NCBI GenBank assembly: GCA_003561215.1 | Contig: PWXG01000040.1 | Coordinates: 1 to 40,934, forward strand | Length of the DNA stretch: 40,934 bases | Direction: 5' to 3' | Origin: Thermotogales bacterium | GTDB lineage: Bacteria; Thermotogota; Thermotogae; Petrotogales; Kosmotogaceae | Shown: positions 1 to 40,934 of the stretch, in pieces | How positions within the stretch are numbered: position 1 is the stretch's first letter | How the letters are laid out: each line of letters starts with the position of its first letter | Position numbers and translations under genes: made by a program | The notes under the pieces: model-generated | What the model was told of the DNA's origin: nothing | Seen by the model: the letters and a program-made list of their open reading frames with translations, nothing else | Databases searched by the model: none

Positions 1-516
1 GAGGCTGCTTTTGTTGCAGGAGCAAGTATCCTGAACGACATAACGGGCTTATGCTCGGAAAGAATGCTTGACCTAGTCTCTCAAAATGAAGCGCCGATCG
101 TTATCATGCACATGAGAGGAATTCCTGAAAACATGCAGAATAACCCGGAATACGAGGACGTTGTCAGAGAGATCATGGCGTTCCTTGAGTCAAGAGCAGT
201 GAAAGCGATTGAGCACGGAATCAGCAAAGAAAGAATAATCCTGGACCCTGGTATAGGCTTCGGGAAATCATACCGGGACAACATTGAGATTCTTGCGAAT
301 ATTCGCAGGTTCAAGGAACTCGGGTTTCCCATTATGATCGGACACTCCAGGAAATCCTTTATTGGCAAGATCCTCGATCTTCCAGTGGAAGAACGTTTGG
401 AAGGAACTCTGGCAATCACTGCTTATTGTGCAATGAACGGAGTTGAGTTTGTCAGGGTCCATGACGTGAAGGAGAACATCAGAGTGATCGAGACAGTTGA
501 AGCAATCAAGTCATGA
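1..516 (+). CDS. folP: Dihydropteroate synthase, C-terminal part (5' end outside window)
   Basis: The reading frame is open from the first base and ends with TGA at 514-516, so only about the last 171 codons are present. Folate-pathway enzyme that joins p-aminobenzoate to the hydroxymethyl-dihydropterin pyrophosphate. The visible part has the family's GASILNDI strand, the IVIMHMRG strand (family MHMxG), the DPGIGFGK loop and the late GHSRKSFIG motif that binds pterin/phosphate. It is followed after 6 nt by the DivIC-like gene and starts a run of co-oriented, mostly overlapping genes. Identification is firm; the upstream end and promoter cannot be seen. Confidence 0.93.
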   Translation, partial: EAAFVAGASILNDITGLCSERMLDLVSQNEAPIVIMHMRGIPENMQNNPEYEDVVREIMAFLESRAVKAIEHGISKERIILDPGIGFGKSYRDNIEILANIRRFKELGFPIMIGHSRKSFIGKILDLPVEERLEGTLAITAYCAMNGVEFVRVHDVKENIRVIETVEAIKS

Positions 517-522
517 CACACT

Positions 523-840
523 GTGCCCGAACTGGATATACCAAAGAACCTGATTGGACGTGCACACATACCATGTCCCTGGATAGATGCAATCACGGGG
601 ACTCGCCGGGAGTGGTTTGAGATAGCTCGGAAAAGAATATCGATAGGTTTAGCATTCTTCCTGGTGTTACTCTTCTCCTTTCTGATTTACACTAACTACT
701 CTTCCTACAAGAACTACCTGCAGTCACAAGAAAACCTTCAGGAGATCGAGACAAGGTACAGGCAACTACAAGAGCAAATTGAAATAAAGGAAAAGGAACT
801 CGACGCGCTGAGAAGGCTGATAAGCGAAGATGGTCTCTAG
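523..840 (+). CDS. DivIC/FtsB-like septum formation initiator (membrane-anchored coiled coil)
   Basis: 105 residues from a GTG start 6 nt after folP. The N-terminal ~38 residues are cytoplasmic and charged. One transmembrane segment follows at about 40-58 (GLAFFLVLLFSFLIY), then a coiled coil rich in Q, E and L to the C-terminus (ENLQEIETRYRQLQEQ). This is the layout of DivIC/FtsB proteins, which join the divisome with FtsL and FtsQ/DivIB. The longer-than-usual N-terminal tail is notable. The assignment rests on architecture rather than a diagnostic motif, so another small bitopic coiled-coil protein is possible. It overlaps the next gene by 11 nt. Confidence 0.6.
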   Translation: MPELDIPKNLIGRAHIPCPWIDAITGTRREWFEIARKRISIGLAFFLVLLFSFLIYTNYSSYKNYLQSQENLQEIETRYRQLQEQIEIKEKELDALRRLISEDGL

Positions 841-1624
841 AAAACGTGTGTTCGTCACCACATCGCATGGTGCCGGAAAGGATCACAAAGAGAAGGCAAA
901 AGCTTTTGCTTCAGAGCATGGCTACGATTACGTTTCGAGACAGAAGATTGAAGACATATCAAGACTTGTCAATGACGCATATGTGTACGTGTTTTCGAAG
1001 AACAGAATCCTTTCGGTTTTTCATGAAGGAACCGAGCTGTTCTTTCATCCTTCCGTGGCAAAAATCCGAATGCTCAACATTCAGCACGGTCAACCGGACC
1101 ATCTCATATCGAGTCTTTCGTTGGATTCGACCACGACAGTTCTGGACACCACATTGGGCCTGGGTACTGAAGCACTGCTGATTGCAGCTTTTCTAGAATC
1201 TGGTTCAGTCACTGCCCTTGAGAAGTCTGAGCACGTATATAACGTAGTCAGAATAGGTCTCGAGTACTACCCGTATCGCAATCGATGGATGGTCGAAGCC
1301 GCTTCGAGAATCAAACTTGTGAGAAGCTCCTACAAAGAGTATTTTGCTGATAGGGAAGATGCCTCATACGACGTTGTCTACTGTGACCCGATGTTCGAGA
1401 AGCCTAAAATGAGGTCGAGTTCGATAAACGCACTCAGACCTTTCGCCTCCAGCCATCCTCCTTCAGAAAGTGACATTGTCCAGATGAAGAGAATTGCTAG
1501 AAAGCGTGTGGTGTTCAAGGTGCGTGAAACAGACAGGCTCTTTGAAACCCTTCTCAGCATTGGTTTTGAATATGAGAGACGCACCAGCAACGACATCTTT
1601 TTCCTGGTGGCTGAGAACACTTGA
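830..1624 (+). CDS. RsmJ-like class I SAM-dependent methyltransferase
   Basis: 264 residues, ATG start inside the end of the preceding gene. A first ~90-residue domain precedes a Rossmann methyltransferase core with motif I LDTTLGLGTEA, an acidic end of strand 2 (ALEKSE) and a DPMF motif in VVYCDPMFEKPK. The DPMF signature and the first-motif context resemble the RsmJ (16S rRNA m2G1516 methyltransferase) superfamily and its Gram-positive relatives such as YpiP. The target is therefore probably RNA, but substrate specificity cannot be read from sequence. The stop overlaps the TTG start of miaA, pointing to translational coupling. Confidence 0.7.
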   Translation: MVSRKRVFVTTSHGAGKDHKEKAKAFASEHGYDYVSRQKIEDISRLVNDAYVYVFSKNRILSVFHEGTELFFHPSVAKIRMLNIQHGQPDHLISSLSLDSTTTVLDTTLGLGTEALLIAAFLESGSVTALEKSEHVYNVVRIGLEYYPYRNRWMVEAASRIKLVRSSYKEYFADREDASYDVVYCDPMFEKPKMRSSSINALRPFASSHPPSESDIVQMKRIARKRVVFKVRETDRLFETLLSIGFEYERRTSNDIFFLVAENT

Positions 1625-2547
1625 ACGCTATCATGATTCTCGGGCCGACAGCCGCAGGCAAAACGGAGCTGCTGTTTCAGCTAGCCAGGGACTATCCTAT
1701 CGAGATTATCTCACTTGACTCCAGGCAAACATACAGGCACATGGACATCGGCACGGCCAAACCCACCCCTGAAGAACAGGAAGAACTCCCTCATCATCTC
1801 ATTGACATCTGTAATCCTGACGAGAGATTCGATGTATACAGGTTTAGAGAGCTTGCAATGGGTGCTGAAAGAAAGATAAGGGAGCAGGGCAAGATTCCTG
1901 TCTTTGCTGGAGGATCCGGATTATATGCTGACTCGCTTCTGAGAGGCCTGGTGAAGAATGTGCCGAGAAACGACCAGGTTCGTTCCGCCCTGGCCAAACT
2001 GGAGACAGACTACCCGGGATTGATGCGAAGGCTCTTGCTCGTTTTCGATCCAGAAGCAGCAAAGCGAATTCATCCAAATGACGTCAAGAGAACACAAAGG
2101 TATCTTGAAGCATTTTTTGTCACAGGAAAGCGATTGTCAAGGTTACAGCAAGAGGAGACAATTTCTGATCGATTCACTGTTATACTAGTAGACAGAGAGC
2201 GCAGTGAGCTTCACTCGCGCATTGCTGTTCGTGTAGATAGGATGAAGCATGTCGGACTTACTCAAGAAGTCATAAATCTCGTCAAAATGGGTTTCAGCTG
2301 TAATTTGAACTCGATGCGGACAATAGGCTATGCGGAGATATGTGAGTATTTACAGGGGATGCATGATGAGGAAAAGGCTTTTGAACTAATAAAGCGAAAT
2401 ACCAGGCGTTACGCTCGAAGGCAGATAATCTGGTTCAGACGATATAAAGGCGCACTCAGATTGAACCTATCAAATATACGTCAGTCGGAGATTAGTAGAC
2501 TTTTTGCGGGAGTATTTGATTCATTTTGGGGGGATGACCATGGCTGA
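1621..2547 (+). CDS. miaA: tRNA dimethylallyltransferase
   Basis: 308 residues, TTG start in a TTGA overlap with the preceding stop. It transfers a dimethylallyl group to A37 of tRNAs reading UNN codons. Visible motifs are the P-loop GPTAAGKTEL at about residues 8-17, SLDSRQTYRHMDIGTAKPT (DSxQ substrate motif), a HHLID element, FAGGSGLY and the C-terminal RRYARRQIIWFRR stretch typical of MiaA. Length is normal for the family. The following hfq gene overlaps its 3' end by 8 nt; miaA-hfq-hflX is a conserved neighbourhood in many bacteria. Confidence 0.96.
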   Translation: MNAIMILGPTAAGKTELLFQLARDYPIEIISLDSRQTYRHMDIGTAKPTPEEQEELPHHLIDICNPDERFDVYRFRELAMGAERKIREQGKIPVFAGGSGLYADSLLRGLVKNVPRNDQVRSALAKLETDYPGLMRRLLLVFDPEAAKRIHPNDVKRTQRYLEAFFVTGKRLSRLQQEETISDRFTVILVDRERSELHSRIAVRVDRMKHVGLTQEVINLVKMGFSCNLNSMRTIGYAEICEYLQGMHDEEKAFELIKRNTRRYARRQIIWFRRYKGALRLNLSNIRQSEISRLFAGVFDSFWGDDHG

Positions 2548-2779
2548 AAAGTACAATCTGCAGGACAGATTTTTGAACCTTCTTCGAATCAACAAGATTG
2601 AGGTTAAAGTGTTTCTGGAAGGAGGGTTCCAGACAAAGGGGCTTGTGAAATCTTTTGACAACTTCACAATTCTGTTGGAAGATGGGCAGGAACAGACACT
2701 AGTTTACAAACACGCAATAAAGATGATGAATCCCAGAAAATACGTCAAACTCACGCCATCGAACAAGAAGGAGGACTAA
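2540..2779 (+). CDS. hfq: RNA chaperone Hfq
   Basis: 79 residues from the ATG at 2540 (MAEKYNLQDRFLN), chosen because a G-rich Shine-Dalgarno run (2527-2533) lies 6 nt upstream; an ATG at 2534 would add two residues. Sm fold: Sm1 contains VFLEGGFQTKGLVKSFDNFTILL, and Sm2 is reduced to the usual YKHAI (family YKHAIST). The NLQDRFLN N-terminus contributes to the proximal RNA-binding face. It forms a hexamer that pairs small RNAs with mRNAs. It overlaps the end of miaA by 8 nt and lies directly before hflX. The tail after Sm2 is short and basic. Confidence 0.96.
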   Translation: MAEKYNLQDRFLNLLRINKIEVKVFLEGGFQTKGLVKSFDNFTILLEDGQEQTLVYKHAIKMMNPRKYVKLTPSNKKED

Positions 2780-2781
2780 CC

Positions 2782-4032
2782 ATAGGGAGAAAGGCAATTC
2801 TACTTGTAGGGTACCTCAAGACTGAAAGTAATACCCTCTCTTCGACCATCGAAGAAATGGAACAGCTTTCCAGAACCGCAGGTTTTCTTGTTGCTGAAAC
2901 CGTTGTTCAGCGTGTCGATTCGCCGGGGTTTGCTTCTTACCTTGGAACCGGTAAGATTCAAAGGATCAAGAACCTGGTAATAGATACGGGAGCATCCGCT
3001 GTAATAACCAGGCACAACTTGAAACCTTCGCAAATGCTTACCCTTGAGAGAGCTCTTGGAGTAGAGATTGTCGATAGGACCCAACTCATTTTGCAGATCT
3101 TCAGTGATCACGCAAAAACAAGGGAAGGGAAGCTTGAAGTAGAGCTTGCGCAACTGAAGTACGAGCTTCCGAAGCTAACCGGTATGGGGCATTCACTGTC
3201 GCAGACCGCTGGAGGCATAGGCACGCGTGGACCCGGAGAACAGTTACTGGAAAAGGACAGGAGAAAACTGTCGAGGAGGATCCGCTTTCTTGAAAAGCAG
3301 CTAAAGCTTCTAAGAAAGGATCGTGAACTCACTCGAAAGAAGCGAATGCTTTCTGATATTCCAGTTGTATCTTTTGTCGGCTACACAAATGCCGGTAAAT
3401 CCACAATCGTCTCTGCACTCAGTTCTTGTGAGTTGATCGTGGAGGACAAGCTTTTCTCAACGCTTGATACTAGAACAAAAAGAGTGAAACTTCATACAGG
3501 ACAAACTGTTCTCGCCACCGATACTGTCGGGTTCATCAAGGACCTCCCTCATTATCTGATGCAGTCCTTCAGATCGACACTGGAAGAGGCAGCATTTGCA
3601 GATCTGATCGTGAAAGTCGTCGATGCTTCGGATTCTTTTGTGCGCAACAAGTTAAGGACTGTCGACGAGACGTTGAAAGAGATCGGTGCCAACAGCGTGC
3701 CTTCGATCGTCGCTCTCAACAAGATCGACAGATGCGCCAACAGCTGGTTGGAAGAACTGGAAAGGGCTTTCCCGGGGGCTGTATTGATAAGCGCACAGAA
3801 GCTGTACAACCTGGAAGAACTCGAGAAAGCGATAGACGACTTTATGCGAAAAGAGTTTGTTGAGGAGACGATTGAGATAAACCAGGACTCCGTACCGACA
3901 TTCATGCGTTTCAGAAATCATCTTACCGTCATAAAAGAGGAATACCTTGGAGAAAAAGTCAAGATTCGATATTCCGCTTCAGAAAAGACGCATAAGAAGT
4001 TGGTTTCCAGTCTGAAGGAGGTAGGATCATGA
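2782..4032 (+). CDS. hflX: Ribosome-associated GTPase HflX, probably using an ATA start codon
   Basis: Ribosome-splitting GTPase. The N-terminal HflX domain (VGTGK-like LGTGKIQRIK; EVELAQLKYELPKL; GGIGTRGPGEQ) precedes a G domain with G1 GYTNAGKST, G3 DTVG, and G4 NKID. The first canonical start in frame is ATG 2857, but the frame is open upstream and encodes RKAILLVGYLKTES, which matches the conserved first beta strand of HflX. The only codon well placed behind the AGGAGG at 2769-2774 is ATA at 2782 (7-nt spacing). I therefore extend the gene to 2782 (416 residues). The next gene overlaps in ATGA. Confidence 0.92.
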   Translation: MGRKAILLVGYLKTESNTLSSTIEEMEQLSRTAGFLVAETVVQRVDSPGFASYLGTGKIQRIKNLVIDTGASAVITRHNLKPSQMLTLERALGVEIVDRTQLILQIFSDHAKTREGKLEVELAQLKYELPKLTGMGHSLSQTAGGIGTRGPGEQLLEKDRRKLSRRIRFLEKQLKLLRKDRELTRKKRMLSDIPVVSFVGYTNAGKSTIVSALSSCELIVEDKLFSTLDTRTKRVKLHTGQTVLATDTVGFIKDLPHYLMQSFRSTLEEAAFADLIVKVVDASDSFVRNKLRTVDETLKEIGANSVPSIVALNKIDRCANSWLEELERAFPGAVLISAQKLYNLEELEKAIDDFMRKEFVEETIEINQDSVPTFMRFRNHLTVIKEEYLGEKVKIRYSASEKTHKKLVSSLKEVGS

Positions 4033-5039
4033 GATTCCGTCTTGTGCTGCTCGTAATTATTGTTGCTTCAGCGATTGTCTTTGCTCAATTGAGCTTCCCG
4101 ATTCCGAGAGCCGTAGACGTAACCGGTTATTTCGGCGAGTTCAGAGGAACATCCAGAGAGCTTTCGTATTCCGGCCACTTCCATACAGGCATTGATGTTT
4201 CTACCGGCGGAAGGATAGGAGTAGATCTGATAGCTTCGGAACAAGGATATGTCTCCTCGATAATGATCAACCACCCTCTTTACGGTACTGCCCTGATCCT
4301 GGCATTACCTGAGACAGAGAACATCATTACAAACGAGAAGGGAGTTGAGCTTCTTTTCGCTCATCTCGATAGTGTGGGAGACTTCTCAACAGCAGCGGGA
4401 AGACGACTTGGCGATATGTACAGCAAACTCCGTCAAGAATTCGGGCAAGAGTTCGTTGAAGCTGAATTTGACCCCAGAGAGTTCCGGTTCAGCAAGGGAG
4501 ATATTATCGGTAAGACGGGCGATACGGGAGATGTACCGCCACACCTTCACATTGAAGTCAGAGACATGAGCTCAGAGCTTTACATAAATCCAGGATACTA
4601 CTTCAACCTCGGAAACCCTGATTCAGAAGTTCAGATACTGGAGATCCGGGCTGGAGGAAGGAGTTTTCGGCTTGACGCAGGTGCAAATCCCCTTGTCGAG
4701 ATCACCGAAGGGACGGTACTCAGTGTCAGAACTCATGTAAGACTGCGTCACAATGTAAGTCCAAGGAGAATTGAGCTTTTCATAGGTGATTTGCTTGTCT
4801 ATCAAATAGACTTCTCCCATTTCACTGAACATGAGAGGTACACAGTCGACAATGTATACACAAACTCTACCAAGACAGTCTACTGGTTTCTTCTGAGAAC
4901 CCCTTACGAATCGAATCTCGTCACTGCCAACCGCTGGGATTCGGTGGACCTTTCGGAAATCCAGCAAGCAAGGCTCGTCGTGAGGGATCATTGGGGGAAC
5001 ACCGCCGAGCGAACCTTCAGAATAGTTTCACAGAGGTGA
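4029..5039 (+). CDS. Secreted/periplasmic M23-family metallopeptidase
   Basis: 336 residues, ATG in an ATGA overlap with hflX. An N-terminal signal peptide (MRFRLVLLVIIVASAIVFA) is followed by a peptidase M23 (LytM) domain. The zinc ligands are all visible: H52 and D56 in GHFHTGID, and H174 in PPHLHIEV, with the catalytic-type histidine in FAHLD (H112). About 70 residues are inserted between the central strand and the final HLH motif, and a beta-rich C-terminal region of ~140 residues follows that I do not recognise. It probably cleaves peptidoglycan cross-links or acts as an activator at the cell wall; the full zinc set argues for an active enzyme. Confidence 0.85.
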   Translation: MRFRLVLLVIIVASAIVFAQLSFPIPRAVDVTGYFGEFRGTSRELSYSGHFHTGIDVSTGGRIGVDLIASEQGYVSSIMINHPLYGTALILALPETENIITNEKGVELLFAHLDSVGDFSTAAGRRLGDMYSKLRQEFGQEFVEAEFDPREFRFSKGDIIGKTGDTGDVPPHLHIEVRDMSSELYINPGYYFNLGNPDSEVQILEIRAGGRSFRLDAGANPLVEITEGTVLSVRTHVRLRHNVSPRRIELFIGDLLVYQIDFSHFTEHERYTVDNVYTNSTKTVYWFLLRTPYESNLVTANRWDSVDLSEIQQARLVVRDHWGNTAERTFRIVSQR

Positions 5040-5043
5040 TTTT

Positions 5044-5355
5044 GTGTTCTTCAAGAAGAAAAAGAAGAGTATCTCCAAAAACCCGTTCTACAATAGCGGG
5101 GAGAATCTAGTGATCTACTTCAGGTGTGACAAATGCAACGAAACCTTCAGGAGTCATTTGAGAAAGTACTACGATATTGCTGTAGATTATGCAAAGGGCG
5201 GAAGTATGTACAGCCTTCAGAAGGAATACATAGGAAGTAAGTGCCAAAATAGAATCCAGATCTCAGCAGTTTTCAATAGAGCATTCAGACCCCAGACGTA
5301 CGAGATTACCGGGGGGTCTTTTATTGCAGAGGAAGAATTTGAAAAGCAAAGCTAG
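5044..5355 (+). CDS. Conserved hypothetical small protein with CxxC motif
   Basis: 103 residues, GTG start 4 nt after the M23 gene with GAGGTG close upstream. It begins with a very lysine-rich stretch, and has a CDKC pair near residue 29 plus a third Cys near residue 62 (SKCQNR). The rest is a mix of charged and aromatic residues without membrane segments or signal peptide. The CxxC suggests a small metal or zinc site, but I recognise no named family. Position between an M23 peptidase and metK in a tightly packed run suggests co-transcription only. Confidence 0.7.
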   Translation: MFFKKKKKSISKNPFYNSGENLVIYFRCDKCNETFRSHLRKYYDIAVDYAKGGSMYSLQKEYIGSKCQNRIQISAVFNRAFRPQTYEITGGSFIAEEEFEKQS

Positions 5356-5379
5356 TAGCTTTGGTCAAGGAGGAAACAG

Positions 5380-6606
5380 ATGAAGAAATGGTTATTCACA
5401 AGTGAAAGTGTAACGGAAGGACACCCTGACAAAGTTGCAGACCAGATCTCGGACGCCATACTGGACGCTCTGCTTGAACAAGACCCTAATTCACGAGCAG
5501 CTGTAGAAACTCTTCTCGCAACCGGCATTGCCGTGATCGCGGGAGAGGTAACGACAAGGGCATATGCCGATATAGCGAGAGTAGTGCGCGATACTATAGT
5601 GGATATCGGCTATACAAGAGCGAAGTATGGATTCGACGGTGAAACCTGCGCTGTCTTTACGAGCATTGAAGAACAGTCTCCCGACATAGCGCTTGGTGTA
5701 GACACGTCTTATGAAGCCAGGCATGAACGAAAGAACGACTACGACCTGATAGGTGCAGGCGATCAGGGGATGATGTTCGGATATGCCACTTCGGAGACCC
5801 CCGAAATGATGCCTCTTCCTATTGTTCTTGCTCACAGGCTGGCTTTTGCTCTTGCAAGGGCAAGAAAGACCAAGACCGTTAAGGGGTTCAGACCGGATGG
5901 AAAGAGCCAGGTTACAATCCAGTACGAGGGAGACAGAGCTGTTGGGGTCAAAACAATTGTAGTGTCTACACAACATGATCCCGAGCTTTCTACGCTTGAT
6001 ATCGAAAATGCGGTCAGAGAGTACGTGATCAAGCCCTCCATACCGGAGAGTCTCATGATGAATGATATACAGTTGTTCGTCAATCCTACCGGAAGATTTG
6101 TAAAGGGAGGTCCTGCGGCAGACACCGGACTCACCGGGCGGAAAATAATCGTTGATACCTATGGCGGCTGGATTCCCCATGGGGGCGGTGCTTTCAGCGG
6201 GAAAGACGCCACCAAGGGGGACCGTTCCGCTCATTACATGGCCAGATATGTTGCGAAGAACGTTGTCGCTGCCGGCCTTGCAGAGCGCATGACTCTTCAA
6301 CTCGCATATGCCATCGGAGTGGCGCACCCGGTTTCCTTCATGATTGACACTCATGGGACAGAGCAGGTTGACCCGGAAAGACTTGAGAAGACGCTCATAG
6401 AGATGTTTGATTTCCGTCCTGCGGCGATAATCGACCATCTTAAGCTGACCAGGCCTTTGTATAAGAGAACTGCTGCATATGGACACTTTGGAAGAACTGA
6501 CTACTTGTTTTCGTGGGAAAAGACTGATGCCGTTCAAGAACTACAACGAGCTTTCAATTTTTCGGATCGCGTGATAGAATCAACTGGAACGGAAAGGAGG
6601 ACCTGA
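5380..6606 (+). CDS. metK: S-adenosylmethionine synthetase
   Basis: 408 residues; ATG preceded by AAGGAGG at good spacing. It makes SAM from methionine and ATP. Family motifs in order: [19 protein letters not shown] near the N-terminus, [12 protein letters not shown], and the glycine-rich GGGAFSGKD loop followed by [13 protein letters not shown]. In the loop segment this protein reads [12 protein letters not shown] where the family usually has KDPTKVDRSAAY or close variants, so two or three normally invariant positions differ. Length is normal. It supplies methyl groups for the methyltransferases in this window (RsmJ-like, PrmA). rpsT follows after 3 nt. Confidence 0.97.
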
Positions 6607-6609
6607 TAA

Positions 6610-6888
6610 GTGCCTAACAATGCATCAGCAAAGAAAAGGGTAAGGCAAGCAAGTGGAAGAAGACTCGAGAATAGGGTTGTGAAAACGCGCTATAGAGGAG
6701 CGACAAAGAAGCTTCTCCTGGCGATCGATAGTCAAGAACCAGCAGATAGAGTTGAAAACCTGCTTACTGAAGCATATTCTGCCCTGGATAAAGCTGCGAA
6801 GAAAGGGGCGATTCACAGAAACCAGGCATCCAGAAGAAAAGCTAGACTGGCAGCCAGAGTGAAGTCCTATTCGAAGCCGGTAGAGTGA
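6610..6888 (+). CDS. rpsT: 30S ribosomal protein S20
   Basis: 92 residues, GTG start with AAAGGAGG upstream overlapping the end of metK. Basic, almost all-helical protein with the S20 signature (MPNNASAKKRVRQ at the start; a KAAKKGAIHRNQASRRKARL helix near the end). It binds the 5' domain of 16S rRNA. It is the last gene of the + strand run and is followed by a strong inverted repeat. Confidence 0.96.
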   Translation: MPNNASAKKRVRQASGRRLENRVVKTRYRGATKKLLLAIDSQEPADRVENLLTEAYSALDKAAKKGAIHRNQASRRKARLAARVKSYSKPVE

Positions 6889-6900
6889 TTGGCTTTCCCT

Positions 6901-6938
6901 ACAGACAAGAGGGCGGCATTGGCCGCCCTCTTGTCTGT
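6901..6938 (+). terminator. Strong hairpin between convergent rpsT and ABC ATPase genes
   Basis: A perfect 17-bp inverted repeat (6901-6917 and 6922-6938, starting ACAGACAAGAGG) with a 4-nt ATTG loop. It lies 12 nt after the rpsT stop and about 20 nt from the stop of the convergent ABC gene. No T-tract follows on either strand, so it may act as a bidirectional terminator, a transcript-end stabiliser, or both. Confidence 0.75.
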
Positions 6939-6959
6939 ACCAAGCAATAGAAGCCCTTC

Positions 6960-8096
6960 CTACGTCTCAAAATCCTTCAAACTATGCTTTCCGAACAGTA
7001 TGTTTTCTTCGGTTTCCTTATTGAAGATGTGTGCCATGGTCATATCAAGAACAAGATCCATCTTGGAACCAGCTGCGGCCCGCGTTTTTGGATCTACCTT
7101 GGCTACGACTTCATCATCACCGATTCTTGCATGAATGAGAGTCTCGCTCCCCAGAGGTTCGACAACCTCACACTCACCTTCAACAGTGAACTCTTCCGAT
7201 ACATCCTTTGCGAACATTCTGTCGTACATGTCTTCAGGTCTAATTCCCAAGAGCACTTCTTCATCCTTGTATTCTTCAAGAGCCTTGGAAAGCCTATCGG
7301 GTATGGCTACTTCGAGAGCTTCTTTCGCGAACCAGATCTTGCCGTCCTGGCGTCTGAGCTTTCCGTTCATGAAGTTCATTGCGGGGGTGCCGATGAAGCC
7401 GGCAACAAACAGATTCCTCGGCTCGAAGTAGACAGTATAAGGATCTCCTATTTGCTGGATGATCCCGTCCTTCATGATGACTATCTTGTCGGCCATCGTC
7501 ATTGCTTCGACCTGGTCATGAGTAACATAAACAATCGTGGCTTCGAGATTCTGATGTAACCTCTTCAATTCGGCTCTCATCTGAACCCTTAGCTTGGCAT
7601 CGAGGTTGGAAAGGGGCTCGTCAAACAAGAAGACCTTGGGGTTTCTCACGATTGCACGCCCGACGGCCACTCTCTGTCGCTGCCCTCCAGAAAGCTGTTT
7701 GGGTTTTCGATCGAGTAGCTGCCCAATTCCTAGAATTCTTGCTGCTTCATCCACTCTCTTCTTGATCTCTGCCTTAGGGGTCTTTCGGAGCTTCAATCCG
7801 AAAGCCATGTTTTCGTAAACACTCATATGAGGATACAGAGCATAGTTCTGGAAAACCATTGCAATATCACGGTCCTTAGGTTCAACATCATTGACAACCT
7901 TATGTCCAATCTTGATCGTTCCTTCCGTGATCTCTTCCAGTCCCGCGATCATCCTCAGTGTCGTAGTCTTCCCGCAACCAGAAGGACCTACAAGAACCAC
8001 GAACTCCTTGTCCTCGACTTCTACGTTCACGTCCGCGACCGCTCTGAATCCGTTCGGGAAAACCTTCCCAATCTTCTCAAGCAACACTTCAGCCAT
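6960..8096 (-). CDS. Sugar ABC transporter ATP-binding protein (MalK/UgpC/MsmK type)
   Basis: 378 residues from the ATG at 8094-8096, which follows GGAGGTG; a longer frame exists but adds unrelated residues. Walker A GPSGCGKTT at 37-45, Q-loop VFQNYALYPH, signature LSGGQRQR at 135-142, Walker B FLFDEPLSNLDAKLR with the D-loop, then the switch histidine in YVTHDQVEAM. The remaining ~140 residues are the OB/TOBE regulatory domain characteristic of carbohydrate importers. No permease or binding protein gene is adjacent, so it probably serves several sugar transporters as a shared ATPase, as MsmK does. It lies 13 nt after the antitoxin-like gene and is probably co-transcribed with it. Confidence 0.93.
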   Translation of the reverse strand: MAEVLLEKIGKVFPNGFRAVADVNVEVEDKEFVVLVGPSGCGKTTTLRMIAGLEEITEGTIKIGHKVVNDVEPKDRDIAMVFQNYALYPHMSVYENMAFGLKLRKTPKAEIKKRVDEAARILGIGQLLDRKPKQLSGGQRQRVAVGRAIVRNPKVFLFDEPLSNLDAKLRVQMRAELKRLHQNLEATIVYVTHDQVEAMTMADKIVIMKDGIIQQIGDPYTVYFEPRNLFVAGFIGTPAMNFMNGKLRRQDGKIWFAKEALEVAIPDRLSKALEEYKDEEVLLGIRPEDMYDRMFAKDVSEEFTVEGECEVVEPLGSETLIHARIGDDEVVAKVDPKTRAAAGSKMDLVLDMTMAHIFNKETEENILFGKHSLKDFET

Positions 8097-8109
8097 CAAT
8101 ACACCTCCA

Positions 8110-8370
8110 TCATTCTTCGTCAATCTCGACAATAAGATCCAGAATACTCTTATCGAAAGCCTTTTCACCAACATCTATCAGGTAAAGATCAAATACCTGC
8201 TCCAAGAACTTGTTTACCCTCACGTACTTTTCATAGTTCATTATCACTGCTGTCGGAATACCATTCTTTGTTATAATTGAGTCACCGCAAGCTGTTTCAT
8301 CGATCACCCTCGAAAGGTGGGCCTTGGTATCCGCAACGGAGTAGAAGTTGAGTTCGTGTAGATGTGGCAA
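8110..8370 (-). CDS. Phd/YefM-type antitoxin-like protein, no toxin partner nearby
   Basis: 86 residues, TTG start preceded by GAGGTG. The N-terminal ~50 residues match the Phd/YefM fold: VADTKAHLSRVIDET, then ITKNGIPTAVIMNYEKY, the beta-alpha pattern used for DNA binding and dimerisation. The C-terminus is acidic (DLIVEIDEE), where a toxin-neutralising tail would lie. Neither neighbour is a RelE, Doc or VapC toxin: the gene before it is the divergent nqrB and the gene after it is an ABC ATPase. It may be a solitary antitoxin or a local transcription regulator. A near-consensus promoter lies just upstream. Confidence 0.8.
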   Translation of the reverse strand: MPHLHELNFYSVADTKAHLSRVIDETACGDSIITKNGIPTAVIMNYEKYVRVNKFLEQVFDLYLIDVGEKAFDKSILDLIVEIDEE

Positions 8371-8387
8371 CTTATCACCTCAAAAAC

Positions 8388-8417
8388 ATTATAGAGCATG
8401 ACCATAATAATAGTCAA
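8388..8417 (-). promoter_or_regulatory. Sigma70-type promoter for the antitoxin-ABC ATPase pair
   Basis: On the minus strand TTGACT (8412-8417) and TATAAT (8388-8393) are separated by 18 nt. The -10 ends 17 nt from the TTG start of the antitoxin-like gene. This is one of the best promoters in the window and also lies in the divergent gap to nqrB. Confidence 0.75.
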
Positions 8418-8434
8418 GCTTCTTGGAGGAAACT

Positions 8435-9358
8435 ATGGCAAGAAGACTGTTCATGAAACAGCCGAACATGCGAAGAGTCCTCTACGCGCTTGTACCGATC
8501 ATCATATTTGCCGTAGGTAATTTCGGACTAAGGGTCCTTTTCATGACCTTCTTGACCGTTTTGGCCGCGGTGGTGATTGAGTACCTGTTCGAATCCAGGA
8601 AAGGAAAACCCGTAAGTGAAGCGGTCTTTGTCACAGGAGCGCTTTATGCACTGATAATTCCTCCGGCGGTACCTTTCTGGATCGCACTGGTGGGAATTGT
8701 TTTTGCAGTGGCGTTTGCGAAGATGGCTTTTGGAGGATTCGGGAGGAATATCTACAACCCCGCAATGGTTGGTAGGGTATTCATCTATATCAGCTTCCCA
8801 GTAAGCATGACCGTACAGTGGACACAGGCCGCAGAACAATGGGGGCAGGGGTTCTTCGCCTGGCTCGTTTCTCCTGAACTACTTAGTGGAGCAACCCCCA
8901 TTGATCTAATACGCTTCGGCGAGAGCGTTTCGAGGGTTGACATGTTTCTGGGAAACATTGCCGGGTCGGCGGGTGAGACGGCCAAGTGGTTGATAATACT
9001 CGCTGCAGTTTATCTTGTGATAACCAAAACAGCTTCTCTGAAGATTATGGCATCGACAGTATCCAGCGCAGTTGTATTATCTGCCATTCTTTTCCTTGCA
9101 GGAGCATCTTCGGTGGACCCCATTGCTTTTGTCACCGGAGGAAGTCTTCTATTTGGTACAGTTTTCATGGCAACAGATCCTGTGAGCGCTCCGAGAAAGA
9201 AGAGAGCAAAACTGCTCTACGGTGCGATAATCGGAAGTTTGACCGTGCTTATTGGAACGTTTTCATTGTTCGGAGCAGGGTTCATGTTTGCGCTCTTAAT
9301 TGGTAATACTTTTGCACCACTTCTGGACAGAATAGAAACAAAGAAGGTGAAACGATGA
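8435..9358 (+). CDS. nqrB: Na+-translocating NADH oxidoreductase subunit B (NqrB/RnfD family)
   Basis: 307 residues from the ATG at 8435, which follows GGAGGA. It is a polytopic membrane protein with about nine hydrophobic segments. Visible family motifs are FGGFGRNIYNPAMVGR and LSGATPIDL, whose Thr154 is the expected covalent FMN attachment site. The family covers both NqrB and RnfD; the NqrF-type last gene of the cluster argues for Nqr. The subunit carries flavin and is thought to form part of the Na+ pathway. The usual upstream nqrA is absent here: the preceding gene is divergent. It overlaps nqrC by ATGA. Confidence 0.87.
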   Translation: MARRLFMKQPNMRRVLYALVPIIIFAVGNFGLRVLFMTFLTVLAAVVIEYLFESRKGKPVSEAVFVTGALYALIIPPAVPFWIALVGIVFAVAFAKMAFGGFGRNIYNPAMVGRVFIYISFPVSMTVQWTQAAEQWGQGFFAWLVSPELLSGATPIDLIRFGESVSRVDMFLGNIAGSAGETAKWLIILAAVYLVITKTASLKIMASTVSSAVVLSAILFLAGASSVDPIAFVTGGSLLFGTVFMATDPVSAPRKKRAKLLYGAIIGSLTVLIGTFSLFGAGFMFALLIGNTFAPLLDRIETKKVKR

Positions 9359-9987
9359 ATTCCAGGATCGGTGGCGTTTTATACACCTTCGTGATATCCG
9401 CCCTGTTTGTTACGGCCCTGGCTACGCTGAATGTAGTCACTAGATCTCGGATCATTGAGAACGAGGAGATTCGGCTTCAGTCATCTATACTACACGCTGT
9501 GGGGCTTATCGATCCAGAAATGCCACCGAAGCGCTCAGAGATTGCTCAACTGTTTTCAGAGAACATCAACGTAATCGAGCATCCAGAAAGGGATATTTAT
9601 GTTGCAGATGATACAGACAAGAGGATGATTGCTTTTCTCGTCTCAAGTCCTGGCGTCTGGGGGACAATCACTGCTGCTGTGGCTTTAGAAGAGGGATTTG
9701 CGAGAATAGCGGGGATAGACTTCTTTGAGCACTCAGAAACACCTGGTCTCGGAGGAAGAATTGACGAAACTCAATTCAAGGATCAATTCAGAGGCCTGGT
9801 AGTTTCGGATGAACCAGCTGCAAGAATATCTGTAATAAGAATTGAGGAGGCCTCGAAGGAGAAATCACAGATAAGAGCCATAACGGGAGCTACGGGGACA
9901 TCAGAATCGATTCAGGGACTTATCAACAAAGCAATCAACGATGTCCTGCCTGAGGTCGTTAGAATACTGGGTGAAGAAGATGGCTGA
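9355..9987 (+). CDS. nqrC: Na+-translocating NADH oxidoreductase subunit C (NqrC/RnfG family)
   Basis: 210 residues. One N-terminal transmembrane helix (YTFVISALFVTALATLNVV) is followed by an extracytoplasmic FMN-binding domain. The motif ITGATGTS near residues 176-183 is the ApbE-dependent flavinylation site, with Thr180 the expected attachment residue. The HSETPGLGGRI segment is also typical of NqrC/RnfG. Length is nearer RnfG than the longer proteobacterial NqrC. The start overlaps the nqrB stop and the 3' end overlaps nqrD by 8 nt. The ApbE flavin transferase it needs is not in the window. Confidence 0.87.
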   Translation: MNSRIGGVLYTFVISALFVTALATLNVVTRSRIIENEEIRLQSSILHAVGLIDPEMPPKRSEIAQLFSENINVIEHPERDIYVADDTDKRMIAFLVSSPGVWGTITAAVALEEGFARIAGIDFFEHSETPGLGGRIDETQFKDQFRGLVVSDEPAARISVIRIEEASKEKSQIRAITGATGTSESIQGLINKAINDVLPEVVRILGEEDG

Positions 9988-10582
9988 TAAGAAAGGTTTT
10001 GTTGAGAATCTCTGGAAGAACAACCCTGTTCTTGTTCAGATTCTTGGTATTTGTTCGGTTCTCGCAGTTACCAACGATCTCATAAACACCTCAATTATGG
10101 CCATAGGTCTTGTCTTTGTAACCGGTCTTTCTTCACTGACCGTTTCGTTCCTTAGGAACCGGACACCAAGAAACGTCCGGATGATTATCCAAGTTCTGAT
10201 AATCGCGTCGTATGTTGTAATGGTTGACACCTTCCTCAAAGCATACCTTCCAGATGTCAGTCGCGCTCTGGGGCCCTATGTTGGTCTTATCATAACGAAT
10301 TGCATAATAATGGGACGAGCCGAAGCTTATGCACAATCTCACGGCCCAATGGATTCATTTATTGACGGAGTATCATCAGGTATTGGCTATGGTCTGGTGA
10401 TCCTGATGATCGCGTTTGTGAGAGAGTTGCTTGGTTTTGGCAGTATCTACGGCGTGAGGTTGCTACCAGAAACCTCAACTACCTGGACCATAATGATAAT
10501 GCCACCTAGCGCCTTTTTTGTTATGGCCTTGATCATCTGGATAGCCCGAACCCCGTTCAACAAGAAACCGGGGAAGCGGTGA
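9980..10582 (+). CDS. nqrD: Na+-translocating NADH oxidoreductase subunit D (NqrD/RnfE family)
   Basis: 200 residues from the ATG at 9980, preceded by a GGTGAAGAAG site; 8-nt overlap with nqrC. Six predicted membrane helices. It has the two half-site cysteines used for the intramembrane iron-sulfur centre shared with NqrE: Cys25 in ILGICSVLAVTN and Cys108 in IITNCIIMGRAEA. Both lie in highly conserved family motifs. NqrD and NqrE are inverted-topology homologues. Confidence 0.88.
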   Translation: MADKKGFVENLWKNNPVLVQILGICSVLAVTNDLINTSIMAIGLVFVTGLSSLTVSFLRNRTPRNVRMIIQVLIIASYVVMVDTFLKAYLPDVSRALGPYVGLIITNCIIMGRAEAYAQSHGPMDSFIDGVSSGIGYGLVILMIAFVRELLGFGSIYGVRLLPETSTTWTIMIMPPSAFFVMALIIWIARTPFNKKPGKR

Positions 10583-10586
10583 TCTG

Positions 10587-11180
10587 ATGGGTGTAGGACT
10601 GAATCCTTTCGTGATCATGATAGCAGCAGCACTAACGAGTAACATGATTCTGAGCAACTTCCTTGGTATGTGTTCTTTCATAGCAGTCTCCAGAGACCTG
10701 AAGACTGCAAATGGACTGGGGCTTGCCGTTACTTTCGTTCTGACATTTACATCGGTGCTGAACCATTTCGTTTACTACTACGTCCTGGTGCCACTTGGCC
10801 TTGAGTATCTGCGTTTCATAGTTTTCATAGTGGTGATTGCTGCATTTGTTCAACTTCTTGAGATGGTCATTGACCGCTTTTCCCCGGCGCTGTATATAAG
10901 CCTTGGAATATTCCTGCCCCTGATTACGGTAAACTGCGCGATACTCGGTGGTGTGCTTTTCATGATAATCAGAGATTACTCAGCCATGCAGGGGCTACTC
11001 TTCGGCTTCGGGTCTGGAGCGGGATGGTGGTTAGCAATCATTGCACTAGCTGCGATCAGGGGAAGATTGCGAGAAAAAGACATTCCACCACAGCTAAACG
11101 GGACGGGGATCACCCTGATAATAATCGGCATTATGGCAATGGCGTTCATCGGGTTTTCCGGAATGGTCCCCGTCAGATGA
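10587..11180 (+). CDS. nqrE: Na+-translocating NADH oxidoreductase subunit E (NqrE/RnfA family)
   Basis: 197 residues, ATG 4 nt after nqrD. Six hydrophobic helices. Cys29 in NFLGMCSFIAVS and Cys116 in ITVNCAILGG provide the other two ligands for the NqrD/E intramembrane cluster. The conserved FGFGSGAGWWLA-type segment near the end fits NqrE/RnfA. Confidence 0.88.
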   Translation: MGVGLNPFVIMIAAALTSNMILSNFLGMCSFIAVSRDLKTANGLGLAVTFVLTFTSVLNHFVYYYVLVPLGLEYLRFIVFIVVIAAFVQLLEMVIDRFSPALYISLGIFLPLITVNCAILGGVLFMIIRDYSAMQGLLFGFGSGAGWWLAIIALAAIRGRLREKDIPPQLNGTGITLIIIGIMAMAFIGFSGMVPVR

Positions 11181-11195
11181 TGAGGTGAGCACCAT

Positions 11196-12302
11196 ATGAT
11201 CGCCGAAGTGATGGTCACAATAGTTGTCATAAGTGGAATCGCTGCCGTTCTATCGGCTCTTCTGAACCTTTCTGACGCCCTTGTCAACAATTATGGAAGG
11301 GTCAAGGTTACGATAAACAAGAAAAGGGAGATCGAAGTCGACGGTGGTGCTACGCTGCTTTCAACGCTAGCATCTGAGAAGATATTCGTTCCTTCTGCAT
11401 GTGGAGGAAAAGGCAGTTGCGGGTTATGCAAAGTCAGGGTACTGACCGACATAGGACCGGTCTTTCCAACGGAGATCACCTATCTGAACAAAGAAGAGGC
11501 AGAATCTGGAGTAAGGCTTTCATGCCAGATAAAGGTGAAGAAAGACACCAATATTGAGATACCTGAAGAGCTGTTCAACATAGGGGAGTTCAAAGCCAGG
11601 GTAATCAGTCTTTGTGACGTGACGTACGATATCAAGGAACTGAACCTTATGCTGGAAAAGGATATTGAGTTCAAGGCGGGACAATATGTGCAGCTAATTG
11701 TTCCGCCGTACGACAAGATAAGGGAATCCACAATGCGAGCGTACTCGATTTCATCTCCGCCCTTTCAGAGGAAGGTTATCCAGCTGCTTGTAAGATTGGT
11801 TCCCAATGGCGCTGCTACAACCTATATTCATAAGCACATGAAGAAAGACGAACAGCTGACTATACTGGGTTCGTTTGGAGAATTCTATCTGAGGGAGTCG
11901 TCTGCAGACATAATATTCGTGGCCGGAGGCTCCGGTATGGCCCCGATCAAATCAATTGTTCAAGAAATGCTCAGAACCGGTATTGAGCGAGAAACATACT
12001 TCTTCTTCGGAGCTCGAGGTGTTGCGGACCTCATGTATACAGAGCTTTTCCGGAGAGTTGAAGCAGACCATGAGCATTTCCACTACGTCCCAGCGCTTTC
12101 TGCACCCGAAGAAGACAGCGACTGGAAAGGCGATACTGGTCTGATAACAGATGTACTCGATTCGTATCTCACAAGACAGGGGGATCGTGAAAGAGAGGCA
12201 TACCTGTGCGGTAGCCCAGGAATGATTGAAGCATGTGTAAACAGCGTTCTCAAGAAACATGGCGTTCAAGAAGACATGATCTTCTTTGACAAGTTCGGTT
12301 AG
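11196..12302 (+). CDS. nqrF: Na+-translocating NADH oxidoreductase subunit F (NADH/FAD/2Fe-2S)
   Basis: 368 residues, ATG preceded by GAGGTG. Domains in order: N-terminal membrane helix (residues 5-27); plant-type 2Fe-2S ferredoxin with Cys69, Cys75, Cys78 and Cys110 (ACGGKGSCGLC...LSC); FAD domain with RAYSISSPP; NAD(H) domain with GGSGMAPIKS, FFFGAR and the terminal LCGSPGMI. This is the NqrF arrangement and is not found in Rnf complexes, which use RnfB/RnfC, so it decides that the cluster is Nqr-like. It oxidises NADH and feeds electrons to the membrane subunits. Slightly shorter than proteobacterial NqrF (~407 residues). Confidence 0.93.
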   Translation: MIAEVMVTIVVISGIAAVLSALLNLSDALVNNYGRVKVTINKKREIEVDGGATLLSTLASEKIFVPSACGGKGSCGLCKVRVLTDIGPVFPTEITYLNKEEAESGVRLSCQIKVKKDTNIEIPEELFNIGEFKARVISLCDVTYDIKELNLMLEKDIEFKAGQYVQLIVPPYDKIRESTMRAYSISSPPFQRKVIQLLVRLVPNGAATTYIHKHMKKDEQLTILGSFGEFYLRESSADIIFVAGGSGMAPIKSIVQEMLRTGIERETYFFFGARGVADLMYTELFRRVEADHEHFHYVPALSAPEEDSDWKGDTGLITDVLDSYLTRQGDREREAYLCGSPGMIEACVNSVLKKHGVQEDMIFFDKFG

Positions 12303-12347
12303 CTAGTATTCGGCACAGCATTGTCAGAAACACGGAGAGGTGGTCCT

Positions 12348-12818
12348 ATGAAGCAAGAACCCGATCTCAGCAGAATCCAGGAACTCATGAAGTCAGGAAG
12401 GCTTTCGGCGGCAGGGTTTCTTGGTGACGATACTCGTCCATTATCTGACATAATGGAGCAAGACTTCCTTGAGCTGAAAAAGCTTGGATTGACTCATCAT
12501 GGAGTCGCAGATCCCCTAGAGAGAATCATGAAAGAAGGAAGAAAGGGCTTTGGTAATCCTGTGCAAGTAGGTGAGACCTTGACTGTAACCGTCGACGAAA
12601 ACCGGGGTGTAGTTCCTTGCCCATTCCGTCATGGTCACCTCTCGAGGAAGATAGACGCTTTGGTGAAGAACAATAAGAACTCAAGAATACTCAGATATTC
12701 AGATCTGTCTATTCACCTTATAAGAGAACACGGGTTCTACCAGGGCAAAGGCTCTCCCTACAGACTTGAACCGAGAGAAATCCTCGAGGTGCTGGGCGAA
12801 TTCCTCAAACGCGAATAA
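12348..12818 (+). CDS. Conserved protein of unknown function, downstream of nqrF
   Basis: 156 residues from the ATG at 12348, chosen because GGAGAGG lies 7 nt upstream (a TTG at 12321 adds nine residues without a site). No signal peptide or membrane segment. Noteworthy conserved-looking elements are SAAGFLGDDTRPL near residue 30, a central VVPCPFRHGHLSRK with one Cys and two His, and a C-terminal SIHLIREHGFYQGKGSPYRLEP. I recall similar C-terminal segments in uncharacterised bacterial proteins but cannot name a family. It lies 45 nt after nqrF on the same strand, so it may be co-transcribed; a role with Nqr is only an inference. Confidence 0.75.
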   Translation: MKQEPDLSRIQELMKSGRLSAAGFLGDDTRPLSDIMEQDFLELKKLGLTHHGVADPLERIMKEGRKGFGNPVQVGETLTVTVDENRGVVPCPFRHGHLSRKIDALVKNNKNSRILRYSDLSIHLIREHGFYQGKGSPYRLEPREILEVLGEFLKRE

Positions 12819-12820
12819 GC

Positions 12821-12848
12821 TGCAGCGGAAGATTAGTTTCCGCCTGCA
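12821..12848 (+). terminator. Imperfect hairpin between convergent genes
   Basis: TGCAGCGGAA (12821-12830) pairs with TTCCGCCTGCA (12838-12848) with one bulged base and a 7-nt loop. It spans the stop of the LysM/M23 gene and the end of the upstream gene. There is no T-tract. Possibly a shared transcript end. Confidence 0.4.
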
Positions 12849-13675
12849 CTGGTCTTCTGATCATGAGTACTCACTACATACATAAGATCTCTTGCAGGAA
12901 GATGCCCGAGTGGATCAAAAGTACGGTAATCCGAGTCGAGCACTTCGAAGTGGAGGTGAGGACCTGTCGACAGCCCTGTCGAGCCGATCCTGCCGATCAA
13001 TGAACCGGTAAGAACTCTCTGACCTTCGTAGACGCTGATGTGACTCATGTGTGCATACCTGGTCTTCATCCCATTGTCATGGGCGAGTTCCACCATCAAA
13101 CCATATCCACCGTTATCTCCTACGAATGTCACTACTCCACTACCAGCTGCGAATATCGGGGCTCCTTGGGGTGCTGCTATGTCAAGCCCTGAGTGGAAAG
13201 ACATTTCCCGGCTTATCGGGTGGGTCCTCCATCCATAGTAGGAAGAGATGAGTCCGTATACGGGCCAGCGGTACGCACGCGATACGGGGATGTACTGGTA
13301 CATATTAATGATGGAGCCAGGAACGAAAATTGTCTGGCCCGGGTGAATCAGATCCCTTGAGGACATGCTATTTGCAGCCAAAAGGCGATCCACAGGCGCA
13401 AAAAACAACTTCGCAATGTAGGCCATCGAATCTCCCGGCTTCACAGTATAAAATAGGCCATCTGGCTGAGGGAAGACAATGGTAGATCCGGCTCTGAGAT
13501 TTCGAGGGTTGTTGATGTTGTTGAAGTCAAGAATAGTGGAGATGTTTATCCCGTGGTCCCTTGCAATGTTGTATAAAGTATCTCCGGGCTTTACTTTGTA
13601 GCTGATAAGCTGATAAGCAGGTATCTGCAGAACGAAAACAACTAACAGAAAGATAAGCAGCAACTTCTGCTTCAC
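12833..13675 (-). CDS. LysM-repeat M23 metallopeptidase (peptidoglycan hydrolase)
   Basis: 280 residues, GTG start behind GGAGGTGG. Signal peptide (KLLLIFLLVVFVLQIPAYQ), then two LysM domains at about 25-70 (YKVKPGDTLYNIARD) and 75-120 (YTVKPGDSMAYIAKL), then an M23 domain. Zinc and catalytic residues: H161 and D165 in HSGLD, H209 in YAHM, H240 and H242 in PHLHFEV. LysM domains anchor the enzyme to glycan strands; the M23 domain cuts peptide cross-links. It is a single-gene unit between the Nqr cluster and a 328-nt gap that holds its likely promoter. Confidence 0.93.
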   Translation of the reverse strand: MKQKLLLIFLLVVFVLQIPAYQLISYKVKPGDTLYNIARDHGINISTILDFNNINNPRNLRAGSTIVFPQPDGLFYTVKPGDSMAYIAKLFFAPVDRLLAANSMSSRDLIHPGQTIFVPGSIINMYQYIPVSRAYRWPVYGLISSYYGWRTHPISREMSFHSGLDIAAPQGAPIFAAGSGVVTFVGDNGGYGLMVELAHDNGMKTRYAHMSHISVYEGQRVLTGSLIGRIGSTGLSTGPHLHFEVLDSDYRTFDPLGHLPARDLMYVVSTHDQKTSAGGN

Positions 13676-13721
13676 CTATACCCACCTCCAAGAAGACAAT
13701 AAAGAAAGATTAGCAATAACG

Positions 13722-13727
13722 ATTATA
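13722..13727 (-). promoter_or_regulatory. -10 element for the LysM/M23 gene
   Basis: On the minus strand TATAAT is preceded by TGG, close to an extended -10, 46 nt before the GTG start. The -35 region 17 nt upstream (TTCGCT) matches poorly. Likely but unproven start of the LysM/M23 transcript. Confidence 0.45.
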
Positions 13728-13746
13728 CCAAAAATCAGGCAGTAAG

Positions 13747-14003
13747 CGAACGAGGGGCCAAAGAAGCCCATCAGAAAAAGCCAAGCCTGCACTGGGAGCT
13801 AAGAAGCCTCTTCCATGTTTATGGCGTTACTGACAGTGCCTTCAGTTCATCGATCCGTGAGGCTCACTGGTCACTCAACAAGAGAGACTACCCGCTCGAA
13901 AGTCAGGGGTGTATTCTGTAGTAGGATCGTACGCGAGGATCTTCAGGTGATGAACTCAACAAGGAAAGACACAAAACGACGTCTTTTTTCCTGCAAAAGC
14001 GCT
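13747..14003. other. Gene-free stretch between LysM/M23 and korC
   Basis: I see no convincing coding sequence; an 84-codon + frame here runs into korC antisense and has no good ribosome site. At 13962-13992 an AAGGAAAGAC arm can pair with GTCTTTTTTCCT across a 10-nt loop. Its T-run faces the + strand, and on the minus strand it sits just past the korC stop, so it may end the long gatA...korC transcript. Nothing else stands out. Confidence 0.5.
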
Positions 14004-14609
14004 TCATTCAAAACCTTGTCCAGCAAATTCGCGTCTTTCTTCTCTGATCTTATATACTCTTTCTATTAGAGAATGACCATAATCGATGGCCTCTTCATTC
14101 ATTTTGTGGAATTTCTCCCTGATATGCTTCTTCATAGCTTCTCTTAGGGCTTCCTTGGTTACGTAACCCGTGGCTTTTGCAACTATCCCCAGTCCCACAA
14201 GATTTGCGGGAAGAGGCGTGCCAAATTTCTGCTCGGCCAGTGTGGTAACAGGTTTAGTGACTATTTTCCTGGTTACTCTAAAAGCTTCCTTCGGGATGCT
14301 ACTCACGAACGAAGTGTCTACGATAAGAACACCGTTCATCTTGAGAAGCGGCACATGAGCCTTTATGCCCACCTGATGCATTGTGTAGATTACGCCAAAC
14401 TGATTGGCCATGGGGTAATCGATGGGTTCAGAACTGTAGAGAACGTCACAGTAGGAGAGCCCACCTCTGACCTGTGCTCCGTAAGACTGAGTCTGAACGA
14501 CCCAGTGTCCCAGACTCACAAGAGCATCGGCGAGGATTATCCCCATGACTATGTTCCCCTGACCACCGATCCCTGAGATCCTTATCGATCTAGGATTCCT
14601 GACGGCCAT
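14004..14609 (-). CDS. korC: 2-oxoacid:ferredoxin oxidoreductase, gamma subunit
   Basis: 201 residues, ATG with GGAGTGAT upstream inside the gap after korB (4 nt). It has the pyruvate/ketoacid oxidoreductase gamma signature: RISGIGGQGNIVMG near the N-terminus, TQSYGAQVRGG, and PLPANLVGLGIVAK. In these enzymes the gamma domain helps bind CoA and holds the complex together. Together with korB it forms part of a complex that oxidises 2-oxoacids with CoA and ferredoxin; 2-oxoglutarate is the most likely substrate by similarity. It is the last gene of an eight-gene run. Confidence 0.9.
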   Translation of the reverse strand: MAVRNPRSIRISGIGGQGNIVMGIILADALVSLGHWVVQTQSYGAQVRGGLSYCDVLYSSEPIDYPMANQFGVIYTMHQVGIKAHVPLLKMNGVLIVDTSFVSSIPKEAFRVTRKIVTKPVTTLAEQKFGTPLPANLVGLGIVAKATGYVTKEALREAMKKHIREKFHKMNEEAIDYGHSLIERVYKIREERREFAGQGFE

Positions 14610-14613
14610 ATCA

Positions 14614-15444
14614 TCACTCCTTCTGACTCATCGCCAGACTCTGTTTCACCAGACGATCGTATCTTTCGGTATAGGTCTCTTTCTCGATATTTCTGAACTC
14701 ACCGACCACAATCTTCTCTGTAAGCTCCTCTTCCTCCATTTTCTTAGACTTCTCGATAGTCACTGCGTTGTCCTTGAAAAACTGCAGAAGGCGTGTGGCC
14801 TCGGGCATGGCATTGTATCGCCCATAATAGGTGTGGCAGTTTGTAAGTATTTCAACAACGGCGGCTCCTCTGTGTTCCAGCGCTTTCTGAATAAGACGTA
14901 CCATCTGGTTATAGTGGAATACCGTCGATCGAGCAACATAAGTGGCTCCTGAGGTAATTGCCAGGTCTACAACGTCAAACGAATCCTCCACATTGCCTCT
15001 GATCGATGTAGATGCTACTTTTCCGAAAGGAGTGGTCGGGGAATACTGTCCGCCGGTCATGCCGTATATGTTGTTGTTGAACACGATCATTGTCATATCC
15101 ATGTTACGTCGACACGCATGAACAAAATGATTGCCTCCTATCGCAAGCATGTCTCCGTCGCCACCCATAACTATGACATTGAACTCGGGGCGAGCAAGTT
15201 TGACACCGGTTCCGAAAGCTACTGCACGTCCGTGTAACGTATGCATCGTGCTGAAGTTCAGATATCCCGTAACTCGAGAGGAACACCCTATTCCGGACAC
15301 AATTGCAACCCTGTCAGGATCAAGCCCTTCCCGATCGACAGCATCGACAAAGGCCTTCATCACTATCCCATTACCGCATCCAGGGCACCATACATGTGGT
15401 AGCCTGTCCTGTCTCAGGTATTTCGCCAATCTCGAGACCGCCAT
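14614..15444 (-). CDS. korB: 2-oxoacid:ferredoxin oxidoreductase, beta (TPP-binding) subunit
   Basis: 276 residues, ATG overlapping the preceding stop by 1 nt (TGATG) behind GGAGGTT. Motifs: HVWCPGCGNG at the start (iron-sulfur/TPP region), SGIGCSSR, HGRAVAFGTGVKLARP, and the thiamine diphosphate-Mg motif GGDGDMLAIGGNHF followed by NNNIYGMTGGQ. This is the KorB-type beta subunit used with 2-oxoglutarate or related ketoacids. The alpha subunit gene (korA), normally just upstream, and a delta ferredoxin gene are absent; a deaminase gene occupies that place. Confidence 0.92.
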   Translation of the reverse strand: MAVSRLAKYLRQDRLPHVWCPGCGNGIVMKAFVDAVDREGLDPDRVAIVSGIGCSSRVTGYLNFSTMHTLHGRAVAFGTGVKLARPEFNVIVMGGDGDMLAIGGNHFVHACRRNMDMTMIVFNNNIYGMTGGQYSPTTPFGKVASTSIRGNVEDSFDVVDLAITSGATYVARSTVFHYNQMVRLIQKALEHRGAAVVEILTNCHTYYGRYNAMPEATRLLQFFKDNAVTIEKSKKMEEEELTEKIVVGEFRNIEKETYTERYDRLVKQSLAMSQKE

Positions 15445-15968
15445 CAGATAACCTCCTCGATTCCACTGTCGAAAAACGTTACAATAACACCTGTCTTCTC
15501 GAACAAGAACTCGGTCAGGGGATCGGGATACCCCTCAGAGTAGACTACTCTGCTGATACCGGCGTTAATAATCAGACGTGCACAGACGGAACATGGTTTG
15601 TGAGTTAAGAAGATTGTAGCTCCCCGTGTTGAGATCCCAAATTTCGACGCCTGGGATATTGCATTCTGCTCAGCATGGGCAGCATAGCATATTTCCTGGT
15701 TTTCTCCAGGCTTGATACCAAGTGCATCCCTGATACATTCTATCTCGTTACAATGGGGGAATCCGGAAGGTGGTTGATTATACCCTGTGGCCAGAATACG
15801 ATTTTCTTTCACAATTACTGCACCGACCTGTCGATGATGGCAGGATGATCTCTCCTTGATCAGATGCGCCAGCTTTATGAAGTAGCTTTCCCAGCTTTCC
15901 CTTGTCCTTTGTTCCGTGTTGGTCACACGAAAGGTCTTCAGAAAATCCTCAATCTGCTTGCTTCTCAT
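15444..15968 (-). CDS. dCMP deaminase family protein (ComEB-like)
   Basis: 174 residues from the ATG at 15966-15968, just 4 nt beyond the preceding stop; a longer frame would overlap that gene. Zinc-dependent deaminase fold: CHHRQVGAVIVKENRILATGYN, catalytic HAEQNAI (His ligand and Glu proton shuttle), then KPCSVCARLIINAGI giving the two Cys ligands. The CNEIECIRDAL insertion is typical of deoxycytidylate deaminases, which supply dUMP for thymidylate. It has an N-terminal extension of ~30 residues. The ribosome site is weak, so translation probably depends on coupling to the gene before it. Confidence 0.85.
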   Translation of the reverse strand: MRSKQIEDFLKTFRVTNTEQRTRESWESYFIKLAHLIKERSSCHHRQVGAVIVKENRILATGYNQPPSGFPHCNEIECIRDALGIKPGENQEICYAAHAEQNAISQASKFGISTRGATIFLTHKPCSVCARLIINAGISRVVYSEGYPDPLTEFLFEKTGVIVTFFDSGIEEVI

Positions 15969-15972
15969 AATA

Positions 15973-16434
15973 CTAATCAAGAAGCTTTCGTAGGAGGACA
16001 ATGTGCTTCTTCTCTTCTTCAATTATCTTTCTAATTGAATCACGTGCATCTTTATCATTAAGGATTTCAAGGATTTCGTAGTAGAAAATCACCGTTTCCT
16101 TCTCGATATCCACAGCGAAATCAATGACCTCTTTCACAGGCGCAGCTGAAAGTGTTCCAAGAACACTTTCAGCGTTCGGGAACACCTTATGCCTGCTAAA
16201 GCTCTTCAGGTATCCACTTGCTTCATCCCAGTTAATAAGATCCTTCTCTTCCTCCCTAAATCGTCTAAGCAGATCTTCGAAGGTCTCAGCATGATCCTGC
16301 TCCTGTCCTGCAAGGTATCTGAAAACGGCGGAAACCTCCTCTTTTGCAGCAGCATCAGCAAGCGAAGAATAGAAATCCCTTCCTTCTCGTTCAATATCCA
16401 CGGCAATTCTAAGTATCTCGTGAGCTGAAAACAC
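15973..16434 (-). CDS. Ferritin-like/rubrerythrin-type di-iron protein
   Basis: 153 residues, GTG start with GGAGGAG upstream, overlapping hemW by 26 nt. Four-helix pattern with two repeats of E...ExxH: AVDIEREGRDFY with GQEQDH in the first half, and AVDIEKETVIFY with EEEKKH in the second half. These match the carboxylate and histidine ligands of a rubrerythrin-like di-iron centre. No rubredoxin domain. Likely role is peroxide or oxygen protection in an anaerobe; iron handling is an alternative. Confidence 0.82.
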   Translation of the reverse strand: MFSAHEILRIAVDIEREGRDFYSSLADAAAKEEVSAVFRYLAGQEQDHAETFEDLLRRFREEEKDLINWDEASGYLKSFSRHKVFPNAESVLGTLSAAPVKEVIDFAVDIEKETVIFYYEILEILNDKDARDSIRKIIEEEKKHIVLLRKLLD

Positions 16435-17566
16435 TAGTGATCTCCTCCCTGTATTCGCTCAGACCAGCAAACAATCGTCCTGTCAGATCCAGCCCTTCGG
16501 ATGTGAACCTTACTTTCGAGTCTTCGAAAACCATATTGGGCCCGAAAACCTTGACGAGGATCTCCTTGATCCGAGGCACGTTATCGGCTTTGTCCTTCAG
16601 GACTTCCGCGAGATCAACTCCCTTGACCAGCCTCAAGCCCATGAAGAGTGTCTCAAGAAACTCCTCGCACGGGGTGTTGCATTTTGAAGAATCGCGCGGG
16701 AAGTTTCGCTTGCCGAGCAAATCATAATAGTCTGCAATATCTGAAGTGTTCACATACCTCGTTCTACCGAAATGTCCGCCGGCAGCAATGCCTATGCCTA
16801 TGTAGTCTGCGTTCTTCCAATATGCCAGATTGTGCAGACACTCGCTGCCCTTTCTCTGCCATGAAGAGACCTCGTATCGATCGTAACCCATTGCACACAT
16901 CTTTTCCAGGATCCGGTCATGCAGTTGATTTACCCGCTCTGTGCCCAACAGTTCAATTCTACCACTGTGATAAAGCCTCATCAAATCGCTGTCACCATCT
17001 TTATCGAGCATGTAATAGGATACATGGTTCGGTCCTATCGCTTTGATAGTCTCAAGATTCCCACATACGCTCTTAATACACTCACCGGGGAGTCCAAGTA
17101 TGAAATCAAGATTCACATTGGAAAACCTTTCTCGAGCCTTGACCAGTCTGTACAGAAGATCCGCGGGGGCCTCTCTGTTTGCGCTTCTTAGTATTCTCCT
17201 CTCCGAACTCTGTATGCCAACGCTCAGCCGGTCAACCCCAAGAGTTTCCCAGCAAGAAAGGTTTTCATCGATTAGCTCCTGGGGGTTGCATTCCAGTGTG
17301 AATTCGACAGGAGAGAAATCCAGCTGCTTCTGCAGTCTGTCAAGAAACCTGTGGAGCTTTCTTCCGGGCCATAACGATGGGGAACCACCACCGATATACA
17401 TCGTCTTCACAGTGCCAACATCATATTCTGCCCAAAGGCTTATCTCTTTGAGCAAGTGTTCTTGATACTCGTCAACTGAATCTTCGTTGTAGGGAACCGT
17501 GTCAAAATCGCAGTAACTGCACTTCCTCATGCAGAAAGGAAAATGAACATAAAGGGCATTATTCAT
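16409..17566 (-). CDS. hemW: HemW-like radical SAM protein
   Basis: 385 residues, ATG in an overlap of 4 nt with the preceding gene. The radical SAM 4Fe-4S motif is CMRKCSYC at residues 12-19 (CxxxCxxC), followed by MYIGGGSPS, FTLECNP, RLSVGIQS and LDFILGLPGE. A C-terminal HemW domain is present (YEVSSWQRKGSECLHNLAYW, then YIGIGIAAGGHFG). The CxxxCxYC spacing and C-terminal part place it with HemW, a haem chaperone-like protein, rather than true coproporphyrinogen dehydrogenase HemN. Whether this organism makes haem is unknown from the window. Confidence 0.9.
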   Translation of the reverse strand: MNNALYVHFPFCMRKCSYCDFDTVPYNEDSVDEYQEHLLKEISLWAEYDVGTVKTMYIGGGSPSLWPGRKLHRFLDRLQKQLDFSPVEFTLECNPQELIDENLSCWETLGVDRLSVGIQSSERRILRSANREAPADLLYRLVKARERFSNVNLDFILGLPGECIKSVCGNLETIKAIGPNHVSYYMLDKDGDSDLMRLYHSGRIELLGTERVNQLHDRILEKMCAMGYDRYEVSSWQRKGSECLHNLAYWKNADYIGIGIAAGGHFGRTRYVNTSDIADYYDLLGKRNFPRDSSKCNTPCEEFLETLFMGLRLVKGVDLAEVLKDKADNVPRIKEILVKVFGPNMVFEDSKVRFTSEGLDLTGRLFAGLSEYREEITSVFSSRDT

Positions 17567-18399
17567 TGCAGACTTAATCGCAAGAAAAAGGAGTTGATCT
17601 TGAATCCGTCCATCGTTAATCCCAACGAGAGTGAGTTGTCTGTTCCCAGTTTGGTAACCATGAACTGAGACTCCACTGTGTCAAGCCTGACACAAATGGC
17701 AGGAGAGACAACGATTTTGAAGCCATTCAGAGCGGCGACCATGTTTCCTGACATGGCAACTCCCACTTTGAAGCTCTGGTAATTCATACCTACACCGAGC
17801 CCGTAACCGATCTCTCCCAGACTGTCCTGTGTGGAAAGATCGACCGTGGCCATCACAACTGATCCGACTGCTCTGAGCCTGAAGCTCCGCTCGAACTCGT
17901 TGGCATACAGGTAAGCTCCAAAATCAGTGAATCTGAATCCTGGTGATATATAGCTCAGCACATGGGCACCGCTATTCAGGTTGCCCAGGGGAATTCTGTA
18001 CCAAGCCCTGGTATAGAGAGAATACTCTCCACTGGTGCTCACCATCGACTCAAGGTAGGTATGAGAGAATACGGGCGGCGTGAAGATGCTCGATGAGTAC
18101 TCAGCCAGAAGACTGATGCCGGTAGCCCCCAGATAGATTCCTCCATGGAATCTTCCTTCATGTGTCTTGATACGGAAAAAGCCGCGTGTGTACTCATCCC
18201 AGGTGTCGGTGTATGTCATACCAAGTTGAGCGTCACTTCCGCTCACTCCCAAACTCAAAGAGACTCCTCCATATAATGGCAAAGCCATTCTTGTGGACCA
18301 ATCTAGGTTTGCGAGACGGAAGCCTGCCTCAAAACCAAAAACCATCCCTAGACCAAGAACGAGGAACGTCACCACAGCCAAGAATCTGATCTTACTCAT
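17563..18399 (-). CDS. Putative outer-membrane (toga) beta-barrel protein
   Basis: 278 residues. Cleavable-looking signal peptide (FLAVVTFLVLGLGMVFGFEA), then almost no Lys-rich helices but many alternating hydrophobic/polar strands with Gly, Ser and Tyr (LYGGVSLSLGVSG, GGIYLGATGISLLAEYSSS, and a closing NSFFLRLSLQ). That pattern fits a small outer-membrane beta barrel. I do not recognise the family. It sits between gatB (8-nt overlap) and hemW (4-nt overlap), an odd place for an envelope gene, so the operon link may not be functional. Confidence 0.6.
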   Translation of the reverse strand: MSKIRFLAVVTFLVLGLGMVFGFEAGFRLANLDWSTRMALPLYGGVSLSLGVSGSDAQLGMTYTDTWDEYTRGFFRIKTHEGRFHGGIYLGATGISLLAEYSSSIFTPPVFSHTYLESMVSTSGEYSLYTRAWYRIPLGNLNSGAHVLSYISPGFRFTDFGAYLYANEFERSFRLRAVGSVVMATVDLSTQDSLGEIGYGLGVGMNYQSFKVGVAMSGNMVAALNGFKIVVSPAICVRLDTVESQFMVTKLGTDNSLSLGLTMDGFKINSFFLRLSLQ

Positions 18400-19852
18400 T
18401 TTCCAACAACCTCCTGGCTACTTCGTTCACAATTGAGGGATCTGCACGTCCCCTGGTCTTCTTCATAACCGCTCCTATGAAATAGCTGAGAACACCTTTC
18501 TTCCCCGAACGATACTGGTCGACTGCTTTGGGATTTGCACTCATTGCTTCGCGGATGGCCACTTCAATCTCCGCTTCGTCATCCACCTGATGTAGACCTT
18601 TCTCTTCAGCAATTTCCGAAGGCATAACGCCCGTAGTAACAACGTCAGGGAAGATCTCCTTTGCATTGTTCGAAGAAATCTTGCCCGAATCCAGAAGATC
18701 AAGAAGATCTGCCATGTGCTCAGGTTTCAGAAGTGTCTGTCCTATAGTCAATCCCTGTTCCTTGAGTATCCTGATCAGCTCACCCATCATCCAGTTCGCA
18801 GTTTCCTTGGGTTTACCCGTTAGGCCGGCGGCCCTTTCGAAGAAGTCAGACAGTTCCCTGTCTGCACTCAACACGGTAGAATCATGCTCAGGCAATCCGT
18901 ATTCAGCAATGAATCGATCCGTTTTCCGATCAGGCATTTCCGGAATCTCCCGCCTGGTTTTGTCTATGAGGTTTTCACTGACTTCCAGCGGGGGAAGATC
19001 GGGCTCGGGAAAGTATCTGTAGTCACTTTCCTCCTCCTTCGTCCTCATAGATATTGTCGTCCTGGAAGCGAAATCCCAGGTCCTGGTTTCTTTCGTTATC
19101 TGATGACCCTTTCTCATCGCCTCGGAAATCCGCTCAAATTCGAACTCTAGAGCTTTCTCTACAAACCTGAAAGAGTTTATATTTTTCACCTCAACTCTCT
19201 GAGAAGACTTCCCATCCTCAGTGTCTACAACAGAGATGTTTGCATCGCATCTAAGGTCACCCTTCTCCATATCCCCGGAACACACACTCATATATCTGAG
19301 GATATCGCGAATCGTCTCCATGGTCAGACGTGCTTCACGAGGAGATGTAATATCCGGCTCCGTAACAATCTCTGCGAGAGGGATACCACATCTGTTCAGA
19401 TCGACGAGTGTTCCACCGCGATCCCTTGAAGCAGCAATGGATGATGCTCCTTCATGAATTGTCTTACCCGCGTCTTCTTCAATGTGGATTCTGTTGATAC
19501 GAACACGGCGTTTCTGCCCATTGCCGAGTCTCACATCTATGAAACCTTGCTCGGCAAGGGGACGGAAGTACTGCGTAATCTGGTATCCCTTCGGAAGATC
19601 AGGATAGAAGTAGTTCTTCCTGTCGAAAAAGGAGCGCCTGTTTATTCTGCAGTTAAATGCAAGCGCTGCCATCAGCGAAAGCTTCACTGTTCCATTTCCG
19701 AGTATCGGCAACGTGCCGGGTTGACCAGTACATACAGGACAGACCGCAGAATTCACTGTCTCCCCGAATGTTTCGGCGGAACATGAACAGAATGCCTTTG
19801 TAACGGTCAAGAGTTGAGCGTGTATCTCAAGACCGATGACTGCCTGAAGCAT
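18392..19852 (-). CDS. gatB: Asp/Glu-tRNA amidotransferase subunit B
   Basis: 486 residues from the ATG at 19850-19852, which overlaps the gatA stop by 1 nt (TAATG) behind AAGGTGG; a TTG 12 nt further upstream is less likely. Family motifs: VIGLEIHAQLLT, CPVCTGQPGTLP, RKNYFYPDLPKGYQITQ, the zinc-site cysteines near the start (FCSCSAETF...CPVC), and the C-terminal YqeY-like tail ending NEVARRLLE. It activates Glu- or Asp-tRNA for amidation to Gln- or Asn-tRNA. Confidence 0.96.
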   Translation of the reverse strand: MLQAVIGLEIHAQLLTVTKAFCSCSAETFGETVNSAVCPVCTGQPGTLPILGNGTVKLSLMAALAFNCRINRRSFFDRKNYFYPDLPKGYQITQYFRPLAEQGFIDVRLGNGQKRRVRINRIHIEEDAGKTIHEGASSIAASRDRGGTLVDLNRCGIPLAEIVTEPDITSPREARLTMETIRDILRYMSVCSGDMEKGDLRCDANISVVDTEDGKSSQRVEVKNINSFRFVEKALEFEFERISEAMRKGHQITKETRTWDFASRTTISMRTKEEESDYRYFPEPDLPPLEVSENLIDKTRREIPEMPDRKTDRFIAEYGLPEHDSTVLSADRELSDFFERAAGLTGKPKETANWMMGELIRILKEQGLTIGQTLLKPEHMADLLDLLDSGKISSNNAKEIFPDVVTTGVMPSEIAEEKGLHQVDDEAEIEVAIREAMSANPKAVDQYRSGKKGVLSYFIGAVMKKTRGRADPSIVNEVARRLLENE

Positions 19853-21276
19853 TATGCAGACCACCTTTCCGGAATGGGCGCGAGTCCATGTTCGAAAAAA
19901 GGAGAGATTGATTCCACGGCAGCTGCCAAGTCGAGCACCTCCATATCTTTCATCCTTGGGCCGACGATCTGAAAACCTACCGGCATTTTATTGACCGAAC
20001 ACGAAGGAACCGATGCAGCAGGTAGTCCCGAAAGGTTTGCCGCAATCGTGTATATGTCCATAAGATAGAAAACGAGAGGATCGGTGATCTCTCCGATTTT
20101 CGGCGCTATCACAGGGCATGTTGGGTTGATCAGATAGTTGTACTGAGAGAAGATATCTGAAAGCTCCTTGTTCAGCAGTCTTCTTACCCGCAAAGCCTTG
20201 CTGTAGTAGGCTTCGTAATAGGCAGAACTGAGAGTGAATGTACCCAGGAGTATGCGCCTTTTCACCTCTTCGCCAAAGCCTTTCTCCCTGGTGTGCTTCA
20301 CCAGCGCTGCATAGTTTGGCGAGGGATCGGAGAAGCCAAATCTGGCACCTTCGTATCGTGCCAGATTTGAGCTCGCTTCTGCTGGAGCAATCAGATAGTA
20401 GACAGCCACAACGTATTTTACGGAAGGAATGGAAACTTCATCCACTATCCCCCCTTCTTGCCTGATTCTTTCTACCATATCCATGAAGGAATCATACACG
20501 CGTTTTTCCAGGCCTTCGTATTCCAGAATCTCTATGGGCACCGCGAACTTCTTCCCCGCAATCGAAGGCTCGAGCTTCCGCAAAAAAAGACTTCTCGTTC
20601 CTTTCAGGGTGGTCGCATCACGGGAATCCTCTCCTGCAATTATGCTCATAATGGTTCTTGCATCTTCAACGCACCTGGTCAAAGGTCCGATCTGATCCAG
20701 TGAAGACGCAAAAGCAGTGAGGCCGAACCGTGACACAACTCCGTAGGTCGGTTTGAAGCCAACCGTACCGCACAATGCCGCGGGTTGTCTTATAGAACCT
20801 CCGGTATCGCTGCCCAGCGCAAAAGGCACGAGTGCAGCACTTACAGCAGAAGCACTCCCACCGCTGCTGCCTCCCGAGATTCTCTCAGTATCCCAGGGAT
20901 TTTTTGTAACACCTTGTACAGAGTGCTCGGTAGATGAACCCATGGCAAATTCGTCCATGTTTGTCTTTCCAACAAGAAGCGCCCCTGCTTTTTTAAGTCT
21001 CCTAATTACAGTTGCATCATAAGGAGACTCATAGTCCTGAAGAATTCTGCTTCCACATGTTGTCCGAAATCCGACAGCATGCATATTGTCTTTCACAGCG
21101 AAGGGAATGTTCTTCAAGGGCCCGTTTGAGGGATTCTCCAGAGCAGTTTTGTACTCAGTGAAAGCGTTTATCTCAGGATTCAGTGACCTGATGCGCTCAA
21201 GGTAATCTCTGTCCAGAGGATTTCCTGCGTCTTCTGCAAGTTGTTCGAGTTTTTTCCTAAATGACCTGTTATCCAA
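19852..21276 (-). CDS. gatA: Asp/Glu-tRNA amidotransferase subunit A
   Basis: 474 residues, TTG start with AGGAGTGAT upstream. Amidase-signature enzyme: the Lys in PFAVKDNM, SGGSSGGSASAVSAALVP with the cis-Ser, and GSDTGGSIRQPAA with the nucleophilic Ser form the Ser-cisSer-Lys triad. It releases ammonia from glutamine for GatB. No gatC lies beside it, although the three subunits form one complex. It is the first gene of the - strand run ending at korC and is divergent from prmA. Confidence 0.96.
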   Translation of the reverse strand: MDNRSFRKKLEQLAEDAGNPLDRDYLERIRSLNPEINAFTEYKTALENPSNGPLKNIPFAVKDNMHAVGFRTTCGSRILQDYESPYDATVIRRLKKAGALLVGKTNMDEFAMGSSTEHSVQGVTKNPWDTERISGGSSGGSASAVSAALVPFALGSDTGGSIRQPAALCGTVGFKPTYGVVSRFGLTAFASSLDQIGPLTRCVEDARTIMSIIAGEDSRDATTLKGTRSLFLRKLEPSIAGKKFAVPIEILEYEGLEKRVYDSFMDMVERIRQEGGIVDEVSIPSVKYVVAVYYLIAPAEASSNLARYEGARFGFSDPSPNYAALVKHTREKGFGEEVKRRILLGTFTLSSAYYEAYYSKALRVRRLLNKELSDIFSQYNYLINPTCPVIAPKIGEITDPLVFYLMDIYTIAANLSGLPAASVPSCSVNKMPVGFQIVGPRMKDMEVLDLAAAVESISPFFEHGLAPIPERWSA

Positions 21277-21357
21277 GCCTGATCACTCCTGTTTGTCTAT
21301 TGTATCACCCCTTTGAGATCGACATCCATACTGAACGAGCAGAAGAAATGGAATATA

Positions 21358-22203
21358 ATGAAGGTGGAGGTGTACACACTGATAGAATATGTCCATTATG
21401 CAGGTGTCGTTTCTGAAGAGCAAAAAGAGATGATCGAAGACATCGCCTATTTTGAACAGTTTGGCAATTACTACTTCGAAGAAGGATGTGAAGGGAAGAA
21501 CCTTTCGATTCACGTGTTCATAACACCTCAGGAAGAACTACCGAACTGGTTGTCTCAGACGCCGCTTCAGAAACTGGAAAACCATGTTAGCCCTGAAGAA
21601 TGGATCAGGAAATGGAAGGATTCTCTTCGACCGATTGCACTCACAACAAGATTGAGGGTTGTGCCCGTAGAAGAACCGCCTGAGAACAAAGCAGAAGGAG
21701 CGCTATACCTGATACCCGGGCTTGCCTTCGGCACGGGAACTCATGAGAGCACAAGATTGGCTGCCAGATTGCTTGAGACCACTGATCCTCATGGCAAGAG
21801 GGTTCTTGACGTTGGCTGCGGTTCGGGCATCCTGTCAGCGGCCGCAGTTCTCCTTGGAGCAAAGAGTGTTCTTGCAGTCGATAACGACCCTCTTGCTGTG
21901 GAAAAGGCTGAGGAAATCGCTGGACTGAACCGTATTCAGATGGAGGTAAGGAAATCAGATCTTCTGTCTTGCCTGAAGACAGAAGAGGAGTTCGACATTG
22001 TTGTCGCAAACCTCACCGAACAGCTTCTCTGTGAAATCTACCTGGCAGTTGCCTTACATCTTGTTGAGGACGGTAGCTTCATCATCTCGGGAATAATGGA
22101 AGACAACGAAGAAAAAGTTCACAGAGAGTTCTCTGGATTGTTTGCAGTTAAAGAGACGCTGAGAGAAGGTGGCTGGATAGCATCAATTCTGACAAGAAGG
22201 TAA
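21358..22203 (+). CDS. prmA: Ribosomal protein L11 methyltransferase
   Basis: 281 residues from ATG 21358 (MKVEVYTLIEYV); a longer frame from 21313 adds residues unlike the family. PrmA features: a short N-terminal substrate-binding domain, a linker with EEWIRKWKDSLRP, then LIPGLAFGTGTHEST, motif I VLDVGCGSGILSAAA, acidic AVDNDPLAV and the VVANLTEQLL motif (family ANI/ANL). It trimethylates L11. The ribosome site is weak. Its stop is followed without gap by the DUF501 frame. Confidence 0.93.
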   Translation: MKVEVYTLIEYVHYAGVVSEEQKEMIEDIAYFEQFGNYYFEEGCEGKNLSIHVFITPQEELPNWLSQTPLQKLENHVSPEEWIRKWKDSLRPIALTTRLRVVPVEEPPENKAEGALYLIPGLAFGTGTHESTRLAARLLETTDPHGKRVLDVGCGSGILSAAAVLLGAKSVLAVDNDPLAVEKAEEIAGLNRIQMEVRKSDLLSCLKTEEEFDIVVANLTEQLLCEIYLAVALHLVEDGSFIISGIMEDNEEKVHREFSGLFAVKETLREGGWIASILTRR

Positions 22204-22715
22204 TCGAATGGCAGCTTGGACGCAATGTAGACAGCGAATTCTCGATCTGCGCAAGATGCACCTGGAGCTATCCTTCAAGTATCTTGACGTCTCCTATTGT
22301 TAGGGGAAAACCGTTTCCGACTATTCACTGGCTTACCTGTCCGTTCTTGCATAGGGCAATATCGAGACTCGAAGCGGCGGGTCTAGTAAGAGATATCGAA
22401 GAAAGGTTGGCCAAGGAGGATGATTATAGAAAGGCATATCAGGATGCCCATCACACAACTGCCATACTTATAAGGAAAGAGCTTCATAGAATCGGGGCAG
22501 CTCGATGGTTCTTCTCAGCTATCCGTGACAGGGGGATAGGAGGGGTTTCCAAACTCTCTCATGTGAAATGCCTTCATATGCATGTTGCTAATCTGCTATG
22601 CGGTGTAGACAACCCTGTCGGAAAAACTGTTCTGGAAATGCTAAGACATTGGGAGTGTCATGAAGAGATTCTATGTAAAGGAGCTGTAGAATTTGAACGG
22701 GCAACTCCGGAATAA
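22203..22715 (+). CDS. DUF501 family protein with unresolved start
   Basis: Core residues KPFPTIHWLTCPFLHRAISRLEAAG and VKCLHMHVANLLCGVDNPVG identify DUF501, a family of unknown function with conserved Cys and His. The first canonical start in frame (TTG 22284) omits conserved sequence: the upstream open frame encodes WQLGRN and an ICARC Cys pair, as in the family N-terminus. That segment has no ATG, GTG or TTG. An ATG at 22208, ideally placed behind AGAAGG, is in another frame; removing one G from ATGGCAG would give M-Q-L-G-R. So either an ATC start at 22203 is used, or there is a one-base indel. Start given is the in-frame TAATC overlap with prmA. Confidence 0.75.
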   Translation: MEWQLGRNVDSEFSICARCTWSYPSSILTSPIVRGKPFPTIHWLTCPFLHRAISRLEAAGLVRDIEERLAKEDDYRKAYQDAHHTTAILIRKELHRIGAARWFFSAIRDRGIGGVSKLSHVKCLHMHVANLLCGVDNPVGKTVLEMLRHWECHEEILCKGAVEFERATPE

Positions 22716-24417
22716 GGTCGACCTCCTTCCGCGTTCTCCGGGCGTCTACATATTCAAAGACAGCTCCGGACAGTACATCTACGTTGGCAAGGCAAACGAT
22801 ATTCGGAAGAGGGTCCAATCGTACTTCAGGGAATCGACCTGGAGAAGAAACGAAAAAGCAAGACGCATCGTAGAACAGGCAGACTTGCTGGACTTCATCG
22901 CTGTAACCACGGAGAGAGAAGCTATTCTACTCGAAGCAAACCTAATTTTCGAGAACAAACCACTTTTTAACGTCCTTCTCAAGGATTCCAGGACTTATCC
23001 GTATATCTTCATCTCTGACGATGAATTCCCCTACATCTCCATCACAAGGACAAGGGAACACAAAGGTACATACTACGGACCATACACAACCGCAAGCCTC
23101 ATCAGAAGGCTTCTGGAGTTGCTGCTTAGGACATTCAAGGTCAGGAGTTGCTCCAGAGATCTCGGAAAAATCAAGAGGCCGTGCTTTCTCTACCATCTTG
23201 GCATGTGCTCCGCTCCTTGCGCAGGGAAGATTTCGAGTAGAAATTACAGGGAAGAGCTGCAAAGGCTTTGTAGTTTTTTGGATGGCGATGTTGCGGAGAT
23301 CCGTGAAAAGCTTGAAGATCGAATGCTCCACCTCGCCAAGCTTAAGCAATACGAACGTGCCAGGGAAATAAGGGATATTCTTTCTTCTATGGACAGAGTA
23401 TACTCTTTTCAAGCTGTTGAAGGCACTGAAGTGCGTTCGACTGATGTCCTCGCTATATCTTCCGGACTCGCTGCGTTACTGGAGGTGAGGGGAGGAATGC
23501 TACTGGGGAAACTGGTTTACGATTTTCCCCAGGGATCAGTTGTGGATTTCGTCACCCAGTTTTACTATGCAAAAAAACATCGAAAACCTTCGCGTCTTAT
23601 AGTCGCAAGTATGAAGGCAGGGCATATCAGGGCGCTTGAAGAAGACTTTGACTATCTTGGAGAACCACAGACCGAGGAAGATAGAAGGCTTTTGAAAATC
23701 GCTTATGAGAACATAGACAACGAGCTAAAGGTGAGACTTGCCTCATCATCTGCCCTGAAGCAGTGTCAGAAAATCCTTGGATTATCGAGGCTACCAAGAC
23801 ATATAGAAGGCATAGATATATCTCACACACAGGGTATGATGACAACCGGTTCAGTGGTAGTCTTCGAAAATGGTAGCCCGAAGAAGGATGAATACCGAAG
23901 ATACAACATAAGACACCTTTCGGAACCCAACGATTTTGATGCTCTTGCTCTGGTCGTTAGACGAAGGTACTCGAAGCATGAACTCCCGGATCTACTACTA
24001 ATAGACGGGGGAGAACCCCAACTCCGCGCGGTAAAAAAGGCCCTTATCGATATAGATGCCGAGACGGTTGATTTTGTAGGAATCGCCAAAGAAAGGGAAG
24101 AAATCGTTTTTCCAGACAGACGTGACAGAATCCACTTGACTGCTGATCACCCCGTCCACCGGCTCCTTGCTGCCGTGCGTGATGAATCGCACAGGTTTGC
24201 GGTTAACTACCACCGAATTCTTCGAGAAAGAAGGATCTCTCGATCGGCACTTGATGATATTCCCGGCATTGGTCCAAAAAGAAAACAGAAACTCATAAAG
24301 GCTTTTGGAAGTGTGGCAGGCATCAGAAAAGCATCACGAGAAGAACTACTCGAAGTCATTGGCAATAGACAAGCTGTACAGGAGATAATCAAATGGACAA
24401 AAGAAACGGTGGGATGA
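22693..24417 (+). CDS. uvrC: Excinuclease ABC subunit C
   Basis: 574 residues, TTG start behind AAGGAG (9-nt spacing), overlapping the previous gene by 23 nt. Domains: GIY-YIG nuclease (PGVYIFKDSSGQYIYVGKA) making the 3' incision; four Cys region (CSRDLGKIKRPCFLYHLGMCSAPC); UVR domain at about 200-235 (LAKLKQYERAREIRDIL) for UvrB binding; RNase H-like nuclease (GIDISHTQG, LLLIDGGEPQ) for the 5' incision; and tandem helix-hairpin-helix motifs at the end (DDIPGIGPKRKQKLIKAFGS). All catalytic regions appear intact. Slightly short compared with proteobacterial UvrC. Confidence 0.96.
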   Translation: MNGQLRNKVDLLPRSPGVYIFKDSSGQYIYVGKANDIRKRVQSYFRESTWRRNEKARRIVEQADLLDFIAVTTEREAILLEANLIFENKPLFNVLLKDSRTYPYIFISDDEFPYISITRTREHKGTYYGPYTTASLIRRLLELLLRTFKVRSCSRDLGKIKRPCFLYHLGMCSAPCAGKISSRNYREELQRLCSFLDGDVAEIREKLEDRMLHLAKLKQYERAREIRDILSSMDRVYSFQAVEGTEVRSTDVLAISSGLAALLEVRGGMLLGKLVYDFPQGSVVDFVTQFYYAKKHRKPSRLIVASMKAGHIRALEEDFDYLGEPQTEEDRRLLKIAYENIDNELKVRLASSSALKQCQKILGLSRLPRHIEGIDISHTQGMMTTGSVVVFENGSPKKDEYRRYNIRHLSEPNDFDALALVVRRRYSKHELPDLLLIDGGEPQLRAVKKALIDIDAETVDFVGIAKEREEIVFPDRRDRIHLTADHPVHRLLAAVRDESHRFAVNYHRILRERRISRSALDDIPGIGPKRKQKLIKAFGSVAGIRKASREELLEVIGNRQAVQEIIKWTKETVG

Positions 24418-24428
24418 CCCCACCGTTT
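24403..24428. terminator. Bidirectional terminator between uvrC and hup
   Basis: An 11-bp perfect stem GAAACGGTGGG (24403-24413) / CCCACCGTTTC (24418-24428) with a 4-nt loop that contains part of the uvrC stop codon. On the minus strand the stem is followed by TTTTG, so it is a good Rho-independent terminator for hup and a weaker one for uvrC. Confidence 0.8.
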
Positions 24429-24437
24429 CCTTTCAGC

Positions 24438-24710
24438 TTACTTGACTTTTTCTTTTAGCTCCTTGCCTGGACGGAACTTAGGAACCTTACCCCCCGGTAT
24501 CTGTATCGGCATCTTGGTCCTGGGGTTAACGCCTTTCCTGGGCTTTCTGGACGCAACCTCAAAGGTACCGAATCCTACCAGTTTTACTTCCTCATTTCTT
24601 GCGAGACTCTCGCCGACCAGCTCCACAAATCCATCCAGGATGTCAGTAGCAAGCTTCTTTGTTACGTTCTTTCTTGCAGCGAGTTCGGCAATCAGTTCTT
24701 TCTTATTCAC
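24438..24710 (-). CDS. hup: HU family DNA-binding protein
   Basis: 90 residues, GTG start behind a GGGGGGTGAT site. N-terminal helices (MNKKELIAELAARKNVTKK), then VGFGTFEV and the DNA-bending beta arm RKPRKGVNPRTKMPIQIPGG, ending in the KFRPGKELKEKVK helix. Dimeric nucleoid protein that bends DNA. Single-gene unit with its own promoter and terminator. Confidence 0.96.
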   Translation of the reverse strand: MNKKELIAELAARKNVTKKLATDILDGFVELVGESLARNEEVKLVGFGTFEVASRKPRKGVNPRTKMPIQIPGGKVPKFRPGKELKEKVK

Positions 24711-24748
24711 GTTATCACCCCCCTAAGCATAAACTAGTCTATGACATT

Positions 24749-24778
24749 ATTCTATCACTTCTGCCAGGGGAAATGCAA
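24749..24778 (-). promoter_or_regulatory. Promoter for hup
   Basis: On the minus strand TTGCAT (24773-24778) and TAGAAT (24749-24754) are 18 nt apart, placing the start of transcription about 30 nt before the hup GTG. Confidence 0.55.
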
Positions 24779-25103
24779 CTGTTGACCCTCTGAAACTCCT
24801 TGCTGAATTGACGTTGTGATCCCTTTTCCTGTAATTGTTTTCAAAAGTGTATTACCGAAGCCTTATCGATCCTTTGCGGGACTTGTCATGCTGTTATCAC
24901 AGCTTCGCGAATCTTATTACAATCAGACTGATTTGAAAGATCGTTGAAAGCCCTTCATAGGAAAGCTTGCCTCTTACCTGAGCGCAACGTCACTTCTTCC
25001 TGGAGCAGAATTGAACACTTCGCGGGAAAACACGTGTTGTGAGAGTCTTGAGTAGAAAGATGATCAAGTCTGTGTTGTTTGGAAAAGCATCATACTGAAG
25101 AAC
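24779..25103. other. Gene-free stretch between hup and the SRP RNA gene
   Basis: No coding frame or recognisable RNA. On the + strand TTGACG (24808-24813) and TGTAAT (24830-24835) are 16 nt apart and could start a transcript running toward the SRP RNA gene, but no product can be named. No clear terminator for the SRP RNA is visible after its 3' helix. Confidence 0.4.
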
Positions 25104-25370
25104 ACACCATGCATCCTCCTTCGAAACACTGACCCGGGTCTAACAAAGCTTCCAGCTCCGTCCGAGCTACCTCACGGCACACGGTTAACCCGCTTATGGC
25201 TGCTTCCTTCCGGACCTGACCAAATTCACGGGGTTCCGTTGCGTGAGACTCGGCCTTCAACACCTTCCACTTTGCCGATTACCGAACCAATGTGCCTCTG
25301 GAGGCGTTCGGCCTCGCGTATGGCGGCTTTCGAGTACAGGGAACCGCCAGCTCCCCGCCTAGCATGGTGT
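25104..25370 (-). ncRNA. ffs: Signal recognition particle RNA, long form with Alu domain
   Basis: The universal S-domain hairpin GGTCAGGTCCGGAAGGAAGC lies on the minus strand at about 25201-25221 (GGAA tetraloop and the asymmetric loop bound by Ffh). About 150 nt 5' of it is an Alu-type domain starting GCTAGGCGGGGAGCTGG and CCCTGTACTCGAAAGCCGCC, which resembles Bacillus scRNA. The ends pair: ACACCATGC at the 5' end with GCATGGTGT at the 3' end (plus-strand 25362-25370 and 25104-25112), giving about 267 nt. So this is the long SRP RNA of Firmicutes/Thermotogae, not the short 4.5S form. It scaffolds co-translational membrane targeting. Confidence 0.93.
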
Positions 25371-25376
25371 ACACTG

Positions 25377-25405
25377 ATTATAAACTGGAACCACCGGACA
25401 TTCAA
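25377..25405 (-). promoter_or_regulatory. Promoter for the SRP RNA
   Basis: On the minus strand TTGAAT (25400-25405), 17-nt spacer and TATAAT (25377-25382). The predicted start falls within a few bases of the 5' end deduced from the closing helix, an independent agreement. Confidence 0.8.
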
Positions 25406-25583
25406 CCATAAGAGATTCTTCTGAAACGGAGCTTGTCTAAAAATCTGCAGAAGAAACAATCCGCACTCTGTCTCTTGGTTGAACAACGAGCACCTTGTTC
25501 GTTGAGAGCCGCTTTTCGGTATTGTCGGCGTGAACGTCCGTATATGATAACATTATGAGTGAGCCGAGGAAGGAGAGATTACT

Positions 25584-25775
25584 TTGAAATGCCCCAACCT
25601 GAAAGAAAACCAGGAGCTTTGCAACTGCACTTACTCCGGATGCCCCAGAAAAGGAAAGTGTTGTGAGTGCTTGCATTATCACAGAAAGAGAGGAGAGCTT
25701 CCTGCATGCTATTTCAGCACGGAGGCAGAACGGACCTGGGACAGATCGATTTCTTTCTTCAAGAAACAAGATTGA
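25584..25775 (+). CDS. Small cysteine-rich protein (DUF6485-like)
   Basis: 63 residues, TTG start behind GGAAGGAGAG. Eight Cys in a short chain: C3, C13, C15, C20, C26, C27, C29 and C42, with a core [20 protein letters not shown] that resembles an uncharacterised small protein family of anaerobes I know as DUF6485. The Cys spacing suggests a zinc or iron-sulfur site. Function unknown. Isolated between the SRP RNA (divergent) and the PfkB gene (convergent). Confidence 0.78.
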
Positions 25776-25803
25776 CTGCTTCAGCTTACTCTCGAAAACC
25801 CAG

Positions 25804-26736
25804 TCAGGCAGAACTGGTCTTGTGTCCGTAGTTGCCGAGCTTTCGAAAAGCAGCGTCTAGTTGTCTGGCTTCTATAAGCCTCGAACTATCACCTTTTACT
25901 GAGCATGCAAATCTGGCAGCAATCTGTCCTCTGAGAATTGACTCTTCAAGCGAATACCCATGGAAGTATCTGCTTGTCAGAAATCCCGCTGCCAGTGAAT
26001 CACCAGCGCCTGTTGTATCAACTACCGGAGGCCCGAATTCAACTGAAGGAAATCGCCTTATTCCCTCTTTTGTCCCCAATGCGCAACCGTTCTTTCCCAT
26101 CCCTGCGACGATGATCTTCTCAGAGTCGACAGAAAGGTACTTCTCGATTATTGGCTCAGGGTTGTCTTTGTTGACAGATGAAAAAAACAGTACATCAGCA
26201 TACTCAATGAAGTCCCTTCTGTAATCATCTTCAGGATCGACTATATCCTGGAGATCACAGGAAATCGTAAGTCCCAGCTCTCTGATACGCGGAAGCAAGT
26301 ATCTCGTCCAGTTCACCATGCTCACATGTGCAAGTCTCGCCTCTACGATGACTGCGGTTGATTTCTCAGTGTCGGGTATGGTCGTCATGGACCCCTTGCT
26401 GTCGTAGAAGCTCCTTCTCCTACCATCACTGTACATGAAGTTCACACTTCTCTTGGTACCGCAAGGGTCAATTAAGAGTGCTTCGGTGTTTATCCCCTGT
26501 GATTCAAGGCTCTCTCTTACAAACTTGCCGTTATGGTCGTCACCGACAAATCCAATTACCGCTGTCCTGCAACGCAGTCTTGCAAAGCTTATGCTTGAAT
26601 ACCCGCCCGAAAGTCCTACACAGTCAAGGTTCTCACTGAATTGTCCTTCCACGGAGAAGTCAATATCAGTCCCTGAGAAAAACACGTAGGTGTCTACACC
26701 TACAGCTCCAACGACGGCAACATCAAAACGTTTCAT
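25804..26736 (-). CDS. PfkB-family carbohydrate kinase
   Basis: 310 residues. Ribokinase fold with N-terminal DVAVVGAVGVDTYV, GGYSSISFARLRC, GFVGDDHNGKF, and the signature VVDTTGAGDSLAAGFL containing the anion hole and catalytic Asp. The substrate-binding lid residues do not match ribokinase, fructokinase or adenosine kinase closely enough to decide a sugar. A divergent SIS-domain gene lies 190 nt away; a PfkB kinase next to an SIS protein occurs in Amadori-compound (fructoselysine) and amino-sugar pathways, which is an inference only. It is convergent with the small Cys-rich gene. Confidence 0.88.
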   Translation of the reverse strand: MKRFDVAVVGAVGVDTYVFFSGTDIDFSVEGQFSENLDCVGLSGGYSSISFARLRCRTAVIGFVGDDHNGKFVRESLESQGINTEALLIDPCGTKRSVNFMYSDGRRRSFYDSKGSMTTIPDTEKSTAVIVEARLAHVSMVNWTRYLLPRIRELGLTISCDLQDIVDPEDDYRRDFIEYADVLFFSSVNKDNPEPIIEKYLSVDSEKIIVAGMGKNGCALGTKEGIRRFPSVEFGPPVVDTTGAGDSLAAGFLTSRYFHGYSLEESILRGQIAARFACSVKGDSSRLIEARQLDAAFRKLGNYGHKTSSA

Positions 26737-26760
26737 TATCTCTTTTCCTCCCAGGCGATT

Positions 26761-26788
26761 GTGATGTGGTTCGAACCTAGGTTATCAC
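26761..26788. promoter_or_regulatory. Operator-like overlapping palindromes upstream of the PfkB kinase gene
   Basis: Two perfect 10-bp palindromes overlap by 4 bp: GGTTCGAACC (26768-26777) and AACCTAGGTT (26774-26783). They are enclosed by GTGAT (26761-26765) and ATCAC (26784-26788). The site is about 25-50 nt upstream of the PfkB start and overlaps its probable -10 region, so a repressor could act there. A half-like GGTAACC lies further on at about 26803. Confidence 0.45.
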
Positions 26789-26862
26789 ATCCATATCACT
26801 ATGGTAACCTGAGAAGATCGCAATCGCTCTATGTATCTGAAACATTGAACTCATCAGTCATT

Positions 26863-26892
26863 GTGACAGCGACACCGATTTCGGGTTACAAT
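26863..26892 (+). promoter_or_regulatory. Promoter for the SIS-domain gene
   Basis: GTGACA (26863-26868), 18-nt spacer and TACAAT (26887-26892), followed about 20 nt later by the GGGAGG ribosome site of the SIS gene. Confidence 0.5.
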
Positions 26893-26926
26893 TGGAGAGT
26901 CAAACATTGTACGGGAGGCGATCTTT

Positions 26927-27940
26927 GTGTCCAAATTCTGGCAGGATGTAGTTGAACAACCTCAGGCAGCAAAAGATCTCATAGATCACGTCGGCGTCAT
27001 TCGGGAGAAGGCAAGAAAACTGACTCAAGGAAGAGTGCTTTTCGCTGGAATGGGCGCATCTCTCCATGCATGCAGGCCCGCTGCCCTATTTCTGAAATCC
27101 AGGGGATTCGGTGCAGAAGTCTCCGAGTTGTCGGAGCTTGTATGGTACGAAACAGACTACGCGGTGAAAAAACATGAAACGGTAATCTTCGTAAGCCAAT
27201 CTGGGGAGAGTGCTGAACTGATCAATCTCCTGGAGAAACACCCTGCTTTTCTGGAGAAAGCCATTCTCGTAACTAACAATCCTGAGTCAAAATCCGCAGC
27301 GCTCTTTTCGCGAGACAGGGTCTTCGAAATCCTTGCTGGAAAAGAACGCGCAATGGGTGCTTCAAAAACTTTCGTAAACACTGTTCTTCTCCTGCTCATT
27401 CTTGCTGCCGAATGGGCAAGCGAGGAACTCCCGTTGAGTCGGTTTGTCATATGCGCTGAAAAAGCCGTCAAAACAGATGCAGATACCCTGACTGATTACC
27501 TGGAGACCAGCAGGTTGCCCATAATCGTTGGACGGGGTTTTTCTCTGGGTGTTGCTGAAATGATTAGACTCATGTTCGCAGAAGTTCCAAAAATGAATAT
27601 GGCAGTCTTCTCAGGCGGAGCCTTCCGGCACGGTCCTCTTGAACTTCTTGAGAGCGACCCCCTAGTCATCCTGCTCAATCCTGAGGGAAAAACCTCAGAT
27701 CTCATGGAAAAGCTTGCGAATGAGTTATCCGGCAAGTGTCGAGTCTCGATGCTCACCAATGCTGAGAAGGAGCGCACCTCACAAATACTGACATTGCTTG
27801 TCGGGGAGGGTCTTACCGAAGAGCTAGCGCCCCTGGTATTCCTCATGCCTTTTCAGAAGGCAGCGGAGACATTGGCAAAAAAGGCCGGATATGATCCCGG
27901 AGAAGGAGTGTATGCAAGCAAGGTCACCAGAGTGGAGTAG
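26927..27940 (+). CDS. SIS-domain sugar-phosphate protein (GlmS isomerase/FrlB-like)
   Basis: 337 residues, GTG start behind GGGAGGCG. Two SIS domains: the first has GRVLFAGMGASLHACRPAALF and VIFVSQSGESAEL (phosphosugar-binding Ser/Thr loop); the second has PIIVGRGFSLGVAEMIRLMF and FSGGAFRHGPLELLE. The layout is that of the GlmS isomerase half and of deglycases/deaminases such as FrlB and AgaS; no glutaminase domain. It probably acts on an aldose/ketose 6-phosphate, maybe aminated. The nearby PfkB kinase could make its substrate. Its stop lies one base from the nadE stop on the other strand. Confidence 0.85.
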   Translation: MSKFWQDVVEQPQAAKDLIDHVGVIREKARKLTQGRVLFAGMGASLHACRPAALFLKSRGFGAEVSELSELVWYETDYAVKKHETVIFVSQSGESAELINLLEKHPAFLEKAILVTNNPESKSAALFSRDRVFEILAGKERAMGASKTFVNTVLLLLILAAEWASEELPLSRFVICAEKAVKTDADTLTDYLETSRLPIIVGRGFSLGVAEMIRLMFAEVPKMNMAVFSGGAFRHGPLELLESDPLVILLNPEGKTSDLMEKLANELSGKCRVSMLTNAEKERTSQILTLLVGEGLTEELAPLVFLMPFQKAAETLAKKAGYDPGEGVYASKVTRVE

Positions 27941-27941
27941 G

Positions 27942-28796
27942 CTATCGTGAATTCCTCAGGAGCAGGTTCAGTGCCTTTAGTCTTCTGTGACCTGCGGCAC
28001 ATATTATTCTTCTGATTCGCTTGTGAGGTTCTTTATCTGGTGCCGTACCGTTTTCTATCTGCCGAAGAACAGAATCCAGCTCATCATAACCGATCTTCAG
28101 TATGTCCTGATCAGCCATCCCGGGAATCAGATCTGCCGAAGGGGCTTTCGTGATGATCTCTTGGGGTATCTCCAATTCCTTCGCTATCTCAATGACTTCG
28201 CTTTTGAAGAGGTGCATTATCGGCTCTATGTCGACCGCTTCGTCACCCCACTTAACGTAGAGTCCCATGTAGTACTCTGTCTTGTTAGTTGCCCCAAGCA
28301 CGGAGAATCCCCGACATTCTGCTTCCAGATAGAGCTTACACATTCTCATCCGGTTCTTTGCCCTGTAGAATGCAAGCCCCCTTCTGAATCTGTCGTCACC
28401 CCTGTTGAGCAAGTCCATGATAAAGACGTCTTCTTCCTTCTCGTATTGGCTCCATTTCTTTTTCACATATCTTTCCTGAACAGTCCTGGGAAAAAGACCG
28501 GCAGGTGGCTGAAGCTTGTATGCTCCAAGTGCTCTGAGTGCTCTCGTTATTGGTTTCCTCAAACAGTTTATTCCAATTGACTCACACACCCGAAGACCGT
28601 CAAAAACGGCCTCTCTTGAAGAGTCTCTTTCCGGGAGCAAGACGCCCAGAACTCGGTCCTTTCCCAAGGCTCTTGCACTCAGGGAAGCAGATACTGCGGA
28701 GTCTATTCCTCCGCTGATCCCAATGACCACACCTGATGCTCCTAGCTTCTCCACGCTTTCGTCTATGAAGCTCTGAATCTTGAGGATTTCGTTCAT
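27942..28796 (-). CDS. nadE: NH3-dependent NAD+ synthetase
   Basis: 284 residues, ATG behind GCAGGAGG. ATP-pyrophosphatase motif GISGGIDSAVS near residue 27, GATNKTEYYMGLYVKWGD, and APSADLIPGMADQDILKIGYDELD (P2 motif region). No N-terminal glutaminase domain, so ammonia is the nitrogen donor. An extra ~45-residue segment rich in charged residues sits between the P-loop half and the TNKTE motif. It ends the long - strand run that contains trxB, giving a pyridine-nucleotide link. Confidence 0.94.
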   Translation of the reverse strand: MNEILKIQSFIDESVEKLGASGVVIGISGGIDSAVSASLSARALGKDRVLGVLLPERDSSREAVFDGLRVCESIGINCLRKPITRALRALGAYKLQPPAGLFPRTVQERYVKKKWSQYEKEEDVFIMDLLNRGDDRFRRGLAFYRAKNRMRMCKLYLEAECRGFSVLGATNKTEYYMGLYVKWGDEAVDIEPIMHLFKSEVIEIAKELEIPQEIITKAPSADLIPGMADQDILKIGYDELDSVLRQIENGTAPDKEPHKRIRRIICAAGHRRLKALNLLLRNSR

Positions 28797-28842
28797 TAGA
28801 CCTCCTGCAAAGAAAACTTCATGGAAGAACTACTGTAGAAGA

Positions 28843-29802
28843 TCAGTCAAAATGATCAAGAATGGCATGATGCATCGCAACAGCAGCATCTCCTGCTGCC
28901 GTGGCTATCTGACGCACTTCTTTCTCAACCACATCACCGATACCATAGACACCTGGAACACTAGTCTCCATCTTGCTGTCAACAAGAACATATCCATAAC
29001 GGTTCAGATCTACTTTTCCCCTGAGAAGAGAGCTATTCGGAGTAGTGCCGATGAAGACAAATACGCCATCAATATCCACCGATATCTGCTCACCGGTATC
29101 CGATTTTTCAACCAGGAGCCGCTCTACCTTCTCATCGCCCTCAATTCCCCTGACCTTGGAACCCAGAACAAAATCAACCTTTCCACTTGCCTTGACTCGG
29201 TCCTGCAGCATTTTGTCTCCAGTAAGCTTCAGCAGATCCTGTATAATGGTAATCTTTCTTACGATCTTGAGCAGGTAAAGTGTTTCGGCCATTGCGCTGT
29301 TTCCGCCCCCCACAACTGCGACATGTTTGCCTGAGAAAAAGTGGCCGTCGCACGTTGCACAATAGGAGACTCCTTTGCCGGAAAAGACGCCTTCGCCCGG
29401 AACATCAAGCTTTCTGGGATTTGCTCCCGTTGCAATTACCAGCACCCTCGCTTCAATCATCTTCCCTGTCTCAAGGATGACTTTCTTCAGTTTTCCTTCA
29501 GCATCTATACTCGTAACTTCAGAATTCAAAGAATCAGCACCAAAGTGTCTTGCATGTTCCGCCATCCTCTCAGAGAGCTCTACACCCGAAATCGTCTTGA
29601 ATCCCGGCCAGTTTTCTATCGTCTCGGTATTGTTCATCTGCCCGCCTTCAATAGCCCTTTCAATGACCAAAGGACTGAGACCCCCCTGGACTGCATAAAT
29701 AGCCGCAGTTATTCCGCCGGGACCTCCACCTATTATGATAACGTCATAGTAGTCCTTGATCTTCTTTGCAATATTGAGACCTCCGACTTCAAACGCGTTC
29801 AT
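28843..29802 (-). CDS. trxB: Thioredoxin reductase-like flavoprotein
   Basis: 319 residues. FAD motif VIIIGGGPGGITAA at about 21-34, redox pair CATC at 148-151, pyridine-nucleotide motif VVGGGNSAMAE, and C-terminal VYGIGDVVEK. The basic HRRxxxRA motif that normally contacts the NADPH 2'-phosphate is missing: the corresponding segment reads IIQDLLKLTG, so NADH may be preferred or another donor used. It follows the PDO gene by 4 nt, matching the PDO-TrxB pair known from thermophiles. Confidence 0.93.
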   Translation of the reverse strand: MNAFEVGGLNIAKKIKDYYDVIIIGGGPGGITAAIYAVQGGLSPLVIERAIEGGQMNNTETIENWPGFKTISGVELSERMAEHARHFGADSLNSEVTSIDAEGKLKKVILETGKMIEARVLVIATGANPRKLDVPGEGVFSGKGVSYCATCDGHFFSGKHVAVVGGGNSAMAETLYLLKIVRKITIIQDLLKLTGDKMLQDRVKASGKVDFVLGSKVRGIEGDEKVERLLVEKSDTGEQISVDIDGVFVFIGTTPNSSLLRGKVDLNRYGYVLVDSKMETSVPGVYGIGDVVEKEVRQIATAAGDAAVAMHHAILDHFD

Positions 29803-29806
29803 GTGA

Positions 29807-30460
29807 TCACCCAGTTACCGCCTTCATGATTTCTGTGAGGTACTCTTCTTCAGGGTGAGCCCCGACAAAGCTCCTTGAAGAATTGATCACGACCTGAGGA
29901 ACGGAGCTGACCCGGAATTTCTTGGAAAGCTCTTCGAATTCGCTTGCCTCAACCATGGAGGCGGTGATCTTCGAGCTGGCAAACGCGAAACCAAAAGCGG
30001 TTAGTACAGCCTTTGGACAATAAGGACAAGATGTTGTAACAAATACCTTTATGTCCACAGGATCATCAATTGAATCCAAGCGTTCCAGACTCCTTTCCGA
30101 AATCTCGGGAACAGCCCCCGCTGAAAAATCCACGAGCGTCTTGAGGAATGTCCCGAACTCGTGACCTGAAGGAATCCCGTAAAACCGAATTCCTTTGTCA
30201 TCCCCTTCGGGGGTCAATGGAATCATGGCTGGAGTCATCTCGATTCCGTGATCATTGGCTTCTGTACTTCCCGCAGTGATTTTGTCGTAGGAGATCTTGT
30301 CGGTGAGTTCGACCAGTTCGTCAAGCAACTTCTCAATTGTCTCACAAAACTCACAACGTTTGCTATCAACGAAGAAGAGAATCCTCACTTCGCTTCTCAT
30401 ATTACCAAATATTTCCTCAACCTGTTTTCTGATTTCACCATCCAGCAGTTTCTCAGACAT
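29807..30460 (-). CDS. Protein disulfide oxidoreductase with two thioredoxin folds
   Basis: 217 residues, ATG behind GAAGGAGG. Two tandem thioredoxin/glutaredoxin-like units: N-terminal CEFC at 36-39 and C-terminal CPYC at 145-148, each with the following cis-Pro region (MTPAMIPL and VSSVPQVVI). This is the PDO architecture of hyperthermophilic archaea, Aquifex and Thermotogae, working with TrxB to manage cytoplasmic disulfides. In cis with trxB, 4-nt gap. Confidence 0.9.
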   Translation of the reverse strand: MSEKLLDGEIRKQVEEIFGNMRSEVRILFFVDSKRCEFCETIEKLLDELVELTDKISYDKITAGSTEANDHGIEMTPAMIPLTPEGDDKGIRFYGIPSGHEFGTFLKTLVDFSAGAVPEISERSLERLDSIDDPVDIKVFVTTSCPYCPKAVLTAFGFAFASSKITASMVEASEFEELSKKFRVSSVPQVVINSSRSFVGAHPEEEYLTEIMKAVTG

Positions 30461-30508
30461 GTCTTCCTCCTTCGATATACCCTGTAGGGGTATTGTAGTA
30501 TCCCCAGG

Positions 30509-31054
30509 TTACTCTTGTGTTGACCCAGGGTTTCTGATTGATTCGTTGATCCAGGAAAGCACCCCGAGTGTTGCAAGAAGAACCAGCGCCCACAGAACAA
30601 ACGAAAGCCACTCATCAGTACCCAGTGTTCTCGCATTATTTACTACGGCGATCGAGAAAGACATCACCATCGACAGAAAGATGATTTCTTTAGCAATCAC
30701 CCATTTCGCTTTGCAAAAGAGATAATGCCAGTGGTACTCCCTGCGAGCATATCCGAAGGAAAGAAAAAGCGTTCTGAAGGACTCATCATATACCCGCAGG
30801 AATCTCCCCAGAGCGGAGAGACTGGAAAAGAAAGCAATGAAGAAGAAGACAACCAAGAATTCCCCCCTGCTCATGAAGCTCACTGAAAGCAAGATAAAGA
30901 AAGCTGCAATATAACCGTTGACTATGGTAAAAGGCATACTGATTCGTTTCTGACTACTGAGCACTTGAAAAATAGAGGCCACCGCAAGTGCAGTGGCCGA
31001 TACAGAGATCAACAAACAAATCAGAAAAAGTCTGATGAGCTCAACAATCGTCAT
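30509..31054 (-). CDS. Multi-pass membrane protein of unknown function
   Basis: 181 residues, ATG in an ATGA overlap with the SPFH gene. Four to five hydrophobic segments (LIRLFLICLLISVSATALAV, VNGYIAAFFILLSVSF, VVFFFIAFFSSLSAL, IIFLSMVMSFSIAVV, WALVLLATLGVLSW) and a central charged loop RVYDESFRT...REYHWHY. I do not recognise the family. Coupling to nfeD-SPFH suggests a membrane microdomain partner, but this is inference. Confidence 0.72.
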   Translation of the reverse strand: MTIVELIRLFLICLLISVSATALAVASIFQVLSSQKRISMPFTIVNGYIAAFFILLSVSFMSRGEFLVVFFFIAFFSSLSALGRFLRVYDESFRTLFLSFGYARREYHWHYLFCKAKWVIAKEIIFLSMVMSFSIAVVNNARTLGTDEWLSFVLWALVLLATLGVLSWINESIRNPGSTQE

Positions 31055-32004
31055 GCACCTTTTCCGGTTTGCCTGCCTTTGTCAGTTTTGTCTTTAGGTT
31101 CTGTTCCGGCAGTTTTCTCGTTGAACATCTCACCAATTGCGCCTATGCTGCTCAACAGCTTCGAGGCCTCAAAGGGCAGGAAGATCTTGCTTGCCCTTCC
31201 GTCTGCGATGTTCTTAAGTGCATCAAGATACCTGATGGTGATAAGCTCGCTGTCAGGCTTTCCTTCGTGTATCGCGTTGAATACGTTGAGGATTGCGTTT
31301 GCCTGACCCTCGGCTTCTGCAATCAGCTTGTATTTTTCTGCTTCGGCAACGCGCTTGACGGCTTCAGCTTCACCTTCCGCTTTCAGTATCGCGGACTGCT
31401 TGTCACCTTCTGCTTTTGTAATCTCTGACTGCTTGTATCCTTCCGCTTCAAGAATAACCGCACGCTTGGTTCGCTCCGCTTTCATCTGCTTCGACATCGC
31501 GTCCATGATGTCCTGAGGAGGATCGATCTTTTTGATCTCAACCCTGGTAACTTTTACGCCCCATTTGTCGGTCGCTTCGTCCAGAACATCTCTCAGCTTG
31601 GTGTTGATTCTCTCTCTTGAAGTAAGGGTCTGGTCAAGCTCCATCTCACCAATGACGTTCCTCAGATTTGTCTGAGCCAGTTTCGTGGCTGCGCTTTCAA
31701 ACTCGCTAACATTATAGACCACCCTGAAAGCGTCGACGATCTGGTAGTAGACAATAGCATCGACTGTAACAATGACGTTGTCGTTGGTGATGACCTCTTG
31801 AGGCGGAACGTCGATAACCATTTCTCTGAGATCCAGTTTCACCATCCTCTCAAAGAAAGGAATGATAAACTGCAGACCTGAAGAAGCTTCCCTGTTGTAC
31901 TTCCCGAGCCTTTCAACAAGTCCTCTCTGAAAAGGCCTGACAATCTTGATACCGGTAACCGCAATGACTAAGATTACAACGGCAAGAATAATCCAAATAA
32001 TCAT
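31051..32004 (-). CDS. SPFH/Band 7 protein (stomatin/QmcA-like)
   Basis: 317 residues. An N-terminal membrane anchor (IILAVVILVIAVTGIKIV) precedes the SPFH domain (RPFQRGLVERLGKYNREASSGLQ, VIDVPPQEVITNDNV, VVYNVSEFE, RNVIGEMELDQTLTSRERIN). A coiled coil with repeated EAEGYKQSEITKAEGDKQSA units follows. Overlaps its partner nfeD by 4 nt. Such NfeD-SPFH pairs form large membrane assemblies, thought to organise membrane domains or protect proteases' substrates. Confidence 0.92.
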   Translation of the reverse strand: MIIWIILAVVILVIAVTGIKIVRPFQRGLVERLGKYNREASSGLQFIIPFFERMVKLDLREMVIDVPPQEVITNDNVIVTVDAIVYYQIVDAFRVVYNVSEFESAATKLAQTNLRNVIGEMELDQTLTSRERINTKLRDVLDEATDKWGVKVTRVEIKKIDPPQDIMDAMSKQMKAERTKRAVILEAEGYKQSEITKAEGDKQSAILKAEGEAEAVKRVAEAEKYKLIAEAEGQANAILNVFNAIHEGKPDSELITIRYLDALKNIADGRASKIFLPFEASKLLSSIGAIGEMFNEKTAGTEPKDKTDKGRQTGKGA

Positions 32005-32459
32005 CGTTCTACCTCCTGTTCGTCTCTCTCATCGAGAGGACGTACGTATATTATGTTTCCTTCGATCTTGTCGACAACCACGGAAGAGCCTTTGGGCAAG
32101 ACGACCTTCGTCTTGACAGGATAAGCTCTCCATTCCTCACCTCTCACCTTTACACGACCCGTTCCGGTAGAGGTGTTGACATCTTCGGTAACTACTCCTG
32201 TGCTACCAAGAATCTCGTCAATGAACAACTTCCTTGGAGAATGGGCAGTCAGGCGCTTTGCTATCGGCCGGGTGAAAATAACAAGTAAAGTGCTTACCGT
32301 AGCGAACACGGCTATCTGGATACCCAGATGCCCGCCAAGTATCGCTACTAAACCGGCTGCAAAGAACCCGATGCTGAACCATAAGTAGAAGAAAGTGGGC
32401 GTGACAATCTCTAACACGAGCAATATCACGCCAAGTATTAACCAACCCGTATAACCCAT
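32001..32459 (-). CDS. NfeD-like membrane protein (partner of SPFH protein)
   Basis: 152 residues. Three to four transmembrane helices (GWLILGVILLVLEIV, FYLWFSIGFFAAGLVAIL, GIQIAVFATVSTLLVIF) and a C-terminal OB-fold domain (LGSTGVVTEDVNT, GRVKVRGEEWRAYP, VVVDKIEGNIIYVRPL), the short NfeD type (NfeD1b). It precedes the stomatin-like gene and overlaps it, the usual arrangement. Confidence 0.92.
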   Translation of the reverse strand: MGYTGWLILGVILLVLEIVTPTFFYLWFSIGFFAAGLVAILGGHLGIQIAVFATVSTLLVIFTRPIAKRLTAHSPRKLFIDEILGSTGVVTEDVNTSTGTGRVKVRGEEWRAYPVKTKVVLPKGSSVVVDKIEGNIIYVRPLDERDEQEVER

Positions 32460-32480
32460 CGATGTCCCCCTTTCTCAGGA

Positions 32481-33332
32481 CTAGAGTTCAAAGTACCGCT
32501 CTGGATGAACTAGCAATACCTGGATACCCTTGTCAGCAAGAGCCTCTTCAGCTCGTTTTTTCCATTTGCTCACCTGCGAGGAGTACCTGCTAGATATATG
32601 ATACAATATCAGCCTCTTAATTCCCCGCGTCATCTTCACACTTTCGATTATCTCATCAAGCGCCGCATGATTCTGATTTCGCCTGTCCTCGGTCACCAGA
32701 AAGGTGCATTCGTGAAGTACAGTCTCGCTTTCGTTCATCTCCTCAACAGGCAGAGCGTAACTGTCACCACTTATGGTGATCAGCTTCTTCTTGTAAGTGT
32801 CAGTTATCGTATCACGACCTTCTCGCAGCGCAAGTTCTGCTAACTCTTTCTGTGACAATGAGGAGTACTTTGGCCTGAGCTTCCTTCTTTCTTCCATTAT
32901 GTGATATCCAAAGCTGATTTCCGAAGGGGTGTGCTTGACCCCGAAGGGCACCATGCTTCTCGAAAAGCTGCCCGCCTGTCTCAGGAAGACTTCCTGGCCA
33001 AGAACAAGTGGGAATATCTCCATCTCATATCTCAACGAAGGGTTCATCTGCATTATGAAGTCAATAAAGGCTTCAATCTTCCTGTTCCCTGAGGGGTAAT
33101 GGATTCTCAGAGTTTTTTTCCTGTCACCCATCGCATTGTTTCTTGTGTTTACCAGACCCCACAGACCCGCGATATGGTCAACGTGTCCATGTGTGAGGAA
33201 TATGTCCCTGATAGCAAAAACACTGTTACCGAGAATAGTTGAGATACCTTCTCCGACATCAACTAGTAATCGCTCCGGTCTGTACAGGATCCAGGTCGAG
33301 TACAGAGCCTTAGAGTATATCCTGAACTCCAA
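32481..33332 (-). CDS. rnz: Ribonuclease Z-like MBL-fold tRNA 3' processing enzyme
   Basis: 283 residues, TTG start 1 nt after rplI. Metallo-beta-lactamase motif FLTHGHVDHIAG with the metal-binding His/Asp, later ISGDS, LHECTF, NHAALDEIIE and ILYHISSRYS (family HxSxRY). The HTPSEISFGY element matches the HEAT/His loop used in tRNase Z. Length is near the T. maritima tRNase Z (280 residues). It removes 3' trailers from tRNA precursors. Presence within a ribosomal-protein operon fits. Confidence 0.88.
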   Translation of the reverse strand: MEFRIYSKALYSTWILYRPERLLVDVGEGISTILGNSVFAIRDIFLTHGHVDHIAGLWGLVNTRNNAMGDRKKTLRIHYPSGNRKIEAFIDFIMQMNPSLRYEMEIFPLVLGQEVFLRQAGSFSRSMVPFGVKHTPSEISFGYHIMEERRKLRPKYSSLSQKELAELALREGRDTITDTYKKKLITISGDSYALPVEEMNESETVLHECTFLVTEDRRNQNHAALDEIIESVKMTRGIKRLILYHISSRYSSQVSKWKKRAEEALADKGIQVLLVHPERYFEL

Positions 33333-33333
33333 T

Positions 33334-33789
33334 TCAGCCTTCCTCGATGTTTTCGAGTGTTACTGAGATCTTACCCTTAACGCTTCCCGGGAGTTTCACG
33401 TCTATCTTGAAATCCCCCAGTTCCTTGAGATTTTCCTCAAGCTCGATGTGCTTCTTGTCAAAATCTATGCCGAGCTCTTCAGAAATGTGGTCGGCCAGGG
33501 CTGTGCTTGTCACAGCTCCAAAGAGCTTGCCGGAACTGCCTGCCTTGACACGGATGTGAAATCTCCTTTGTTGAAGCTTCTGGAGGAGCTCTTCACTCTT
33601 GCGTCTTTCTTTCTCTTCTTTGCTTCTTTGCTCTTCTTCCAGGAGTCTCAGTTTGGTCATTTCCTCTTTCGTGGCTTCTTTTGCGAGACCTCTAGGAATA
33701 AGGTAGTTCCTTGCGTAACCGTCGGCCACGTTCTTGATCTCACAGGTTTTTCCCAGTTTCGGCATATCCTGGAGCAGGATGATCTTCAC
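33334..33789 (-). CDS. rplI: 50S ribosomal protein L9
   Basis: 151 residues from the GTG at 33787-33789 (MKIILLQDM), 6 nt after GAGGTG; an upstream GTG (33798) is part of that ribosome site. N-domain [36 protein letters not shown], a long connecting helix, and C-domain ending [12 protein letters not shown]. Last of four ribosomal/ssb genes. Confidence 0.96.
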
Positions 33790-33812
33790 GAGAATCACCT
33801 CATCTAAGAAGC

Positions 33813-33833
33813 CGGGAGGCTTCTTGCCTCCCG
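33813..33833 (-). terminator. Hairpin between rpsR and rplI
   Basis: 8-bp perfect stem CGGGAGGC/GCCTCCCG with a 5-nt loop, in the 50-nt gap between the two genes. On the minus strand the stem is followed by GGCTTCTTAG, only a short pyrimidine tract, so it may be a partial terminator or a processing/stability element lowering downstream expression. Confidence 0.5.
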
Positions 33834-33839
33834 ATTATG

Positions 33840-34064
33840 TCATTCCTTTGTGTAAGGGAGCAAAGCCACGTGCCTTGCGCGCTGGATGGCTTCTTTCACC
33901 AGTCTTTGGTGTTTTGCACAGTTTCCTGTTATCCTCTTGGGGATTATCTTACCCTTTTCTGTTATGAAGTCCCTGAGCATTGATGTGTTCTTGTAGTCGA
34001 TATATTTGGTCTTTGATGCGCAGAGTCTACACTTTTTTCTAGTTCTTCTCCGTCTTTCTCTCAT
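33840..34064 (-). CDS. rpsR: 30S ribosomal protein S18
   Basis: 74 residues. N-terminal basic run ([11 protein letters not shown]) then CRLC, plus a later Cys in GNCAKHQ, the zinc-type (C+) form. [25 protein letters not shown] is the S18 core that pairs with S6. Ends [13 protein letters not shown]. Located after ssb, as in most bacteria. Confidence 0.96.
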
Positions 34065-34075
34065 CTACTCTCCTC

Positions 34076-34537
34076 CTAAAACGGCACTTCATCACTCTTG
34101 GAATCGTTCGAATCGTTTCCAAAGAAAGTGATATCATCATCACTATCACTGTCATCGGGTTTGGTCTCTTTTTCTGTTGAGGAATCGTCGTATGTCACAC
34201 CCGCTTGTGCTTTGGTTTCCATGAAACGAATAGTATTGGCGAGCACCTCGGTCGTGCTTCTTGGCTCTCCGTCCTGAGTCTTCCAGCGACGTATTCTTAA
34301 TGAGCCTTCTACGAGTATCAGTCGCCCTTTGGCCAGATAATTACCGCAGAACTCTGCAAGCTTGCCGAAGGTAACTATTCTGATGAAATCGGCGGTATCG
34401 TCTTCTCTTGCACTTCTTGTGTTCCTGTCAACTGCTAAGGAAAACGTCGAGATCTGCGTCCCACTAGGACTGAACTTCATCTCAGGATCACGTGTCAACC
34501 GTCCAACAAGTATGATCTTGTTATAGCTTATGCTCAC
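34076..34537 (-). CDS. ssb: Single-stranded DNA-binding protein
   Basis: 153 residues, GTG start. OB fold (NKIILVGRLTRDPEMKF, FSLAVDRN, FIRIVTFGKLAEFCGNYLAKG, ILVEGSLRIRRW) followed by an acidic Asp/Ser-rich tail ending DEVPF, the tip that recruits repair and replication proteins. Lies between rpsF and rpsR, the classical arrangement. Confidence 0.96.
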   Translation of the reverse strand: MSISYNKIILVGRLTRDPEMKFSPSGTQISTFSLAVDRNTRSAREDDTADFIRIVTFGKLAEFCGNYLAKGRLILVEGSLRIRRWKTQDGEPRSTTEVLANTIRFMETKAQAGVTYDDSSTEKETKPDDSDSDDDITFFGNDSNDSKSDEVPF

Positions 34538-34543
34538 CAGCTA

Positions 34544-35026
34544 TCACGCCTTCTTTTCGTCTGACTTGTCTTCTGGTTTATCTGGCGGGCTGTTCGGAAC
34601 AACTGAATTATCAGGAAGTGCTTCTTCCAAAGCCTGGTCAGTACTTTCGGTGGGTGCCTCTTCAGGAACAGCAACAGCCGCTTCTTCGGGCTTGTCTGTC
34701 TTCTTTGGTGAGGGGGCTTTTTCCAGGTCTTCTCTTCTGAAAGTCTGCCACCTGAAGATTTCCGGAGTGACGTTGTAGAGTCTTTCAAGTCCAAGGACGG
34801 TCTCAGCGTCTGCATCAAACAGGATTACCGAGTAGTCTCCTTCAGCAAATCCCTTGCGCACGCGATAGGCGAGCTTCTTGATTCCCCATCTGTCAACTGA
34901 TCTGATTTCTCCGCCTACACGCTCTTCGATGTAAGCCTTTACCTTCTCTACAATTGATTCTCTCTCTTCTTCATCGATTCGCGGAGAAACGATGAAGAGA
35001 GTCTCGTATATTCTTCTTCTACCCAT
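34544..35026 (-). CDS. rpsF: 30S ribosomal protein S6 with an extended acidic tail
   Basis: 160 residues. The first ~95 residues are a normal S6 (RRIYETLFIVSPRIDEEE, WGIKKLAYRVRKGFAEGDY, FRREDLEK). The remaining ~60 are low-complexity and rich in Pro, Glu and Ala (PEEAAVAVPEEAPTES), longer than the usual S6 tail and probably disordered. First gene of the rpsF-ssb-rpsR-rplI cluster and of the long - strand run. Confidence 0.95.
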   Translation of the reverse strand: MGRRRIYETLFIVSPRIDEEERESIVEKVKAYIEERVGGEIRSVDRWGIKKLAYRVRKGFAEGDYSVILFDADAETVLGLERLYNVTPEIFRWQTFRREDLEKAPSPKKTDKPEEAAVAVPEEAPTESTDQALEEALPDNSVVPNSPPDKPEDKSDEKKA

Positions 35027-35080
35027 ATTAACCTCCCATGGCCATTGGCTTTGTCCACGGACAAAGCGGGATTGTTGTCA
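35027..35080 (-). promoter_or_regulatory. rpsF 5' leader with S6:S18-type binding hairpin
   Basis: Transcribed from the promoter at 35087-35115, the leader contains the stem GCTTTGTC/GACAAAGC (plus-strand 35048-35067) with a 4-nt loop. It is preceded directly by CCCG and followed by CCAATGGCCATGGGAGG, which includes the ribosome site. A CCG next to an apical hairpin before rpsF is the hallmark of the known S6:S18 autoregulatory leader. Assignment is by position and pattern; pairing of the outer helix is only partly clear (CCC with GGG). Confidence 0.5.
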
Positions 35081-35086
35081 AAGGGA

Positions 35087-35115
35087 AGTATAACACAGCA
35101 CACCGTTGTTATCCA
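35087..35115 (-). promoter_or_regulatory. Promoter for the rpsF operon
   Basis: On the minus strand TGGATA (35110-35115), 17-nt spacer and TATACT (35087-35092) preceded by TGT, an extended -10. It places the start about 50 nt before rpsF. Confidence 0.6.
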
Positions 35116-35140
35116 GCGCAAAGACATCCGGGAAGCTGAT

Positions 35141-35270
35141 CGCCAGGAACTGGCGAAAAGAGGAGCCGCAGGGATAGCGGCGAAGCGAATCTGGCAAAGA
35201 TCGCCAGAGATGCGTAATGGCCAGGAACGGGCCATGAAGCGGATTGAGCAAAGAGCGTTCAACCCGCTTC
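35141..35270 (+). repeat. Array of five small hairpins with purine-type 7-nt loops
   Basis: Five consecutive inverted repeats. Stems and loops (+ strand): CGCC-AGGAACT-GGCG (35141-35155, can extend inward to CGCCAG/CTGGCG); GCCGC-AGGGATA-GCGGC (35165-35181); TCTGGC-AAAGATC-GCCAGA (35190-35208); ATGGCC-AGGAACG-GGCCAT (35217-35235); and a 13-bp stem with one mismatch around AAAGAGC (35236-35270). Loop centres are 25, 26, 27 and 27 nt apart. Stems are unrelated in sequence, while loops fit A-R-R-R-A-N-N. A decayed sixth loop AAAGACA lies at 35120-35126. The array sits between the divergent rpsF and tldD promoters. Confidence 0.7.
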
Positions 35271-35281
35271 GTGAAAAGCAG

Positions 35282-35290
35282 TGTTATAAT
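35282..35290 (+). promoter_or_regulatory. Extended -10 for tldD
   Basis: TGTTATAAT at 35282-35290 is a perfect extended -10; no matching -35 at 17 nt. It lies 42 nt before the tldD TTG start and immediately after the hairpin array. Confidence 0.55.
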
Positions 35291-35332
35291 GATCCTAATG
35301 ACCGCTTCATCATATTCGCGGAGGTGAACTCC

Positions 35333-36718
35333 TTGCTAGATCCAAAGATCGCCCACGCTGTTCTCGATGCTGCGTTGGATAATGGCGCGGATTTTGCGGA
35401 ACTCTTTGTAGAATTGAGGTACTCCACAGAGATATCAATGCTGAACGGCAAGGTCGAAAGCGCTGTATCGGGAACTTTATGCGGAACAGGTGTCAGGGTC
35501 TTCTCTGGTACTACGAGTGCCTATGGACACACGAATGACCTGAGTATTGATTCGCTCAGTGAATTGGCTGCAAGACTGGCAAGATCCACGGGCAGTTCTT
35601 TGTCAAAGAGAGAGACTAAGACACCCCACAGACCTGATATCAAGAACCGTCACATGATCCTGCTTAGTCCTGATGCTGTTGAACCTTCTGAGAAAGCCGC
35701 GATCATGAAACTGGCTAATGAAGGAGCGCGAAGCGTCTCGGATCTCGTTGTCCAGGTTCTTGTATCTTATATAGATAGCGTTCAGACTGTTTGGATCTTC
35801 AACAGTGACGGGCTACAGATCGACGACCGCAGAGTCAGAACCCGCCTCACTATACGTTCTGTTGCCGAGTACGAGGGCACAAGAGAGACAGCTCACTACT
35901 CTCCTGGTTCGGGTCTGGGAATCGAATTCTATAATACCTTCGATGTAAGGGAAGCCGCCAAGAGACCATCCAGAATGGCGAGCAAAATGGTTAGGTCCAG
36001 ACATGCGCCGGCGGGAAAGATGCCTGTTGTCATCTCGAACGGTTTTGGTGGCGTGATATTTCACGAGGCCTGCGGCCATGCGCTCGAGGCTACAAGCGTT
36101 GCGAAGGGCGCTTCTGTCTTCTCCGGGAAATTGGACCAGAAAGTCGCCTCGGAATGCGTTTCGGCCATGGATGATCCAACAATTCCTAATGCATGGGGAT
36201 CAGCAAACATTGATGATGAAGGCAAAGAGACAAGGCCTAATTTGTTGATAGAAAGAGGCATTCTCAAGTCCTACATGGTGGACAGGCTCAACGGCATGAA
36301 GATGTCCATGGAATCCACTTCGAGCGCTCGAAGACAGGACTACACGTACCCGCCTACTTCGAGAATGAGCAACACGTTTATCACCGCGGGCAATCTTCTT
36401 CCGGAGGAGATCATAGCCGCAACAGAATATGGTCTTTACGCCAAGAGTCTTGGCGGAGGTTCCGTAACCCCTTCGACGGGAGAGTATAACTTTGCAGTTA
36501 CTGAAGGATACCTCATTGACAAGGGCAGAATAACCGAATCCGTAAGAGGCGCCACTCTTATTGGAAAAGGGCACGAGACTCTTAAGAAGATTGACATGGT
36601 CGGATGTGATCTGTCTAGAGAACAGGGGATGTGCGGCTCTGCTTCAGGAATGATCCCTGCAGACGTCGGGCAGCCCACAATCAGGGTCTCTGAATTGATT
36701 GTTGGAGGTCGAAGCTGA
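35333..36718 (+). CDS. tldD: TldD metalloprotease subunit
   Basis: 461 residues from the TTG at 35333, chosen because GGAGGTG lies 6 nt upstream and the protein then starts LDPKIAHAVLDAALDNGADFAE as in the family; a much longer upstream frame crosses the promoter and hairpin array. TldD carries the zinc motif HEACGH (in IFHEACGHALEATS) and a C-terminal CGSASG region. With TldE it forms a heterodimeric peptidase that degrades unfolded or modified peptides, for instance in microcin and CcdA processing. Confidence 0.94.
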   Translation: MLDPKIAHAVLDAALDNGADFAELFVELRYSTEISMLNGKVESAVSGTLCGTGVRVFSGTTSAYGHTNDLSIDSLSELAARLARSTGSSLSKRETKTPHRPDIKNRHMILLSPDAVEPSEKAAIMKLANEGARSVSDLVVQVLVSYIDSVQTVWIFNSDGLQIDDRRVRTRLTIRSVAEYEGTRETAHYSPGSGLGIEFYNTFDVREAAKRPSRMASKMVRSRHAPAGKMPVVISNGFGGVIFHEACGHALEATSVAKGASVFSGKLDQKVASECVSAMDDPTIPNAWGSANIDDEGKETRPNLLIERGILKSYMVDRLNGMKMSMESTSSARRQDYTYPPTSRMSNTFITAGNLLPEEIIAATEYGLYAKSLGGGSVTPSTGEYNFAVTEGYLIDKGRITESVRGATLIGKGHETLKKIDMVGCDLSREQGMCGSASGMIPADVGQPTIRVSELIVGGRS

Positions 36719-38076
36719 TGATTCATGCTGACTTGAAGCAGAAGATACTCTCGTTAGCTTCCCGTAGAGGGGCTGAGATGAGCGAAATCTTCTATAGGAG
36801 CTCGAGAAGTTTTTCGATAAGTGCATATAACGGAAAGATAGAAAAGAGTAGTGACTCAATCTCTGCAGGAATAAGCTTGAAAACAGTTAGAGAAGGCAAA
36901 GCCGGGTTCGCGTTCACTGAGGTTATTGACGATACTCACTTGGAGACTCTTGTGGAAAGCGCCATCGCCAACATGGCGCTCAATAATTCCGATTACTCTG
37001 AGGAGCTATATGCTGGTGCAAAGATACACGACGAGTCCTCATATTACAGCGGACTGTATGAGCAGTTGCCGGTAGAAGAGCCTCTCGACACCGTCCTTGA
37101 GATGGAGAAAACTGCACGTGAGTGCGATCCCAGAGTTGTTCTCGTTCCGGAGAGCAGATTTGGATTCTTTGTTACAGAGACGCACATCTACAACACTCTT
37201 GGACTGGAAGACTACTACAGGGAAGACGGAGGCTACATCTTTGTGGTAACGGTCGCCTCTGACGGCAAACAGCACAAGACCAGCTTCGCTTATGATCTGG
37301 CAAGAAAACCAGAATCGCTCGGTCATGTTGAAACGGCGAAGCGAGCAGCATCCGAATCAGTGGAGAAACTCGGAGCAGAATCTCTCAAGAGCGGCAAATA
37401 CGATATCGTTATCAGGAACGATGTCTTCGGTTCTTTGCTCGCGACATTTGTTCCCACAATGTTTTCCGCGGAAATGGTACAGAGAGGGCTTTCACCGATC
37501 AAGCGTTCTGCCGACAAGCCAATAGCCTCAGACCTTGTATCTATACTTGATGAGCCGCACCTTTCCGGAAGCCTTAGCAGCAGACCTTTCGATGATCAGG
37601 GCGTCCCCACCAGAAGAAAGGCTCTCATTGACAAGGGTTTACAGAAATCACTTTTGTATGATTTGAAAACTGCAAGAAAAGACAAGGTCCAACCGACAGG
37701 CAACGCAATCAAGAACGGTTATAAGGGCCAAATCCAGATCTCACCGATCAACATATCTGTGGAAGCTGGCAAATATGACCTTGATGAACTCCTCGCGAAG
37801 ATGGACATGGGAATCCTTGTAACTTCTCTCGAAGGGCTCCACTCGGGTGCAAAGCCCGTGTCAGGGGAGTTCTCCCTGGGAGCACAGGGATTCCTCGTAG
37901 AACATGGAAAGAAGACGAGGAGTGTCGAACAGATCACACTCTCTTCTGATATCCTGAGCTTGCTCAGGCATATTCAGGCTGTCGGAACTGACAGAGTCTT
38001 TTCTATTCCAATGCCCAGAACCACTTTTACTCCATCGGTACTCATATCCAATATGGATATCGCCGGTTCGCACTGA
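36718..38076 (+). CDS. tldE: TldE/PmbA subunit of the TldD/TldE protease
   Basis: 452 residues, ATG overlapping the tldD stop by 1 nt (TGATG). PmbA-type features: RSFSISAYNGKIEKSSDS near the start, VFGSLLATFVPTMFSAEMVQRG in the middle, SRPFDDQGVPTRRKALIDKG, and the end FTPSVLISNMDIAGSH. It lacks the HExxxH site, as expected; TldD supplies the zinc. Partner gene adjacent, so the pair is complete. Confidence 0.94.
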   Translation: MIHADLKQKILSLASRRGAEMSEIFYRSSRSFSISAYNGKIEKSSDSISAGISLKTVREGKAGFAFTEVIDDTHLETLVESAIANMALNNSDYSEELYAGAKIHDESSYYSGLYEQLPVEEPLDTVLEMEKTARECDPRVVLVPESRFGFFVTETHIYNTLGLEDYYREDGGYIFVVTVASDGKQHKTSFAYDLARKPESLGHVETAKRAASESVEKLGAESLKSGKYDIVIRNDVFGSLLATFVPTMFSAEMVQRGLSPIKRSADKPIASDLVSILDEPHLSGSLSSRPFDDQGVPTRRKALIDKGLQKSLLYDLKTARKDKVQPTGNAIKNGYKGQIQISPINISVEAGKYDLDELLAKMDMGILVTSLEGLHSGAKPVSGEFSLGAQGFLVEHGKKTRSVEQITLSSDILSLLRHIQAVGTDRVFSIPMPRTTFTPSVLISNMDIAGSH

Positions 38077-38140
38077 TCATTGTTCAATCCTTGTTAACTG
38101 GTCATGTGAGTCACAGATGTATAATCAGGCTGGTGATGAT

Positions 38141-38344
38141 ATGCCGATATACAGGTTTGTGTGCAAAGAGTGTTGTGTCGAAAAGGAAATACTGATGAAG
38201 TTTAGCGATAGTGTGCCTGAATGCGACAAATGTGGTGGAGAACTGATAAAGCAGGTCTCCATGGTTTCTGTGAAGCGTTCAGAGGGGCAGCTGTCAGCCT
38301 GTAGCAGTTGCACTTCCAGCGACTGTTCCAGATGTTCCAGTTGA
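38141..38344 (+). CDS. FmdB-like zinc-ribbon protein
   Basis: 67 residues from the ATG at 38141 (MPIYRFVCKECCVEKEIL). Zinc ribbon CKEC...CDKC as in the FmdB/CxxC_CxxC_SSSS family, and an unusual tail with CSSCTSSDCSRCSS. The family's function is unclear; it was first linked to formamidase operons. A TATAAT at 38120-38125 could serve it, though without a good -35, or it may be read through from tldE. Confidence 0.82.
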   Translation: MPIYRFVCKECCVEKEILMKFSDSVPECDKCGGELIKQVSMVSVKRSEGQLSACSSCTSSDCSRCSS

Positions 38345-38348
38345 CGAT

Positions 38349-38365
38349 AGTGGAGAAGCTCCGCT
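38349..38365. terminator. Small hairpin between convergent FmdB-like and rtcB genes
   Basis: 7-bp stem AGTGGAG/CTCCGCT (one G-T pair) with an AAG loop in the 32-nt gap. No T-tract; weak candidate for a shared transcript end. Confidence 0.3.
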
Positions 38366-38376
38366 TATAGCTTCGT

Positions 38377-39525
38377 TCAACCTTTCATCACTCCTATTGG
38401 CTCGAGCCTTTCTAAAGGCAGTACCAGTTCTCTCTGCATTTCCATAACTTCTTCGATGTTCTTGTAGGTCTGCCGGGCTTCCTCAACAACCGATTTCCTG
38501 TCAGGTGATACGATGCTGATATTCATCTGCTCCAACTCTTTGATGACGTCACGATACTCAATTCTGTCATGAGCTTCTCTTCTTCCCATGACCCTTCCAG
38601 CTCCATGAGAACACGATTTGAAGCTGCTGGAGTTTTCTAGTCCTTGTCCTACGTAAGAAGCACTTCCCATAGAACCGGGGATGATTACCTTGCCCGATGC
38701 CCTGACTGCTCCTTTTCTGTGCACCACCACTTCTTCTCCAAAGTGCTCTTCTATGCTCGCATAGTTGTGTATGGTCTCAAGGTTCTCGCTGACTTCAAAA
38801 GAGTCAAAGAATCTCTCCATGATATCGAGCAGCTCTTCCATCATGATTCTTCTGTTATCCGAAGCGTAGTGCTGGCAAAAGGTCATCGCCGAGTAGTATG
38901 CTCGGCCCTCATTGCTACCGAGAGAAAACCATGCAAGTCCAGGGGGATGTTCCTTGCGTTGCTTCTTAAGTAAATCCTGAGCGCGTCTATTGTAATGATC
39001 TGCAACAGCTTTTCCGAGATGCCTCGAGCCGCTGTGAATCATCAATGCAATCTTCTCTTCAGAGGTCTTCTGGATTTCTATGAAGTGATTTCCACCACCC
39101 AGTGTCCCTAATTGGAGACTTGCGTTAGCCCTCTCCTTCTGGATCACGGGGTCTTCAGGCATCTGATCCCATACAGTTGACTCCACAGGTCTCTTCCTCT
39201 TTCTGAAACCTGCAGGTATTGCCTTCATTAAAGTGCTCAACAGGTTCTTGATCGACTTTCTGACCCTGGCAACTTCCAGATCCGTTATAGCCAGAACGAC
39301 ACCACATCCGATGTCAACACCGACAGCATTGGGAACGATTTTGCTTTTCAGGGCAACTACACCGCCAATCGGCATTCCAAAGCCCGGATGAACATCGGGC
39401 ATTATTGCCGCCCACTTGAAAACACCCGGTAGTTTGCAGACGTTAGTTATCTGCCGCATCGCTTCCGGTTCAATCCTGTGAACAGGGAACCAGGATTTAA
39501 AACCGATATCCTTATCGTATTGCAC
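38377..39525 (-). CDS. rtcB: RtcB-like RNA ligase
   Basis: 382 residues from the GTG at 39523-39525 (MQYDKDIGFKSWF), 6 nt after AGGTG; another in-frame GTG at 39534 overlaps that site. RtcB motifs: IMPDVHPGFGMPIGGV, GVDIGCGVV (metal-binding Asp/Cys), GGGNHFIE, HSGSRHLGK, and SCSHGAGRVMGRREA with the His that is guanylated in the family. It joins 2',3'-cyclic phosphate and 5'-OH RNA ends. It belongs to the shorter RtcB type. No archease or RtcA gene is adjacent. Confidence 0.92.
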   Translation of the reverse strand: MQYDKDIGFKSWFPVHRIEPEAMRQITNVCKLPGVFKWAAIMPDVHPGFGMPIGGVVALKSKIVPNAVGVDIGCGVVLAITDLEVARVRKSIKNLLSTLMKAIPAGFRKRKRPVESTVWDQMPEDPVIQKERANASLQLGTLGGGNHFIEIQKTSEEKIALMIHSGSRHLGKAVADHYNRRAQDLLKKQRKEHPPGLAWFSLGSNEGRAYYSAMTFCQHYASDNRRIMMEELLDIMERFFDSFEVSENLETIHNYASIEEHFGEEVVVHRKGAVRASGKVIIPGSMGSASYVGQGLENSSSFKSCSHGAGRVMGRREAHDRIEYRDVIKELEQMNISIVSPDRKSVVEEARQTYKNIEEVMEMQRELVLPLERLEPIGVMKG

Positions 39526-39534
39526 ACAAATCAC

Positions 39535-39688
39535 CTGGCTTTCCCGTGGCGATTATTGCGCGTGCCGGCGGTTTCTGTAGAAAACTGGTGAACTCTCTCA
39601 AGAATGAGAAGAACAGGAGATTCTATGATGGACAACTGCCCAGAGTAAGCAAACCGATACTCCAGGAACGATCTGAAAGTACATCCTT
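39535..39688. other. Short gap between GNAT and rtcB genes
   Basis: A 154-nt non-coding stretch. A 5-bp hairpin TCTCA/TGAGA with an AGAA loop lies near 39597. I see no clear promoter or RNA. Confidence 0.4.
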
Positions 39689-40225
39689 TCAAAGGTTCAG
39701 CTCGTTCCATTCATCTTGAAGAATCCCCATGACGACTTCATCATAGTACTTACCATCCCGGAAGATCCTCTGTCTCAGGACTGCTTCCTTTCTGAAACCG
39801 CATTTTTCGTAAGATCTGATTGCCCGAGGGTTGAACGAATAGGTCCTCAGTTCAATACGGTGTATGTTCATCTGTTCGAAAACAAATCTGAGAAGCACTC
39901 TCATTGCATCAGTACCGTATCCTTTATCCCAGTATTGGCTGGCAATGAATATTCCAACGGTAACACAGCGGTTCTTCCAGTCTACTTCGTTTATACCGCA
40001 ACCGCCGATATATGCAGTGTCTTCCTTTCTCTCTATGGCAAAATTATAAGTGTCCTTTCCGGCTTCTTGCTGTTCATACCACTTTTCTTCATCTTCAAGG
40101 CGTAAAGGAAACGGTACGCCTGGAGTCAGATTCCTCCTCACCTCGGGATCGTTGACATATTTCCACGCCAGGGGAACATCCTCCTTGTGGTATTCTCTGA
40201 GCCTTATCAATTCTCCTTCAAACAC
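39689..40225 (-). CDS. GNAT family N-acetyltransferase (RimJ/RimL type)
   Basis: 178 residues from the GTG at 40223-40225 (MFEGELIRLREYHKEDVPLAW), following GGTGGAGGTGAG; a longer frame adds 15 residues of the leader. RimJ/RimL-like pattern: LAWKYVNDPEV, AYIGGCGINEVDWKNRCVTVGIFI, the acetyl-CoA loop SQYWDKGYGTDAMRVLLRFVFEQ and RIELRTYSFNPRAIRSYEKCGFRKE. Probable substrate is an amino group on a protein or small molecule; not determinable here. Confidence 0.88.
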   Translation of the reverse strand: MFEGELIRLREYHKEDVPLAWKYVNDPEVRRNLTPGVPFPLRLEDEEKWYEQQEAGKDTYNFAIERKEDTAYIGGCGINEVDWKNRCVTVGIFIASQYWDKGYGTDAMRVLLRFVFEQMNIHRIELRTYSFNPRAIRSYEKCGFRKEAVLRQRIFRDGKYYDEVVMGILQDEWNELNL

Positions 40226-40253
40226 TCTCTCACCTCCACCGTTTCCTGCGCGT

Positions 40254-40262
40254 AGTATAACA
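40254..40262 (-). promoter_or_regulatory. Extended -10 for the GNAT gene
   Basis: On the minus strand TGTTATACT lies about 28 nt before the GTG start; no strong -35 is seen. Confidence 0.4.
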
Positions 40263-40308
40263 TGCCGCACGTAACTTAATTGTCGAATTCTGTCGGATTC
40301 TCGTGGTC

Positions 40309-40314
40309 TATAAT
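40309..40314 (+). promoter_or_regulatory. -10 element for the final lipoprotein gene
   Basis: TATAAT at 46 nt before the GTG start of the last gene; the -35 region is weak (a TTGTCG lies too far upstream at 40280). Probable promoter only. Confidence 0.35.
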
Positions 40315-40360
40315 GGTATAGTACTGAATGTCATGACAAGAATCGCAAAGGGGGGCTAAC

Positions 40361-40934
40361 GTGAAAATACTCATAGTATTCATCACTGTTGTGATACTCG
40401 CAATGGCCTCCTGTTCTACCGTGGTGGTCGTCGAGAATCCCATGGAAGAGTCTATTCCGGAATACATCTCTGTACGACCACCGACTCTGAAGTACTCGAT
40501 TATCGAAACCCTTTATGAGATCTACAGAGCGAATGTGCTCATTCCCGATCAGATCGCTTCTGCATATGCTTTGCCCATAGACGGGTACAAAGAGCATTAC
40601 GAATGGCTGATTAAGACTTATGAGGATATGGACGAACAGACACAGTCTTCCATTACAGAACTCTTCGAATCGGTACATCCATGGACGCTGATGAACCTGA
40701 CAACGATGCTGTCTGACGGATCAACGATAGGTGAAATCGTGGATATTCTCACTTCAAGCGAAGCGGACTATGAAGCTTCTACAAAGAAACTCATCGGCTC
40801 TTTACTCCAGCGATTCTACAAGGATTACTTCCACTCATATTTCTCTATGAGCACAGCCACTTTTCTTCCACTGGCAGAGAAGATGACGACAGAAGCGTTG
40901 AAGAGAGAGAACATACTGAGCTTCATCGAGGAAA
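40361..40934 (+). CDS. Putative lipoprotein, 3' end outside window
   Basis: GTG start behind AAGGGGGG; the frame stays open to the window end (191 codons seen). N-terminal signal sequence MKILIVFITVVILAMASC with a lipobox-like MASC, so Cys18 is the probable lipidated residue. The mature part is Glu-, Tyr- and Leu-rich and looks helical (SIIETLYEIYRANVL, YEWLIKTYEDMDEQT). I do not recognise the family. Because the gene is incomplete, domains further on could change the picture. Confidence 0.75.
   Translation, partial: MKILIVFITVVILAMASCSTVVVVENPMEESIPEYISVRPPTLKYSIIETLYEIYRANVLIPDQIASAYALPIDGYKEHYEWLIKTYEDMDEQTQSSITELFESVHPWTLMNLTTMLSDGSTIGEIVDILTSSEADYEASTKKLIGSLLQRFYKDYFHSYFSMSTATFLPLAEKMTTEALKRENILSFIEE

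Follow-up and report, generated by a model that had tools for sequence, protein, structure and literature searches.

The array between rpsF and tldD

The window analysed here is a stretch of 40,934 nucleotides from a Thermotogales bacterium (contig PWXG01000040.1). Between rpsF and a tldD-family gene it carries five contiguous units (35132-35262), each consisting of an 8-nt linker, a stem arm of 5-6 bp, a 7-nt A-rich loop, and the returning stem arm. The features of the locus, together with an RNA gene of the same window, are listed below.

25107-25367, - strand: bacterial large SRP RNA (RF01854, 165 bits), which served as the RNA control
34544-35026, - strand: rpsF, 30S ribosomal protein S6, the left neighbour of the array
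35132-35156, + strand: unit 1, linker GAAGCTGA, stem TCGCC/GGCGA, loop AGGAACT
35157-35181, + strand: unit 2, linker AAAGAGGA (decayed), stem GCCGC/GCGGC, loop AGGGATA
35182-35208, + strand: unit 3, linker GAAGCGAA, stem TCTGGC/GCCAGA, loop AAAGATC; the stem type also occurs in other arrays of both array-bearing genomes
35209-35235, + strand: unit 4, linker GATGCGTA, stem ATGGCC/GGCCAT, loop AGGAACG; the stem type also occurs in other arrays; covariance-model match of 40.6 bits
35236-35262, + strand: unit 5, linker GAAGCGGA, stem TTGAGC/GTTCAA (one G-T), loop AAAGAGC; the stem type is the commonest of the family, with 14 perfect copies elsewhere
35263-35273, + strand: 3' boundary CCCGCTTCGTG, which matches the reverse complement of the last linker imperfectly and lengthens the last stem
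35283-35291, + strand: TGTTATAAT, likely the extended -10 box of tldD, judged by sequence comparison and conserved in the sister species
35324-36718, + strand: tldD-family metalloprotease gene, the right neighbour of the array

The S6 protein was by far closest to chain 1vmb (119 bits; the next chain scored 48 bits), the Thermotoga maritima protein, in keeping with a genome of Thermotogota. The array ends 20 nt before the putative extended -10 box of tldD. When a wider contig collection was searched for the tldD locus, only two distant TldD genes were returned.

The original prediction had placed five back-to-back inverted repeats between rpsF (-) and tldD (+), with loop centres 25-27 nt apart and stems that differ from each other and are almost perfectly self-complementary. 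All of this was confirmed. The loop centres lie at 35148, 35173, 35199, 35226, and 35253 (spacings of 25, 26, 27, and 27 nt), four of the five stems are perfect Watson-Crick helices, and the fifth contains one G-T pair. A sixth loop-like element was also proposed upstream; the stretch at 35120 holds no recognisable unit. A strict search for runs (stems of at least 5 Watson-Crick pairs, centres 24-28 nt apart) gave a run of four in the window and runs of at most three in 200 block shuffles. The folding z-score of the array was -4.6 as RNA, and -4.9 and -5.9 for the two strands as DNA. With the 3' boundary included, the last stem has arms at 35233-35247 and 35259-35273 with a complementarity of 87%.

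An Rfam scan of the window at the gathering threshold matched SRP RNA as the sole family. In the interval 34950-35400, no intrinsic terminator (a hairpin followed by a T run) was found on the + strand, and two were found on the - strand, one of them inside unit 2.

A dispersed family of hairpin arrays

A BLAST comparison of the rpsF-tldD gap with its own genome gave partial matches on other contigs, and a linker-spacing pattern gave 68 matches against 8 for the reversed control pattern. With a dynamic-programming parser, 49 arrays comprising 269 units (3-18 units per array) were recognised on the contigs analysed, which came from the own genome (about 0.28 Mb in total) and one same-genus genome. 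The unit plan and the linker were seen in 140 candidate units, and position frequencies gave the linker consensus GAAGC[GTC][GA][AG]. The main unit lengths are 25 nt (5-bp stem) and 27 nt (6-bp stem). When units were chosen by the linker alone, the spacing still peaked at 25 nt (55 units) and 27 nt (79 units), versus 5-16 units at other spacings. Within an array, every unit is oriented head to tail. The loops are purine-rich and measure 7 nt in 193 of 213 well-scored units, and the stems are diverse, with 44 perfect arm sequences among 109 perfect units; the family can be described as a vocabulary of stems on an invariant frame. The GGA loop motif of a CsrA/RsmA sponge does not characterise the modelled units, in which loop positions 2 and 3 are mostly A (61-67%; G 26-30%), in agreement with the original doubt about this function. 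One deviant unit, TCGT-CGCTTCGCG-ACGA, recurs in the arrays L053 and L057 at an internal or last position, and its loop holds the reverse complement of the linker core (CGCTTC).

The suggestion of a new tandem-repeat class of covarying hairpins was correct. The conserved 8-nt linker, similar to GAAGCGGA, and the genome-wide dispersal had been missed.

The frame 35045-36718 is open through the window array and in phase with tldD (557 codons), as would be expected if the array encoded an N-terminal repeat of an extended TldD. However, units of 25 and 27 nt alternate, so that no reading frame is kept, and among 42 longer arrays a sense frame is open in 22 and an antisense frame in 27. In addition, the usual start of tldD is preceded by a ribosome-binding-like GGAGGTG, and no equivalent of the array is present in the sister species. 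The probability of a coding repeat is practically negligible, and the open frame is probably fortuitous, as the units contain few stop codons.

A covariance model matched 90 times in the own genome and 28 times in the same-genus genome, with 1 marginal match among 19 other relatives. Across 103 genomes of the phylum, it found this genus and otherwise one weak single match; single weak matches were recorded in G010 and G042. A generic scan for hairpin runs in two array-free genera of the family yielded one run of three in 280 kb and none in 120 kb, so no analogous arrays with another linker were found in the DNA of those two genera. The 18-unit array had no match among plasmid and phage records. 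A pattern scan of IMG/VR returned 14 contigs, the best with 20.5 bits in the model, and these were taken as chance or coding repeats. No description of such arrays in this lineage was found in the open-access literature. According to the accessible part of a REP survey that includes Mesotoga prima, the REP motifs of Thermotogota resemble no others (PMC12306157), and that part describes no such arrays. Apparently, the family is genus-specific dispersed hairpin-array DNA that was previously undescribed.

Adjacent unit types are shared by different arrays in the same order (statistic of 43 versus a mean of 9.6 and a maximum of 22 in 500 shuffles), and stretches of roughly 100-400 nt can be aligned from one locus to another at 70-95%. 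Whole blocks of several hairpins have thus been copied. Of five comparable sites in the sister species, four are without an array. One of them is the rpsF-tldD gap, where the flanks match and 98 nt of unrelated sequence occupy the place of the array; neither a target-site duplication nor a clean empty site is definable there. The other three sites lie behind the WD40 gene, before the catalase gene, and after the HD-GYP gene. The exception is found behind the S33 hydrolase gene, where the first unit is common to both species. The coaX site was left out of the count, as no orthologous flank was found for the own genome. Together, the shared unit order and the four empty sister sites indicate that the array spreads.

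The genes flanking the arrays are unrelated to each other. Based on simple open frames tallied by hand, of the 29 arrays with a credible 5'-side gene, 21 follow a gene of the same sense, as opposed to 8 that do not (p=0.024); for arrays within 60 nt of that gene, the ratio is 13:3. Some arrays overlap the gene end or provide its stop codon (L090, L067).

Other repeats were observed in the same intergenic regions. The arrays L053, L055, and L058 follow paralogous genes for formylglycine-generating-enzyme-like lipoproteins with 47-57% mutual identity. A second periodic repeat, CTCGCACGACNGNGNTTTCGTRRGTC, with about 27 nt per unit and a conserved ACGA/TCGT stem, stands beside some arrays (L058, G000:C199, below 205 on the - strand; also L069 and L079). 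Degenerate repeats CAACCGCTCTTG / CAACCTGCTCTTG with a spacing of about 15 nt occur in many array flanks, for example in L060 (~5868-5900) and in the reverse complement of L116 (~1010-1050 and ~1330-1370). Runs of GGGTCCAGGGTCC were seen in L116 (reverse complement, ~1060-1200) and in the 9-mer enrichment over the contigs, and GTAGGGGCA...TGCCCCTAC palindromes with differing centres were noted in the L116 region or the 9-mer enrichment. The intergenic repeat TCGGATTTCATCCGAAGGGCACAGCA lies directly 5' of several hairpin arrays, with the junction ACAGCAAGTCAG.

Covariation and mismatches of the stems

Compensatory covariation is usually read as proof of functional RNA. In 50 aligned 27-nt units, 96% of the cells were paired, 125 cells were double-changed, and the covariation score was 1.07 versus 0.26 for shuffled units; each of the six stem pairs shows changes in both arms. 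Because these 50 units had been picked for pairing, the test was redone on units chosen by the linkers alone. With pairing ignored in this way, 137 of 238 units had at most one non-Watson-Crick pair.

This strong covariation and the RNA folding z-score would suit a functional RNA. The arrays would then be transcribed 3' untranslated regions whose serial hairpins shield mRNA ends or serve as protein-binding sites via the conserved purine loops and linkers, with the stems kept by RNA selection. The same-sense position right behind stop codons, and the arrays L090 and L067 at gene ends, agree with such a role. The mismatch spectrum does not. In a stem under RNA selection, G-U is tolerated and A-C is not, whereas a DNA palindrome in neutral decay accumulates the two equally. 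In array units with at most two non-Watson-Crick pairs, the ratio of GT to AC was 30:44. For the SRP RNA encoded in the window, the Rfam alignment gave a ratio of GU to AC of 15:2 (Fisher p=0.0004 for the difference, with related units not fully independent). As G-T and A-C are about equally common in the arrays, unlike in SRP RNA, RNA-level selection on the stems is not supported. Close copies of an array differ almost solely by single, uncompensated stem changes, and double Watson-Crick changes are seen between more distant copies. Further points against a functional RNA are that the array sites are not conserved between sister species and that the window shows no Rfam family except SRP. The array at tldD need not be transcribed, as its position is upstream of both the likely promoter and the divergent rpsF. 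We consider a functional RNA unlikely.

The original view that structure rather than sequence is kept holds in part. Covariation across units is real, but the sister gap without an array, the missing G-U tolerance, and the uncompensated changes between close copies do not fit conservation of structure. The same three observations speak against the proposed structured RNA or cruciform switch specific for rpsF and tldD. Overall, the original interpretation is partly supported.

Mutation alone could also shape the stems. Template switching during replication would keep correcting short quasi-palindromes between fixed linkers, with neither selection nor mobility involved. Such events can create and mend stems with the loop sequence retained (PMC8794818), which fits the invariant loop and linker and the changing stems. 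The symmetrical mismatch spectrum, as in neutral decay, is consistent with it, and the last stem of the window array continues into a linker-complement copy, as snap-back would leave. However, direct footprints are few, as this stem extension is present in one array of 49 (CGCTTC lies no more than 40 nt from the 3' end in this array alone). Stem changes among close copies are almost all single and uncorrected, which means that correction is not fast. In aligned homologous segments, 9.7% of linker, 17.4% of stem, and 22.9% of loop positions differed, as a rough measure from segment pairs that are not independent. Template switching on its own leaves the conserved linker, the conserved loop, and the dispersal unexplained. 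We regard it as a tentative possibility, and it is compatible with the explanation preferred below.

Origin of the arrays and comparison with known systems

The window array is probably one copy of a dispersed, genus-specific repetitive extragenic hairpin DNA, similar to REP elements and spread by the copying of multi-hairpin DNA segments. Its unit is the unpaired 8-nt tag of the linker consensus followed by a stem of 5-6 bp with a purine-rich 7-nt loop, joined head to tail in a 25- or 27-nt register. The source of the arrays may be an ancestral multi-hairpin array in which some tens of different stems were already present. Segments of it would have been copied to new intergenic sites, often right behind stop codons and also beside promoters, as at tldD, where they would shrink, recombine at common linkers, and decay. 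The arrays could persist because self-folding single-strand DNA gets copied, with no RNA or protein product needed. The data show the family, its anatomy, and its turnover; we infer that a single-strand DNA process performs the copying. Stem complementarity may come from templated copying from arm to arm (template switching) or may be demanded by the copying machinery.

No REP-type Y1 transposase (Y1_Tnp, PF01797) was found in the two array-bearing genomes (drafts, 90-93% complete), and the domain is present in 6 of 11 array-free relatives searched. The absence of this family from both genomes suggests that another enzyme acts, or that replication and recombination produce the copies incidentally. 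It also counts against the REP-like reading, since the search revealed no copying agent in either genome. The same-sense downstream bias (21:8) could hint at a transcribed role, and the conservation of loops and linkers, as well as the first unit common to both species at the S33 hydrolase site and the missing target-site duplication and clean empty site at rpsF-tldD, stand against the REP-like reading too. A more specific proposal is that of selfish hairpin-array DNA, in which a single-strand-acting enzyme of the genus would read the 8-nt tag and the purine loop and copy or append whole hairpins whatever their stem. The copying step itself would then require complementarity. We consider this proposal somewhat unlikely.

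The array looks like a DNA-level repeat rather than a working RNA. A bacterial repeat family displays strong covariation over more than 200 units, yet its mismatch pattern and turnover point to DNA. It offers a natural test case of whether template switching or a hairpin-reading enzyme can yield RNA-like covariation without RNA selection, and it calls for caution in covariance-based RNA discovery in intergenic DNA.

Among known systems, a structured non-coding RNA would show G-U tolerance, conservation at orthologous loci, and a match to a described family, and none of these was observed. The arrays resemble CRISPR arrays in that short direct repeats recur at a fixed distance and enclose sequences that differ. 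Unlike CRISPR, which has longer repeats and unique spacers that are not self-complementary, the family has a repeat of only 8 nt, its inserts are self-complementary hairpins from a vocabulary common to several loci, and its arrays are numerous and dispersed. As far as the accessible parts of the sources go, the family is also similar to the hairpin elements of mitochondria, namely the DHE of Allomyces (cited in PMC7218506) and the RHE of sponges (PMC2800124). These are mobile-looking intergenic hairpin DNA, sometimes serial, optional between close species, and of types that differ by complementary substitutions. In contrast, they are organellar, the stems of sponge RHE are longer, and the accessible text describes neither a conserved 8-nt linker nor a fixed register.

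The closest likeness is to REPs, which have an unpaired conserved tag beside a stem-loop, vary in the stem by complementary changes, and lie near gene 3' ends (PMC3733652, PMC3116915). Like the GTAG and CGTC super-families and their clusters or BIMEs, the hairpin arrays combine an unpaired tag with a covarying stem-loop in tens to hundreds of intergenic copies, lie near gene 3' ends where some supply stop codons, and vary in presence between close species. CGTC-3 REPs have moreover been reported from K. olearia and M. prima (PMC3733652). A true member of these super-families, mobilised by a RAYT (Y1 tyrosine transposase), would share such properties, but we find it very unlikely here. The GTAG super-family has an unpaired GTAG tag at the end of the stem-loop, and the CGTC super-family has a CGTC, TGTC, or CCTC tag, a stem of 8-9 bp, and a loop of 4-5 nt. 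The tag of the present family is neither of these and is longer, and its stem of 5-6 bp closes a 7-nt purine loop. REPs predominantly form inverted pairs (HH/TT dimers), whereas the units here stand strictly head to tail in arrays of 3-18 with a 25/27-nt register. The large stem diversity and the lack of a G-T excess differ from REPs as well, and no RAYT was found in either array-bearing genome, yet Y1_Tnp occurs in six array-free relatives. In a looser sense, the family does agree with REPs, as it comprises many dispersed extragenic copies of a tag and a stem-loop at sites that differ between close species.
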